The position numbers were made by a program, and so were the translations under genes. From Mycobacterium vicinigordonae (GTDB taxonomy: Bacteria > Actinomycetota > Actinomycetes > Mycobacteriales > Mycobacteriaceae): a DNA stretch of 64,000 nt. The stretch's first letter is position 1, and each line of letters begins with the position of its first letter. The stretch spans positions 5,642,001 through 5,706,000 of the forward strand of contig NZ_CP059165.1 in NCBI RefSeq assembly GCF_013466425.1. The letters run 5' to 3'. Positions 1 to 64,000 of the stretch are shown here, piece by piece. The notes below the pieces were generated by a model that was not told the origin of the DNA, made no database searches, and saw only the letters and a program-made list of their open reading frames with translations.

Positions 1-711
1 GCCGAAGCCACGCTGCGGTGGCGGAGGCGGCGCGCCGCGGTCGGGGAAGAGAATGCCCGCAAGCGTGTTCCTTGGGCCACCAAACTGGTTGTCGGGCTGC
101 GCCAGCGGTCCGCGTGGAATGAAAGGCGGGTGCGGGGGCTGGGTTGCCGGAGCGTTGATGACGATGGTGATCCCCGGAGCGGCCGTCGTCGACGTGCTCG
201 ACTGCCCCGCCGGCACTGTCGTGGTGGTAGTCGACCCGCTCACGCTCGTGGTCGACCCGGCCGGCGTCGTGGTAGTGGTCGCACCCGAGGACGTGGTCGT
301 CGAGGACGCTGTCGGGGTGGTGGTCACGGTCGTCGTCGTGGTCTGCGAGGACGGCGCCGCGCTGGAGGCCGTGGTCGACGGCGGGACGGTCGTGGTGGGC
401 GGGACCGTGGTGGTAGCCGGCACCGTCGTGGTGGCCGGCGGAGCTGTGGTGGCGGGCGCGGCCGTGGTCGCCGGTGGCGCGGTAGTGGCTGGGGCGGCGG
501 TAGTGGCTGGGGCCGGGGCGGCGGTGGTGGCTGGGGCCGGGGCGGCGGTAGTCGCCGGCGCTGGTGTGGCCGGACCCGGCGTCGGAGTGTTCGGCGCCAG
601 CGGTATTGGCGCGAACGGCGCGGAACTAGCGATGCCCGCGTCGAGTAACACCGCCGAGATCCCCAGTCCCGCCGCGACAGCCGTCGCGCCGACGACACGT
701 TTCATGGTCAT
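1..711 (-). CDS. Thr/Ala/Pro-rich secreted protein (C-terminus off left edge)
   Basis: The reading frame runs open from an ATG at 711 to the window edge, so the gene is cut off at its 3' end. A strong ribosome site (AGGAGGGGA) sits about 9 bases upstream; a second ATG two codons in is an alternative. The N-terminus is a signal peptide (MTMKR, then a hydrophobic stretch ending near ASSA). The middle, roughly residues 40-150, is low-complexity repeats of PATTAAPA and TTTV type. A proline-rich segment follows that ends in a PPPPQRGFG-like run at the edge. This looks like a cell-wall-spanning or surface linker protein. No catalytic domain is visible in the part seen, and I do not assign a function. 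Confidence 0.72.
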   Translation of the reverse strand, partial: MTMKRVVGATAVAAGLGISAVLLDAGIASSAPFAPIPLAPNTPTPGPATPAPATTAAPAPATTAAPAPATTAAPATTAPPATTAAPATTAPPATTTVPATTTVPPTTTVPPSTTASSAAPSSQTTTTTVTTTPTASSTTTSSGATTTTTPAGSTTSVSGSTTTTTVPAGQSSTSTTAAPGITIVINAPATQPPHPPFIPRGPLAQPDNQFGGPRNTLAGILFPDRGAPPPPPQRGFG

Positions 712-746
712 AGCTGCGTCCCCTCCTGGGATTCGGCTGCCCGCCC

Positions 747-1217
747 TTACGGGCAAGTCACGCTCATCTCGAACGGTTTAGTCACCGACTTCGGGTCCTG
801 CGGATTACTCACGTCGACACCGGAAGCGGTGCCCTTGATGGCGTAGGTCTTGTCCTTCACCGCCGCACCGGCGTTGGTGGCCTGGTTGGGTGCTGCATCG
901 GAAAACCCGAGGGTGACGCCATTCACCGCGCCCAAACCGACCGCATGAACGATCGGCGGAGTGTCTTTGCTGACCACCGCACCGATTCCGGCCGAAGCGT
1001 CGCCGATGCCGATGTTGATGTTGTTGCCCGACGGCGTGCACGTCACTGCACCCGTGACCTTGAGGTTCTGACCGTCGACGATGACGACCGGCCCGGAGGG
1101 CGCGGTCCCCTGGGGAGCCGAGGACTGTGCAGCCTTCTCGGACTTGCTCGAACAGCCGGCGCAACTCACCACCACCAGTGCCAGACCGGCCAGCCCGGCC
1201 ACGATTCCACGCTTCAC
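747..1217 (-). CDS. LpqH-like (19-kDa antigen family) lipoprotein
   Basis: A 156-residue exported lipoprotein. It starts at GTG 1217 with AAGGAGAG just upstream; this gives the N-terminus VKRGIVAGLAGLAL, which matches the LpqH pattern. The acylated cysteine is in SCAGC, with an unusual Cys rather than Leu at the -3 position. Family signatures follow: VVIVDGQ, VTGAVTC, NINIGIG, VGLGAVNGVTLGF, Y.IKGTASGVD and a C-terminal SVTCP. Two cysteines outside the lipobox fit the conserved disulphide. The family is surface-exposed and TLR2-active. It may be a paralogue rather than the lpqH orthologue, because it does not sit in a context I recognise for lpqH. Confidence 0.85.
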   Translation of the reverse strand: MKRGIVAGLAGLALVVVSCAGCSSKSEKAAQSSAPQGTAPSGPVVIVDGQNLKVTGAVTCTPSGNNINIGIGDASAGIGAVVSKDTPPIVHAVGLGAVNGVTLGFSDAAPNQATNAGAAVKDKTYAIKGTASGVDVSNPQDPKSVTKPFEMSVTCP

Positions 1218-1229
1218 ACCGCTCTCCTT

Positions 1230-1265
1230 GTGTCGCAAGTGTCGTAGGTGTCGAAAGTGTCGCCC
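1230..1265 (-). repeat. Four 9-bp direct repeats in the lipoprotein leader
   Basis: Four consecutive 9-mers share the core CGACAC on the minus strand (GTGTCG on plus), each preceded by three variable bases. The array ends 12 bases upstream of the GTG start at 1217, directly against the ribosome-binding site. An evenly phased CGACAC array in a leader could bind a regulator as a direct-repeat operator or affect translation. Confidence 0.7.
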
Positions 1266-1351
1266 TGAACAAACGCACGCTGCGCGCGAATACCCAATGC
1301 AGTGACTCCGCAAACTAAGTCATACAACGTCGCGATGCCGCCGGCAAGCCC

Positions 1352-2227
1352 TCACCCCGCATTGACGTGCCGCTGGATGAATTCCAGGACCGAATCAGCA
1401 AAGACGTCGTTGCGATCACCGGCAACCATGTGGCCGGCGCCTCGGACGTCGGTGAACTCGACCTGCGGAAAACGTGCCAGAAACTGATCGGCGCGTTCCT
1501 GGCTGACCAAGTCGCTCACCTGACCGCGGACCAGCAGCATAGGTACACCGTCGGCCAGGATGGCGGCTACCGCCGCATGCATGCGGTCCGCCTCGACGAC
1601 CTCCAGCGGCGGATACGCCGCGCTGCCGTTGATGAACTGCGGGTCCCAATGCCAGTACCACCGATCGCCGCGACGGCGGAGGTTCGTGGTGAGTCCCTGC
1701 AGGTCAGTGGGCCGGGGGCGGTGCGGGTTGTACTCGGCGATCGCATCGGCGACTTCTTCCAGCGACGCGAAGCCAGACTCCATCCGGTCAGCCATGAAGT
1801 TGTGGATGCGGTTCGCCCCGGACTGCTCCATGTCGGGCACGATGTCGACCAGCACGACGGCGCTGGCGATCCCCGGCGCGAGTTCGCCGGCCAGCAGCAT
1901 CGAGGTGAACCCACCAAGCGATGCCCCCACCAGCACCGGCCGCGGGGGCAGACTGCGCAGCACCTCCTGCACGTCGGAGGCGAAGCTGACCACGCGATAG
2001 TCGCCCTCGCTGGACCAATCGGATTCGCCGTGGCCCCGTAAGTCGACGGTGACCGCTTGGTACCCACGCTGGGCGACAGCGCTCGCCGCGCGTCCCCAGG
2101 ATCGGCGCGTCTGCCCGCCGCCGTGTAGGAAGACCACGGCGCGCGCCTGCGGATCGCCATGACGGTCTGAGACGATGCGAACCCCGCCGCGCCCGTGGGT
2201 GATGAATGGTTCGGCTGCCGTCACCAT
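1352..2227 (-). CDS. Alpha/beta-fold hydrolase
   Basis: A 291-residue cytoplasmic hydrolase with the classic triad layout. An HGGG oxyanion strand lies near residue 35, DLRGHGESD near 62-70, the nucleophile elbow GASLGG at 101-106 (Ser103), a strand-7 acidic region after LLVRGQVSD, and the catalytic His in GAGHMVAGD near the C-terminus. The set resembles the epoxide-hydrolase / non-haem-peroxidase-like group of small-molecule hydrolases; the substrate cannot be read from the sequence. The stop lies 134 bases from the upstream lipoprotein start, and the gene follows the exporter with a gap of only 9 bases, so the two probably share a transcript. Confidence 0.85.
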   Translation of the reverse strand: MVTAAEPFITHGRGGVRIVSDRHGDPQARAVVFLHGGGQTRRSWGRAASAVAQRGYQAVTVDLRGHGESDWSSEGDYRVVSFASDVQEVLRSLPPRPVLVGASLGGFTSMLLAGELAPGIASAVVLVDIVPDMEQSGANRIHNFMADRMESGFASLEEVADAIAEYNPHRPRPTDLQGLTTNLRRRGDRWYWHWDPQFINGSAAYPPLEVVEADRMHAAVAAILADGVPMLLVRGQVSDLVSQERADQFLARFPQVEFTDVRGAGHMVAGDRNDVFADSVLEFIQRHVNAG

Positions 2228-2236
2228 CAGGAAATA

Positions 2237-3832
2237 CTAGGACGCGGTGCGGTCGCGCAGGCGGCGCGCAAGCCGCAACCGCTCGCCGTCTCGTCCGGGG
2301 GCGAACAGCGAGATCAGGACTGCAGCCACAGCCACGACGACGGCCATCACGGTGTAGGACGAATTCGTCGCCGCCACGAACGCCTCCTTGCTGCGCTCGG
2401 CGAGCTGAAGACCATGCGGCCCCAATTGGTGAGCGGCGGCCAGGGCCTTGGTCAGCGAGTCCGAGGCCGGAGCGCGCACCGGCTCCGGGTAGCCGCTCAG
2501 TGCGGCGGCGACCTGGTGGCTGTAGCTGCTGGCGAGAATGGAACCGGCTAGCGCGATGCCCAGCGCGCCGCCGACCTCTCGGGTGGCGTCGTTGACCGCG
2601 GACGCGACACCCTGCTTCTGGTCGGGCGCGGCGGTCATGATCGCCGATGTGGTTGGCGCCGTGCACAATCCGAAGCCGGTGCTGATCACCAAAAGCGGCC
2701 AGGCCACCTCGAGGTAAGTGGAGTGGGCATCGAGGGTGCGCATACACAGAAACCCGACAGCGACCAGTGTCATGCTCGCGAACACCACCGCCCGCAACCC
2801 CAGCCGGGGTAGATACCAGGACGACAGCATCGACAGCGACAACAACGGTAAAGCCATGGGGCTCAGGGCAAGTGCCGCCGAGAGCGCGGAGTAGCCGCGG
2901 ACCTGCTGCAGATATTGGACCACCAGGAAGAACAGCGCGAAGGTGGCCAGGAATACCACGGTTATCGCGGCGGCGCCGGTGCCGAATTCGGGATCGCGGA
3001 ACAACCGGATGTCCAGCAGCGGTTGCTTGCGCCGCAATTCGACCAGGCCGAACAGCACGGCCAGCAGCGCACCGGCGACAAGGCAACCGAACACGCGAGC
3101 GTCGCTCCACCCGTGCGCGGGTGCCTGCAGGATGCCGAACACGAAGACGGCAACCGCCGCACCGATGGTCACCGCACCTGGCACGTCCAAGCGCGGGGCG
3201 TGGTCGTCACGCGATTCGGCGATGGTCAGCGTCAACACGAAAACCAGCGCCCCGCCGATTGCCAGGGTCCAAAAGATCGACCGCCAATCCGCGAACTGGA
3301 CCAGCAATCCGGCGCCGAGCAGGCCGAAAAGCCCGCCGGAGCCAGCGACCCCGGCCCAGATACCCACCGCTTTAGTCCGCGCCTCCGGCGGATAGGCGGC
3401 AGTCAGCAACGACAGCGTTGCCGGCATCACGAACGCCGCTCCGGCCCCGGCGAGTCCACGCGCCGCGATGATCTGTAGCGGGCTGGCGAAGATCAGGGGT
3501 GCGGCCGAGGCGACAGCGAACGTAGCCACCCCGACCAGCAATGCGATACGGCGCCCATACCGATCGCCGATCGCACCGGCGGGCAGCAACAGGCAGGCCA
3601 ACAGCAGCGTGTAGCTGTCGACGATCCAGGTCAGTTGCGTCTGGTTCGCCGAGGTGGCTCTAGCGATGTCGCCCAGCGCGGTGTTCAGCGCCACCATCGA
3701 CGCGATAACCAGGGCGACACCCGCGCAGGCGATAAACAGAGTCCAGCCACGTCGGGCGCGAGACCCTTGCGTGAACGAACCGGAAGGGGCGTTGTGGGCA
3801 CGGCTGAGTGATGTAACAGCAGATCCAGTCAT
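2237..3832 (-). CDS. MFS drug exporter, DHA2 (14-TM, EmrB/QacA) type
   Basis: A 531-residue integral membrane protein. I start at ATG 3832 because AAGGGA lies 9 bases upstream. It carries the DHA2 signatures: an N-terminal WTLFIACAGVALVIASMVALNTAL helix region, WIVDSYTLLLA, the loop 2-3 motif GDRYGRR, and about 14 hydrophobic segments with MFS repeats, including RGLAGAGAAFVMPATLSL (motif C-like). Family members export drugs or lipids by proton antiport. The gene is transcribed towards the alpha/beta hydrolase 9 bases downstream. A double palindrome about 45-70 bases upstream suggests repression by a TetR-type regulator, but no regulator gene is adjacent. Confidence 0.9.
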   Translation of the reverse strand: MTGSAVTSLSRAHNAPSGSFTQGSRARRGWTLFIACAGVALVIASMVALNTALGDIARATSANQTQLTWIVDSYTLLLACLLLPAGAIGDRYGRRIALLVGVATFAVASAAPLIFASPLQIIAARGLAGAGAAFVMPATLSLLTAAYPPEARTKAVGIWAGVAGSGGLFGLLGAGLLVQFADWRSIFWTLAIGGALVFVLTLTIAESRDDHAPRLDVPGAVTIGAAVAVFVFGILQAPAHGWSDARVFGCLVAGALLAVLFGLVELRRKQPLLDIRLFRDPEFGTGAAAITVVFLATFALFFLVVQYLQQVRGYSALSAALALSPMALPLLSLSMLSSWYLPRLGLRAVVFASMTLVAVGFLCMRTLDAHSTYLEVAWPLLVISTGFGLCTAPTTSAIMTAAPDQKQGVASAVNDATREVGGALGIALAGSILASSYSHQVAAALSGYPEPVRAPASDSLTKALAAAHQLGPHGLQLAERSKEAFVAATNSSYTVMAVVVAVAAVLISLFAPGRDGERLRLARRLRDRTAS

Positions 3833-3874
3833 GGGCCCGCTTCCCTTGTTGGACAGGAGCAAAACAAGACTTAC

Positions 3875-3900
3875 AGTCTCTGTACGAGACTAACGGTCTC
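3875..3900. promoter_or_regulatory. Overlapping palindromic operator upstream of MFS exporter
   Basis: AGTCTC-TGTAC-GAGACT (3875-3891) is a perfect inverted repeat. It overlaps a second one, GAGAC-TAACG-GTCTC (3886-3900), sharing the GAGAC arm. The pair lies 43 bases upstream of the exporter start. Size and overlap are typical of TetR-family operators that bind two dimers. The regulator is not identified in the window. Confidence 0.7.
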
Positions 3901-3958
3901 ATTACCCCGTCCGGTAGAGGGGAAAACGCCCACACCCCGCTACGAGCCGAACCGGAGA

Positions 3959-4114
3959 TCAGACTCGCGACGCCCCAGGCAGCCGGTCGCGTACCCACCC
4001 GATCAGTCGGACCAGCGGGTTTCCCGACCCCGTCGACTTCTTGATCCGGTCCAGGGCCTGCTCGCCCTCCTCGGCGTAATCCTTGACCGTTTCGTCGCCT
4101 TCCTCAGCACGCAT
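3959..4114 (-). CDS. Small charged protein, 51 residues, unknown function
   Basis: A short frame from ATG 4114 to TGA 3959, with GGAGC about 8 bases upstream. The sequence begins MRAEEGDETVKDYAEEGEQ. It is acidic and helical in the first 25 residues; the second half is basic and amphipathic (NPLVRLIGWVRDRLPGASR). Third positions are strongly G/C, as in real genes here. It lies between the kinase and the exporter, on the same strand. There are no cysteines or known motifs. The Trp/Arg/Leu-rich tail could associate with a membrane or a protein partner. Confidence 0.55.
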   Translation of the reverse strand: MRAEEGDETVKDYAEEGEQALDRIKKSTGSGNPLVRLIGWVRDRLPGASRV

Positions 4115-4206
4115 CGATCAGCTCCGTTCTCAGATTTCCACGTTCGATCAGGAGGGCCTACCCGCCGCGCGCGTGTTCCAAAACAGGTGCGGCCCCGGCG
4201 GGGCAC

Positions 4207-6480
4207 TCATCCGCCGGTGCGGGTGAACTTCATGTCGTAGGGGCCACCCCTGCACGCACTCCCCGACTCGTCCTTGACGCCGTTGCCGGTGAGGAGCGGG
4301 ATCGGGTCCGACGGCGGCTCGGGAAGCGGGAAGGTGCCCTTGATCTTGACGTGCGAGGTGCCCCCGGCCGGGCAGGAGGCGTCGTACTCGTCGTCCCGGG
4401 TCCAGGTGTTGTTAGCGAATAGCAGCAGCTGGGTGCCACTGCTGCCATTCCTGACGAAGCGGCTTAGACAACGGTCGCCGGTGCGCAGACAAAAAGTGTC
4501 GACCGTGTAGTCGGCTTCCTGCGGCTTCGGCGCGTCGGCCCCGGTGTAGGTGGTGAGCAGGTGGTAGTTGCCACGCAACGCTTCACCCGGAGACACCACC
4601 CGCGCGGCCAGCTTGGTGGGGTCGGTCACGTTGGTGCTATCCGGGTCACCGGTCCGGCTAAACGTCACGGTCCGTTTGCTGTAGCAATCCAGTGAGTCCG
4701 TGATCCATTCGCCGACCATGGTGCCGTCGGCATGTGGCTGCAGCCAGACGTAATTCCACTTCTCGATGTTCTTGTCGTTGCACCTGCCGCCCTCCAGAGC
4801 GACCGCTATCCAGCGGCCGCGGACATAGTCGAAGGTCAACCTTGGCGTGTGGTTGTAGGTGCCGTCGGTTCGCTGCGCCGAGGCCACGCAGGCGTTGCCG
4901 TCACTGCCGCAGGTGGAATGAAGGACCCAGGTCTCGTGATCTGGCGGCTCGGAGTTTTCCACCGGTTTGCCCGCCAGCGAGACCTTCGGGCCGAAGTCGG
5001 CCGTATAGGTGCCGGTGAACGGGCCCGCGACGCCGCCGGCAGGTTCCGCTCCGGCGGGATGCGCGGCTTGGTGACCACTGCCGCTGCTGCCATGGCCGCC
5101 GGTCAGCACAATCGCGGCGACGACCGCAATGACGGTCACCAGCGCGCCCGCACCCGCCAGCAGCAACGGGGTGCGACGGCGCTTGGGTTTAGGCGTGGCG
5201 GGGGTGGCCTCCTCGGCCGGCGCGGACCACGGAGGTGGCGTCTGGGGATCGCTCGGCAACCGGAAAACGGTCTGCTCTCCACTGTTCGGGCCGTTTGGGC
5301 TGTTCGGGCGATAAATCTTCGGGTCGCTGCTCGGTCGCCGCATCGTTGGATCTGCGTTGGGCCGCTGCACGGTTGGCTCCGCCGGCGGCCGCTGCGGGAC
5401 CGGTTCGGGCGCGAGCCGCTGCGCCTCCACAGGCGGGCGATACCGGTTCGGGTCGGCGGCCGGGCGGGGCTGGCTCTGCCGAACCGGCCCGCGATGCTGG
5501 TTGGGATCGGCGGGCGGGCGCCGCTGTCCAGGGTCGGCATATCCCGGGCCCGGCCCACCACGCATCGGGGGTGGCTGGGTCGGCGGGGGCTGCTTCGGCG
5601 GGCCGGATGGCGGCGCCAGCTGAGTGCGTTGCTGCACCGGCTCGGGACGGCGCACCGGAATCGGGCGCGTGCCGGTCACCGCTTCGCGCGCTGCCGCGGC
5701 GAGGTCGGTCACCGTCGCGTAGCGCTGCTCGGGGTTCTTTGCCATCGCGATGGCAATGACGTTGTCGAGTTCCTCGGGGATGCCGCGACGCAGGGTGGAG
5801 GGACGCGGCGGCGGCAGACTCAGATGGCCGCCGATCTGCTGCTCGAGGCTGGCGCCGGGGAACGGCTGACTTCCGGTAAGACACTCATGCAGCACGCATC
5901 CCAAGGCATAGGTGTCGCCGCGCGGGTCGGTGCGGCCGTTCGTGACCCGCTCGGGCGCCATATACGCCCAGGTCCCGATCACATTCCCGGTGCCGGTCAT
6001 GTGGGAATCACCCTCCGCACGGGCAATCCCGAAATCGATCAGGTACGCGAAATCGTCCTCGGTGACCAGGATGTTGGACGGTTTGACGTCGCGGTGCACC
6101 AACCCGATCCGGTGCGCCGACCGCAGCGCCGAAGCGATCTGCTCGATGATGTTGACCGCACGCTCGGGATCCAGGGGGCCCTCCGCGATGATGGCCTGCA
6201 GGTCGCGGCCGACGACCAGGCGCATATCGACATAGAGGCGACCCTCGATTTCACCGAAATGGTGGATCGGCACCACATGCGGATCATTGAGCCCGGCGGC
6301 CGCGAGCGCCTCGCGGCGAAAACGCTGTTCAAAAGTCGGGTCGTTGGCCAGGTTCGCCGGCAAGACCTTCACGGCGACGACGCGCTGTGTCTCTGTGTCG
6401 TAGGCGCGCCACACTTCGCCCATACCGCCGCGGCCCAGCAACTCGATGAACCGGTAGCGGCCGAAGGTCGTACCTTCCAC
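4207..6480 (-). CDS. Transmembrane Ser/Thr protein kinase (Pkn family)
   Basis: A 757-residue receptor-type kinase starting at GTG 6480 behind GAGGGGGCGGA. The kinase domain (about residues 8-270) is complete: glycine loop GRGGMG at 16-21, VAVKVL with Lys38, HRDVKPSN with Asp131, DFG at 149-151 and APE at 175-177. The closest look is to the PknE/PknH group. A long Pro/Gln-rich juxtamembrane linker follows (about 275-435). One membrane helix comes next (LLLAGAGALVTVIAVVAAIVL), then an extracytoplasmic region of about 290 residues. This region seems to be two related halves, each with GTY/GNY starts and cysteine pairs; it does not look like the PknH or PknD sensor. The signal it senses is unknown. 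It is divergent from the patatin-like gene across 243 bases. Confidence 0.93.
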   Translation of the reverse strand: MEGTTFGRYRFIELLGRGGMGEVWRAYDTETQRVVAVKVLPANLANDPTFEQRFRREALAAAGLNDPHVVPIHHFGEIEGRLYVDMRLVVGRDLQAIIAEGPLDPERAVNIIEQIASALRSAHRIGLVHRDVKPSNILVTEDDFAYLIDFGIARAEGDSHMTGTGNVIGTWAYMAPERVTNGRTDPRGDTYALGCVLHECLTGSQPFPGASLEQQIGGHLSLPPPRPSTLRRGIPEELDNVIAIAMAKNPEQRYATVTDLAAAAREAVTGTRPIPVRRPEPVQQRTQLAPPSGPPKQPPPTQPPPMRGGPGPGYADPGQRRPPADPNQHRGPVRQSQPRPAADPNRYRPPVEAQRLAPEPVPQRPPAEPTVQRPNADPTMRRPSSDPKIYRPNSPNGPNSGEQTVFRLPSDPQTPPPWSAPAEEATPATPKPKRRRTPLLLAGAGALVTVIAVVAAIVLTGGHGSSGSGHQAAHPAGAEPAGGVAGPFTGTYTADFGPKVSLAGKPVENSEPPDHETWVLHSTCGSDGNACVASAQRTDGTYNHTPRLTFDYVRGRWIAVALEGGRCNDKNIEKWNYVWLQPHADGTMVGEWITDSLDCYSKRTVTFSRTGDPDSTNVTDPTKLAARVVSPGEALRGNYHLLTTYTGADAPKPQEADYTVDTFCLRTGDRCLSRFVRNGSSGTQLLLFANNTWTRDDEYDASCPAGGTSHVKIKGTFPLPEPPSDPIPLLTGNGVKDESGSACRGGPYDMKFTRTGG

Positions 6481-6723
6481 TCCGCCCCCTCAAGCGAAAT
6501 TCTCCGATATTCAGCAAATACATTAGGACCCCGTGCCGGGATGCACAGCTGCATTGACAAGCTAAGCACGAAAGGGTACCGCCGCACACCGCGGTCCGTC
6601 GGTTCGACTGGCGACGCGGTCACCTGCCAACCCGACGTCATTGACCCCGAACTGCACGCTGGTCTGGCAATCTAAGGCAGGGGCCCGGTTCCGGGCGGAC
6701 CCCGCCTTACCTGGGGGTGCGTC

Positions 6724-9700
6724 ATGGCATTCGACAAACCGTCGCCCGTGACGGAGTTGACTCAGGAGCTGCGGCTCGCCACGACCATGACCGGCGGGGT
6801 CAGCCTGGCGGTTTGGATGGCCGGGGTGGCCCGGGAAATCAACCTGCTGGCCCAAGCCTCGCAATGGCGCCGCCAAGGCGGACCCTTTCCGGCCGACAGC
6901 CGACTCAGCAAGCAATCGGCTGAGGCACTGCGCCTGTACGCGGGACTGATCGACCTGCTCGACATGATCGTCGACGTCGACGTCCTATCCGGGACCAGCG
7001 CCGGCGGCATCAACGCGGCCCTGCTCGCATCGTCGCGAATATCCGGCGCCGACCTGGGCGGACTTCGCGACCTGTGGCTGGACCTCGGCGCGTTGACCGA
7101 CCTACTGCGCGACCCCCGCGACGAGGACACCCCGTCGCTGCTGTACGGCGACGAGCGGATGTACGCCGCCCTGGCGACGCAGATCCCCCGGCTCGAGACC
7201 GGACCATTCCCACCCGCGGCGTTCACCGGCGGCCCGCGCACCCCGTCCACCACCCTGTACGTCACGACCACCCTGCTCGCCGGCGAGACCAGCCGGTTCA
7301 CCGATTCATTCGGCACCCTCGTCCAAGACGTCGACCGGCGTGGTGTGTTCACCTTCACCGAGACCGAGCTGCTCGAACCGGGTACGGTCGCGGCCCTGGC
7401 GCTGGCGGCGCGCAGCTCGGCGTCGTTTCCGATCGCGTTCGAGCCGTCGTTCCTGCCCTTCACCCAGGGGACCCCAGCCGCCGGAAAGATCCCGGCCCGG
7501 CCACCGATGGCGCCGTTCGCCAACATCAGTCGCGCCCACTGGGTCGCCGACGGCGGCCTGCTGGACAACCGGCCGATCGACGTGCTGCTCAAGCGCATCT
7601 TCGATCGCCCAGCCCGCCGCCCGGTGCGGCGGGTGCTGCTTTTTGTGGTGCCGTCGTCGGGGCCCGCGCCAGACATAGCTCGCGACGTCCCAGCCGATGA
7701 CCTCGAGCACCCGCTCGGGCTGGTCGACGGGCTGCTCAAGGACCTCTCCGCGATCACCACCCAATCCATCGCCGCCGACCTGCGTCAGATCCGGGCCCAC
7801 CAGGACAGCATGGCGGCACGTACCGACGGCAAACTGCGGCTGGCCGAGCTCGCGGCCCAGCTGCCCGAGGGTGCCCGGCTGCTGACGCCCGCGCTGCTGG
7901 ACGACTACCGCTCCCGCGAGGCGACGCGACATGCACACGACCTCACCGACGCGCTACTGCGCCAGCTCGGTACCGGCGTCCCGAAAAGCTGGGCAGCCGA
8001 ACTCGCCATCGGTGGCGATGCCGAGAAGGTATGCCGGAAACAGATCACCGAATCGATCCTGAGTCGTCGGGACGCGCAGCCGCGCCTACCGCTGGGTCCT
8101 GCGGATCTGGCCCGGTACGGCCAACCCGGCTACGACCTCGCCAAGAGCTGCGCGCTGGCCGTCGTGCGGGCGGCCTACCAGCTGGCGACGTCCGACGACG
8201 ACATCGCCGACTTGACCGCACTCACGAAGGGGATCCACGCCGCCTGCCCGCCCCCGGATCCGGTGGACTCGGGCGCGCTGGTGCGAGCAGTCTTCGCGAA
8301 ACCCGCTGTCCGACAGGGAAGTTTGAAAGATGCGGCCACCATGATCGCGGCCGAACAGCTGCGCCGATCCGAGGTGCCGCAGGACGGTTGGGCCAAGCTG
8401 GGCAGGGTACTGGTCGACGGGTACCCAGCCTTGAAGAGATTGGCGGACAAGGCTTTACCCGCTGACGATGCCGCACCTGGGTCGCCGCTAGCGCTTGACG
8501 GTGCCGCAGCCGGTCAGCTGCACACGTACCTGCGCTACCTCCGTCCGGCCACCGACCCCGGGGAGGTGGCCACCCGATTGTTCGACCTGGCGGCAGCCCA
8601 GCGCGCAATGCTGCCCGCCGACGCGGACATCGACCAGTCGGTCGAGCTGGTACAGGTCAGCGCCGACACACGCAGTCTGCTGGCGCCGGACTGGCAGACC
8701 GCGCAGCAGAAGCTGACCGGGATGCAGTTCCACCACTTCGGCGCCTTTTACAAGCGATCCTGGCGCTCCAACGACTGGATGTGGGGACGGTTGGACGGGG
8801 CCGGGTGGCTGGTCCATGTGCTGCTTGATCCGCGCCGCGTCCGCTGGGTCGTAGCAGCCCGCCCGCAGGCGACCGAAAGTGGCGCAAAGTGGTTCGTGCA
8901 ACATCTCAAAGCGCTTGGGGCCCCGGACTTTCCGGCTCACGGTTACCGGCTGGCGACAGTCGGCGGCGACTCTGGACGACTGACCGAGGACACGGTGCTG
9001 CGCGAACTGGCCTTCGTCGACAATCCGGCCGTCCCGATGCCGCCGAGCCTGCCGGCCACCTCGATGTGGCTGGCGCAGCTATGGCAACGACGCGTGCTGG
9101 ACGAGGAACTGGACGAGCTGGCCGGCACGGTGCTCGACCCGAACACCAACGACCAACCCGACTGGAGCCCGGCCAGATCCCGAACTTGGGCCAAAAAGGT
9201 ACTCGCCGCAGCCCCGGGTGAGTCGAAATACGCTCTGCTGAACGAGGATCCGGTGGCCCGCGAGACGTTCAACAGCGACCGGGGCTCACCGCTGATGGCT
9301 CACACCGTCGCCAAGGCCGCCGCGACGGCATCGGGCGCGGTGGGGTCGGTACGGCAACTGCCCGGTGTCGTCAAGCCGCCGATCGCCACGGTGCGAACAC
9401 TGACGCTGGCCGCATACCGGGTGGTATCGCTGACCAAAGGGATCGCGAAGCGGACGTTGACCGCCGGAGCGGCACTGCTGGTGTTGGGACTGGCCGCCGC
9501 GGTTCAGTCGGCCACGTTAATTGGTGTGACAGGACTGACCATGGCCGGTGTCGGCGGCTACCTGATCGTGCTGGGCACCTGGCAGCTCTCGAGCCGTCTG
9601 CTCTTCGCCCTAGTGTCGGCAACCCTTGTCGGAGCCGTACTTTCGCTGGCCACACCCGTGGTGCGCGCGTTCCTGTTTGGCGACCGCGAGCATTCCGGCT

Positions 9701-9816
9701 GGATCGGCACCCACGCCTATTGGCTGGGCACCCAGTGGTGGCACCCGCTGCTCGCTGTGGCGGCAATATCACTGTGCGGCTTGGCCGCCGCCGCCGCGAA
9801 ACCGAAGCGGAAGTGA
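6724..9816 (+). CDS. Patatin-like lipid hydrolase with C-terminal membrane helices
   Basis: A 1030-residue protein with a patatin catalytic dyad: serine in GTSAGG (Ser92) and aspartate in DGG (Asp276), with the oxyanion region GGVSLAVWMAGVA at 24-36. The middle 500 residues hold no motif I recognise. The last ~120 contain about four hydrophobic helices, so the enzyme is probably membrane-anchored. Length and architecture fit the actinobacterial patatin-related family that includes M. tuberculosis Rv3479 (about 1020 residues). Likely activity is acyl-ester hydrolysis of phospholipid or another lipid. It starts at ATG 6724 after GGGGGTG. It converges on the GAP gene. Confidence 0.88.
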   Translation: MAFDKPSPVTELTQELRLATTMTGGVSLAVWMAGVAREINLLAQASQWRRQGGPFPADSRLSKQSAEALRLYAGLIDLLDMIVDVDVLSGTSAGGINAALLASSRISGADLGGLRDLWLDLGALTDLLRDPRDEDTPSLLYGDERMYAALATQIPRLETGPFPPAAFTGGPRTPSTTLYVTTTLLAGETSRFTDSFGTLVQDVDRRGVFTFTETELLEPGTVAALALAARSSASFPIAFEPSFLPFTQGTPAAGKIPARPPMAPFANISRAHWVADGGLLDNRPIDVLLKRIFDRPARRPVRRVLLFVVPSSGPAPDIARDVPADDLEHPLGLVDGLLKDLSAITTQSIAADLRQIRAHQDSMAARTDGKLRLAELAAQLPEGARLLTPALLDDYRSREATRHAHDLTDALLRQLGTGVPKSWAAELAIGGDAEKVCRKQITESILSRRDAQPRLPLGPADLARYGQPGYDLAKSCALAVVRAAYQLATSDDDIADLTALTKGIHAACPPPDPVDSGALVRAVFAKPAVRQGSLKDAATMIAAEQLRRSEVPQDGWAKLGRVLVDGYPALKRLADKALPADDAAPGSPLALDGAAAGQLHTYLRYLRPATDPGEVATRLFDLAAAQRAMLPADADIDQSVELVQVSADTRSLLAPDWQTAQQKLTGMQFHHFGAFYKRSWRSNDWMWGRLDGAGWLVHVLLDPRRVRWVVAARPQATESGAKWFVQHLKALGAPDFPAHGYRLATVGGDSGRLTEDTVLRELAFVDNPAVPMPPSLPATSMWLAQLWQRRVLDEELDELAGTVLDPNTNDQPDWSPARSRTWAKKVLAAAPGESKYALLNEDPVARETFNSDRGSPLMAHTVAKAAATASGAVGSVRQLPGVVKPPIATVRTLTLAAYRVVSLTKGIAKRTLTAGAALLVLGLAAAVQSATLIGVTGLTMAGVGGYLIVLGTWQLSSRLLFALVSATLVGAVLSLATPVVRAFLFGDREHSGWIGTHAYWLGTQWWHPLLAVAAISLCGLAAAAAKPKRK

Positions 9817-9851
9817 CGCGGACCAGACGGCCCGCCGCCGCGGAGCGTCAC
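9813..9851. terminator. Hairpin between convergent genes (bidirectional terminator candidate)
   Basis: GTGACGCGG at 9813-9821 pairs with CCGCGGAGCGTCAC at 9838-9851; the GTGACGC/GCGTCAC arms are perfect. The stem contains the stop codons of both convergent genes. There is no U-tract, as usual for mycobacterial terminators. Confidence 0.5.
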
Positions 9852-10546
9852 GTCAGGCCTTTGAGCCCGTTGTGCAGCACCATCAGCCCGATCAGAACCA
9901 GCACGGCGGCCAGCATTCCCGCGTGATTGCGTTCCATCCAGTCCTTGAGCTTGGTCAGCTGGTCGTCGAGGCGGTCCCCGGCGCTCACGTAGCCCAGGAT
10001 CGGGACGGCGACCGTCGAGGCGGACAGGACCACGAACGCCACAGCGAACACCCATTTGTCCGGCATCGTCAGGCCACTGGTGCCGATGGCCAATCCTGCG
10101 GCCAGGCACATGATCGACACCTCGAGTCGCACCACTGTGAGCACCAGCGCGGTGACGCCTGCGCGCACCGGGGTGATGGTGTCGAACGCCCTCATCCAAC
10201 GGGGCGTGTCGGACTCCCGGTGCCGGGTCAGCCACCGGTAGATGCCGAACAGGATCAAGATCGAGCCCAGCACCACACGCACCCAAGAGGCCCACTGCGG
10301 CGGCGACTTATGCAGGCCGGCAAACAGTCCGGAGCCAGCCGTGAAAACGGCGGTCAGCGCGGCCAGCCCCAGCACCCATCCGCCGAGGAACGCCAGACTT
10401 GTTGGCCGGGGCCGCGGCGCGTGCAGAACCAGTACCGCCGGGATGATCGTTAACGGCGAGACCGCGATCACCAGAGCCAACGGAATCAGCGTCGCCAGCA
10501 ATGAACCCCAGTTACCTGTCACGGGCAGCAATCTTCGCATTCCCAC
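9848..10546 (-). CDS. GAP/Sap-family integral membrane protein
   Basis: A 232-residue protein with about six membrane helices in a 3+3 arrangement around a polar loop (RHRESDTPRWMRAFDTITP). The N-terminal helix motif LVIAVSPLTIIPAVLVL and GGWVLGLAAL are typical of the mycobacterial GAP/Sap family. These include Sap, which helps move sulfolipid-1, and Gap, needed for glycopeptidolipid export. It may therefore aid transport of a surface glycolipid; which one is unknown. Position and length resemble M. tuberculosis Rv3481c. A second ATG two codons downstream is an alternative start. Confidence 0.82.
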   Translation of the reverse strand: MGMRRLLPVTGNWGSLLATLIPLALVIAVSPLTIIPAVLVLHAPRPRPTSLAFLGGWVLGLAALTAVFTAGSGLFAGLHKSPPQWASWVRVVLGSILILFGIYRWLTRHRESDTPRWMRAFDTITPVRAGVTALVLTVVRLEVSIMCLAAGLAIGTSGLTMPDKWVFAVAFVVLSASTVAVPILGYVSAGDRLDDQLTKLKDWMERNHAGMLAAVLVLIGLMVLHNGLKGLT

Positions 10547-10681
10547 GTCCGCAACGGCCGCATTGGGTGATCAGCCAGTCGGCCTTCCTTGCAGCAACCC
10601 GACCTAAGCCACCGTTACACCTGTCAAGACGCGCCTAGACTGCGGTGAGGCGAGGAGTCGGACCAGGATTCGAGAGAGTAA

Positions 10682-10939
10682 ATGCAGACCCGCGCGCGAA
10701 CGAAGTCGTCAATGGCCATTGGGCTCGCAGCGGTGGCGGCCATCGCCACCCTGGCGATGCCGGTCAAGCAGCGATGCGGTGCGCCCGGCCACACCTGCGG
10801 CAGCGCGGTCGACGCTAACGGCGACGTCCACTACTACTACGAAGTCGAACCATTCGGGGTATTTCTGGTCGAGACGCTGATCGGTTCGGACATCCCGTTG
10901 TTTTACACGTCCGGGGAGGAGGTCGTGCGGGCCCGATGA
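10682..10939 (+). CDS. Small secreted protein, first gene of a coupled pair
   Basis: 85 residues from ATG 10682. The N-terminus (MQTRARTKSSM, then AIGLAAVAAIATLAM) is a signal sequence or anchor. The mature part carries a cysteine pair in RCGAPGHTCG, followed by an aromatic YYYEVEPFGVFLVETL segment. Its TGA overlaps the ATG of the next gene (ATGA), so the two are translationally coupled. No known family was recognised. The cysteines are likely disulphide-bonded outside the membrane. Confidence 0.7.
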   Translation: MQTRARTKSSMAIGLAAVAAIATLAMPVKQRCGAPGHTCGSAVDANGDVHYYYEVEPFGVFLVETLIGSDIPLFYTSGEEVVRAR

Positions 10940-11319
10940 ACGCGCGTATCGCGGCGGTGGTTGTGGTGGCCGTCCTGCTCGGCGGCGCCATCGCGGCGAT
11001 TCCGATGACCGACGTGTCACTTACGAACAGGAGCGAGAACTTCTGCGTCGTCAGCTATACCTGTCCGACAAGTCCCGCGGCCGACGGCGGCGACCAGGCC
11101 ACCGCCGAGCGCCGAGTCATCGACGGATACCTCGCCAAACAGGCTGGATGCACACCGGAAGCTACGGCCAATCCTCAGTCGGTGAGCTGGGAACCGCCGG
11201 GATTCGTCCCCGCTGTTGGAGGCTCCGGCAACGTCAGGGACGCCGACGCGAGCCTCGGCGGCCATTTCGCCGCCACCTATATCAACGGCCGGTGGCATAT
11301 CGATTACCAGGACTGCTGA
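10936..11319 (+). CDS. Small secreted protein, second gene of a coupled pair
   Basis: 127 residues, starting in the 4-base overlap with the gene before. A signal peptide (MNARIAAVVVVAVLLGGAIA) is followed by a mature domain with four cysteines (FC, TC, GC and the terminal DC). The C-terminal FAATYINGRWHIDYQDC resembles the 'GRW' ending found in many small mycobacterial secreted proteins. Function unknown. The shared operon and shared topology suggest that the two products work together at the cell surface, possibly as a complex. Confidence 0.75.
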   Translation: MNARIAAVVVVAVLLGGAIAAIPMTDVSLTNRSENFCVVSYTCPTSPAADGGDQATAERRVIDGYLAKQAGCTPEATANPQSVSWEPPGFVPAVGGSGNVRDADASLGGHFAATYINGRWHIDYQDC

Positions 11320-11516
11320 CGGACCGCGCGTCACCGGCTGGCAGCAGAACGTACTGCTCAAAGCGATTTCTATGGGTGAATCCGCCCACACCGACCGAGC
11401 TGGAGTGGGGTCGATGCAGCAATCTGCCGCATACTAGACCTCATGCCTCGGATGACGTCACCGCAAACCGCCGGTCAGGTGCCGGCCGGTAGGTCGGCGC
11501 TGGGTCGAGGACGTTA

Positions 11517-13085
11517 GTGACACGCTCCGGCGGTGCGCACCGCCTCCGATCGGATCGACGTGCAATCAAGCGGACAACACTCCGCAAACGATTGGCGCGC
11601 ACTTTCATGACCCTGGTTTCGGTAGTAGCCGTCGGTACGACCGGGGCCGGCTACTGGGTGGCCCACGGCGCCCTCGGCGGCATCACCATCTCGCAAGCGT
11701 TGACTCCCGAAGACCCCAGGTCCAGCGGGAACAACATGAACATCCTGCTCATCGGCCTGGACTCGCGCAAAGACCAGGACGGCAACGACCTGCCCTGGTC
11801 GATCCTCAAACACCTGCACGCCGGCGACTCCGACCAGGGCGGCTACAACACCAACACGTTGATCCTGGTGCACGTCGGATCCGACGGCAGAGTCGTTGCC
11901 TTCTCGATCCCGCGGGACGACTGGGTGGCCTGGAACGGAATTCCCGGCTACAACCACATCAAGATCAAAGAGGCGTACGGGCTGACCAAGCAGTACGTCG
12001 CCAATCAACTCGCCAACCAGGGCAACATCTCGCAGCGTGAACTGGAGGCCCGCGGCCGCGAAGCCGGCCGGGCCGCAACGCTGCGCGCGGTGCGCAACCT
12101 GACCGGAGTCCCGATCGACTACTTCGCCGAGATCAATCTGGCCGGTTTCTACGACCTCGCCCAGACCCTGGGCGGCGTCGACGTCTGCCTGAATCACCCG
12201 GTCTACGACTCGTACTCCGGCGCCGATTTCCCGGCCGGCCGTCAGCGGCTGGACGCGTCGCAGGCGCTGTCGTTCGTCCGGCAGCGGCACGGGCTGGAAA
12301 ACGGCGACCTAGACCGTACCCACCGACAGCAGGCCTTCCTGTCCTCGGTGATGCGCGAGCTGCAGGACACAGGCACGTTCACTAACTTCGACCGGCTCAA
12401 CAGCCTGATGGCCGTGGCGCGCAAGGACGTCGTGCTGTCGGCGGGATGGGATGAAAACCTGTTCCGTCGGATGGGGGAATTGGCCGGCGGCAACGTGGAG
12501 TTTCGCACGCTGCCGGTGGTGCGTTACGACAACATCGACGGCCAGGACGTCAACATCATCGACCCGGCTGCGATCAAGGCCGAGATCGCCGCGGCCTTCG
12601 GCACGGCCGCCACCCCGTCGGCCGCGCCCACCACCTCGGCGAAGCCGAACCAGTCGACCGTCGTCGACGTGGTCAACGCGGGCGCGATCAGCGGCATGGC
12701 CTCGCAGTTGTCCAGTGCGCTGAAAAAGCGTGGCTATACCGCAGGCCAGGTCCGCGACCGCGAATCCGGCGAACCCACTTCCACCACGATCCAGTACGGC
12801 GCCGGAGCGGAAACCGACGCCCAGAACCTGGCCGATGTGCTGGGTATCGACCCGCCCAAGAAGCCCGATGCCAGCATCGCGCCCGGACACATCCGCGTGA
12901 CCGTGGACACCAACTTCTCGCTGCCCGCCGCCGAGGAGAGCACGTCGACAACGTCCACGACGACGACCACGACGACCACGACGGCGAAGTCCAACGGCTA
13001 CTACTACGACGGCACCTTCACGCCTTACCCCACGCCCGATCGGGGCAAGCCGATCGACGGCGGCGGCGTGCCCTGCGTCAACTGA
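11517..13085 (+). CDS. cpsA: LytR-CpsA-Psr (LCP) family protein CpsA
   Basis: 522 residues from GTG 11517 (GAGGA upstream). Layout: short cytoplasmic tail; membrane helix about 28-48; LCP domain about 75-270 with LLIGLDSR, FSIPRDDW, VPIDYFAEINLAGFYDL, GGVDVCL and LSFVRQRHGLENGDLDRTHRQ; LytR_C-type domain about 375-460; and a Thr-rich tail (TSTTSTTTTT). LCP enzymes ligate arabinogalactan or other polyprenyl-linked glycans to peptidoglycan. M. tuberculosis CpsA (Rv3484, about 512 residues) has the same C-terminal domain and Thr-rich end and has been linked to blocking LC3-associated phagocytosis. It sits at the same relative position here. Confidence 0.88.
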   Translation: MTRSGGAHRLRSDRRAIKRTTLRKRLARTFMTLVSVVAVGTTGAGYWVAHGALGGITISQALTPEDPRSSGNNMNILLIGLDSRKDQDGNDLPWSILKHLHAGDSDQGGYNTNTLILVHVGSDGRVVAFSIPRDDWVAWNGIPGYNHIKIKEAYGLTKQYVANQLANQGNISQRELEARGREAGRAATLRAVRNLTGVPIDYFAEINLAGFYDLAQTLGGVDVCLNHPVYDSYSGADFPAGRQRLDASQALSFVRQRHGLENGDLDRTHRQQAFLSSVMRELQDTGTFTNFDRLNSLMAVARKDVVLSAGWDENLFRRMGELAGGNVEFRTLPVVRYDNIDGQDVNIIDPAAIKAEIAAAFGTAATPSAAPTTSAKPNQSTVVDVVNAGAISGMASQLSSALKKRGYTAGQVRDRESGEPTSTTIQYGAGAETDAQNLADVLGIDPPKKPDASIAPGHIRVTVDTNFSLPAAEESTSTTSTTTTTTTTTAKSNGYYYDGTFTPYPTPDRGKPIDGGGVPCVN

Positions 13086-13111
13086 TCTCCCCTTCTGCGG
13101 GGCCCGCTCGG

Positions 13112-13126
13112 CGGCTCTTCGAGCCG
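13112..13126. terminator. Short perfect hairpin after cpsA
   Basis: CGGCTC-TTC-GAGCCG is a 6-bp stem with a 3-base loop, 27 bases past the cpsA stop and 28 before the end of the convergent SDR gene. It is probably a weak intrinsic terminator. Confidence 0.4.
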
Positions 13127-13153
13127 ATGCGCGAAGCGGCCGCACCCGAGGTG

Positions 13154-13930
13154 TCAGGCGTGCGTGCCGCCGTCGATGCGGATCTCGGTGCCAGTGATGA
13201 ACTGGCCGTCGTCGGACACCAGCATCGCGATGACACCGGCAACCGCCGACGGGTCGGCCATCCCGGCGCCGCTGGATGTCTCGGTGGTGGGCAGAATCGG
13301 CATCAACCGGCCGAACAGCGACCAGTCGGCGTCCGCGGGGATGTATCCGCCGGTGGCATCGGTGATCCCGGACTTGATGCTGCCCGGCGCCACGCACACC
13401 GCGCGCAGCCCGGCCTTGGCGTATTCGAGCGCCAGCGCGTGCGTGAAAGACTGCACCCCGCCCTTGCTGGCGGCGTAGGCCGCCATATAGGGGTGGGCGA
13501 AACTCGCCGAGGTGGAGCTGAAGTTCACGATCGAGCTGTGCGGGTTGTCCAGCAGCGCCGGCAACGCCTCGCGGACCACCAGGAAAGTGCCGGTCAGATT
13601 GACGGTGAGGATCTGGTTCCACAGTTCAAGGCTGGTCTGGGTGGTGTGGGCGGCACGCAACATGCCGGCCGCGTTGACCACCGAATCCAGGCCGCCCAGG
13701 GTGTCGACGGCCGAGCGCACCCCGTCGACCACCGAACGCTCGTCGGCGACATTCATCTCCAGCCCGGTGAATCGGCTGTCAGTTCTGCTCCGGGTGGCCG
13801 CCAGACCGGCCGCGGCGATGTCCGCGCCGACCACCGCCGCACCTTCGTCGAGCAACCGCAGCGCCGTCGCCTGGCCGATCCCCGACCCGGCACCGGTCAC
13901 CAGGATCCGCCGCCCTTCCAGCCGCTTCAC
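13154..13930 (-). CDS. Short-chain dehydrogenase/reductase (SDR)
   Basis: 258 residues. The start is GTG 13930, which overlaps the nitroreductase stop as GTGA. Rossmann motif TGAGSGIG at 12-19, NAAG after strand 4, active-site Ser in FSSTSAS and YAASK, and an IDGGTHA end typical of classical SDRs. The GADIA acidic stretch after strand 2 suggests NAD(H) preference. It is the last gene of an SDR-nitroreductase-SDR run that begins at 15472 behind a KstR-like box. Its place beside cpsA recalls M. tuberculosis Rv3485c, but orthology is not shown. Substrate is unknown; a hydroxysteroid or hydroxyacyl compound is plausible from the context. Confidence 0.85.
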   Translation of the reverse strand: MKRLEGRRILVTGAGSGIGQATALRLLDEGAAVVGADIAAAGLAATRSRTDSRFTGLEMNVADERSVVDGVRSAVDTLGGLDSVVNAAGMLRAAHTTQTSLELWNQILTVNLTGTFLVVREALPALLDNPHSSIVNFSSTSASFAHPYMAAYAASKGGVQSFTHALALEYAKAGLRAVCVAPGSIKSGITDATGGYIPADADWSLFGRLMPILPTTETSSGAGMADPSAVAGVIAMLVSDDGQFITGTEIRIDGGTHA

Positions 13931-14580
13931 TGGAACGCCCGGTTGCCGTACCGGTCCAGCGACACGAATTCGCCGACCGGCCTGCGGGAGGTGGGACCGT
14001 ACTTACCCATCGGCCAGCCCAGCGGGATCACCGCGCACGGGGTGACATTCCACGGCAGGCCCAGCACCCGCTTCGCGGCGAACGTGCTCCACAGCGGCAA
14101 GGTGATCAGCGCCGCGCCCAGCCCGGCCGCGCGGGCCGCCAGCAACAGGTTCTGCACCGCGGGATAGATCGACCCGTAGGCGCTGCTGACAGCGACCGGC
14201 GGAAAGGGCGGGATGACACCTTTGAGGCAGGCCACCACGACCACGGGGATGTCGTCGAAGTGCTCAGCCTGCCAGCGCACGGCCTTCTCGATGCGCAGCA
14301 TCTTCTCGTCCATCCGCTTTTCCAGGGCGCGCTTGTAGAGCGGCCCGAAGGTGTTCATCGCCGCGCGATTCAACCGGCCCAGCTTCGCAACGACCCGGCG
14401 GTCCTTGACGACGATGAACTCCCAGTTCTGCGCGTTCGAACCGGTGGGTGCCTTCATCGCCAATTCGAGCAGGTGCAGGATCAGTGAGTCGTCGACCGGG
14501 TCGCTCTTGAGCCGACGGATTGCACGCTGGGTGCGCATCGCCTCTTCGAGCGGCATGTTGAGGGGTTGCTGTTGAGCCAT
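13927..14580 (-). CDS. Nitroreductase-family flavoprotein
   Basis: 217 residues from ATG 14580 (another ATG three codons upstream is possible). Nitroreductase fold signatures: RAIRRLKSDPV near the N-terminus (FMN phosphate contacts), the MKAPTGSNAQNWEF motif, QNLLLAARAAGLGAALITLP, and a C-terminal VIPLGWPMGKYGP. Such enzymes use FMN and NAD(P)H to reduce nitro groups, quinones, enones or flavins. A role in reducing an alpha,beta-unsaturated intermediate is inferred from its SDR neighbours on both sides. It overlaps the downstream SDR by 4 bases and follows the other SDR after 43 bases, so co-transcription is likely. Confidence 0.85.
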   Translation of the reverse strand: MAQQQPLNMPLEEAMRTQRAIRRLKSDPVDDSLILHLLELAMKAPTGSNAQNWEFIVVKDRRVVAKLGRLNRAAMNTFGPLYKRALEKRMDEKMLRIEKAVRWQAEHFDDIPVVVVACLKGVIPPFPPVAVSSAYGSIYPAVQNLLLAARAAGLGAALITLPLWSTFAAKRVLGLPWNVTPCAVIPLGWPMGKYGPTSRRPVGEFVSLDRYGNRAFQ

Positions 14581-14623
14581 GACCCTCATTCCAGCACCGG
14601 CCGGCCCGCCCGCAAACCGCGGG

Positions 14624-15472
14624 TCAGCCGACGGGGTCTGACACCACTCCGCGCAGGGCGTCGGCACCGAACATCTGCTCCATCATCGACGAGTAGTCCG
14701 GCCCGCGGCGCACCATGTGGCCGCCGTCGACGTTGATGCACTGCCCGGTGATGTAGCTGGCGGCATCGCTGAGCAGGAACATCGCCAGGTTGGCCACGTC
14801 CTCGACTTCACCCACCCGCGGCAGCGGGGTGCACTGCGCGTAGTCGCCACTGATCTCCGGTGACTGGATGACGCTGGCGTTCACCAGGTCGGTGCGGATC
14901 AGGCCCGGCCGGATGCTGTTCGCCCGCACCCAAGACGCCCCGAGCTCGTCGGCGGCCAGCTGCATCATGTGGTCGATCGCCGACTTGGTGACACCGTAGG
15001 GCCCGAACCACCGGTGGGTGTTGCTGGCCGCGATCGACGAGATCGCCACGAACGACCCTCCGCCTCCGCGCACCAGCTCCCGAGCCACATGTTTGAGGAC
15101 GTACATCGTGCCGTTGACGTTGAGGTCGACGGTGCGGCGCCACTGCTCGGAGTCGGTGTGGGTGAGCGGGCCGACGGTCAGCGACCCGCCGGCGCTGTGC
15201 ACGGCGCCGTGCAGCCGGCCATGCCATGCTGTCGCGGCGTCCACCACCCGGGCGACCTCGCCCTCGTTGGTGACGTCGGCAGGTTCGTAGCGGATCGAGC
15301 CGGGCAGTTGCAGGCCCTCGATCTCCTTGACGGCCTCGGCCAGCCGGTCGGCGTTGCGGCCCATGATCATCACCGACGCGCCGCCGTTCACCAGCCCGGT
15401 TGCGACCCCCTTGCCGATACCGCTACCGCCGCCGGTGACCAGATACGTGCGGTCCTGGAATGAAAGCTGCAC
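14624..15472 (-). CDS. SDR-family oxidoreductase under a KstR-like box
   Basis: 282 residues from GTG 15472, with GGGAGG about 8 bases upstream. Motifs: TGGGSGIG at 13-20, GRNADR after strand 2 (basic, so NADP(H) is likely), SAGG, SSIAAS, YGVTK catalytic pair and a C-terminal INVDGGHMVRRGPDY extension. The extended tail resembles 2,4-dienoyl-CoA reductase-like or 3-oxoacyl reductase-like SDRs of sterol and fatty acid metabolism. It opens the three-gene run with the nitroreductase and second SDR. A perfect TnnAACnnGTTnnA site 24 bases upstream suggests repression by KstR and induction by sterol. Confidence 0.85.
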   Translation of the reverse strand: MQLSFQDRTYLVTGGGSGIGKGVATGLVNGGASVMIMGRNADRLAEAVKEIEGLQLPGSIRYEPADVTNEGEVARVVDAATAWHGRLHGAVHSAGGSLTVGPLTHTDSEQWRRTVDLNVNGTMYVLKHVARELVRGGGGSFVAISSIAASNTHRWFGPYGVTKSAIDHMMQLAADELGASWVRANSIRPGLIRTDLVNASVIQSPEISGDYAQCTPLPRVGEVEDVANLAMFLLSDAASYITGQCINVDGGHMVRRGPDYSSMMEQMFGADALRGVVSDPVG

Positions 15473-15495
15473 TGGGGACCTCCCGCGCCGAAAAC

Positions 15496-15509
15496 TGAAA
15501 CAGGTTCTA
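15496..15509. promoter_or_regulatory. KstR-type operator
   Basis: TGAAACAGGTTCTA matches the KstR consensus TnnAACnnGTTnnA exactly, with both half-site cores intact. It is 24 bases upstream of the GTG at 15472 and 19 bases before the end of the enoyl-CoA hydratase gene, so it most likely controls the SDR-nitroreductase-SDR run. Confidence 0.65.
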
Positions 15510-15528
15510 GCTATCGAACCATTGCGCG

Positions 15529-16464
15529 TTAGGGCTCGTCGCGGCGGGCGACCTTGGTGGGCCGGGCGGTGCGCCAGTCCTCTACGTCCGGCGGCAACCC
15601 GACCGGGAACCTGTTCTCGTTGTGCGCCGCCCAGTGCGCGTGGCCGAGTTCGTGGACGTGGAACGCGTGCCGCAGCGCCTCGGTGAAACCCATCGCGTCG
15701 GAAGCCGCGTTGACCGACGCCTTCACCAGCAGCGAGGCCATCGTCGGACGCTCGGCGATACGCCGCGCGAAGGCCAGTGTCTTGTCGTCCAGCTCGTCGA
15801 CCGGGAAGACCTTGGACACCATGCCGAGCCGGTAGGCTTCGTCGGCGTCCAGCGAATCGCCGGTCAGCAGTAGCTCTTTGGCCTTCCGCGGGCCGAATTC
15901 CCAAGGGTGCGCGTAGTATTCGACGCCCGGCATGCCCAGCCGGACCGCGACCACGTCGCTGAACTTCGCATTGTCGGCCGCGACGATCAAATCGCACGCC
16001 CAGATCAGCATCAGCCCCGCCGAAATCGCGTTGCCCTGCACCTGAGCGATGGTGATCTTGCGCAGATCGCGCCAGCGCCGGGTGTTCTCGAAGAAGAAAT
16101 GCCACTCCTGGTGGTACAGCTTCTCCACAATCGGCTCCAGGGTGGCTCCATGCGAACGGAAGGTCGGATGCTGCGTCGGTCCCGGCTTTCGCTCCGCCAA
16201 CGCTGCCTCAGAACCCAGGTCGTGGCCGGCCGAGAAGTTGCGACCGCGCGCGGCCAGAATCACCACCCGCACGGTGTCGTCGGCCTCGGCCCGCAAGAAC
16301 GCCTCGTCGAGCTGCACCAGCAGGGTGCGGTTCTGCGCGTTGTGCTCTGCGGGCCGGTTCAGCCAGATCCGGGCGATGCGTCCCTCGTCGAGCGTTTCGT
16401 AGGCCACCATCTCGGGGGCCGCGGGCACCTCGGCGTTGGCGTCGGTCTGGTCGGAGAGTGTCAT
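15529..16464 (-). CDS. Enoyl-CoA hydratase/isomerase family protein
   Basis: 311 residues from ATG 16464 (MTLSDQTDAN...). Crotonase features: oxyanion strand VVILAARGRNFSAGHDLGS, and a second region KITIAQVQGNAISAGLMLIWACDLIVA. At about 311 residues it is longer than the usual 260. It has an insert with HQEWHFFFENTRRWRDL between the two oxyanion regions and an extended C-terminus. VVAVRLGMPGVEYYAHPWEFG departs from the usual catalytic Glu pattern, so hydratase activity is uncertain. It sits between the ACP/AMP-ligase cluster and the KstR-boxed SDR; a palindrome just upstream may give it its own promoter. Confidence 0.85.
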   Translation of the reverse strand: MTLSDQTDANAEVPAAPEMVAYETLDEGRIARIWLNRPAEHNAQNRTLLVQLDEAFLRAEADDTVRVVILAARGRNFSAGHDLGSEAALAERKPGPTQHPTFRSHGATLEPIVEKLYHQEWHFFFENTRRWRDLRKITIAQVQGNAISAGLMLIWACDLIVAADNAKFSDVVAVRLGMPGVEYYAHPWEFGPRKAKELLLTGDSLDADEAYRLGMVSKVFPVDELDDKTLAFARRIAERPTMASLLVKASVNAASDAMGFTEALRHAFHVHELGHAHWAAHNENRFPVGLPPDVEDWRTARPTKVARRDEP

Positions 16465-16494
16465 TGCCCACCTCACTTGTCACGGGCTTGGGCT

Positions 16495-16518
16495 TTACAC
16501 ATTACGGCTAGTGTGTAA
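16495..16518. promoter_or_regulatory. Inverted repeat upstream of the enoyl-CoA hydratase gene
   Basis: TTACACA and TGTGTAA form perfect 7-bp arms separated by 10 bases, starting 31 bases upstream of the ATG at 16464 and ending 30 bases past the ACP stop. The arms are AT-rich against a GC-rich background. It could be a regulator site or a promoter-overlapping operator. Confidence 0.5.
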
Positions 16519-16547
16519 GCGCGCCGCTGCTGGGTTGACGCGGGTCG

Positions 16548-16781
16548 TCAGCGCCGTTGCGCGTCAACCCAGTCGATGACCTCCCGCACCGTCTGCAGTG
16601 GCGCATCGGGATCTTCGAGCCGCATCTCCAGGTGCGCCTCCAGGGTGGCAACCAATTCCATTTTGCGAGGCGAGTCGTAGCCCAGGTCCTCCACCAGGTC
16701 CGAGTCGGCGGTAACCGGGGCCATCCGGTCCGGCGCCAGGGCCGCGACGATACCCACGATCGATTCGTCGAACGCATTCAC
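16548..16781 (-). CDS. Stand-alone acyl carrier protein
   Basis: 77 residues, starting at GTG 16781, which overlaps the AMP-ligase stop (GTGA). It is acidic and helical. The phosphopantetheine site lies in LVEDLGYDSPRKMELV (Asp-Ser with downstream M-E-L), around residue 36. The C-terminus (LQTVREVIDWVDAQRR) is the usual ACP helix 4. Coupled translation with the fatty acyl-AMP ligase indicates that the ligase loads this ACP. With the alpha-oxoamine synthase next door, the acyl-ACP is the likely acyl donor for a decarboxylative condensation with an amino acid. Confidence 0.88.
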   Translation of the reverse strand: MNAFDESIVGIVAALAPDRMAPVTADSDLVEDLGYDSPRKMELVATLEAHLEMRLEDPDAPLQTVREVIDWVDAQRR

Positions 16782-18427
16782 AGTGCACTCACCTCTCCGA
16801 AGAGCTCCTTGGCCGCGACGTGGCGCAGCTTTCCCGAGGCGGTTTTGGGAACTTCGCCTTTGCCGACCAGCAGCACTGTCGGACTCATCCCTGTCGCACC
16901 CAGCACCCTGCGGGTGATCTCCCGGCGGATCTCCCGCCCCTGGTCGGCAGGATCGCGCTGGACCGTCTCGGCGACGATCCGGATCTCCTCGCGTCGATCC
17001 GGCAGCGTGACCCCGAAAGCGACCACCCCGCCGCGCCGAACGCCGTCGACCGACGCGGCCAGTCGCTCGATGTCGGCGGGAAAGATGTTGCGGCCGGCGA
17101 CGATGATGACGTTCTTGAGCCGTCCGCACACCACGATTTCGCCCTCGTCGGTGAGGTAGCCGAGGTCGCCGGTGCCAAACCAGCCGTCGTCGCCGACGGC
17201 GTCGACCTCACCGTCGGGGGTCAGGTAGTGACTGGTCACCGCGTCGCCCCGGATATGCAACTCACCCATCTGGCGCGCCGGTTGGCTGTGTCCGTCCTGA
17301 TCGACGATCCGGACTTCCATGCCGGACACCGGACGGCCGAGCAGCACCAACTGCTTCTGCGGAGCGTCGCAGCCGCACGCGGTCACCGCGCGGCCCCGGA
17401 GTTCCAGTTCCTCGGCACACACTGTTTCGAAGGCCAGCGGCCGGTCCACCGGCGAGAACGACACCGCGACGGTGGCCTCGGCGAGACCATAGGCCGCGCC
17501 GACCGCCGCTCGCCGCATCCCGAAGCGGGCTGCCTGCGCGGTGAACTCGAACATGGTGGCCGGATCTATCGGTTCGGCACCCGAGACGACGCAGCGCAGC
17601 GCACTGAGGTCGTAGGCGCCATCCTCGACAGCTTTGAGGCGGCGGCTGACGATCGAGTACGCGAAGTTGGGCGCCGCAGTGACGGTGGCCCGCTGCTCGC
17701 TCAGGACCTGGATCCACTGCAGCGGCGACCTCACGAACTCGGTCGGGGGGATGTAGACCGCGCCGTTGCCGGCCCACATCGGCGAGAGCAGGTAAGCGAT
17801 GAGTCCCATGTCGTGGGAGAGCGGCAGCCAGCTCATCGTGACGTCTGCGTCGGAGTCGATGTCCACTTCGGCCACCATGGCCGAAATGTCGGCACACAGA
17901 TTGCCGTGGGTGATCGCCACTGCCTTGGGGTCACCGGTGGACCCGGAGGTGAGCTGGTAGAGCGCGACGTCGTCGTCGGTGGTCTGCCAGTCTTCGGCGG
18001 CGATGTCCGGCCAGGTCTCGGGGATCTCGATAACTCGGTATCCGTCCGCCCGCAATGCCCCGGCGATCGCCGAGAACGGTTGTCCGACAACCACGCACTG
18101 TGCGCCGAGCATGGCCAACGCACGCAGGGTACCGGCATGCCACTGTGCCAGATCGGCCTGCGAGGTCGGCTGCTGGAGCATGGTCATCGCGGCGCCGGCC
18201 TTCCAGGTGCCCTGCAACACCACGGCGACGTCCTGGGCGTTGGCGGCCAGGACGCCCACCCTGTCGCCGCGGGCGACGCCCTCGGCGACCAGCCGTCCGG
18301 CGACTCTGGTTGCGGCCTGGTTGATGTCCTGCCAGCTGAGGAAGCGCAAATCGGTCGCGGTGCCGAAGCGCAAGCCGGTGGCGGAATTCGCCGCCACTTT
18401 GTCGATGACTTCGGTCAGCCTACTCAT
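16778..18427 (-). CDS. Fatty acyl-AMP ligase (FadD/FAAL-like)
   Basis: 549 residues. Adenylation motifs: LTSGSTGDPKAVAITHGN, WLPLSHDMGLI (typical of FAALs), a Y-G-L-A-E-A-T-V motif, FGTGDLGYL, GRLKNVIIVAGRNIFPADIE and the final KTASGKLRH with the adenylating Lys. The LPLSHDMGL and AYGLAEAT patterns favour acyl-AMP formation and transfer to a carrier protein over CoA ligation. Its stop overlaps the ACP start, which supports the ACP as acceptor. The alpha-oxoamine synthase gene lies 89 bases upstream on the same strand. The chain length of the acid is not readable. Confidence 0.88.
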   Translation of the reverse strand: MSRLTEVIDKVAANSATGLRFGTATDLRFLSWQDINQAATRVAGRLVAEGVARGDRVGVLAANAQDVAVVLQGTWKAGAAMTMLQQPTSQADLAQWHAGTLRALAMLGAQCVVVGQPFSAIAGALRADGYRVIEIPETWPDIAAEDWQTTDDDVALYQLTSGSTGDPKAVAITHGNLCADISAMVAEVDIDSDADVTMSWLPLSHDMGLIAYLLSPMWAGNGAVYIPPTEFVRSPLQWIQVLSEQRATVTAAPNFAYSIVSRRLKAVEDGAYDLSALRCVVSGAEPIDPATMFEFTAQAARFGMRRAAVGAAYGLAEATVAVSFSPVDRPLAFETVCAEELELRGRAVTACGCDAPQKQLVLLGRPVSGMEVRIVDQDGHSQPARQMGELHIRGDAVTSHYLTPDGEVDAVGDDGWFGTGDLGYLTDEGEIVVCGRLKNVIIVAGRNIFPADIERLAASVDGVRRGGVVAFGVTLPDRREEIRIVAETVQRDPADQGREIRREITRRVLGATGMSPTVLLVGKGEVPKTASGKLRHVAAKELFGEVSAL

Positions 18428-18516
18428 TGTTCGAAAACGTCCTGTCCTAAAGCGGGAAGCGAGCCGGAAAACTCCGAATGACGTTCTAATTTTGGTGAGG
18501 GTTCGAAATGGACGTC

Positions 18517-19791
18517 TTAGACGAATTCGCTTGCCTGGTCTTTAACGCTGGGGACGGCCGCGGCGATGATTTCGACGGCCCGCTCAATCTGGGCACTGGA
18601 ATGCGCCGCCGAAACACCGCACCGCATCATGCTGTCGTTTTCGCCGACGGCGGGCGCAAGGGCCAGCGAGCAGAAGACGCCGTTGTCGAAAGCCTCGTTC
18701 CAGGCCGCGACCGCGTCGTCCTCTTGCCCAATCCACACCGAGACGATCGGCGCCACCACGCGCGACCCGTCGGACCGGATGATGTCGCCGCCCACCTTCA
18801 GTCCATGCGCGGCCAGCCCGTCACGCAGAGCGCGTGAGTTCCGCAGGACCTCGGCAGCGCGCTGCTCCCCCTCCGGACTGCGGATGATCTCGATCGCGGC
18901 GATGGTCGCGGCCAGAGTTCCCGGCGGCGACGTGGCGGTGAACATATGTGGGTTGGAGTACATCTTGAGGAAGTCGACCAGATCCCGCGAACCGACGATG
19001 TAGCCACCCGCCGAGCCCAACGCTTTGGACATGCCGCCCATCAAGATGTCCACGGCGTGCAGGCAACCGAATTCCTCGGCGATGCCGGTGCGTTTGGCAC
19101 CGAATACGCCGACGCTGTGCGCCTCGTCGACGAACAGCCCTACACCGTATTTGCGGGCCAATGCGACGATCCCCTCCATCGGAGCCACGTCACCGTGCAT
19201 CGAGTAGAGGCCGTCGATCGCGATCATCTTGGTGCCGCCACGGTCGGCGGTGCGGATCAGATTGTGTTCCAGCGCCTTCAGGTCATTGTGGGCGAAGTAG
19301 CGCGAGCTGGCCCCGGACAAGCGAATTCCGGCGTGGATCGAGGCGTGCGCTTGGCTGTCGGGCAGCGCGAGATCGCCGACTCCCAGGATGGCCGTGAGCG
19401 CGCCGACGTTGGCTTGATAGCCGCTGGTGTACACCAGCGCCGCCTCGCTGCCGTGCCAGTCGGCCAACAGCTCCTCTAGTTCGACCTTGAGCCGCGACGT
19501 ACCGCAGAACGGGGGCGCGCCTTCACTGGACGTGCCGTGTCGGTCGGTCGCGCGATTGGCCGCGGCGATCAACCGCGCGTCGCCGCCGAGGCCCAGAGAA
19601 TCGTTGGCACCAAGCATGATCCGCGATTTTCCTTCGATGACCGCGGTCGGTCCGGGTGCGGATTCCACCACTCGGAAGAATGGAAGTCGGTCATCGGCGG
19701 CATAAGAACGGAAAGCAGCCAGTCGGCGATCCTGCTGGACCCGCTCGCGCATATTCAGTCTCAAGGTGTTGAACACGCGAATATTAGACAC
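18517..19791 (-). CDS. PLP-dependent alpha-oxoamine synthase (AONS/SPT/KBL family)
   Basis: 424 residues from GTG 19791; no clear ribosome site is visible, and Met14 is an alternative start. Fold-type I PLP features: YTSGYQANVGAL, the His-stacking region DSQAHASIHAG, LYSMHGDVAPM, VDEAHSVGVFG (Asp and His contacts to PLP) and MGGMSKALGSAGGY with the Schiff-base Lys. The N-terminal EGAPPFCGTSRLKVELEE replaces the usual GTGPCGPRG-type motif, so it is not a typical BioF or serine palmitoyltransferase. The family condenses an acyl thioester with glycine, alanine or serine, with loss of CO2, to give an alpha-aminoketone. Its neighbours supply the activated acyl-ACP. A biotin role is less likely without other bio genes. 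Confidence 0.85.
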   Translation of the reverse strand: MSNIRVFNTLRLNMRERVQQDRRLAAFRSYAADDRLPFFRVVESAPGPTAVIEGKSRIMLGANDSLGLGGDARLIAAANRATDRHGTSSEGAPPFCGTSRLKVELEELLADWHGSEAALVYTSGYQANVGALTAILGVGDLALPDSQAHASIHAGIRLSGASSRYFAHNDLKALEHNLIRTADRGGTKMIAIDGLYSMHGDVAPMEGIVALARKYGVGLFVDEAHSVGVFGAKRTGIAEEFGCLHAVDILMGGMSKALGSAGGYIVGSRDLVDFLKMYSNPHMFTATSPPGTLAATIAAIEIIRSPEGEQRAAEVLRNSRALRDGLAAHGLKVGGDIIRSDGSRVVAPIVSVWIGQEDDAVAAWNEAFDNGVFCSLALAPAVGENDSMMRCGVSAAHSSAQIERAVEIIAAAVPSVKDQASEFV

Positions 19792-19985
19792 CGCGCGCGC
19801 GGCTCAGACACAACTTTTCACCAGAACAAAATAAGCAGCCATTCTCCGTTTGCGTTGCCATATTTCGAAATACGCCAGGCGACCTGTTAGTGCTACCGGT
19901 AGCCCGCTGTCGTCTACCGGCGCCGACGGCATCCGCTGAACGACGTGAGTTCCAGCGGCAAGCCGCCGTCGCATACAGTGAACTG

Positions 19986-20150
19986 ATGCCAACAAAAACC
20001 GACCACGCCGATATCGGTGACGTGGAACCGCTGGCCGACAGCACCGCCAGCCAGGCGCGGCGCGTCGTCGCCGCCTACGCCAACGACGCTGACGAGTGCC
20101 GCGTCTTCTTGTCCATGCTCGGCATTGGTCCGGCGAAACACGAGAGCTAA
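19986..20150 (+). CDS. Small conserved protein coupled to otsA
   Basis: 54 residues from ATG 19986. Its TAA shares an A with the otsA ATG (TAATG), so translation is coupled. The sequence ([19 protein letters not shown]..., ending [11 protein letters not shown]) is acidic and helical with no known domain. M. tuberculosis has a gene of similar size (Rv3489) just before otsA. Function is unknown; the tight link suggests a role with OtsA. Confidence 0.6.
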
Positions 20151-21598
20151 TGGCTCGAAAAGCCGGCGCCAGCTACGGGGATTCTGACTTCGTCGTCGTT
20201 GCCAACCGGCTGCCGGTCGACCTGGAACGCCTGCCCGACGGCAGCATCGCCTGGAAGCGCAGCCCCGGCGGTCTGGTCACCGCGCTCGAGCCGTTGCTGC
20301 GTAAACGTCGCGGAGCCTGGGTCGGTTGGCCGGGAGTGGTCGACGCTGACGAGGACCCGATCACCCAGGATGAGCTCACCCTGCACCCGGTCCGGCTCAG
20401 CGCCGACGACGTCGCCGAATACTACGAAGGTTTCTCCAACGCCACGCTGTGGCCGCTGTACCACGACGTCATTGTCAAGCCGAACTACCACCGCGAATGG
20501 TGGGACCGCTACGTCGACGTCAACCGCCGATTCGCCGAGGCGACCTCCCGCGCCGCAGCCAAGGGCGGAACCGTCTGGGTGCAGGACTATCAGCTGCAGC
20601 TGGTGCCCAAAATGCTGCGCGAGCTGCGACCGGATCTCACCATCGGGTTCTTCCTGCACATCCCGTTTCCGCCGGTGGAACTATTCATGCAGATGCCCTG
20701 GCGCACCGAGATCGTCGAAGGTCTGCTGGGCGCCGACCTGGTGGGCTTCCATCTGGCCGGCGGCGCACAGAACTTTCTGATACTGGCCCGACGGCTACTG
20801 GGCGCGGAAACGTCGCGGGGAACCGTCGGCGTGCGGTCCCGGTTCGGCGAGGTTTCACTCGAGTCCCGCAGCGTCCGGGTGGGCGCCTTCCCCATCTCGA
20901 TCGACTCCGCCGAACTCGACCATGCCGCGCGGGACCGCAACGTGCGACGCCGGGCCCGCGAGATCCGCGCCGAGTTGGGCAACCCGCGCAAGATCCTGCT
21001 GGGTGTCGACCGGCTCGACTACACCAAGGGCATCGACGTACGACTCAAGGCGTTCAACGAACTACTCGACGAGGGCCGCGCGAAGCGCGACGACACCGTG
21101 TTGGTCCAGTTGGCCACCCCTAGCCGGGAACGGGTTGAGAGTTACCAGATCCTGCGCAACGACATCGAGCGGCAGGTTGGGCACATCAACGGCGAATATG
21201 CCGAGGTCGGCCACCCGGTGGTGCACTATCTGCACCGGCCCGTCCCCCGCGACGAGCTGATCGCCTTCTTCGTGGCCAGCGACGTCATGCTGGTCACTCC
21301 GCTGCGCGACGGCATGAATCTGGTGGCCAAGGAGTACGTCGCCTGCCGCAGCGATCTGGGCGGCGCTCTGGTGCTGTCCGAATTCACCGGCGCCGCAGCC
21401 GAACTCCACCAGGCCTATCTGGTGAACCCGCACGACCTGGAAGGCGTCAAGGATGCCATCGAGGCCGCGCTCACCCAGTCCGACGAGGAGGGTCGCCGGC
21501 GCATGCGGGCGCTGCGCCGCCAGGTGCTCGCCCACGACGTGGACCGCTGGGCCCGCGCGTTTCTCGACGCCCTCGGCCAAGCCCATTCCTCGGGCTGA
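20150..21598 (+). CDS. otsA: Alpha,alpha-trehalose-6-phosphate synthase
   Basis: 482 residues, starting at the ATG that overlaps the upstream stop. GT20 glycosyltransferase: it makes trehalose-6-phosphate from a nucleotide-glucose donor (mycobacterial enzymes accept ADP- or GDP-glucose) and glucose-6-phosphate. Signatures: [75 protein letters not shown] and the donor-site [14 protein letters not shown] with an E-FTGAA loop. It is about 18 residues shorter at the N-terminus than the M. tuberculosis enzyme. Trehalose is the carrier for mycolate and other lipid transport, and a stress solute. Confidence 0.95.
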
Positions 21599-21696
21599 CA
21601 GGCAAAAGTCCGGCCGAACCCGTGGTGCTGCCGCGCAATCGCTGTGATACTCAGATGCGGCGCAGCGGCGCCATCAATCGGGCCAGGAGGGTTCAG

Positions 21697-22275
21697 GTGA
21701 AGATCCGTCGCGGGCTGGCCGGCGGTGCCGTCGTCAGCACGGCAGTCGCAGTAGGCATGGCGCTGGATTCGGGCAGCCCGGCGTACGCGATAGGGCCGCC
21801 CCCGGACGGCACCTACGTCTTGAACCAGGCCGGCGTATCCGGCGCCACCTGGACCATCGGCGCGCTGTGCGCGCAGCCGTCGGGAACCCGCAACATGAAC
21901 GACTATTCGGACCCGATCGTCATCGCGATGAACTGCGCGCTGAACATCGTCAGCTCGACCCCGGCGAACAACACCCGCGCCGAGCATCTGCAGAACTTCA
22001 GTGGCCGGGCCCGGATGAGCAGCATGCTGTGGACCATGCAGGTCAGCAAGCCCGAGGGGGTGGTATGCCCGGACGGCAGCTTCGCCCCCAGCAGCGAGAC
22101 CTACGCGTTTAGCGACGAGACCTTGACCGGCACTCACACCACCCTGCATGGCGCTGTGTGCGGCCTGCAGCCGGACATGAAGAAAGAGCCGTTCTCGCTG
22201 TCCCTGGTGGGGCCGCCGCCCAGCCCGATCGAGCGTTACCCGATGGAGTGCAACGACATTGCGATCTGCTTCTGA
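21697..22275 (+). CDS. Secreted protein (Rv3491-like), unknown function
   Basis: 192 residues from GTG 21697 with a strong AGGAGGG six bases upstream. Signal peptide VKIRRGLAGGAVVSTAVAVG...SPAYA. The mature part begins IGPPPDGTYVLNQAG and has cysteines at LCAQPSG, NCALN, VCPDG, VCGLQ, ECND and the terminal ICF, enough for three disulphides. The pattern 'GTY... W... C... C' is common in mycobacterial secreted proteins of unknown role. Size and position after otsA match M. tuberculosis Rv3491 (192 residues). It converges on the mce4 operon with a gap of 12 bases. Confidence 0.8.
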   Translation: MKIRRGLAGGAVVSTAVAVGMALDSGSPAYAIGPPPDGTYVLNQAGVSGATWTIGALCAQPSGTRNMNDYSDPIVIAMNCALNIVSSTPANNTRAEHLQNFSGRARMSSMLWTMQVSKPEGVVCPDGSFAPSSETYAFSDETLTGTHTTLHGAVCGLQPDMKKEPFSLSLVGPPPSPIERYPMECNDIAICF

Positions 22276-22287
22276 CCCGAGTCGGGC

Positions 22288-22779
22288 TCAGATCGGCATG
22301 ATGTGCGCGATCAACCACTTACCCTGATCGCGCTCGAACTCCACCCGAAGCCGGCTGCCCTCGTAGATGGGCTGACGCGCCTTGTCGGTGACGATGCGGT
22401 TCATGTACACCATGAGCGTCGCGGAGTTGCGTTTGGCCTGCATGACTCCTACGCCCACGACGTCCACCTGAACTACCATCTCCCGCTTCTTGGCTTCCGG
22501 GATGATCTGCTCGTTGACGACCTTCTTGTACTCCTGGCGGTACGCGGGGGTGAGCAAGGGATACACGTCGTTGAGGCTGCGCTCGATGGTCTGGAAGTCA
22601 TAGCCGAAGAACTGCGGAATCTCCTTTGCGGCTTGTTTGGTCAACACCTCCCGTGCCGACTGGGCACCCCGGGCCTCCACGCGATCCCAATAGAACCAGC
22701 CGCCGGCGGCCGACAGCCCCACCACCAAGACGATCGCCAGATAACCCGCAGCAGTGGGCAACCACCGCAACCATCGCAT
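22288..22779 (-). CDS. Mce-associated membrane protein (second, Rv3492c-like)
   Basis: 163 residues; the last gene of the mce4 operon, with its start overlapping the previous stop by one base. One N-terminal helix (AAGYLAIVLVVGLSAAGGWFYW) is followed by a periplasmic domain of the Mce-associated family. That family has a distant resemblance to VirB8-like folds and ends LRVEFERDQGKWLIAHIMPI. These proteins stabilise Mce transport complexes. In M. tuberculosis the pair is called Mas4/Mam4. Confidence 0.88.
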   Translation of the reverse strand: MRWLRWLPTAAGYLAIVLVVGLSAAGGWFYWDRVEARGAQSAREVLTKQAAKEIPQFFGYDFQTIERSLNDVYPLLTPAYRQEYKKVVNEQIIPEAKKREMVVQVDVVGVGVMQAKRNSATLMVYMNRIVTDKARQPIYEGSRLRVEFERDQGKWLIAHIMPI

Positions 22780-23510
22780 CAGTTGCCCCCGTGCGGGTAC
22801 ATCATGTCGAACGCGGTCATCCGACCCTTCTCGTCTTCGTGCACGATGACCCGCACCCGGTAAGGCTCCGACGGCTTATTGACCCCGTCGAGGTCTGTGT
22901 TCGTCACGCGCACCGCCACCAGCACCGACGCGTTGTCGCTAACGGGATCGATACTCTCCAGCGCGGCGCCATTGACGACCGCCTCCGAGGATGCGCTGGT
23001 CTTGCGCAAGAACGCCTTCACCAGGTCGACGTTCTCCGGGCTGAACTTGCTGCGCAACGGGCCGCTGGTGCCGTTGACGAAGCGGTTGATCGCCTCGTCG
23101 AGGTTGTCGAGCGTATGACTGTACATATTGACCACGGTCTGGGCGCCGACGTCGACGAAGCGCTGTTCACGGGCCTGCTCCGTGCGTGCGTCCCGGTGCT
23201 GCAGCACCAAGGCGGTGACGCCGCAGACCAGTGCGGCGATCACCGGCACCGCAGCCGCCAGCGACACCCAGCCCACCAGGCGGCGGTTGGGCTGGCGGCG
23301 CCGCGGCGGCCGCACCGCCGTGAGGGATTTCTTCTCTCCGGCGGCCCGGACAGCCTTTTTCGGGGCGACGACGACGGTATCGGTCGTCGCCTCGGCCGCG
23401 GCCCCGTCCTCCTGCTTGACCTGCTCGGATTTTGGCGGGCCCGCCGCACGCGAGGCCTTCCGGCGCACGCGTTGCGTTGGCGGTACTTCGTCTGTCACTA
23501 CTGAATCCAC
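22779..23510 (-). CDS. Mce-associated membrane protein (first, Rv3493c-like)
   Basis: 243 residues if started at GTG 23510, 8 bases after the mce4F stop; this agrees with the 242 residues of Rv3493c. GTG 23498 is an alternative. A charged Lys/Ala-rich cytoplasmic tail of about 85 residues precedes one membrane helix (LVGWVSLAAAVPVIAALVCGV). The extracytoplasmic domain is related to that of the next gene. It probably acts as an accessory or stability factor for the Mce4 importer. Confidence 0.87.
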   Translation of the reverse strand: MDSVVTDEVPPTQRVRRKASRAAGPPKSEQVKQEDGAAAEATTDTVVVAPKKAVRAAGEKKSLTAVRPPRRRQPNRRLVGWVSLAAAVPVIAALVCGVTALVLQHRDARTEQAREQRFVDVGAQTVVNMYSHTLDNLDEAINRFVNGTSGPLRSKFSPENVDLVKAFLRKTSASSEAVVNGAALESIDPVSDNASVLVAVRVTNTDLDGVNKPSEPYRVRVIVHEDEKGRMTAFDMMYPHGGN

Positions 23511-23518
23511 TTGCTCGG

Positions 23519-25201
23519 CTAAAGCGGCTTGGGCGCGAGCATCAAGTCCACCCAATTCTCGGCGCTGGCTGCGCCGGTCACGCCGGACGCGAAGATACCA
23601 GTGCCGCCCGCCGGATCCTTGAACAGGCCGGTCGACGGGTCATAGGTGGTGTAAGCCGGACCGCTGGCCTGCGGTTGGGGACCGGGTACCGGACCGGTGC
23701 CCAGCGGTGGCGGCGGTGGCTCCAGGTACTTCGGATACGGCAGCTGCGGCGGCACCGGCGGGTAGTTCGGCGGCATGTACGACGGGTTGCCCGGCGGCGG
23801 CGGAACGTTGTTTGGCGGCGGCGGGTCGTAGGCCGGCTGGATCGGCGCCGGGCCCGGACCCGGCGTCACTCCCGGCGGCGGCGGCCCGACGATCGGGATG
23901 CCCGGGTCGGGGTCGGCACCCGGCGGAATGAACGGGAAGTGGTTGGGCGGCAGGATGTTCAGGCCGTTGGTGACCGGCGTGCCGTACGGGATCGGCGGCC
24001 CGCGCCACGGGTTGCTGCCGAGCGGCACGTACCCGCGCGGATCACGGCACAATTGCACGGTGGGCGCCCGCTTGCCGGGGAATTCCTGGCACGGGTAGTT
24101 GCGGGCGCCGCGCACGGTGGTCGGGTCGTTCTGCGCGGCCTTGCAATACAGGTCACGCGGGACTTCACGCACCGTCTCGTCCGCCGGCGTCCGCATCAAC
24201 GGGGACGGGATGAAACCGGTGTTGCACGGCGGCGGGTCATTCAGGTCGAGCTTGAAGTCCAGCTTTGCGCCCTCGTCCTGGGGCGCCCCACCGGCCGCGG
24301 TTGTGATCGCGGCGAACAGCGCGGGAAAGACCACCAATAGCTGCTCGATCGACTTGTGATAGATGACGCCCACCCGGCCCAGATTGGCCATATTGGCCGC
24401 CAGCGCCGGCAAGGACGGCCGGATCCCGGTGATCGTTTCGTTGGCCTGGTCGATCGCGCCGGGTGCGGTGGCGAGCGTGTCACGCAGCCGCGGGTCGGCC
24501 TGGCGAACTTCGGACGTGAACCGAGCTAACCCATCGGCCAGCGTCTTGATGTCGGCGCCGGCACGCACTTGGGCCTGCAGAAAGGGGCCGGCCTGGTCGA
24601 TGAGCTGCGACACCTGCGGGTAGTTGGCATTGGCTTCGTCCACCAGCAGCCGCGCCGACTCGATCATCCTGGCCAGCTCCGGCCCGGTGCCGTTGGTCGC
24701 CAGGAACGCCTCGTGCAGCACCTCGCGCAGCCGGGTGTCACCCAGGCTGTTGACCAGCGTCTCTGCCTTCTTCAGCAGGTCGGCGACGTCCTGGCCGATA
24801 CGGGTGTTGGCGCGTTCGATCTTGGCTCCGTTGCGCAGCTTGCCGGGCGCCGGATTGGCCGGCGGCACCAGGTCGATGTACTGCTCGCCGATCGCCGACA
24901 CACTCTTGACGGTGGCGGTCACGTTGGCCGGGATGGTGGTCCCGCTGTTAAGTCGCATTTCCGCGGTGACGCCGTTGCGGTTCAGCCCGACGGATTCCAC
25001 CCGGCCCACGGCCACGCCCCGGTAGGTGACGTTGGCGTTCTTGTACAGACCACCGCCGGCCTCGAAATCGGCGCTCACCGAGTAGGTTCCGATGCCCAGG
25101 GTCGCCGGCAGCCGCAGGTAGAAGATGGCCATCACGGTCAACGTGATCACCGTGATGACGGCGAAAATGTACAACTGGATTCTGGTGAGTCTGTCGATCA
25201 T
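23519..25201 (-). CDS. mce4F: Mce4F, Mce-family sterol importer subunit
   Basis: 560 residues. An N-terminal membrane anchor (IQLYIFAVITVITLTVMAIFYL) is followed by the MlaD/Mce domain (GLYKNANVTYRGVAVGRVESV), a helical MCE_4_2-like region and a long Pro-rich tail (about 150 residues, with NNVPPPPGNPSYMPPNYPP). It is part of the heterohexameric Mce4 lipid tunnel that moves cholesterol across the periplasm to the YrbE4 permease. M. tuberculosis Mce4F has about 564 residues. The gene follows mce4E after 11 bases. Confidence 0.94.
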   Translation of the reverse strand: MIDRLTRIQLYIFAVITVITLTVMAIFYLRLPATLGIGTYSVSADFEAGGGLYKNANVTYRGVAVGRVESVGLNRNGVTAEMRLNSGTTIPANVTATVKSVSAIGEQYIDLVPPANPAPGKLRNGAKIERANTRIGQDVADLLKKAETLVNSLGDTRLREVLHEAFLATNGTGPELARMIESARLLVDEANANYPQVSQLIDQAGPFLQAQVRAGADIKTLADGLARFTSEVRQADPRLRDTLATAPGAIDQANETITGIRPSLPALAANMANLGRVGVIYHKSIEQLLVVFPALFAAITTAAGGAPQDEGAKLDFKLDLNDPPPCNTGFIPSPLMRTPADETVREVPRDLYCKAAQNDPTTVRGARNYPCQEFPGKRAPTVQLCRDPRGYVPLGSNPWRGPPIPYGTPVTNGLNILPPNHFPFIPPGADPDPGIPIVGPPPPGVTPGPGPAPIQPAYDPPPPNNVPPPPGNPSYMPPNYPPVPPQLPYPKYLEPPPPPLGTGPVPGPQPQASGPAYTTYDPSTGLFKDPAGGTGIFASGVTGAASAENWVDLMLAPKPL

Positions 25202-25212
25202 CTCTGCCGCCT

Positions 25213-26367
25213 CTACTGTGACGCCGTGCCGGGCGGGATCTTGAACGGGTCGGCCGCTTGTCCGGACAGGTTGGCCATCTCACCCATCAAGAAGTTGGGC
25301 GCGTTGAGCACCTCGTCCATGTGCATCATGTTCGGGTCCAGCGCATAGCTGGTGGTGAAGAACGTCTCCCCCAGCCGGCGCAGCGTCAGGTCGAATGTGG
25401 TGAACACGTTGAGGTAGTCACCGCGCACCGCCTGCTTGATGCCGAAGTTGGGGAACGGGAACGTCAGCATGATCTGCAGCGACGTGACGAAGTTCTTGCG
25501 ATTGTCGTTGAGGGCCTTGATCGCCGAATACAAGTCCTTGACGTCGGCGGCGAAATCCGACTTGGTCTTCGACAAGACGTTGGAGGCGACGTTGGCCAGC
25601 CGGCGCAGCGAGCTGAACGCCTCCACTATGTGGTCGCGGTTCTTGTTGAGCACGCGGACAGCTTCGGGCAAGGTGTCCAGCGTGCGGCCCAGGTTGTCCT
25701 TGTCGCGCGCCAGGATCGCCGAGAACCGGTCTAATCCCTCCATCGCGCCGATGATGTCGTTGACCTGCCGGTTGAGCCCGGCCGTCAGCTCCGCCAGCCG
25801 GGGCACCAGGTCCACGAACTGGCCCTGCCGGCCAGCCACCGCCTGATACGTCTCGTCGATGATCTCTTCCAGCGCACCGACATTGCCCTTGTTCACCACC
25901 ACGCCCAGCGCCGAGAAAACCTCCTCGGTGGTCGGGAAGCGGCCGGTGTTGGACTCTGCGATGCGTGACCCGTCGCGCAGCCGGCCCTGCGCGGGCTTGT
26001 CTTTCGGAGCCGCCAGCTCGATGTGCAGCGAGCCCAGCAGCGAGGTCTGGGCGACCCTGGCCACCGCGTTGGCGGGCAGCACCACATTCTTGTCCAGCGC
26101 CAATTTGACTGCCGCATAGAAGGATCCGTCGGCACGCTGCTCAGCCGCGACCCCGGCAACACTGCCCACCGTGACGTCGTCGACGAACACCGGCGAGTTC
26201 TGCGGCAGCGTCGAGATGTCGGGCAGCTCCACCGTGACCGAGTAGGCACCGCTGCCGTGGCCGGCGGTCCCCGGCATCGACAGCGAGTTCAAACCGCCGA
26301 ACGAGCAGCCGGCCAGCAGAGTGCAACCCGCCAGTAACACGCTGCCGCGCAACGCGATACGTCTCAT
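25213..26367 (-). CDS. lprN: Mce4E / LprN lipoprotein subunit
   Basis: 384 residues, the same length as M. tuberculosis Rv3495c. The N-terminus carries two LLAGC lipobox candidates in a row (Cys15 and Cys21); Cys21, followed by SFGG, is the usual one. The Mce domain follows (TLPQNSPVFVDDVTVGSVAGV), then a helical region. It is the lipid-anchored subunit of the Mce4 complex. Its start overlaps the mce4D stop by four bases. Confidence 0.94.
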   Translation of the reverse strand: MRRIALRGSVLLAGCTLLAGCSFGGLNSLSMPGTAGHGSGAYSVTVELPDISTLPQNSPVFVDDVTVGSVAGVAAEQRADGSFYAAVKLALDKNVVLPANAVARVAQTSLLGSLHIELAAPKDKPAQGRLRDGSRIAESNTGRFPTTEEVFSALGVVVNKGNVGALEEIIDETYQAVAGRQGQFVDLVPRLAELTAGLNRQVNDIIGAMEGLDRFSAILARDKDNLGRTLDTLPEAVRVLNKNRDHIVEAFSSLRRLANVASNVLSKTKSDFAADVKDLYSAIKALNDNRKNFVTSLQIMLTFPFPNFGIKQAVRGDYLNVFTTFDLTLRRLGETFFTTSYALDPNMMHMDEVLNAPNFLMGEMANLSGQAADPFKIPPGTASQ

Positions 26368-27806
26368 CGGCCGCCCCCCTGCTCGGCCGGCAAGGGACCC
26401 GGCATCGGACCCGGAAGCGGGCCGGGAGCCGCCGCTGGTGCGGCCGGGCCGGGCCCGGGAGCGGGACCCGGCGCAGGACCGAAGCCCGGCGGCGACCCCG
26501 CAGCCGGGGCCGGAGCCGTCGGCGCCAAGAGGCTCTGCAGGTCGGTGACATTGCTGGGCGCCGGACGTCCCGAACCGGGCGCGGGAATCCAGGTCAGCTC
26601 CGGAATCGGGGTCTCCGCCTTGGCCTGTGTGGCCGGCGTGTCATAGATGATCTGACCCTTGTAGGCGGTGATCGTGTTGATCGGGTGGAACATGATCGGC
26701 GGGTAGTTCACCGTGAGCCGGCGCAGTACCGGTCCCAGCCGCTCGCGGCAGATCTCGGCGCGCCGGAAGTAGTCGGGCGCCGACGGGCCGGCCGCGGTGT
26801 CAAAGGACCCGCCGCAGATGAACTGCACCGGGTTCATGAAGTTGGGCAACGACAGCAGACCGTTCAGGGTGCCCTGCGCGGGGTCGTAGATGTTGTAGAA
26901 GTTTGAGATACCGGGACCCGCGACGTGCAGCACCTGCTCGATGTTGTCGCTCTGGTCGCTCAGGGTCTGGGTGAAGTCCTTGAGCTGGTTGACCGTTTCG
27001 ATCAGGTTCGAGTTGTTCTCCTGCAAAAAACCCCGCACGTCGGAAAGTGCCTGATTGAGGGTGCCCAGTGTCTGGTCAAGGTCGCGCGAGCTGTCCGCCA
27101 GCACCTGCGACACCGACGCCACATGCCCGGCGAATTGCACGATCTGCTCGTTGCTCTGGGACAACGCGTCCACCAGAACCTGCAGGTTCTTGACCGTGCT
27201 GAAGATGTCGCTGCGCGAATCCCCAAGGCGGCCAGCCACTTGCGCGAGCTCGGTCAGCGCGCTGTGGAACGACTGGCCGTTGCCGTCCAAGGTGTTGGCG
27301 GCCTGGTTGATCGCCGCCCCGAGCGGGCCCTGCATCTCACCGGCGGCCGGGCTGAGCGACACCGACAGCTGGGTCAGCGCCTCCTTGACCTCGTCCCATT
27401 CCACCGGCACACCGGTGCGGGACAGGTCGATGCTGGCCCCGTCGGGTAGCGCCGCGCCACCGGTGTAGGCCGGGGTGAGCTGAATGAACCGGGCCGCCAC
27501 CAGGTTCGGCGAGATGATGACGGCCTTGGCGTCCTTCGGGATCTTGACGTCGTCGGACACCGTCATGGTGATCTTGACGTCGGTTGCCCGCGGCTCGATC
27601 GACTCGATCTGGCCCACCGGGACACCCACCACACGGACCTGGTCCCCCGGGTAGAGCCCGACAGCGGAGGTGAAGAACGCGGTCAGCTTCCGTCCGCCGC
27701 CGCCGGCGGAGAACAGCACATAGGCACCACCCACCAGCGCCGCGACCAGCGCAACGACGGTAATGGTCCGCAGCCCCCGGCTGCCCAGCCGTCTGGGGGC
27801 GGTCAT
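26364..27806 (-). CDS. mce4D: Mce4D, Mce-family sterol importer subunit
   Basis: 480 residues. It has a membrane anchor (ITVVALVAALVGGAYVLF), an Mce domain (GLYPGDQVRVVGVPVGQIESI), a helical region and a Pro/Ala/Gly-rich tail of about 55 residues (PAPGPGPAAPAAAPGPLPGP). It is somewhat longer than the M. tuberculosis protein (about 451), mainly in the tail. It starts 10 bases after mce4C. Confidence 0.93.
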   Translation of the reverse strand: MTAPRRLGSRGLRTITVVALVAALVGGAYVLFSAGGGGRKLTAFFTSAVGLYPGDQVRVVGVPVGQIESIEPRATDVKITMTVSDDVKIPKDAKAVIISPNLVAARFIQLTPAYTGGAALPDGASIDLSRTGVPVEWDEVKEALTQLSVSLSPAAGEMQGPLGAAINQAANTLDGNGQSFHSALTELAQVAGRLGDSRSDIFSTVKNLQVLVDALSQSNEQIVQFAGHVASVSQVLADSSRDLDQTLGTLNQALSDVRGFLQENNSNLIETVNQLKDFTQTLSDQSDNIEQVLHVAGPGISNFYNIYDPAQGTLNGLLSLPNFMNPVQFICGGSFDTAAGPSAPDYFRRAEICRERLGPVLRRLTVNYPPIMFHPINTITAYKGQIIYDTPATQAKAETPIPELTWIPAPGSGRPAPSNVTDLQSLLAPTAPAPAAGSPPGFGPAPGPAPGPGPAAPAAAPGPLPGPMPGPLPAEQGGGR

Positions 27807-27816
27807 CGCTGCTCGA

Positions 27817-28890
27817 TCATGGTGATTTCGGCCTAATCGTCCAACGTTCCTGGATCATTCCGCGCAGGTAGTCCGCGAGACTGTCCGGCAGCTTGCCGGG
27901 CTGGAAGACCACGTCGAACATGGTCGCCACCAGCGGCGCCGGAATCGCGCCGAAGACGTTGACGTTGAAGCCGGGACCGGAGCCGACCACCTCGCCCAGG
28001 GTGGTGGCGTACGTGGGCAGCCGTTTGAGGGCCTCGGTGATGTAGTCGCGGCGTTCGTTGAGGTTAGCCACCACCTGGTTGATCTTGGTCAGCGCTGGGC
28101 CGAATTCCCTACGGTTGTCGTTGACGAAGCCCGAGAGCTGGGCCGAGACACCCTGGATTCCGGAGATCAGCGAGCTGAGCGCGGCGCGACGCTCGTCGAG
28201 TGCGGCGAACAGCTGGTCGCCGTCGTCGACCAATTTGCGGACCTGTCCGGCACGGTCGGACAGCACCGCTGTCACCGACTTGGCGTGCGCCAGCAGCCCT
28301 TGCAGTGCCTCGTCGCGGGTGTTCAGCGCGCGCGACAGCGTGGTGACACCGTCCAGCGCGCCGCGCAACCCCGGCGTTGCATCGTGCAGCGTTTCGGTGA
28401 GCACCTTCAGCGCGTGCTCGAACTGCGGCTTGTTCAGGTGGCTGGCGTTCTGACCGAGATCCTCCAGCGCGCCTGCCAGGGTGTAGGGGGTGGTGGTCCG
28501 GCTCAGCGGGATGGTGGTCGCATGACCGGAGCCACCCGGACTGACCGAGATGGAGCGCTCGCCGAGGATGGTGTCGGTGCGGATCGCGGCCAGCGACTGG
28601 TCGCCGACTACGACGTGGCGATCGACGCTGAACCTGATCTTGGCGCTGTCGCCGGCCAGGGCCACCTCCGACACCTTGCCCACCTTGACGCCGGATACCG
28701 TGACGTTGTTGCCCGGCGTGATGCCGCCGGCGTCGCTGAAGTAGGCGGTGTAGCTGTTGCCCTGCGGCCAGAACGGCAGGCTGGCGTAGCCGAACGCGAT
28801 GAGCACGATGAACGTCACCACCGCTAGACCGATGATGCCGGTGCGCAGTGGATCCTGGTCGCGCTTGCTAGCTGGCTTACTGCTTGGCAA
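27817..28890 (-). CDS. mce4C: Mce4C, Mce-family sterol importer subunit
   Basis: I place the start at TTG 28890, 7 bases after AAGGGGAGG. This gives 357 residues, the length of M. tuberculosis Mce4C; an upstream ATG at 28926 would overlap mce4B by 50 bases. Chosen this way, the overlap is 14 bases. Features: anchor helix (IIGLAVVTFIVLIAFGYASL), Mce domain (GITPGNNVTVSGVKVGKVSEV) and long helices ending in the DYLRGMIQERWTIRPKSP tail. Confidence 0.92.
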   Translation of the reverse strand: MPSSKPASKRDQDPLRTGIIGLAVVTFIVLIAFGYASLPFWPQGNSYTAYFSDAGGITPGNNVTVSGVKVGKVSEVALAGDSAKIRFSVDRHVVVGDQSLAAIRTDTILGERSISVSPGGSGHATTIPLSRTTTPYTLAGALEDLGQNASHLNKPQFEHALKVLTETLHDATPGLRGALDGVTTLSRALNTRDEALQGLLAHAKSVTAVLSDRAGQVRKLVDDGDQLFAALDERRAALSSLISGIQGVSAQLSGFVNDNRREFGPALTKINQVVANLNERRDYITEALKRLPTYATTLGEVVGSGPGFNVNVFGAIPAPLVATMFDVVFQPGKLPDSLADYLRGMIQERWTIRPKSP

Positions 28891-29932
28891 AGGCGCACCT
28901 CCCCTTGCTGGAGTCGACCTGGCCACCGAGTCCGAAGCGAATGTCGGAGCCCGCCGGGCCGTTGATCTTGATCGTGACCGAGCAGAAGTAGATGTTGAAG
29001 AACGATCCGTAGGTGCCCAGTGCGGCCAGCCGCAGGTAGTCCTCGCCCAGTTGCTCCACGTCGTTGTTGATTTCGGCCTTACGGGTGTCCAGCTCGGTGG
29101 CCAGCGGCCGCGCGTTCTCCAGCAGACCCTGCAGCGGCCGGCGCGAATTACGGAGCAGCTCCGTCAGGTTCGTCGTAGTCGAGGCCAGCGGCGGGATGGC
29201 GCCGGCGATAGCGTCGCGGTTCTTAGCCAGTCCGTCGATCAGCTGCTGCAACTGGTCGACGCTGGTCGAGAACTGCGCGCTGCGCTGGTCGACAGTCGCG
29301 AGCACGGTGTTCAGGTTGGTGATCACATCTCCGATGAGCTGGTCGCGCTTGCCCAGTGCGGAGGAGAAGGAGCTGGTGTCGGCCAGCAGGTTGGACAACG
29401 CACCGCCCTGCCCCTGCAGCAGCTCGATCAGGGCGCCGCTGATCGCGTTGACCTTGTCCGCGTCCAGGCCCTTGAGCACCGGCTTGAGCCCACCCAGCAG
29501 CGCATCGAGATCGAGCGCCGGCTGGGTGTGCGAGGCGTTGATGGTGCCGCCCGGCGGCAGCTTGCGCAGCTCTCCGGGGCCGGAGGTGATCTCCAAAAAC
29601 CGGTCACCGACCAGGTTCTCGTAGCGCACCACCGCACGCGTGGACGAGTACAGCGTGTAGCGCTCGTCGACACCGAACGCGACGTCGACGGTGTTGTCCG
29701 GGTTGAGTTTGACCCCCGACACGGCGCCGACGGGCACACCGGCGATGCGGACCTTCTGACCACCCTTGAGCCGCGACGCGTCGAGGAAGGTGGCGTGATA
29801 GGTGCGTTCCGAACCAAACCGGAAGTCACCGAACACCACCACCAGCGCGGCGCTCACCAGGACCATGACCACGGTGAAGATGCTGACCTTGATCACCATC
29901 GAGCGGTGTGACGGAATTCCTCCGGCGGCCAT
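28877..29932 (-). CDS. mce4B: Mce4B, Mce-family sterol importer subunit
   Basis: 351 residues from ATG 29932, which overlaps the mce4A stop (ATGA). Anchor helix (VIKVSIFTVVMVLVSAALVVV), Mce domain (RLKGGQKVRIAGVPVGAVSGV), helical region with VDQLQQLIDGLAKNRDAI, and a C-terminal domain with two cysteines (IYFCSVTIKINGP, SSKGRCAFAKQ) typical of the MceB type. Confidence 0.94.
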   Translation of the reverse strand: MAAGGIPSHRSMVIKVSIFTVVMVLVSAALVVVFGDFRFGSERTYHATFLDASRLKGGQKVRIAGVPVGAVSGVKLNPDNTVDVAFGVDERYTLYSSTRAVVRYENLVGDRFLEITSGPGELRKLPPGGTINASHTQPALDLDALLGGLKPVLKGLDADKVNAISGALIELLQGQGGALSNLLADTSSFSSALGKRDQLIGDVITNLNTVLATVDQRSAQFSTSVDQLQQLIDGLAKNRDAIAGAIPPLASTTTNLTELLRNSRRPLQGLLENARPLATELDTRKAEINNDVEQLGEDYLRLAALGTYGSFFNIYFCSVTIKINGPAGSDIRFGLGGQVDSSKGRCAFAKQ

Positions 29933-31134
29933 CAGAAGTCGTCCTTTTCGGCGAAGGCGCCGTGGAAGAGGAACTGCAGCGTCGAAGGCGCGTCGAACTG
30001 GAACTCGGTGAACGGCTCGTAGGGGATCAGCGCGTTGTCGGTGACCAGGAACGGAGCCCGGTAGAACGAACCACCGGTCTGCTTGGTCGGAATGTCCGGC
30101 AGGCCACGACAGTTCGGCCCACCCGACGCGTTGACCAGCGGCAGGCTCTCCGGATAGGTGTAGGCGGGTGCACCGATGACAAAGCTCGACGAGGTGAACA
30201 GCCCCGCCTTGCGCACACCGAGCAGCGGGGCGAATTCCTTGATGCCGCGGTCGATACCGGCCAGCAGACAGCCGAATTCCGGGGAGTAGTCCGCGGCGAC
30301 CTTGAGCGGAGCGCGCAACCGGTTGACCGTGTCGATCAGGTTCTGCTCGGCCGGCGCCAGCGTGTCGTACCCGTTGTTGGCCAAGCCGATCGCGGCCAGC
30401 AGCGTGGTGTTGAGGTTCTTCTGCTGATCCACCACAGTGCGGTTGATCGTCGGTAGGTTGTCGAACATGGTGTTGAGGTCGGGCGCGGCGTCCCCATAGA
30501 TGTTGGTCACGATGCTGGCCTTGCGGAAATCCTCCTGCAGGGTGGGCAGCTTCGGATTGGCTTGGCGGGTAAGCGTGTTGAGGCCCGTCATCAGCGAGCC
30601 GAGGTCGTCGCCGTGGCCGCGCAGGCCCTCCGACAATGCACTCAGCGTTCCGTTCAACTCCACCGGGTCGATCTTGTGCAGCAGGTTGATCAGCGACTGA
30701 AACAGCGTGTTGACTTCCAGCTGTACCGCCGAAGCCTGCACCTGAGCTCCGGGCCGGAGCGAGGTGGTCGCTGGGTCCTTGGGAGGGATGAACTCTACCG
30801 ACTTGGCCCCGAAGATGGTGTTGCCGGCGATGTGCACGGTCGCGTTCGACGGGATCCAGTGCAGATCACCGCTGTAGATGGCCAGCTTGAGGCGCGCCTG
30901 ATCGCCGCTGTAGATGATGTCCTCGACTTTGCCGACCTGGATTCCGCGGTACTTAACCTTGGCGCCCGGCTCCATCACCAGGCCGGCGCGCTGTGATGCG
31001 ACCGTGACGGTCTCCACCGGCGTGAAGTAGGCGGTGTAGGACAGATAGGTCAGCACGGCCGAGGCCACCAGCAGCCCGGCGAGCACCGCCGCGGCCACCC
31101 GGCCCGCGGTCTTACGTGACCCCGTGTCTGACAT
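29932..31134 (-). CDS. mce4A: Mce4A, Mce-family sterol importer subunit
   Basis: 400 residues from ATG 31134 (MSDTGSRK), exactly the length of M. tuberculosis Mce4A; it begins 4 bases after the yrbE4B stop. Anchor helix (AAVLAGLLVASAVLTYLSY), Mce domain (VMEPGAKVKYRGIQVGKVEDI) and a C-terminal domain ending LFHGAFAEKDDF. Mce4A is the subunit most often tied to cholesterol uptake in macrophages. Confidence 0.95.
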   Translation of the reverse strand: MSDTGSRKTAGRVAAAVLAGLLVASAVLTYLSYTAYFTPVETVTVASQRAGLVMEPGAKVKYRGIQVGKVEDIIYSGDQARLKLAIYSGDLHWIPSNATVHIAGNTIFGAKSVEFIPPKDPATTSLRPGAQVQASAVQLEVNTLFQSLINLLHKIDPVELNGTLSALSEGLRGHGDDLGSLMTGLNTLTRQANPKLPTLQEDFRKASIVTNIYGDAAPDLNTMFDNLPTINRTVVDQQKNLNTTLLAAIGLANNGYDTLAPAEQNLIDTVNRLRAPLKVAADYSPEFGCLLAGIDRGIKEFAPLLGVRKAGLFTSSSFVIGAPAYTYPESLPLVNASGGPNCRGLPDIPTKQTGGSFYRAPFLVTDNALIPYEPFTEFQFDAPSTLQFLFHGAFAEKDDF

Positions 31135-31138
31135 CGCC

Positions 31139-31981
31139 TTATCCCGAAAGGTTGAAGTTGCCGGTCGCTCCGTAGACGGCGAGCGAGATGAACAGGGTAA
31201 TGACCACAACGACGATCAGGGAAGTGCGTACCGCTTGGCCGACGGCCACGCCCACACCGACCGAACCGCCGCTGGCGTTGTAGCCGTAATAGGTGTGCAC
31301 CAGCATCACCGCGATCGCCATCGCGATGGCCTGCAGGAACGACCACAGCAGATCGGATGGGATCAGGAAGGTGTTGAAGTAGTGGTCGTACAGACCTGCG
31401 GACTGGCCGTTGACGAACACCGTGGTGAACCGCGCGGCAAAGAACGCGGCGAGCACCGAGAGCGAATAGAGCGGGATGATCGCGACCAGGCCGGCGATCA
31501 ACCGTGTCGACACCAGATACGAAACCGAGTGCACCGCCATGCATTCGACGGCGTCGATCTCCTCGGAAACCCGCATCGCGCCCAGCTGTGCGGTGGCGCC
31601 AGCACCGATGGTCGCAGCCAGCGCGATCCCGGCGATCACCGGGGCGACCACACGCACGTTGAGGAAGGCCGATAAGAAGCCGGTCAGCGCCTCGATGCCG
31701 ATGTTGCCCAGCGACGAATAACCCTGGACCGCGATGACACCGCCGGAGGCCAACGTCAGAAACGCCGCCACCCCGACCGTTCCGCCGATCATCACCAACG
31801 CACCTGCGCCCAGCGTCATCTCGGCGATTAGGCGGATCGTTTCCTTGCGATACCGGGTGATGGCGTTGGGAACGTAGCGCAGGGTGTCGCCGTAGAACAG
31901 TGCCTGCTCGCCAAAGTTGTCGACCGGTTCGGCGAACCTCGATACGAATCGTTTGAAACGAAGGGTGGCGTCGTAGCTCAT
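31139..31981 (-). CDS. yrbE4B: YrbE4B, MlaE-type permease
   Basis: 280 residues, the same length as M. tuberculosis YrbE4B. It has five or six membrane helices and the MlaE-family signature: VRVVAPVIAGIALAATIGAGATAQLGAMRVSEEIDAVECMAV (conserved GA-A-LG-M-EEIDA). With YrbE4A it forms the inner-membrane permease of the Mce4 ABC-type importer; the ATPase MceG is encoded elsewhere. It follows yrbE4A after 46 bases. Confidence 0.95.
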   Translation of the reverse strand: MSYDATLRFKRFVSRFAEPVDNFGEQALFYGDTLRYVPNAITRYRKETIRLIAEMTLGAGALVMIGGTVGVAAFLTLASGGVIAVQGYSSLGNIGIEALTGFLSAFLNVRVVAPVIAGIALAATIGAGATAQLGAMRVSEEIDAVECMAVHSVSYLVSTRLIAGLVAIIPLYSLSVLAAFFAARFTTVFVNGQSAGLYDHYFNTFLIPSDLLWSFLQAIAMAIAVMLVHTYYGYNASGGSVGVGVAVGQAVRTSLIVVVVITLFISLAVYGATGNFNLSG

Positions 31982-32027
31982 CGCATCATCACCATCGCCG
32001 CTGCCTCGCCCATCGTTACCCCGACCC

Positions 32028-32792
32028 CTACTTGGCCGAGATTCTGACGCCGATGGCCGTCATGACCACGTTGATGACGAACAAACAGATGAAGGCGTAG
32101 ACGACGGTTTCGTTGACGGCATTTCCGACGCCTTTGGGGCCGCCCTTGACAGTGAGGCCGCGGTAGCAGCCGACCAATCCCGCCATCACACCGAACAGCA
32201 GCGCCTTGACTTCGGCGAGAACCAGCTCCCGCAACCCGGTGAGCACGGTCAGGCCGTTGATAAATGCGCCGGGGTTCACCCCCTGCAGGAAGACCGAGAA
32301 TGCGTAGCCGCCGGACAGACCGATGATGCACACCAAGCCGTTGAGCAGCAGAGCGACCAGCGTGGACGCCAGCACCCGGGGCACCACCAGGCGCTGAATG
32401 GGGTCGATGCCAAGCACCCGCATCGCGTCGATTTCTTCGCGGATGGTGCGGGCACCGAGGTCCGCGCAGATGGCGGTGGCGCCGGCACCGGCCACCACCA
32501 GCACGGTGACGATGGGGCCGAGCTGGGTGATGGTGCCGAAAGCCGTTCCGGCGCCGGACAGGTCGGCCGCACCGATCTCGCGCAGCAAGATGTTCAGGGT
32601 GAACGCAACGAGCACGGTGAACGGGATTGACACCAGCAGCGTCGGCACCAGCGAGACGCGCGCCACCATCCAGGTTTGCTCAAGGAATTCTTGGAACTGA
32701 AACGGCCGCCGGAAGGCCGCGCGCGCTGTCTCGATCGACATCTCGAAGAACCCGCCGACCGCGCGGGCCGGTACGGCAAGCCGTTGCAACAA
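32028..32792 (-). CDS. yrbE4A: YrbE4A, MlaE-type permease
   Basis: I use TTG 32792, 7 bases after GGAGG, which gives 254 residues as in M. tuberculosis; an ATG at 32843 would add 17 unlikely residues. MlaE motif: LVVAGAGATAICADLGARTIREEIDAMRVLGIDPIQRLV. It is the first gene of the ten-gene mce4 run and lies 95 bases downstream of a KstR box. The rare start codon may damp its translation. Confidence 0.94.
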   Translation of the reverse strand: MLQRLAVPARAVGGFFEMSIETARAAFRRPFQFQEFLEQTWMVARVSLVPTLLVSIPFTVLVAFTLNILLREIGAADLSGAGTAFGTITQLGPIVTVLVVAGAGATAICADLGARTIREEIDAMRVLGIDPIQRLVVPRVLASTLVALLLNGLVCIIGLSGGYAFSVFLQGVNPGAFINGLTVLTGLRELVLAEVKALLFGVMAGLVGCYRGLTVKGGPKGVGNAVNETVVYAFICLFVINVVMTAIGVRISAK

Positions 32793-32886
32793 CCGGGTCC
32801 TCCAATCTGCGGCTCGCGGCGAATTTTCGTGACCGGAACACACCGTTGGATGACTCGTTGCCTGGTGTGAGCGCGCTCATAGTAAC

Positions 32887-32900
32887 TAGAACAGGTTCCT
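32887..32900. promoter_or_regulatory. KstR-type operator of the mce4 operon
   Basis: TAGAACAGGTTCCT has an intact AACnnGTT core and matches the KstR consensus except for the last base. It lies 95 bases upstream of yrbE4A, within the 192-base gap after hsd4A. KstR is known to repress mce4 until sterol intermediates are present. Confidence 0.8.
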
Positions 32901-32984
32901 GCTGTCGATGAACCTTGATATTTTTGCGGTAAATATGTGTCTAGCTGGTACTTCTTCTCGACAGACGCGCAATAAGCGGGCCCG

Positions 32985-33890
32985 TTAGTCCATCAGATGC
33001 GTGGCGGCGAAGGTTAACTCCGGGTTACGGTCGGCAAAATAGCCCTGCAACGTCGTGCTCAACTGGGCAGGTTCCCAGGCCGCGGCGCCGGCGTCGAACT
33101 GCTGCTCCACCGTCGGTGCGGCGACCAACGTCACGCGCGGGCCGTACACGATGAACACCTGACCGTTGACCTCCGCGGCGGCCGGCGAGGCCAGGAACCC
33201 GACCAGGGTGACCACGTGCTCAGGCGACAGCGGGTCCACCTCGCCGCCTTCGGGCGCCGCGCCAAACACGTCCGCGGTCATCGCGGTGCGTGCTCGCGGC
33301 GCGATCGCGTTGGCGCATACCCCATAACGTCCCAGGCCGCGCGCCGCGGTCAAGGTGAGCGAGATGATGCCGGCCTTGGCAGCGCCGTAGTTGGCCTGGC
33401 CGACCGGTCCGACCAGGCCAGCCTCCGAAGAGGTGTTGATGATGCGGCCATATACCGAACCACCTGCCTCTTTGGCTTTGTTTCGCCAGTACGTCGCTGC
33501 GTTTCGGGTGAGCAGGAAGTGGCCGCGGAGGTGCACGGCGATCACCTGGTCCCAGTCCTCGTCGCTCATGTTGAACAGCATCCGGTCGCGGGTGATACCC
33601 GCGTTATTCACCACGATGCCCAGGCCACCCAGGCCATCGGCGGCGGTGATGAGATCGTCGGCGGTGGAACGCGCACTGATGTCACCGACCACGGCCACGC
33701 CTTTGGATCCGGCGGCCCTGATCTCGTCGAGTACGTCGGAAGATTCCAGCGCCGAGGCGATGTCGTTGACGACGACGGTCGCACCGAGCCGGGCTAGCCC
33801 GATCGCCTCGGCTCGGCCCAGGCCAGCGGCGGCACCGGTCACCACCGCGACCTTGCCGGACAGATCGGTCGCGTTCGTATTGCTGCTCAA
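32985..33890 (-). CDS. hsd4A: Hsd4A-type hydroxysteroid / 3-hydroxyacyl-CoA dehydrogenase (SDR)
   Basis: 301 residues with TTG 33890 as start (AGAGG about 10 bases upstream); no ATG or GTG lies nearby and the fdxD gene ends 25 bases upstream. SDR motifs: TGAAAGLG, NNAGITRD, active-site Ser in TSSEAGLVG, and Tyr/Lys in NYGAAKAG. The C-terminal AFAPR-like segment (AIAPRARTAM) matches MFE-2-type 3-hydroxyacyl-CoA dehydrogenases. Hsd4A oxidises the 22-hydroxy group of sterol side-chain CoA esters and has 17-beta-hydroxysteroid activity. It lies between fdxD and the mce4 operon, same strand. Confidence 0.9.
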   Translation of the reverse strand: MSSNTNATDLSGKVAVVTGAAAGLGRAEAIGLARLGATVVVNDIASALESSDVLDEIRAAGSKGVAVVGDISARSTADDLITAADGLGGLGIVVNNAGITRDRMLFNMSDEDWDQVIAVHLRGHFLLTRNAATYWRNKAKEAGGSVYGRIINTSSEAGLVGPVGQANYGAAKAGIISLTLTAARGLGRYGVCANAIAPRARTAMTADVFGAAPEGGEVDPLSPEHVVTLVGFLASPAAAEVNGQVFIVYGPRVTLVAAPTVEQQFDAGAAAWEPAQLSTTLQGYFADRNPELTFAATHLMD

Positions 33891-33915
33891 TTTATGAATA
33901 CCTCTAGTTTCGGTT

Positions 33916-34107
33916 TCAGTCTTCTCGTAGCAGGGCTGCGCGCGGGCATTCGGCGATCGACTGCTCGGCCAGATCCTCCTGGTCAGCGGGAATCGGATCC
34001 GTCTTGACCACGGCATAATCCTCGTCGTCCAGATCGAAGATATCCGGAGCTATTCCCACGCAAACGGCATTACCTTCGCAACGGTCACGGTCCACTTTTA
34101 CTCGCAC
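33916..34107 (-). CDS. fdxD: [3Fe-4S] ferredoxin FdxD
   Basis: 63 residues from GTG 34107, preceded by AAGGAGG. Three ligand cysteines (10, 16, 54) are in the C-x5-C...C-P arrangement (RCEGNAVC...ECPRAAL). The position that would hold the fourth cysteine is not Cys, as in 3Fe-4S ferredoxins that serve P450s. In M. tuberculosis FdxD (Rv3503c) is the same size and in the same place. Probable role: electron supply to the sterol hydroxylases such as CYP142. Confidence 0.93.
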   Translation of the reverse strand: MRVKVDRDRCEGNAVCVGIAPDIFDLDDEDYAVVKTDPIPADQEDLAEQSIAECPRAALLRED

Positions 34108-34228
34108 GGCATCCTCCTTGAACTTGGGCTGGAAGCTGGGGAACACGCCTCTTTCATCGGCAAATCAGGTTGTAACACCACCATAGAACTCACACACGTC
34201 CGAACAAACGGTCGCTGGATTCCCAGAC

Positions 34229-34242
34229 TAGAACGTGTTACA
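34229..34242. promoter_or_regulatory. KstR-type operator between fdxD and fadE26
   Basis: TAGAACGTGTTACA matches TnnAACnnGTTnnA exactly. It lies 83 bases upstream of fadE26 and 121 bases upstream of fdxD, so it can serve both divergent units. The same 14-mer occurs in front of fadD19. Confidence 0.85.
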
Positions 34243-34324
34243 ACCGGGGTGACGAATGGGTGGCCGCCGCTATTGTCGGATGCCAGCCCACAGATGGACG
34301 ATCGCTCGATCGGAGGCGGCGGGA

Positions 34325-35506
<1,182 letters not shown>

Positions 35507-35531
35507 ATTCTCTGACGAGGACGGATATCTG

Positions 35532-36629
35532 ATGGATTTCTCGACGACCGAAGCGGCCCAGGACCTCGGCGGTCTGGTCGACAGCATCGTCAACTCGGTA
35601 TGCACGCCGGAGCACCAGCGCGAGCTCGACAAGCTGGACCAGCGATTCGACCGTGACCTGTGGCGCAAGCTGGCCGACAGCGACATCCTGACCAGCGCAG
35701 CAGCCACCCAGGTGGGTGGCGACGGGTTCGGCGTCCTCGAGCAGGTCGCCATCCTGGTGGCGCTGGGACACCAGCTGGCCGCGGTGCCATACCTGGAGTC
35801 GGTGGTGCTGGGCGCGGGTGCGCTGGCCCGGTTCGGTTCCGAAGAGCTGCAACAGGACTGGGGCCAGTCCGCGGTCAGCGGGGAAAAGGTCCTCACTGTC
35901 GCGCTGGACGGTGAGATGGGCGAGGGCCCGGTGCGCGCGGTGAGCTCCGGTGACGGTTACCGACTCAGCGGCACTCGTACCCAGGTGAGTTATGGTCCAG
36001 CCGCTGATGCCTTCCTGGTTCCCGCCGAGACCGATGCCGGCACAGCGGTTTTCCTGGTTGCCGCGGACGACCCAGGAGTGACTTCGACACCGTTGCAGAC
36101 CACGGGACTGGGCAGTGTCGGGCATCTGTCGCTGGACGGTACCGAGGTGCCCGCCGGCCGCAAGGTGGGTGACGCCGAGGCCGCGGAGTGGCTGCGCCTG
36201 ATCTCCTCGTTAGGCCGCAGCGCCTACCAGCTCGGAGTGCTCGAGCGCGGCCTGCAGATGACGGCGGAGTATGCGCGCACCCGTGAGCAGTTCGACCGCC
36301 CGATCGGAAGTTTCCAGGCAGTGGGCCAGCGGCTGGCCGACGGCTACATCGACATCAAGGGGCTGCGGTTGACGCTGACCCAGGCCGCGTGGAAGGTGTC
36401 CGAGGACATCCCCGCCGAGGTCGACGTTGCGTCCGCAGCATTCTGGGCCGCCGATGCCGGCCACCGAGTGGCGCACAGCATTGTGCACGTGCACGGTGGC
36501 GTGGGCGTCGACACCGACCACCCGGTGCATCGATACTTCCTGGCTGCCAAGGAGACCGAGTTCGCGTTGGGTGGCGCTACCGGCCAGTTGCGTCGGATCG
36601 GACGAGAACTGGCCGAGACCCCCGCCTAA
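35532..36629 (+). CDS. fadE27: Acyl-CoA dehydrogenase FadE27 (ChsE5)
   Basis: 365 residues. It has the ACAD fold but lacks several N-terminal flavin motifs: the middle strand has no SEPEAGTD-like motif and the active-site base is not obvious. This is expected for the partner subunit of a heterotetrameric ACAD. C-terminal YARTREQFDRPIGSFQAVGQRLADGYIDI and HVHGGVGVDTDHPVHRYFL are intact. It forms the sterol acyl-CoA dehydrogenase together with FadE26. Confidence 0.93.
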   Translation: MDFSTTEAAQDLGGLVDSIVNSVCTPEHQRELDKLDQRFDRDLWRKLADSDILTSAAATQVGGDGFGVLEQVAILVALGHQLAAVPYLESVVLGAGALARFGSEELQQDWGQSAVSGEKVLTVALDGEMGEGPVRAVSSGDGYRLSGTRTQVSYGPAADAFLVPAETDAGTAVFLVAADDPGVTSTPLQTTGLGSVGHLSLDGTEVPAGRKVGDAEAAEWLRLISSLGRSAYQLGVLERGLQMTAEYARTREQFDRPIGSFQAVGQRLADGYIDIKGLRLTLTQAAWKVSEDIPAEVDVASAAFWAADAGHRVAHSIVHVHGGVGVDTDHPVHRYFLAAKETEFALGGATGQLRRIGRELAETPA

Positions 36630-36642
36630 CCGGCAGCGTGCG

Positions 36643-38145
36643 TTGACCGAGCCCACCGTCACCGACCTGCTGGTCCCGCTGGCCGAAATCGAGGACCGCG
36701 GCGTCTATTTCGAGGACTCTTTCACCAGCTGGCGGGAGCATCTGCGGGACGGCGCCGCCCTGGCCGCGGCCTTGCGCGCCAGGTTCGACCCTGCGTTGCC
36801 ACAGCACGTCGGGATTCTGATGGAGAACACGCCGGCCTTTTCGGCGGCGTTGGTGGCAGCGGGGCTGTCGGGCATCGTCCCGGTAGGCCTGAACGCGGTG
36901 CGGCGCGGCGAGGCGCTGCTCCGCGATATCCGGCACGCCGACTGCCAACTGGTGCTGGCCGATGCGAATTCGGCTGCCGCGCTCGGCGACGTCGACTACG
37001 TCGATGTCGAATCCGCGGAATGGGCCCAAGAAATCGCCGCATATCGTGACACTGAGCTTCGATTCCAATCCGCCTCTGCGGCAGACCTTTTCATGCTGAT
37101 CTTCACCTCGGGCACCAGTGGTGAGCCCAAAGCGGTAAAGATCACCCATCGCAAGGTGGCCAGCGCCGGCCTGGGGATGACCATGCGCTTCGGCCTCGGC
37201 GCCGACGACGTCTGCTACGTGTCAATGCCGTTGTTCCATTCCAACGCGGTGCTGGTCGGCTGGGCAGTCGCGGCAGCCTGCCGGGGCTCGATGGCGTTGC
37301 GGCGCAAGTTCTCTGCTTCGGGATTCCTGCCTGATGTACGCCGCTACGGCGCCACCTACGCCAACTACGTGGGCAAGCCGCTGTCCTACGTGCTGGCCAC
37401 CCCCGAACAGGCCGACGACGCCGACAATCCGCTGCGCGCCGTCTACGGCAACGAGGGCGTTCCCCGGGATATCGAGCGCTTCGCCCGCCGCTTCGGCTGC
37501 CGGGTGCAGGACGGCTTCGGTTCCACCGAGTTGGGTGTCGCGATCGCCCGGATGCCGGGGACGCCGCCTGGGTCACTGGGCCCACTGCCCGACGGTGTGG
37601 CGATCCTGGATCCCGACACCGGGCAACCCTGCCCGCCGGGAGTGGTCGGCGAACTGGTCAACACCGCCGGCGCCGGCGGTTTCGACGGCTACTACAACGA
37701 CGCCGCGGCCGAGGCCGAGCGCATGCGTGGCGGCGTCTACCACAGCGGCGACCTGGCCTACCGCGACGAAAACGACTACGTCTACTTTGCCGGGCGACTC
37801 GGCGATTGGATGCGCGTCGACGGGGAGAACCTGGGCACCGCCCCGATCGAGCGGGTGCTGCTCCGCCACCCGACGGTGGCCGAGGTCGCGGTGTACCCGG
37901 TGCCCGATCCGGTGGTCGGTGATCTAGTGATGGCCGCGCTCGTCCTATCGCCCGGCGCACGGTTCGACGCGGACGAGTTCCGCGCGTTCCTGGCCGACCA
38001 GGACGATCTCGGACCCAAGCAGTGGCCGTCGTACGTGCGGGTCAGCTCGGGACTGCCGGGAACGGTTACCTTCAAGGTCCTCAAACGACAATTGTCGGCC
38101 GAAGGCGTCGACTGCGGCGAGCCGGTGTTCCAAATCCGCCGATAG
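36643..38145 (+). CDS. fadD17: Steroid-acid CoA ligase FadD17
   Basis: 500 residues from TTG 36643, 13 bases after the fadE27 stop; M. tuberculosis FadD17 has 502. Adenylation motifs: FTSGTSGEPKAVKITH, YVSMPLFHSNA, GFGSTELG, YHSGDLAYRDENDYVYFAGRLGDWMRVDGENLG, and the C-terminal Lys in PGTVTFKVLK. In M. tuberculosis it thioesterifies sterol-derived acids with a short (C5) side chain, feeding FadE26/27. No ATG or GTG is available nearby in frame. Confidence 0.92.
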   Translation: MTEPTVTDLLVPLAEIEDRGVYFEDSFTSWREHLRDGAALAAALRARFDPALPQHVGILMENTPAFSAALVAAGLSGIVPVGLNAVRRGEALLRDIRHADCQLVLADANSAAALGDVDYVDVESAEWAQEIAAYRDTELRFQSASAADLFMLIFTSGTSGEPKAVKITHRKVASAGLGMTMRFGLGADDVCYVSMPLFHSNAVLVGWAVAAACRGSMALRRKFSASGFLPDVRRYGATYANYVGKPLSYVLATPEQADDADNPLRAVYGNEGVPRDIERFARRFGCRVQDGFGSTELGVAIARMPGTPPGSLGPLPDGVAILDPDTGQPCPPGVVGELVNTAGAGGFDGYYNDAAAEAERMRGGVYHSGDLAYRDENDYVYFAGRLGDWMRVDGENLGTAPIERVLLRHPTVAEVAVYPVPDPVVGDLVMAALVLSPGARFDADEFRAFLADQDDLGPKQWPSYVRVSSGLPGTVTFKVLKRQLSAEGVDCGEPVFQIRR

Positions 38146-39020
38146 GCGCCGGCCACATTGACAAACGGCTCCGAAATGTTCGCACCTCCCCTAAGGCCCC
38201 CGTAGAGGGTCTTCCGTTGCGCAAGAAGGGGCAAGTGTTGGGAAACGAGTTGGAAAGTTGGCCTCCGGTCCGCCCACCGTCGTGATCATGGCCACCCCTT
38301 CCCGCAGCCTTGGATTTGCCTTCGGATCGCTCTGACCAACACAGGTTCCTGCTCTTGGAGGTACCGGTTGGTGTCCGCCGACTTCTGTTCGAGCGGCCTA
38401 TCGGTCTGGTTCCGACGGAGGCTCGAGCTATTGGATTTCGACCGGGGTTTGGTCGTTCCGTTCGGCATCATAGAACGCGATTTCGAACTCGGCTGGTGAA
38501 ATGTCGCCGAGGTGACCGTACAAGTGGCTGGTGTTGTGCCGGTGGACCCATCCCGGGATGACGAGGAATTCGAAAATGGGCGGGACCCTATGCGTTTAAT
38601 CCAGCCGTTGCGCAGTCATTTGCTGTCAACAGTGCAGGATCCCCGCCTAATCCCCACGGCCGACAGCCAGGACGCATGCTTTCGCACACGAAGGCCCCGA
38701 CCAAGGAGATGACCCGGGATGAGCCGCGCAGCGTTGCCATGCCCTCACCCGTACGCCAGGTCGCATGTGTGTCGACCGTGCGTGTCCTTCAGCGTCTGAA
38801 TTGTCTGGGCTCTCGTGATTCATCAACTGCACGGGAATGCGTTTTAGAACGCCTTTTAGAACGTCGTTCAACGGAACCAACTCCGTCCTTTAACTTGAGA
38901 CGCCTATTACGCGCGAATACAACAACCTGGCGCCAAGACGCGATACGATCCGCGCCTAACCGCTTACATTGTTGCCCGCTCGGCCATCGCCGGGCCGCCC
39001 TAATTTAGTGCGAGGTGCCG
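38146..39020. other. Gene-poor interval with an IS remnant
   Basis: 875 bases between fadD17 and the first PE_PGRS gene. GC content is visibly lower than in the flanks. It contains the transposase scrap at 38428-38580. I see no intact gene: the short open frames here lack ribosome sites, and their composition shifts along their length. The last ~200 bases (AT-richer, 'TTTAGAACGCC', 'TTAGAACGTCG') probably hold the PE_PGRS promoter. Confidence 0.6.
38428..38580 (-). pseudogene. IS3-family transposase C-terminal remnant
   Basis: Read on the minus strand, the frame ending at TAG 38428 gives a segment like GWVHRHNTSHLYGHLGDISP, continuing AEFEIAFYDAERND. This matches the conserved end of IS3-type OrfB (W-x-H/N-x-x-R-x-H-L-x-x-LG-x-x-x-P-x-E-F/Y-E). 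An in-frame stop about 20 residues upstream of this segment and the absence of the DDE core show that only the 3' end survives. No inverted repeats were seen. Confidence 0.65.
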
Positions 39021-42000
39021 ATGTCCTTCCTGCTTGTAGCGCCCGAGCCGGTAGGCGTGGTGGCCGCGAATCTGGCCAGCATCGGCTCGACTGTCAACGC
39101 GGCCACCGCGGCCGCGGCAGCACCCACCACTGATTTGCTGGCGGCAGCCGCCGACGAGGTATCAGCGGCAATCACCCGCCTGTTCTCCCAGCACGCGCTC
39201 GGCTATCAGGCGATCGCGAATCAGGCCGAGGCGTTCCACACGCAGTTCGTACAGACAATGATCCGTGGTGCAGGGGCTTACGCCGCCGCTGAGGCAGCCA
39301 ACTTCCAGTTGGCCGCCGCTGCGGCGACCAACCCCATCCAGGCACTGCTGTCGCGTCCCATCATCGGCAACGGCGCCAACGCGACGACTCCGGGCGGCAA
39401 CGGCGGTGACGGCGGCTGGCTGTTCGGCAGCGGCGGCAACGGGGCGGCGGGCGCGGCCGGCCAGCCGGGCGGTAACGGCGGCTCCGCGGGCCTGATCGGC
39501 AACGGCGGCATCGGTGGCGCGGGTGGCAGTGGTGGGGCCTCCGGCGGCAACGGCGGCAACGGCGGTCTGCTGCTCGGCGTCGGCGGAACCGGCGGCCTCG
39601 GCGGTGTGGGTGCCGCCGGACTATCCGGCGGCACCGGCGGTCACGGTGGCCACGGGTCGTACCTGATCGGCGGTGGCGGTGTCGGCGGCCAAGGCGGCCA
39701 GGGCGGATCCGGCGGCGGCCAGGGGGGCCACGGCGGCGACGGCGGTAACGGCGGGTTCCTGCTGGGCACCGGCGGCGACGGCGGCGCGGGTGGAATCGGC
39801 ACACCGGGCGCCTACGGCGGAGGCGGGGCGGGCAACGGCGGCGCGGGCGGCAACGGCGGGGCCGGCGGCCTGTTCATGAACGGTGGTAATGGCGGGGCCG
39901 GCGGCCAGGGCGGCAACGGCGGGGCCGGCATCGACTCCACCAATCCCGCCCTCGTCGGCGGACTCGGCGGCAACGGCGGCAACGGCGGGAGCGGTGGTCA
40001 AGGCGGGACCGGACCGGTGTTGTTCGGTCACGGAGGAGCCGGCGGCCTGGGAGGCCAGGGCGGCACCGGGGGCACCGGCGGCGTGGGCGCCGACAGCCTC
40101 ACCGGCATCGGCGGCACGGGCGGTACCGGTGGAAACGGCGGATCCGCCGGCCTGGGTGGCGCCGCCGGGGCCTCCGGCCCGCTGTCCAACGGCGGGGTGA
40201 ACGGCGGTGTCGGTGCCGGCGGCACCGGCGGTGGCGGCGGCCACGGCGGCAAAGGCGCCGACGGCGCGGCAGTCGCCGGCTACAGCACGGACGGCAAATC
40301 AGGCTTCACCGGCGGCGGGGGCGGCAAGGGCGGCCAGGGCGGCGCGGCAATCGCCGGTGGCGTCGCCGGAAACGGCGGCCAGGGCGGTGCCGGCGGTCTT
40401 GGCGGCAACGGCAGCGACGGCACCAGCGCCAACCCAGCGGCCAACGGTGTCAACGGCGGCAACGGCGGCAACGGCGGCAATGGCGGCGCCGCGGGGGCGG
40501 GCGGCGCGGCGGGCACCGGCGGGGGCGGCCAGACAGGCAGCATCGGCAACGGCGGCAACGGCGGCAACGGCGGCAAGGGTGGCAACGGCTCGGCCGGATT
40601 CGCCGGCGCCGACCATTCCGGCAATCCCAATACCCGCGGTGGCGATGGCACCACGGGTGGCGCTGGCGGAGCCGGCGGCAATGGCGGCGACGCGGGCGGC
40701 AAGGGCGGGACCGGCGGGACCGGCGGCACCGGTGGCAACGGCGCGCAAGGCGGGGCCGGCGGGAATGCCGGTCATAACACTGCCGGCGACCCCACCGCCG
40801 TCACCGGCGGGAAGGGTGGCGATGGCGGGGCCGGCGGCGCCGCCGGAGCCGGCGGGGCTGCTAACGGCGGCACCGCTGGGGCGCTGGGCAAGGGCGGCAA
40901 CGGCGCCCTGGGCGGCAACGGTGGCCAGGGCGGCGACGGCATCGACGGCACCGGGACGGACGGCCTGGGCAACGGCAAGTCCGGCACCGTGGGCGGCACC
41001 GGCGGTAAGGGTGGCAACGGCGGATTCGCCGCCAACGGCGGCACCGGCGGCACCGGCGGTACAGGCGGCACCGGGGGTGCCGGGGGCAGCGGAGGCAATG
41101 GCGCCACCGGCAGCACCGGCACCGGCACTGCGCCCGCCGGCGGCACCGGCGGCACCGGCGGGACCGGTGCCAACGGCGGCGATGGCGGGGCCGGCGGCAA
41201 CGCCGGGGGTCCGGGCGGCGGCGGTGGCACCGGCGGCGTTGGCGGGAAGGCCGGCAACGGCGGTAACGGCGGCCAGGGCGGCAATGCCGTCATGCCGAAT
41301 GCGGGTGTGGGTACTGCTCCCGATGGCGGCACGGGCGGTACCGGCGGCCAGGGCGGCACCGGCGGCCAGGGCGGGAGGGGCGGCGATGGCGCCGTCGGCG
41401 GTGTGGCCGGTGACGGCGGTATGGGTGGGGACAGCGGCAACGGCGGAAAGGGCGGTCTAGGCGGCAACGGCGCGACTGGCGGGAGCGTTAGCAACGGCGG
41501 CGCCCCCGCCGGATCCGGCGGGGCCGGCGGCAACGGCGGAAACGCAGGCAACGGCGGCACCGGTGGCACCGGCGGTACCGGCGCTACAAATTCGCCCGCA
41601 GGTAACGGCGGCAACGGCGGAAAGGGCGGTAACGCCGGTGCCGGCGGAGACGGCGGCCAGGGAGCTACCGGCGGAAACTTCAGTCCCGGATCCGGCAGCA
41701 CCACCGCCGGCAACGGGGGTAACGGGGGCAACGCCGGCACGGCAGGCAACGGCGGTGCTGGTGGAACCGGTGGCTCGGGCCTGGCCGGCGGCAACGGCGG
41801 CAACGGCGGCAATGCCGGGAACGGCGCGGACGGCGGCAAGGGTGCCGATGGTGCTGATGGTTCGCAAACCTTCACGGCTAACTACGACGCCACTACTTCC
41901 GGCGGGTCTGGCGGGGCTGGCGGCACCGGAAGTAACGGAGGCGACCCGGGGGCGGGTGGTGTCTCCGGAGGCGTGGGCCATACGGGCAGCCTGGGTAAGG

Positions 42001-43256
42001 GCGGCGACGGTGGCGACGGTGGAGCTGGCGGAAAGGGCGGCAAGGGCGCCAACGGTGTCAACAACGCTATCCCGACGACCGATCCGCAGGCCGCTGCCGG
42101 CGCCAACGGGAGTCCAGCGGACCCGACAGGCGTTGCCGGTGGTCCAGGCTCCCCTGGGCAACCCGCCAGTGGCTTGCCCAACGGCCACGTTCAGCAGGGC
42201 GGCGACGGAGGGCACGGCGGCGACGGGACCAACAGCAGCGCCAATGGCGATGCAGCTGGCGGAAAAGGCGGCGATGGGGGCACCGGCAGCCTTTACGGCG
42301 GGCCCGGCGGCAACGGCGGAACGGGTGGCAACGGCACCCAATCCGGCGCCTCCGGCGGGACGGCCCATGGCGGAGACGGCGGCAACGGCGGCACCGGCGG
42401 TCAGTATGGGGACGGGGGCAAGGGTGGCCTGGGTGGCGCAGCCAAGACCACAGGCACCGGCGGCGTTGCCACCGGCGGAAACGGTGGTAACGGCGGCAAT
42501 GCTACTGAGGGGCCAGCCGGCGACGGCGGCAACGGCGCCGCCGGCGGTGCCGGCGGTGATGGTGGATTCGCCACCGGCGGCCCAGGCGGTGTGGGCACCG
42601 GCGGCAAAGGCGGCAACGGTGGCAACGGCGCAACCGGATCCTCGAGTGCCGGTGACGGCGGCGCCGGCGGCCTGGGCGGGGCCGCCGGCGCCGGAGGCGC
42701 TAATGGCGGCAGCGGCGGAACGGGCGGGGTAGGCGGAGCCGGCGGGGCCGGTGGTGTCGGCGCCTCAGGGGGCGTCGGCGGGGCAGGCGGTAACGGCGGC
42801 GGCGCGACGGTCGGCGCCGGCGGGACCAGCCAGATCGGAAACGGCGGCAACGGCGGAGGAGGGGGTACTGGCGCCCTCGGCGGCGCGGGCGGCATGGGGG
42901 GCAACGGCGGGGCTGGCGGCGCAGTCGGCGCGCCCGGACCCGCGGGGGTGGGCACGGCCGGCGACGGCGGCGCGGGTGGTGTCGGCGGGGAGGGCGGCAA
43001 CGGCGGCGGGGGCGGCGACGGCGGCAAGGCTGGAAGCGGCCTCGTAGCAGGAACCGGTGGAACCGGCGGCAACGGCGGTAGTAGCGGGGTCTCCGGCAAC
43101 GGCGGCAACGGCGGCCAATCCGGCACCGGGGTTACTGGCGGCAACGGCGGAACCGGCGCGTCTTCCCAGGCCGGTGGTGCTGGCACGATCACCGGCGGGG
43201 GTACAGGCGGTACCGCTGGTCCAGGTGGTACCGCTGGTGCAGGTGGTAGCGCCTAG
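39021..43256 (+). CDS. PE_PGRS protein (first of three)
   Basis: 1411 residues from ATG 39021 (MSFLLVAPE), with GCGAGG upstream. The PE domain (residues 1-95) has the PE pair at 8-9 and the type VII secretion signal Y-x-x-x-E in [11 protein letters not shown]. The linker [20 protein letters not shown] boundary follows, then about 1290 residues of GGxGGx repeats. The repeats are interrupted near residues 960-1065 by less regular segments ([24 protein letters not shown]). It occupies the place of M. tuberculosis PE_PGRS53/54. It is probably ESX-5-secreted and surface-associated. Confidence 0.92.
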
Positions 43257-43356
43257 AGGTGCTCTGCGAGAGCTGTCGGTGCGTCCCGGCGCTCAGCGCG
43301 CATGCTTCGACCACGGCGGTCAGGTCATCAGTTGAATTTTCGGTGGCTGACGCGGT

Positions 43357-44904
43357 CTACCCCAGCAGTGACGGCACCACCGCGTCGATCAGGTGCGGTC
43401 CGGGTTCGGCAAACGCGTCCCGCAACGCATCGGCCAGCTCCTCAGCCGTGGTGACCCGCCGCGCCGGAACCCCCATGCCCTCCGCGATCTTTACGAAATC
43501 CATTGTGGGGCGCGAGATGTCGAGTAGGTCGAGAGCCTTGGGGCCGGGTGTGGATCCGGCACCGACCCGCTGCAGCTCCAACCGCAGGATGTCGTACTTG
43601 CCGTTGTTGTAGATCACGGTGGTGACGTCGAGCTTCTCGCGCGCCTGGGTCCACAAACCCGAAATCGTGTACATCGCAGAGCCGTCGGATTCCAGACACA
43701 GCACCGGGCGATCGGGGGCGGCGACGGCGGCGCCGACGGCCGTCGGTATGCCGTAGCCGATCGCCCCGCCGGTCAGAGTGAGCCAGTCATGCGCCGGGGC
43801 GCCGGCGGTGGCCGCCGGAAGCGGCAAACCCGAGGTGTTGGATTCGTCGACCACAATGGCCCGCTGCGGCAGCAGCGCGCCGATCACGTCGGCCGCCGAC
43901 GCCGCCGTCAGCGTTCCCGACGGCAGCGACGGACGCGATGCGGCCGCTACCGGCGGTGTAACACCGGGTGCCACCTCATCCGCCAAGGCGGTCAAAGCTG
44001 TTGCGGCACCGCTATATTCGGCAAGAATGTGGACGTTGCAGCCAGCTGGCACGAGATCGCTGGGCATGTCGGGGTAGGCGAAGAACGACACCGGGGACTT
44101 GGCACCGGCCAGCACCAGATGCTTGGTCCCGTTCAACTGGGCGGCAGCGGCCTCGGCGAAGTAGCCCAGCCGTTCGATCGCGGGCACCCCTGCGCCCCGC
44201 TCCAGCCGAGTCGGGAACGTTTCGCACAGCAATCGAGCCCCGGTTGCTTGGGCGATCCGTGCGGCAGCGGTCAAGCCGGCGGTGCGGGTGGCGTCTCCCC
44301 CAACCAGAATCGTGGCGGGTTCGCCGCTGCGCAGCACCTCGGCCACGGCACCCACCTCTGGAATCGGCCCGGGCGAGGTCACCGCCACCGGCGTAACCGG
44401 TTGCGCGCCTTCGGACCACGAAGTGTCCGCGGGCAGAATCAGCGTCGAGACATGCGAGCCCGATATGCTGGTGGCGATCGCCTCGGCGGTGTCAGCTCCA
44501 ACTTCGGCGACGGTCATGGTGCGGCGCACCCAGCCCGAGACCGTGCCGGCGACCGCGTCGATGTCGGATTCCAGTGGGGCGTCGTACTTCTTGTGGTACG
44601 TGGCGTGGTCGCCGACCACAACTACTACCGGCACCCGGGCGCGACGCGCATTGTGCAGGTTGGCCAGCCCGTTGCCCAGCCCGGGCCCCAGGTGCAGCAA
44701 CACCGCGGCGGGCCGGCCGGCAATGCGCGCATAGCCGTCGGCGGCGCCGGTCGCCACTCCCTCGAAAAGCGTTAGCACACCGCGCATTTGCTCGACGTTG
44801 TCCAGCGCCGCGACGAAGTGCATCTCGGAGGTGCCCGGGTTGGAGAAGCACACGTCGACGCCGCCGTCGACCAAGGTCTTGATCAGTGCCTGGGCACCGT
44901 TCAT
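43357..44904 (-). CDS. ilvX: TPP-dependent acetolactate synthase-like enzyme IlvX
   Basis: 515 residues, the same as M. tuberculosis IlvX (Rv3509c). N-terminal PYR domain with CFSNPGTSEMHF and the activating Glu in LFEGVATGAADGYARIAG; C-terminal PP domain with ESDGSAMYTISGLWTQAREKLDVTTVIYNNGKYDIL for Mg-TPP. The usual GDG becomes S-D-G, and GPGLGNGLANLHNARRA is the second cofactor loop. The substrate is probably not that of classical AHAS; benzoylformate-decarboxylase-like chemistry is possible. Its start overlaps the amidohydrolase stop (ATGA). A decayed copy is at 52904-53272. Confidence 0.9.
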   Translation of the reverse strand: MNGAQALIKTLVDGGVDVCFSNPGTSEMHFVAALDNVEQMRGVLTLFEGVATGAADGYARIAGRPAAVLLHLGPGLGNGLANLHNARRARVPVVVVVGDHATYHKKYDAPLESDIDAVAGTVSGWVRRTMTVAEVGADTAEAIATSISGSHVSTLILPADTSWSEGAQPVTPVAVTSPGPIPEVGAVAEVLRSGEPATILVGGDATRTAGLTAAARIAQATGARLLCETFPTRLERGAGVPAIERLGYFAEAAAAQLNGTKHLVLAGAKSPVSFFAYPDMPSDLVPAGCNVHILAEYSGAATALTALADEVAPGVTPPVAAASRPSLPSGTLTAASAADVIGALLPQRAIVVDESNTSGLPLPAATAGAPAHDWLTLTGGAIGYGIPTAVGAAVAAPDRPVLCLESDGSAMYTISGLWTQAREKLDVTTVIYNNGKYDILRLELQRVGAGSTPGPKALDLLDISRPTMDFVKIAEGMGVPARRVTTAEELADALRDAFAEPGPHLIDAVVPSLLG

Positions 44905-45764
44905 CGGTCCGCCTTTCCTGACTGCTCGTCGTGAGAAAAATCCGCCGCCGCCGGCAGCTTGAAGACCCGCTCGGCATTACCGCGCAGGAAGTCTCGGCGC
45001 GCCTGCCCGCTGAGCTCGAGGTCGTCCAGCCCCGCCAGAGCATGAGCGTGGCTGATCATCGGATAGTTGGTGCCGAACAACACTTTTCGCTGCCCGGTGC
45101 CGGTCTTGATGAATCTGACCAGCTCTTCGGGGAAGCGCCGCACCGTGTAGGCGGAGGTGTCGATATAAACGTTCTCATGCTTGCGGGCCACTGCGACCAT
45201 TTCCTCGGTCCAGGGGTAGCCGACATGCCCGCATACGATCACCAACTCCGGGAAGTCCAAGGCCACCTGGTCGATGTAGGGAATAGGGCGGCCGGTTTCC
45301 GACGGCCGCAACGGACCGGTGTGCCCGACCTGGGTGCAGAAGGGCACCCCGGACTCCACGCACTGGGCGAACAGCGGGTAGTAGCGGCGGTCGGTGGGCG
45401 GTGCGTTCCACAGCCACGGCACCACCCGCAGGCCGACAAAGCCGTCGGCAACCCGGCGGCGTAGCTCCCTGACGGCCTGCATCGGGCGGTCCAGATCAAC
45501 CGCCGCCAAACCGCCCAGCCTATCCGGGTACTGCGAGATCCACTCGGCGACTTCATCATTGGAAACCAAGCTCTGTCCACCCGGCCCACTCCAGGCGCTC
45601 AGCAACCCGAACTCCACGCCCCCGGCATCCATCGAGGCCACCGTCGCCGCGAGGGGTATCTCGGCGTCCGGCATCGACCCGCCGGTCCAGCGCCGCAGCG
45701 AAGCCAGCAGCTCGCTGCCCAGGAAGCGCTGAGTTGGATGCTGCATCCACACGTCGATCGTCAT
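44901..45764 (-). CDS. Amidohydrolase-family (ACMSD-like) protein
   Basis: 287 residues. TIM-barrel amidohydrolase_2 fold: metal/active-site elements MQHPTQ at the N-terminus (reduced HxH), VPFCTQVGHTGP, VIVCGHVGYPWTEEMVAVARKHENVYIDTSAY and VLFGTNYPMISHAHAL. The first HxH motif is degenerate (DVWMQHP) and the usual DxP ending is NYP, so metal binding may differ. Likely a decarboxylase or hydrolase. It is translationally coupled to ilvX, which suggests sequential chemistry on an oxo-acid. The first 54 bases of the gene are also present at 53274-53327. Confidence 0.82.
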   Translation of the reverse strand: MTIDVWMQHPTQRFLGSELLASLRRWTGGSMPDAEIPLAATVASMDAGGVEFGLLSAWSGPGGQSLVSNDEVAEWISQYPDRLGGLAAVDLDRPMQAVRELRRRVADGFVGLRVVPWLWNAPPTDRRYYPLFAQCVESGVPFCTQVGHTGPLRPSETGRPIPYIDQVALDFPELVIVCGHVGYPWTEEMVAVARKHENVYIDTSAYTVRRFPEELVRFIKTGTGQRKVLFGTNYPMISHAHALAGLDDLELSGQARRDFLRGNAERVFKLPAAADFSHDEQSGKADR

Positions 45765-46249
45765 CGCGGTTCGACTCTAGATCCAGCACCAGTCCCGGCG
45801 GCACCCGCCCGGTCACTTGCCCAGCGCGGAGCACGCCGCAGCGTGTGTCTGACCGGCGTATCCCCCACCGAACAGCACGACGTGGGCGAGCAGCGGGAAC
45901 AGCTGGTGCAACGCCACCCGATCCTGCCAGCCAGCCCGCAGCGACCGCACGTGCTGGTAGCCGGCGATCACCGCCTCATAGTGTGGGCAGCCGAACAACG
46001 CCAGCATCGCCAGGTCGGTCTCGCGGTGACCCGCGTGCGCGGCGGGGTCGATCAGCACCACCCCGGCTTGCGTCCACATCACGTTGCCGCTCCACAAGTC
46101 GCCGTGCAGCCGGGCCGGCTGGTCGTCGTCGTCAAAGTCGCCTGTGCGGCAACGCCGTACGACGGCATCGACGGCGTCGCGGGTGCCGCCGTCGAGTCGC
46201 CCGCCAGCCCGCTCGGCCATCGGGACCAGTCGCTCGTCGGCGTAGAACT
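45711..46249. repeat. Segmental duplication, left copy (539 bp)
   Basis: This block aligns without gaps to 53274-53812 (offset 7563). I count about six mismatches, so identity is close to 99%. It spans the 5' end of the amidohydrolase gene, the intergenic strip and the 3' part of the fructosamine kinase gene. Confidence 0.9.
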
Positions 46250-46319
46250 CCCCTGTGTCGACACGCAACGGCGGCACCGGCGGCAGTAGAGCCCGAGGCA
46301 CTGGCAGCTCGGCCGGCAA
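45813..46319 (-). pseudogene. Truncated fructosamine kinase (left copy)
   Basis: From 46249 down to 45813 this is nearly identical to the C-terminal ~145 residues of the intact gene at 53376-54143, including the catalytic LHGDLWSGN and IDPAAHAGHRETDLAML motifs. The N-terminal half, with the nucleotide-binding region, is missing. The open frame runs on to 46319 only because it reads antisense PGRS sequence. It is probably non-functional. Confidence 0.85.
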
Positions 46320-46477
46320 GGGCGGTACCGGCGGCCTCAGCGGTGCGGGAGGTCAGGGTGGCACCGGTGGCCTGTCGGACCCCCGGCAATAGTGGCGGGG
46401 CGGTCGGACCCGCCGGATCGGCAAACACCGGAGACACCGGCGGAGCTGGCAGCGAGGGCATGGGCGGCAAAGCTTGA
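46262..46477 (+). pseudogene. PE_PGRS C-terminal relic
   Basis: On the plus strand this reads NGGTGGS..., [19 protein letters not shown] and then meets a stop at about 46389. In another frame it continues NSGGAVGPAGSANTGDTGGA, SEGMGGKA and a TGA at 46477. It is thus the frameshifted tail of a lost PE_PGRS gene, joined directly to the truncated kinase. Confidence 0.75.
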
Positions 46478-46507
46478 CAACGAGGCGGCTGGGGTTTCCG
46501 GACGACC

Positions 46508-46969
46508 ATGCGCTCAAAAAGAGATGCTTCGCGCACTCCGGCGACGATCGGACTCGCGATTTCGGCACCCGGTCTCACCGGCCTGTACTCACGTGGCCCT
46601 TGGTCCACCGCGGTGGCGTGGTCGACCATCGAGGTGCCACTGGCGATCGATGCGCCACGAGCTGATCCGGACGCAGCACCTTTGGCCATCAAAGCGATTT
46701 CCGAGTCCGACAATCCGGCGTCGGAGGCGTCGGAGGCTTCGGAGGCTTCGGTGGCGTTGTGGATGCTGCTGGGAGAACCGTCGGACGCCGCGCGGCAGGT
46801 GCAGGCCGTCATGGGGGCTGGCGGCGACGTATCCACGATGGTCGAACCCCGCCGGTTGCGCCCGGGCTTCACCGCCTTCGGCCAAACGGGGTGGCCGCTC
46901 GCACGCCAGGCAGTGTTCGCCGCCAACTTGTCCGACCTCCCGACGCCGCCCCGGTCATCGAGTCCATGA
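46508..46969 (+). CDS. Hypothetical protein with SEA tripeptide repeat
   Basis: 153 residues from ATG 46508. Third codon positions are mostly G/C, which supports coding on this strand. It starts MRSKRDASRTPATIGLAISA; a central SEASEASEAS tract comes from a 9-base tandem repeat. The second half (MLLGEPSDAARQVQAVM, RPGFTAFGQTGWPLARQAVF) looks like a folded domain that I cannot name. There is no clear ribosome site or signal peptide, and it lies right after a PGRS relic, so it may be a damaged gene. The antisense frame is also open but less gene-like. Confidence 0.4.
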   Translation: MRSKRDASRTPATIGLAISAPGLTGLYSRGPWSTAVAWSTIEVPLAIDAPRADPDAAPLAIKAISESDNPASEASEASEASVALWMLLGEPSDAARQVQAVMGAGGDVSTMVEPRRLRPGFTAFGQTGWPLARQAVFAANLSDLPTPPRSSSP

Positions 46970-47411
46970 ACAGACAGGTACCGAACAGCCTTGGGGGCTG
47001 GCCGCCAAAGGCGTTGCTGCCAAGGGTGGTTGGGGTCCTGGACTCCAAAAAAGCTACCTGGTAAGGCAATTCAGCATTGTGCCGACCGAAGCGGGGAGTC
47101 TCCGCGTCACCCTATCAGGCGGGGCAAGACTTTTATCCGATAGGACTAGCCGCAGTCAACCAAATGGCTGAATGGCTGTTCGGCCAATTGGAGGACCTGA
47201 AACTGACGATAGCTAGCCGGGACTGATGGACATTCTTGAGCGGTCCTATGAACCATAGAATTCACGCGGGAAGATGTTCGAAAACTTATGAAACACAAAT
47301 TCTTCCAAAATTCCTGCCAAATTCGCTACCCGAGTAATAGTATCGCCCGCGTAATGCCAACGTCGCTATCAAGCGTTGCTGGAAGCCCTTCGAAGGTTGC
47401 GGGTAATTGCG
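46970..47411. other. Upstream region of the second PE_PGRS gene
   Basis: About 440 bases with markedly lower GC than the flanks, especially 47140-47400. No convincing gene on either strand. It probably holds the promoter and leader of the PE_PGRS gene that starts at 47412. Confidence 0.5.
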
Positions 47412-52889
<5,478 letters not shown>

Positions 52890-52903
52890 GTCCGGCCATC
52901 CCA

Positions 52904-53272
52904 CCGCGATCTTTACGAAATCCATTGTGGGGAGCGATATGTCGAGTAGATCGAGAGCCTTGGGGCCGGGTGTGGATCCGGCACCGACCCGCTGCAGCTC
53001 CAACCGCAGGATGTCGTACTTGCCGTTGTTGCACATCACGGTGGTGACGTCGAGCTTCTCGCGCGCCTGGGTCCACAAACCCGAAATGCGCCGGGGCGCC
53101 GGCGGTGGCCGCCGGATGCGGCAAACCCGAGGTGTTGGATTCGTCGACCACAATGGCCCGCTGCGGCAGCAGCGCGCAGACGACCTCGGCCGCCGTCGCT
53201 ACCGGCCGGGTAACACTAGCTCACCCGCCAAGGCCGTCAAAGCTGTTGCAGCACCGCTATATTCGGCCAGAA
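52904..53272 (-). pseudogene. Internally deleted ilvX copy
   Basis: 52904-53087 matches 43482-43665 of ilvX. After a 125-base deletion, 53088-53177 matches 43791-43880. Further deleted scraps then match up to about 44024 (ending in CACCGCTATATTCGGC). Reading frame and most of the gene are lost. The copy joins at 53273-53274 to the duplicated amidohydrolase/kinase block. Confidence 0.88.
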
Positions 53273-53273
53273 C

Positions 53274-53812
53274 CTCGCTGCCCAGGAAGCGCTGAGTTGG
53301 ATGCTGCATCCACACGTCGATCGTCATCGCGGTTCGACTCTAGATCCAGCACCAGTCCCGGCGGCACCCGCCCGGTCACTTGCCCAGCGCGGAGCACGCC
53401 GCAGCGTGTGTCTGACTGGCGTATCCCCCACCGAACAGCACGACGTGGGCGAGCAGCGGGAACAGCTGGTGCAACGCCACCCGATCCTGCCAGCCGGCCC
53501 GCAGCGACCGCACGTGCTGGTAGCCGGCGATCACCGCCTCATAGTGTGGGCAGCCGAACAACGCCAGCATCGCCAGGTCGGTCTCGCGGTGACCCGCGTG
53601 CGCGGCGGGGTCAATCAGCACCACCCCGTCCTGCGTCCACATCACGTTGCCGCTCCACAAGTCGCCGTGCAGCCGGGCCGGCTGGTCGTCGTCGTCGAAG
53701 TCGCCTGTGCGGCAACGCCGTACGACGGCATCGACGGCGTCGCGGGTGCCGCCGTCGAGTCGCCCGCCAGCCCGCTCGGCCATCGGGACCAGTCGCTCGT
53801 CGGCGTAGAACT
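53274..53812. repeat. Segmental duplication, right copy (539 bp)
   Basis: Counterpart of 45711-46249. The amidohydrolase part here is only the first ~54 bases of the gene, without the rest; the kinase part continues into the full gene beyond 53812. Confidence 0.9.
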
Positions 53813-54143
53813 GCCCCCATCGCCTGTGTCGACGCAGCGACATCGGCAACGGTTGGGCCAGTGGCCCGAAAAATCCGGGGCCGTCCCAACCGTCGGGTCC
53901 GGCGCCGAAGGCCGCTGCTCCCGCATCGTGGGTGAGGGCCAACCGGCTGCCGAACACCCGCGCCGCATCGACGCTCGGGCGCACCGATTCAAGGCGTTGC
54001 AGCCTCAGGCTGGCCGCGTCCACCGACACCACCCGCGCACACGGCACGCCGCGGTCGACTTCGGCGAGCCAGCGCAATCCGGCGGCCTCCCATGCGAAGA
54101 AACCCTGTGGCGCCCCCACCCGGCGCTTGACGAAGTCGCTCAC
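53376..54143 (-). CDS. Fructosamine kinase family protein (intact copy)
   Basis: 255 residues from ATG 54143. The family phosphorylates ketosamines on glycated proteins or sugars at C3 and allows their breakdown. Motifs: FVKRR and FAWEAAGLRWLAEV (nucleotide region), LALTHDAGAAAFG, ARLHGDLWSGNVMWT (catalytic Asp) and VLIDPAAHAGHRETDLAML (metal). The C-terminal helices end SQTHAAACSALGK. It is divergent from the third PE_PGRS gene. Its truncated twin lies at 45813. Confidence 0.88.
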   Translation of the reverse strand: MSDFVKRRVGAPQGFFAWEAAGLRWLAEVDRGVPCARVVSVDAASLRLQRLESVRPSVDAARVFGSRLALTHDAGAAAFGAGPDGWDGPGFFGPLAQPLPMSLRRHRRWGQFYADERLVPMAERAGGRLDGGTRDAVDAVVRRCRTGDFDDDDQPARLHGDLWSGNVMWTQDGVVLIDPAAHAGHRETDLAMLALFGCPHYEAVIAGYQHVRSLRAGWQDRVALHQLFPLLAHVVLFGGGYASQTHAAACSALGK

Positions 54144-54295
54144 GAACGCGACTGTAGACGCCAGCCTGCGACCAAGCCCGGCGGCTGGGTTGATACGACG
54201 GAAAGCGCCACGCGCACAGCGGGATTGCAGAAATTCGGCACCTTGCCGGAAACGTCGATTCTAGAATCAAACTCCACAAGGACCGGAGCCGCGTG

Positions 54296-57200
54296 ATGTC
54301 GTTCCTCCTCGCCTCACCCGATCTGATCGCGACTGCGACGGAGAACCTGAACGAGATGCGGTCCGCCCTGCATCAAGCAAATGCCGCGGCCGCGAGGTCC
54401 ACCACCAACCTGGCGGCAGCGGCTGCCGACGAGGTGTCGGCGCAGATTGCCGCGCTATTCGGTGCGCACGGCAGCGTCTATCAAGCGGTCAGCGCCCAAG
54501 CCGCCGCATTTCACCAGCAACTCACCAGCGCGCTGAGCACCGCCGCGGCGGCCTACTCGACCACCGAAGCCGCGTCGGCCGCCGCTATCGACCAACCCGC
54601 CATCTTCGGACGGCCCCTGTTCGGCAACGGCGCCGACGCCACCACGCCCGGTGGCAACGGTGGGGACGGCGGCTGGCTGTTCGGCAACGGCGGGAACGGG
54701 GCTGCCGGCGCCGCCGGACAGGCCGGCGGCTCTGGCGGGTCGGCGGGACTGCTCGGCCGCGGCGGCGCCGGCGGCACCGGCGGCGCGGGCAGTAGCGGCG
54801 GAGCGGGTGGCCACGGCGGATGGCTGCTCGGCGTCGGAGGTCCCGGCGGAACCGGCGGCTCCGGCGGTGGCACGGGCGGTGCGGGAGGTAACGGCGGCCT
54901 GCTCTGGGGCGGTGGCGGAGCGGGGGGCACCGGTGGCTCCGGCGGGGGCACCGGCGGGGCCGGAGGACGGGCGGAGTGGTTGTTCGGGGCGGGTGGCGCT
55001 GGCGGGGCCGGGGGCGCCGGAGATCCAGGGACGGACGGCGGCGGAACCGGCGGCGACGGCGGACACGGCGGGACCGGCGGCGGTGGCGGTCTGCTGGCCC
55101 GCGGTGGTGCCGGCGGCGCCGGCGGCATGGGCGGTCCCGGCGGCAACGGCGCAACCGGCGCTACGGGCGGCACCGGTGGCGTTGGCGGTGACGGCGGAGC
55201 CGGTGGCCACGGTGCGCTGCTACTTGGCCCGGGTGGGCACGGTGGGGCGGCGGGCGCGGGCGGTACCGGCGGTGTCGGGGGAACCGGCGCCGACGGCGCA
55301 ATCGCCGGGCTCGGTGGTGTCGGGGGCACCGGCGGGCCGGGCGGCCAGGGCGGTGTGTCCGGCCACGGCGGCGCCGGCGGAGCCGCGGGCGGGTTGTTCG
55401 GCGTCGCCGGCCAAGCGGGCAGCGCCGGCACCGCTGGCACCGGCGGCACGGGCGGCAACGGTGGCAACGGACTGGCCGGCACAAACGCCGGCGCCGCATC
55501 CGCCGGCGGTGACGGATTCGCCGGCGGTGCCGGCGGCAACGGCGGTGCCGGTGGGAACGCGGTGGCCGGCGGAATCAATGGCTCGGGCGGCAACGGCGGC
55601 AACGGCGGCATCGGCGGTAAAGGCGGCGGCGGGGGTGCGGCCGCTGCGAACAGCATCGGCACCGACGGCGGAAAGGGCGGCGCAGGCGGCAACGCCGGCC
55701 TCGGCGGCGCGGCCGGCACCGGCGGCCAGGGCGGCGTCGTCGGCAACGCCGGCACCGGCGGCACCGGCGGCCGCGGCGGCGACGGCGGCATTGGGAGCAA
55801 CGGCACCGACGCCGCCGCAGGCTCCGCCGCACCGGGCAATAACGGGTTCGCTGGCGGAAACGGCGGCGAGGGTGGGGCGGGCGGCAACACCGGCGCGGGC
55901 GGCACCAACGGCACCGGCGGCCAGGGCGGCACCGGTGGGAGGGGTGGGGCCGGGGGAACGGGCGGGTCGGGTGCCGCCAACTCCGGCGGCATCGGCCACG
56001 ACGGTGGCGCCGGAGGCCGCGGCGGAGACGCCGGTCAGGGCGGCGCGGGCGGAGCGGTCGGCACCGGCGGGCAAGGCGGTGCCGAGGGAGCCCACGGCGA
56101 CGCCGGAACCGGCGGAACCGGCGGAACCGGCGGCAAGGGCGGGAACGGCGGCAACGGCACCAGCGCGGCGTCCAATACCGGCGCCGACGGCACCGACGGT
56201 TTCGCCGGCGGCAAGGGCGGCAAAGGCGGCCAGGGTGGCAATTCCGGCGTCGGCGGCACCAACGGCAGCGGCGGCCTGGGCGGTGCGGGCGGCAACGGCG
56301 GTTACGGCGGTAACGGCGGATCCGGCTTCGCAAACGACACCGGCGTCGGCGGGGACGGCGGCAAGGGTGGCGCGGGTGGCGACGCGGGTGCCGGCGGGCT
56401 CGGCGGTGAGGCTGGCAGCGGCGGAACCGGCGGCACGAGCGGCGACCGGGGTGAACTCGGCGCCGGGGGTAATGGCGGCAAGGGCGGCAACGGTGGTGGC
56501 GGCGGGCCCGGAAGCAAGTCGGGTGCCACGCCCGGCGCGGCCGGAGCCTCGGGCTTCGCCGGCGGCAACGGCGGCCGGGGTGGCGCGGGAGGTGCGGGTG
56601 GCGGCACCGGCGGGGTCGGCGGCAATGGCGGTCAAGGGGGCGATGGTGTCCGCGGTAACGACGGCGGAGCCGCCGGTCAGGCCGGGGGCAACGGCGGCGC
56701 TGGGGGCAACGGCGGCAACGCCGGTGCCGGTGGACAGGCCGGTTCCGGCGGCAAGGGCGGAGACGGCGGAGTTGGGGGCAAGGGCGGGGAGGGCGCACGA
56801 GGCGGGGCCGGCACCACCGACGGCGCCTGGGGCGGCAACGGTGGCGCAGGCGGGGATGGCGGCAACGCCGGTGCCGGCGGCGACGGGGGCACAAACGGTA
56901 CCGCCGGCAGCGTCGGCAGGGGCGGCACCGGAGGGAACGGCGGCGCCGGCGGACAGGGCGCTTTCGGGGCCCGCGGCATTGACACCACCGACGGCAGCAC
57001 TGGCGGTACCGGGGGCAACGGCGGACAGGGCGGCAACGGGGGAAACGGCGGCAAGGGTGGCGACGGCGTCGGCGGTATCGGCGGTGGCCAAGGTGGCAAC
57101 GGCGGCAAGGCAGGTAATGGCGGACAGGGCGGCACCGGCGGCACCAGCACTGGTACCGCGGTGCACGCCACCGGCGGTGACGGTGGCCGGGGCGGGGTGG

Positions 57201-58354
57201 GCGGCAACGGCGGCAACGGCGGCCTTGCCGGTGCGGGCGGTGCGGGCGGCGGCGTCCAAGGCAAGGCGGGCGTTGTCGGCAACGGCGGGACCGGCGGCTC
57301 CGGCGGACAGGGCGGCACCGGCGGGAACGGCGTCAATCCACCGCAGATATTCATCGACTCGGCCGCCGACGGCGCTGATGGCAAGGCCGGCATCCCCTGG
57401 GGTACCAATGGCGAGGATGGCGGCGACGGCGTAACGGTCGGTCAACGAGGTGGCAACGGCGGCAACGGTGGTACCGGCACCAGCGGGAACATGATCACCG
57501 CCACCGGCGGCAACGGCGGCAGCGGCGGAGACGGCGGCACCGGCGCGAACGGTGGAAACGGTGGGCGGGGCGGCGACGCCGACCGTACCGTGCCCAACAA
57601 CTTCCCCAGCCAGGGTGGCCGCGGGGGCGACGGCGGGAAGGGTGGCGACGGCGCAAACGGCGGCAACGGTGGCGACGGCGGAGATGTCAACAGCCCGGCC
57701 GCCTTTGATATCGACTTCTACCACACGGCCGGCAATGGCGGGAACGGCGGCGACGGGGGCGTCGGTGGAAACGGTGGAAACGGCGGGACCGGCGGGCTCA
57801 GCTACAGCGCCTACGAGCCCGGCGGCAACGGCGGAACCGGTGGCCACGGTGGCGATGCTGGCGGAGCGAACAGCATCGGCGGCACCGGCGGCACCGGCGG
57901 TGCTGGCGGCGCCGGCGGAAACGCCGGGACCGTCGGCGATCTCACCGGTGCGGTCGGTGGCGTCGGGGGCGCCGGGGGTGAGGGCGGCACCGGCGGAATC
58001 GGCGCGGCCGGCGGCAACGGAGGCAACGGCGGCGACGGTGGCCCCGCCGCGTCCACTGCCGTGAGCGGCAACGGCGGCGATGGCGGTGCCGGTGGAAACG
58101 GCGCCGATGGCGGCCGCGGCGGGAACGGCGGCCAGGGCGGGGCCGGTGGTTTGGGACCCACGGGTCAAGCTGCCGGCGGCTCCGGCGGCGACGCGGGCTT
58201 CGGCGGCGTCGGCGGCTCGGGCGGCGACGGCGGAACCGGGGGTGCGCCGGGGACGGCCGGTGTTACGACGCACGTGGGCGAGCACGGCGCCGACGGCGTC
58301 GACGGCACGGCCGGGCACACCGGCGCCCGGGGCACAGCTGGTGCCCCGGGCTAA
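54296..58354 (+). CDS. PE_PGRS protein (third)
   Basis: 1352 residues from ATG 54296 (MSFLLASPD); a GTG one codon upstream is an alternative. The diagnostic PE pair at 8-9 is Pro-Asp here. The secretion signal Y-x-x-x-E is kept in [11 protein letters not shown]. Linker [16 protein letters not shown], then about 1220 residues of GGxGGx with a few non-repeat islands ([43 protein letters not shown]). It ends 12 bases before the convergent fadD19 stop. The place is that of PE_PGRS57 in M. tuberculosis. Confidence 0.92.
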
Positions 58355-58366
58355 CGCCGGGCTATG

Positions 58367-60019
58367 TCAGGCGCTTACGTGCGCGGCGTGCACGTCGTCG
58401 GCTGGCCGGGCCTCGGTCTGCTCCTTGGCCCAGCGGTAGTCCGGCTTGCCGGCGGGTGAGCGTTTTACCTCGTCGACGAACCAAAGACTGCGCGGCACTT
58501 TGTATCCCGCGATTTCCGAGCGTACGAACTTGTCCAGTTCGACCAGCGACGGGCGGACACCCTCGCGCGCTTGCACGACGGCCGCGACGTGCTGTCCGTA
58601 GCGCGGGTCGGGCACGCCAACCACCAGCGCGTCGAACACGTCGGGATGGCCCTTCAATGCCGCCTCGACCTCTTCGGGGTAGATCTTCTCGCCGCCGCTG
58701 TTGATCGACACCGAGCCGCGTCCCAGCATGGTGACGCTGCCGTCCTCTTCGACCAGTGCGTAGTCGCCGGGGATGGCGTAGCGCACGCCGTTGATGGTCT
58801 TGAACGTCTCGGCGGTCTTCTTCTCGTCCTTGTAGTAGCCGACGGGGATGTTGCCCTTCTTGGCGATGAAGCCGCGGACGCCGGAGCCGGGCTTAACCTC
58901 GTTGCCCTCGTCGTCGAGGACGACGGTGCGGTGGTCGATGGTGACCCGCGGGCCGCCGCTGTGCGGCGCGTCCTTGGCGACGATGCTGGTGCCGCCAAAC
59001 CCGGTCTCCGAGGAGCCGATCGAGTCGGTGATCACCCGGTTGGGCAACAGCTCAAGGAGCTTCTCCTTGATGCTCGGCGAGAACAGCGCGGCGGTGCTGG
59101 CGAGCAGAAACAGCGATGACAGGTCGTATTCGTTGCCTGCGTCCTGGTGTGCCAGCAGGGCGTCGAGCAGCGGGCGGGCCATCGCGTCACCGGTGAAGAA
59201 CAACAGGTTCACCTTGTGCGTGTGGATTGTGCGCCACACTTCGTCGGCGTTGAATTCCGGTGCTAGCACTGTGGTTTGGCCGCTGAACAGCGACATCCAG
59301 GTGGCTGATTGGGTGGCACCGTGGATCATCGGCGGGATCGGGTAGCGGACCATCGGCGGATTAGCGGCCGCGGCCTTGGCGAGGTCGTACTCGTCCTTGA
59401 CGAATTCGCCTGTGGCGAAGTCCGTTCCGCCGAAAAGCACTCGGTAAATGTCCTCGTGGCGCCACATCACGCCCTTGGGGAAACCGGTGGTGCCGCCGGT
59501 GTAAAGCAGGTAGATGTCGTCGGCACTCCGCTCGCCGAAGTTCCGCTCTGGGGACCCTGCGGCGATCGCCGAGTAGAACTCGACGCCGCCGTAACGCTCA
59601 AAGTCGTTGTCGGAGCCGTCCTCGACCACCAGGATCGTCTTGACGTTCGGGGTCTCCGGCAACACATTGGCGACCCGGTCGGAGTACTGGCGTTCGTGCA
59701 CCAGCGCAACCATGTCGGAGTTCTCGAACAGGTACCGCAACTCGCCCTCGACATAGCGGAAGTTGACATTGACCAGGATGGCGCCCGCTTTGATGATGCC
59801 GAGCATCGCGATCACGATCTCGATGCGGTTGCGGCAGTACAGGCCTACCTTGTCGCCCTTTCGCACCCCATGGTCGATCAGGTAGTGCCCGAGGCGGTTG
59901 GCCTTCTCTTCGAGTTGGGCGTAGGTCAACTGCTCGTCACCGCAGATGAGGGCTACACGGTCGGGCACAGCGTCGATGGCGTGCTCGGCGAGGTCAGCAA
60001 TATTCAGGGCCACGGCCAC
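58367..60019 (-). CDS. fadD19: Steroid-acid CoA ligase FadD19
   Basis: 550 residues from GTG 60019 ([20 protein letters not shown]). Motifs: [77 protein letters not shown] and the catalytic Lys in [14 protein letters not shown]. FadD19 activates C26 (C8 side-chain) sterol acids to CoA esters, the entry to side-chain beta-oxidation. There is no ribosome site; a KstR box ends only 4 bases before the start codon, which fits a leaderless or very short-leader transcript. Confidence 0.94.
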
Positions 60020-60023
60020 CAAA

Positions 60024-60037
60024 TTAGAACGTGTTAC
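60024..60037. promoter_or_regulatory. KstR-type operator between fadD19 and echA19
   Basis: TAGAACGTGTTACA, an exact consensus match and identical to the fadE26/fdxD site. It lies 4 bases from the fadD19 start and 46 bases upstream of echA19. Confidence 0.88.
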
Positions 60038-60083
60038 ATTTCTTTACAAGCTGATGCCCAATCTCGCACGGAAGGCGGTTGTA

Positions 60084-60893
60084 GTGTCTGAGACGCCAGC
60101 AAACGATTCTGGACCGGACGCGCTGGTCGAGCAGCGGGGTCACACCTTGATCGTGACGATGAATCGGCCGCACCGCCGTAACGCGCTGAGCACCGAGATG
60201 ATGCAGATCATGGTGGAGGCGTGGGACCGTGTCGACAACGATCCGGACATCCGCGTCTGCGTACTCACCGGAGCCGGTGGCTACTTCTGCGCCGGGATGG
60301 ACCTCAAGACAGCAACCGCAAAACCACCGGGCGACTCGTTCAAAGACGGCAGCTACGACCCGTCACGGATTGACGCGCTGCTCAAAGGCCGGCGGCTGAC
60401 CAAGCCGTTGATCGCGGCCGTCGAGGGGCCGGCGATCGCCGGCGGTACCGAAATTCTGCAGGGCACCGACATCCGCGTGGCCGGCGAGAGCGCAAAGTTC
60501 GGCATTTCCGAGGCGAAGTGGAGCCTGTACCCGATGGGCGGATCCGCCGTGCGCCTGGTTCGCCAGATCCCTTACACGGTGGCGTGCGACCTGCTGCTGA
60601 CGGGTCGCCACATCAGCGCCGCCGAGGCCAAGGAGATCGGCCTGATCGGTCATGTCGTTCCGGATGGGCAGGCGCTAAGTAAGGCACTCGAGATCGCCGA
60701 GGTGATCTCCAACAACGGTCCCCTGGCGGTGCAGGCGATCCTGAAAACCATCCGCGAGACCGAGGGCATGCACGAAAACGAGGCATTCAAGCCCGACACG
60801 GCCAACGGTATTCCAGTGTTCCTGTCCGAGGATTCCAAAGAGGGACCGCGGGCGTTCGCCGAGAAGCGGACGCCGCAGTTCAAAAATCGCTAG
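60084..60893 (+). CDS. echA19: Steroid enoyl-CoA hydratase EchA19
   Basis: 269 residues from GTG 60084 with GGAAGGCG upstream. Crotonase signatures: [28 protein letters not shown] (oxyanion hole), [23 protein letters not shown] and a catalytic Glu region [15 protein letters not shown]. EchA19 of M. tuberculosis hydrates the enoyl-CoA of sterol side chains. It is expressed divergently from fadD19 under the shared KstR box. Confidence 0.94.
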
Positions 60894-60946
60894 ACCGCGC
60901 TGCCGACGCGCACCCCGCCCCGGTCAGCGGCGAATCATGTCCGCGG

Positions 60947-61369
60947 TCACAATCCCGGTATGCCGGGAATGGGTGGGATACCGGGGATTCCCGGAATAGG
61001 CGGGATCGGTACGGGAACTGGCCCCGGAGGCGGAATCGGCGGCCCCCACGGAGCCGGGCCTGGCGGCCCCCAACCCGGTGCGGGTCCCCAGCCCGGCCCG
61101 GGACCTGGCCCAGGCCCCCATCCCGGTGCTGGTCCGGGAGCTCCCCAGCCGGGACCAGGGGCACCCCAGTCCGGACCAGGTCCACCGGGACCAGGTCCGG
61201 GGCCGCCCGGCCCCGGCATCCACATCGCCGGTGCGGCGGCGGCTGCTGGCATGGCCGGGCTGGCAGTCGCTGTTGCGGTGAGGCCACCGATGGCCACCGC
61301 GCCGAAGGCTACGGCCGCGCAGACGACCGATCCACCAAGTAGTCGATAAATACTCTTCGATCGTGGCAT
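60947..61369 (-). CDS. Secreted Pro/Gly/Trp-rich repeat protein
   Basis: 140 residues from ATG 61369. Signal peptide (IYRLLGGSVVCAAVAFGAVAIGG...TASPA). The mature part is almost entirely PGPGWG / PGPAPGWGP-type repeats, then a PxPIPPIPGIPGIPPIPGIPG tail. There is no globular domain. Such proteins may sit in the cell wall as flexible, aromatic-bearing spacers. In M. tuberculosis the echA19-cyp142 interval holds a different gene (Rv3517, from memory), so this looks like a lineage-specific replacement. The antisense frame is also open but has no signal peptide. Confidence 0.68.
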   Translation of the reverse strand: MPRSKSIYRLLGGSVVCAAVAFGAVAIGGLTATATASPAMPAAAAAPAMWMPGPGGPGPGPGGPGPDWGAPGPGWGAPGPAPGWGPGPGPGPGWGPAPGWGPPGPAPWGPPIPPPGPVPVPIPPIPGIPGIPPIPGIPGL

Positions 61370-61471
61370 CGCTATTCACCCCCAGGTTGTTGTGGGCGAT
61401 GGCACTACAACCAGAATATCTCTGGAATCTAAGACTCGGCTACCTGCCGGTAAACGTGCCGAACATCTCCC

Positions 61472-62692
61472 TTAACGCAACAGCGGCGCGCTCGGCGTGA
61501 ACACCACCGGCATCGACTCCAGCCCGGACACGAAGTTGGCCGGCCGCAGCGGCAGGGCAGACTCGTCCGCCAACCGCAGATCAGGCAGCCGCCGCAACAC
61601 GCGTTCAGTCATCATGGACAGCTCCAGCCGGGCCAGCTGATTGCCCATGCAGAAGTGCGTCCCGAAGCCGAAAGCCAAGTGCGAATTGGGGTTTCGGCGA
61701 ATATCGAACTTCTCCGGCTCCTCGAAGACGGACTCGTCGAAGTTCGCCGACTCGAACAGCAGCATGATCTTTTCACCGGCGGTCAACGAAGTTCCGTGGA
61801 ATTCCGCATCAGCGGTCAACGTCCGGCACATGTTCTTCACCGGCGACGTCCAGCGCAGCATCTCCTCGATGGCACCTGGCAGCAACGACGGGTCGGCCAC
61901 CAGGTCGGCAAACTGCGAACGGTTGCGTACCAGCTGCTCGGTTCCCCCGCTCAACGTGTGCCGGGTGGTCTCGTCGCCGCCGATCAGGATCAGCAGCGTC
62001 TCCATGACGATCTCGTCGTCCGACATCCGCTGGCCCTCGACCTCGGCGTTGATGAGGATCGAGTAGAGGTCGTCGGTGGGCTCGGCGCGGCGCTTGCCGA
62101 TCAAGTCCATGGTGAACGCGGTGTAGCCGGCGAACGCTTCCATTACCGTCTGGAATTCTGCCGACGTCGGGTCGATGTGCGACGACAGCCCGCACACCAG
62201 GTCGTCGGACCACTTCAGCAGCATCTCCCGGTCCGCGGGCAGCACACCGAGCATGTCGCCGATCACCGCCATCGGCAGCGGCGCGGCGATGTCGCGAACG
62301 AAGTCACACTCGCCGCGTTCACACACCGCGTCGATCAGCGTGTCGCACAGTTCGCCGATCGCGGCTTCCTTGTCCTTCACCCGTTTGCGGGTGAAGCCCG
62401 CATTGACCAACTTGCGGCGCACCAGATGGGCCGGGTCGTCCATGTCGATCATGTATGGCATGCCCGGCTGGTCGGGCCGGATCCCACCGGTGCTGGAGAA
62501 CAACTCCGGATTGCGTTCGGCGTCGAGGATGGCCTGATACGTTGTGGCACCGGCCAATCCGTTGCGATCACGAAAGATGGGCTGGTTCAACCGCATCCAG
62601 CGATACGCTTCCCGCGCCCCCACCCCGTCGGCGTAGAAGTTGCCGTCGGCCAGGTCGATGTTGAGGATCGTGTCGGGGATTGTCGAAGTCAT
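61472..62692 (-). CDS. cyp142: Cytochrome P450 CYP142 (sterol C26 hydroxylase)
   Basis: 406 residues from ATG 62692. P450 landmarks: I-helix LILIGGDETTRHT, ExxR in IEEMLRW, and haem loop FGFGTHFCMGNQLARLE with the Cys ligand. It is very close in pattern to CYP142 of M. tuberculosis (398 residues; IDMDDPAHLVRRKLVNAGFTRKRVKDKEA). It oxidises the terminal C26/C27 methyl of cholesterol or cholestenone to the acid that FadD19 activates. FdxD is a plausible redox partner. It is divergent from the next gene across 45 bases. Confidence 0.95.
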   Translation of the reverse strand: MTSTIPDTILNIDLADGNFYADGVGAREAYRWMRLNQPIFRDRNGLAGATTYQAILDAERNPELFSSTGGIRPDQPGMPYMIDMDDPAHLVRRKLVNAGFTRKRVKDKEAAIGELCDTLIDAVCERGECDFVRDIAAPLPMAVIGDMLGVLPADREMLLKWSDDLVCGLSSHIDPTSAEFQTVMEAFAGYTAFTMDLIGKRRAEPTDDLYSILINAEVEGQRMSDDEIVMETLLILIGGDETTRHTLSGGTEQLVRNRSQFADLVADPSLLPGAIEEMLRWTSPVKNMCRTLTADAEFHGTSLTAGEKIMLLFESANFDESVFEEPEKFDIRRNPNSHLAFGFGTHFCMGNQLARLELSMMTERVLRRLPDLRLADESALPLRPANFVSGLESMPVVFTPSAPLLR

Positions 62693-62737
62693 CTACAGCC
62701 TCCAGTTTTCTGCCTCGAGCCCATTACAGTAAGCCCC

Positions 62738-63448
62738 ATGTCTGTCTCGCAACACACCATCGCCGGAACCGTCCTCACCATGCCGGTGGTCATCCGCAAA
62801 GCCGACCAGCACTCCGCGATGTTCTCGGTCGACGCCAAAGCCGCCCAGCGGCTGATCGACTACAGCGGCCTGCAGGTCTTCGAATACCTGCCCGGTCGCG
62901 CGATTGTGCTGCAGTTGTTGGTGCGCTACATCGACGGCGACCTGGGCCGCTACCACGAGTACGGCACCGCGTTCCTGGTGAACCGGCCGGGCACCCACGC
63001 CAAGGGCTTCCGCGCGATGGCCAATGCCGCGACGTTCATCCACCGCCTGCCGGTCGATCAGGAATTCACCCTCGAGGCCGGCCGCACGATCTGGGGTTAC
63101 CCGAAGATCATGGCGGACTTCAACGTCCACGAAGGCCGCAAGTTCACCTTCGACGTGAGCGCCGAGGGCCAGTTGATCGCCGGGATCGAGTTCAGCCCCG
63201 GCCTGCCGCACCCGGCGATGAAGGCCCAGACCCTGACGACCTACTCCCACCTGGACGGCGTCACCCGGGAGACCTCCTCGACGATGACGACGACGGGCGC
63301 CCGAACCCGGCTCGGCGGTGCCCGCATAAGACTCGGCGACCATCCTTACGGGAAGGAGCTGGCCGCGCTCGGCCTGCCCAAGCGGGCGTTGATGACGCAG
63401 TCGGTTGCCAACGTGGAGATGTCGTTCGACGACGCACGTCCCCTTTGA
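62738..63448 (+). CDS. Acetoacetate decarboxylase-fold protein (Rv3519-like)
   Basis: 236 residues from ATG 62738, the length of M. tuberculosis Rv3519. ADC-family features: VRYIDGDLGRYHEYG, and the Schiff-base lysine region in TIWGYPKIMADF, where the family has G-x-P-K. A longer open frame through the cyp142 antisense is not real. KstR-regulated ADC-like proteins have been proposed to act on late sterol products, but the reaction is unknown. Confidence 0.88.
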   Translation: MSVSQHTIAGTVLTMPVVIRKADQHSAMFSVDAKAAQRLIDYSGLQVFEYLPGRAIVLQLLVRYIDGDLGRYHEYGTAFLVNRPGTHAKGFRAMANAATFIHRLPVDQEFTLEAGRTIWGYPKIMADFNVHEGRKFTFDVSAEGQLIAGIEFSPGLPHPAMKAQTLTTYSHLDGVTRETSSTMTTTGARTRLGGARIRLGDHPYGKELAALGLPKRALMTQSVANVEMSFDDARPL

Positions 63449-63464
63449 GCCCATCGGGCCAATC

Positions 63465-63478
63465 TAGAACGTGTTCTA
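63465..63478. promoter_or_regulatory. Perfect KstR-type palindrome between convergent genes
   Basis: TAGAACGTGTTCTA is a fully symmetric KstR site. It lies 17 bases after the Rv3519-like stop and 21 bases before the stop of the convergent oxidoreductase. It is flanked by GGGCC (63456-63460) and GGCCC (63481-63485), so the whole could also fold as a terminator hairpin. Confidence 0.7.
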
Positions 63479-63499
63479 ACGGCCCCGCAAGCCACCCCG

Positions 63500-64000
63500 T
63501 CAGGTCAGCGCTGCGAGGTCGTGTACCTGCTCAACGCTGCGAGCACCGACCACCATCATGGTGACGCCGGCCGCCTCCCAGACCTCGATTTGCTTACGCA
63601 CGTAGTCCAGGTCGCCGACGATCATCGCGTCGTCGACGAGTTCGTCGGGAATCACCTTGGCGGCGTCGTCCTTGCGGTCGGACCGGAACAGTTTGGTGAC
63701 CTCGTCGACGACCTCGGCGTAGCCCATCCGACGGTAGACGTCTGCGTGGAAGTTGGTGTCCTCGGCACCCATGCCACCCATGTAGAGCGCCAGGAACGGC
63801 TTTACCGCGGCGAAGGTCGCCGGCCGGTCGTCGGTGACCACCACCTGCGCCGTGGCGCAGATTTCGAAGTTCTCCCGCGAGCGCCGGGCGCCCGGTCTGG
63901 CGAACCCCTCGTCGAGCCATTCGTTGTAGGTGTCGGCCATCCGCGGTGAGTAGAAGATGGGCAGCCAGCCGTCGCAGATTTCGGCGGCCAGGGCAACATT
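63500..64000 (-). CDS. LLM-class (F420-dependent type) oxidoreductase, C-terminal part
   Basis: Only the last ~166 residues are in the window; the frame is open to the right edge. Sequence features: NVALAAEICDGWLPIFYSPR, ICATAQVVVTDDRPATFAAVKPFLALYMGGMG, YRRMGYAEVV, IPDELVDDAMIVGDLDYVRKQIEVWEAAGVTMMVVGARS. These are typical of luciferase-like monooxygenases that use coenzyme F420. Position corresponds to M. tuberculosis Rv3520c, next to cyp142 and Rv3519 in the sterol regulon. The substrate is unknown. Confidence 0.88.
   Translation of the reverse strand, partial: NVALAAEICDGWLPIFYSPRMADTYNEWLDEGFARPGARRSRENFEICATAQVVVTDDRPATFAAVKPFLALYMGGMGAEDTNFHADVYRRMGYAEVVDEVTKLFRSDRKDDAAKVIPDELVDDAMIVGDLDYVRKQIEVWEAAGVTMMVVGARSVEQVHDLAALT

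What the first reader, a model, noticed from the sequence alone, without database searches (positions are those of the whole stretch)
16548..19791. Acyl-AMP ligase + ACP + alpha-oxoamine synthase: a possible long-chain-base (sphingoid-like) or aminoketone lipid pathway in a mycobacterium
Seen: a fatty acyl-AMP ligase whose stop overlaps a stand-alone ACP start (GTGA), and a PLP alpha-oxoamine synthase 89 bases upstream on the same strand, with a crotonase and two SDRs downstream. Known: alpha-oxoamine synthases condense acyl thioesters with amino acids; in Caulobacter the ceramide pathway uses an SPT together with a dedicated ACP and acyl-ACP synthetase, plus an SDR-type ketone reductase. Inferred: the ligase loads a fatty acid on the ACP, the synthase makes an alpha-aminoketone, and an SDR may reduce it to an amino alcohol. 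I know of no described mycobacterial sphingolipid system. The synthase lacks the GTGPCGPRG-type motif of ordinary SPT/BioF, so the product may be new.
Basis: partly seen in the sequence, partly recalled or inferred. Interest (0 to 1): 0.78.

Follow-up and report, generated by a model that had tools for sequence, protein, structure and literature searches.

The report
Mycobacterial three-gene aminoketone lipid cassette
Three neighbouring genes in a mycobacterium look like a small portable kit that joins a fatty acid to an amino acid, the first step towards sphingolipid-like fats that a recent review says were never described in mycobacteria, and the key enzyme has an unusual active-site loop, so the product may come from a different amino acid.

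Summary
In detail: an alpha-oxoamine synthase (AOS, 18517-19791), a fatty acyl-AMP ligase (FAAL, 16778-18427) and a stand-alone ACP (16548-16781) lie on the minus strand in that order, with an 89-base gap and a GTGA overlap. They form a conserved unit: the trio is in 10 of 297 Mycobacterium genomes (9 intact, 1 broken), at three different chromosomal sites. The neighbouring crotonase and SDRs belong to the resident otsA block and stay behind where the trio is elsewhere, so they are not part of it. Most likely mechanism: FAAL loads a fatty acid on the ACP and the AOS condenses it with an amino acid to an alpha-aminoketone, as the Spt-AcpR-AasR trio of Proteobacteria does. But AOS and FAAL are of other branches (AU test p 0.0145 against one AOS clade), so the kit was probably assembled separately. 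The AOS keeps the catalytic N, H, D, H, K and R, but has [AT]-P-P...K where nearly all compared AOSs have an arginine and a histidine. Its amino acid, and any reduction or N-acylation, are unknown. New variant of a known kind; related AOS kits occur elsewhere in the genus.

The parts
18517..19791 (-). alpha-oxoamine synthase (AOS), 424 aa; PLP lysine K256, H149, D222, H225, R390, N63 kept
19474..19539 (-). substrate loop of the AOS, residues 85-106 (HGTSSEGAPPFCGTSRLKVELE), in place of the GSR...H loop of most AOSs
16778..18427 (-). fatty acyl-AMP ligase (FAAL), 549 aa, NF005850 family, with FAAL-type insertion
16548..16781 (-). stand-alone acyl carrier protein, 77 aa, GYDSPRKMEL around the phosphopantetheine serine, start overlaps FAAL stop (GTGA)
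16538..19963 (.). approximate extent of the cassette: similarity to trio-free relatives stops at about 16518-16537 and resumes at about 19964-19969
15529..16464 (-). crotonase; flanking resident gene, not part of the unit
14624..15472 (-). SDR (NF004528); flanking resident gene, not part of the unit
13927..14592 (-). nitroreductase-family gene (PF00881); flanking, not part
13154..13930 (-). second SDR; flanking resident gene, not part
20150..21598 (+). trehalose-phosphate synthase family gene (otsA by name recalled, PF00982); resident neighbour on the other side

Best explanation
A portable three-gene cassette that makes an alpha-aminoketone lipid. Inferred steps: (1) the FAAL adenylates a free fatty acid; (2) it passes the acyl group to the phosphopantetheine arm of its own ACP, keeping it away from CoA and beta-oxidation; (3) the PLP enzyme forms an external aldimine with an amino acid, attacks the acyl-ACP, loses CO2 and releases a 2-amino-3-ketone (a 3-oxo-sphinganine analogue); (4) unlinked resident enzymes may reduce or acylate it. 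Shown here: gene content, conservation as a unit, low dN/dS, retained catalytic residues, three different chromosomal sites, and an active-site loop shared only by this clade and, in part, by its sister locus L174. Not shown: any chemistry, the amino acid, the chain length, the final lipid.
For: Trio in 10 of 297 genomes, in the order AOS-FAAL-ACP in all ten. Three sites: crotonase/otsA gap (window, G113, G216), SDR/crotonase gap (G237), fixB/acyltransferase gap (6 genomes); crotonase-otsA block without the trio in 7 of 7 genomes looked at, fixB-acyltransferase gap without it in 4 of 4. SPTs are the best solved relatives of the AOS; catalytic residues kept. FAAL insertion present; the best solved relative of the FAAL is 3pbk, which in the tree is nearly identical to the ligase of an E. 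coli cluster with epimerase, ACP and SPT. ACP serine kept in 10 of 10 copies. Proteobacterial precedent: AasR acylates AcpR, SPT uses acyl-AcpR (PMC9386255, abstract and passages). Sister lineage L174, in another genus of the family, has AOS-FAAL-ACP-ACP and also P-P in the loop.
Against: The AOS is below every NCBIfam cut-off (best 324 of 500), so no equivalog is assigned. The loop change (R to P, H to K) could mean a different reaction. No reductase or N-acyltransferase travels with the trio. Of 20 loci of more distant AOS relatives (18 full stretches, 2 cut by contig ends), none had a called gene that matched the FAAL or ACP (genes under 65 aa were not called), and G978 at 46% has none either, so an ACP donor is not a general trait of this branch. 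One carrier has a broken copy (G076), so the function is dispensable there.
Confidence: 0.72

Rival explanations
1. A special case of the best explanation: a true sphingolipid pathway, in which the AOS is a serine palmitoyltransferase making 3-oxo-sphinganine that unlinked enzymes reduce and N-acylate.
For: Best family and structure matches are SPTs; the SPT-type alanine is kept where SulA has lysine (one search read against PMC9304779, passages); in 6 of 10 genomes the trio lies beside a PF13444-type acyltransferase gene, with a PF01553-type one behind it in the 5 where the contig reaches that far.
Against: Below all three SPT cut-offs (324/500, 298/640, 258/670); the GSR...H loop of the SPTs compared is replaced; the two acyltransferase genes are also present, without the trio beside them, in 4 of 4 other carriers, so the adjacency is not specific; no CerR-like gene is linked in the ten loci.
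Confidence: 0.3
2. The AOS is a second BioF or glycine C-acetyltransferase acting in biotin or amino acid metabolism, and the FAAL-ACP pair is a chance neighbour.
For: Source databases name many of its relatives 8-amino-7-oxononanoate synthase, one of them BioF2 of M. liflandii.
Against: bioF score 290 against cut-off 426; the genome has a separate BioF-like gene (401 bits, itself also under that cut-off) beside a 52% BioA homologue; the AOS groups away from BioF, Kbl and ALAS in the trees; the trio is inherited together.
Confidence: 0.04
3. The FAAL-ACP pair feeds another enzyme, and the AOS has lost or changed its chemistry (for example a hydrolase or an aminotransferase-like reaction).
For: Two positions conserved in nearly all compared AOSs are changed.
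Against: The other catalytic residues are kept, dN/dS is low, and order and overlap of the three genes are fixed.
Confidence: 0.12
4. Crotonase, SDRs and nitroreductase form one long pathway with the trio, as the reader proposed for the SDRs.
For: Same strand and close spacing in the window; four of ten carriers have the trio beside crotonase or SDR.
Against: Those genes stay with otsA where the trio is absent (7 of 7 genomes), and the trio is away from them in 6 of 10.
Confidence: 0.04

Closest known systems
Spt-AcpR-AasR trio of Caulobacter and E. coli B (PMC9386255)
   Same: same three activities expected: a dedicated ACP and its own ligase next to an SPT-like enzyme; both ligases are FAAL-type
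   Different: AOS from another branch (AU p 0.0145); ligase of NF005850, not NF006624, 29% identical to the E. coli one; no linked CerR-like epimerase; loop changed; a mycobacterial lineage
Mtb Rv0032-Rv0035 bioF2-acpA-Rv0034-fadD34 (order and sizes recalled; Rv0032 described in PMC12910592) and the like-ordered loci L157, L158
   Same: AOS, stand-alone ACP and FAAL together in mycobacteria; in L157 and L158 the loop arginine is also proline
   Different: extra N-terminal domain and an extra small gene, order AOS-ACP-x-FAAL, AOS 34% and FAAL 32-35% identical, separate clade (AU p 0.003), loop histidine kept
SulA cysteate acyl-ACP transferase (PMC9304779)
   Same: SPT-fold enzyme that takes acyl-ACP
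   Different: diagnostic Lys281 is alanine here
SgaAB and other PKS-AOS systems (PMC12134224)
   Same: AOS expected to condense an ACP-bound chain
   Different: chain made by a PKS; the mycobacterial PKS-linked AOSs form another clade; SgaB itself was not in my trees
MbtM-MbtL FAAL-ACP pair of mycobactin synthesis (recalled)
   Same: FAAL loading a stand-alone ACP; NF004510 MbtM is the second-best family of this FAAL
   Different: 366 bits against cut-off 621; no AOS

Membership tests
Serine palmitoyltransferase (NF047599, NF047600, NF047603) | score over a curated cut-off | tested here: not met
   324/500, 298/640, 258/670; the E. coli and Roseomonas SPT pass NF047599 and P. distasonis passes NF047600
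Serine palmitoyltransferase (NF047599, NF047600, NF047603) | catalytic N, H, D, H, K, R | tested here: met
   N63, H149, D222, H225, K256, R390 (roles from PMC9304779, passages)
Serine palmitoyltransferase (NF047599, NF047600, NF047603) | GSR loop followed by H, as in the four SPTs compared | tested here: not met
   A-P-P and K in the window; R absent and K for H in 18 of 18 clade rows, P-P in 17 of 18
Serine palmitoyltransferase (NF047599, NF047600, NF047603) | 3-oxo-sphinganine from L-serine | not testable with these tools
   needs an assay
BioF | TIGR00858 cut-off and biotin gene context | tested here: not met
   290/426; another gene of the genome sits beside a BioA homologue
CqsA-type autoinducer synthase | NF005526 cut-off | tested here: not met
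   196/428; no CqsA row in the trees
SxtA | place in a tree with SxtA | not tested
   no SxtA sequence was at hand
SulA | Lys281 in place of SPT alanine | tested here: not met
   alanine of FTAT at that position, by my counting from the PLP lysine
Spt-AcpR-AasR module | AOS, ACP and FAAL encoded together | tested here: met
Spt-AcpR-AasR module | AOS of the same clade | tested here: not met
   AU p 0.0145
Spt-AcpR-AasR module | ligase of the AasR family (NF006624) | tested here: not met
   360/600; E. coli ligase 871
Spt-AcpR-AasR module | ligase acylates its own ACP, not CoA | not testable with these tools
   needs purified proteins
Fatty acyl-AMP ligase | FAAL-specific insertion | tested here: met
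   stretch absent from E. coli FadD, present in the window, E. coli FAAL and the PKS-linked FAAL
Acyl carrier protein | phosphopantetheine serine in a D-S motif | tested here: met
   GYDS in 10 of 10 copies; PF00550 24.7/20.8

The most novel reading that the evidence does not exclude
The clade is a new AOS subfamily whose remodelled loop selects an amino acid other than serine, or another acceptor, so that these mycobacteria make an undescribed class of aminoketone or amino alcohol lipid from an ACP-bound fatty acid. The kit arose separately from the proteobacterial one and moves between chromosomal sites as three genes.
Probability: 0.38. Interest if true: 0.82.

Novelty: new variant of a known kind. 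Interest (0 to 1): 0.6.

Why it matters
A 2026 review says sphingolipids have never been described in mycobacteria (PMC12910592, passages). A compact three-gene unit with a proteobacterial precedent makes the question testable in vitro. If the product is real, mycobacteria have a lipid class that lipidomics has missed, found patchily in a few species: M. szulgai by name with the whole trio; an M. liflandii protein 99% identical to the G237 AOS; an M. haemophilum AOS at 65%, whose neighbours I did not see. The likely separate assembly suggests that coupling an oxoamine synthase to a private ACP and ligase is a recurrent way to commit fatty acids to amino lipids.

Tried and rejected
Rejected: BioF identity; SDRs and crotonase as pathway members; common descent with the proteobacterial AcpR-type SPT and with the bioF2-like AOS; a plasmid source (no near DNA match among 72,556 plasmid records; the protein matches there are all under 60% identity).

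Led nowhere or limited: the genome-contig scan gave only two loci (M. szulgai and a 28% relative). AlphaFold was switched off, so there is no model and no structural check of the loop. In one search the own PKS-AOS row was taken in a wrong frame and the own BioF row ran past its stop; both were corrected, and the PKS row is left out of my counts. In one search a Roseomonas hypothetical protein was put in the FAAL tree although it is no FAAL, and a row was labelled Legionella although 3pbk fell beside the E. coli ligase; the first was dropped and the second renamed. The place of the L174 ligase relative to the trio ligases is unresolved (quick tree). For the AOS tree I dropped 16 rows of the set, two trio rows among them, and for its FAAL tree nine mycobacterial rows and two others, for speed. 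P0002 and P0003 were left out of the trees as near-copies of L016 and L015; L117 was left out as identical to the Rubrobacter row. Base composition gave no hint of a foreign origin: the 500-base windows from 16500 to 19499 have 65-69% G+C, like the flanks; only 19500-19999 is lower, 60%. A search for the amino-acid role of this loop in 5-aminolevulinate synthase gave listings only; of PMC5302061 I saw two passages of its reference list and used neither.

Not tested: promoters and repeats at the cassette ends; a transposase or integrase beside it; whether the gene lost at the window's site lies elsewhere in the genome.

Full report
WHAT IS THERE. The window lies at G000:C1:5642001-5706000 of a 6.27-Mb single-contig genome. 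On the minus strand an AOS (18517-19791), a FAAL (16778-18427) and an ACP (16548-16781) follow each other, with 89 bases between the first two and a GTGA overlap between the last two. Pfam gives PF00155, PF00501 and PF00550. Further downstream are a crotonase, an SDR, a nitroreductase-family gene and a second SDR; upstream, on the other strand, is a PF00982 gene, otsA.

IT IS A UNIT OF THREE. A search of 297 Mycobacterium genomes found the AOS at E <= 1e-100 in 10, the window's included. The ACP is beside them in ten of ten. Nine copies are intact and one (G076) is broken in AOS and FAAL. The four-base overlap (GTGA or ATGA) is in nine of nine intact copies. dN/dS is 0.09-0.27 in the 14 comparisons made, with dS near 0.7-1.1 in the six that involve the window. 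In a phylum sample of 396 genomes only the window's own genome has an AOS of this grade (19 of 396 pass 1e-70, the other 18 at 43% or less); in a family sample of 401, four pass 1e-105: the own genome, G277 and two at 46-47%.

IT SITS AT THREE PLACES. The crotonase-otsA block is there without the trio in seven of seven genomes examined, six of them carriers at the other site, and the fixB-acyltransferase gap is there without it in four of four. Similarity between the window and the crotonase-otsA empty sites stops at about 16518-16537 and resumes at about 19964-19969; I called genes in the gap of three empty sites, and two (L146, L150) have a 322-336-aa gene there (DivIVA-like by eye) that is not at this place in the window. 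The fixB gap of G113 and the crotonase-otsA gap of G237 hold other genes. So crotonase and SDRs are resident neighbours. No plasmid record matches the cassette DNA, and its base composition is not unusual.

WHAT THE AOS IS. Its best NCBIfam scores are SPT 324 (cut-off 500), SPT 298 (640) and BioF 290 (426); every family is below its cut-off, while the proteobacterial and Parabacteroides SPTs pass one of theirs. Among solved structures SPTs come first. In trees the trio AOSs form one clade (100/100), apart from the Sphingomonas-Roseomonas-E. coli SPTs; searches place it among actinobacterial SPT-like AOSs, while the order of these branches is open. Holding it with those SPTs is rejected (p-AU 0.0145), as is holding it with the bioF2-like AOSs (p-AU 0.003). 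Both tests carry the usual long-branch caution, and the groups were named after a first tree had been seen.

THE LOOP. N63, H149, D222, H225, K256 and R390, whose counterparts PMC9304779 (passages) gives roles in PLP or substrate binding, are kept. The loop at residues 85-106 is not. In one search I compared 51 rows; one (own PKS-AOS, wrong frame) is dropped. Of the 18 clade rows, some of them near-copies, 18 lack the arginine of G-S-R, 17 have P-P there (P0010 has A-P-A), and 18 have lysine for the following histidine. Of the 32 other rows (two of them identical), 31 have the arginine (E. coli BioF does not) and 32 the histidine. One search adds counter-examples: two bioF2-like rows have proline for the arginine but keep the histidine, and two PKS-linked AOSs have tyrosine for the histidine. 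By my counting from Asn53 the loop begins near SulA Ala78', whose backbone that paper shows holding the Lys281' side chain that closes the active site. From memory, a threonine in this loop governs amino acid choice in 5-aminolevulinate synthase; I saw no text for it (listing only). I infer altered substrate choice; SulA-type cysteate use is not supported, as its Lys281 is alanine here.

THE LIGASE AND ACP. The FAAL passes NF005850 (708.5/572) and has the FAAL-type insertion. It groups with mycobacterial FAALs of 43-46% identity rather than with the E. coli ligase, 29%; only 20 mycobacterial FAALs and three others were in that tree, and its root is uncertain. The ACP serine is in ten of ten copies.

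PRECEDENT. In Caulobacter the ligase AasR acylates only AcpR of the thiols tested, and SPTs from C. crescentus, E. coli B and S. wittichii prefer acyl-AcpR (PMC9386255, abstract and passages). The E. coli locus held here has ligase, epimerase, ACP, AOS in that order. The window trio has the same composition without the epimerase.

A SISTER LOCUS. G722, in another genus of the family, has an AOS (46%) with loop TGTPPLNGT, a FAAL (46%) and two ACPs in a row, with a WS/DGAT-type acyltransferase behind, and a BTAD regulator, a weak P450 match, TetR and MMPL genes in front; its AOS is sister to the trio clade (99/96). In one search, without it, db_P0022, which has the GSR loop, held that place. This suggests that the AOS-FAAL-ACP link is older than the cassette, and that in that genus it may feed an acylated, exported lipid. 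G978 (46%) has the usual GSR loop and no FAAL match among its called genes.

OTHER AOS KITS IN THE GENUS. 42 of 297 genomes have an AOS hit at 1e-45, the ten carriers included. Besides the trio I saw a KS-AT-ACP-AOS protein with FAAL-like and MmpL-like genes (own genome), PKS plus separate AOS plus MmpL-like genes, AOS-ACP-x-FAAL loci (L157, L158), and AOS with an epimerase-type, an acyl-CoA-dehydrogenase-like and an MMPL gene. A discussion passage of PMC12134224 reports that others found ceramide genes in several Actinobacteria.

LITERATURE. Searches for mycobacterial AOS, bioF2 with fadD34, mycobacteria with SPT and bacterial sphingolipid, FAAL with SPT (none), AasR with AcpR, bacterial ceramide synthase with SPT or Actinobacteria and M. 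marinum with BioF and ACP listed no title or abstract about this trio; I did not read all the listed papers, and the library holds only open-licence papers.

VERDICT. A real, conserved, portable three-gene unit; the FAAL-ACP-AOS chemistry is likely (0.72) but unassayed; the product is open; interest 0.6.

Noticed in passing
L024 5279-16973 (own genome, about G000:C1:1419278-1430972): A 1494-aa KS-AT-ACP-AOS protein followed by a FAAL-like gene, an MmpL-like gene and a P-type ATPase-like gene (the last two by eye); PKS-AOS and FAAL recur together in L166 and L167, the MmpL in L166.
   Followed up: partly
L157 5097-9842 and L158 4020-8762: AOS with N-terminal domain, ACP, small gene, FAAL: the order and sizes I recall for Mtb Rv0032-Rv0035, in genomes with contigs of 5.6 Mb, although PMC12910592 calls Rv0032 specific to the M. 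tuberculosis complex.
   Followed up: partly
L102-L106: AOS (38-39%) with an NAD-epimerase-type gene and an acyl-CoA-dehydrogenase-like gene (Pfam-scanned in L103 and L105 only) and an MmpL-like gene nearby: a possible ceramide-type pathway in other mycobacteria.
   Followed up: partly
L174 855-12001: AOS-FAAL-ACP-ACP with WS/DGAT acyltransferase, weak P450 match, BTAD regulator, TetR and MMPL in another genus: looks like a whole lipid gene cluster.
   Followed up: partly
L017 about 7281-7350: A short tandem repeat lengthens the C-terminus of the FAAL just before its stop.
   Followed up: no
L152 6109-7761: In G113 the fixB-acyltransferase gap holds a gene that looks by eye like a PE-family protein; G216 (L153) has a gap of like size in which no gene was called.
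   Followed up: no
   Followed up: no
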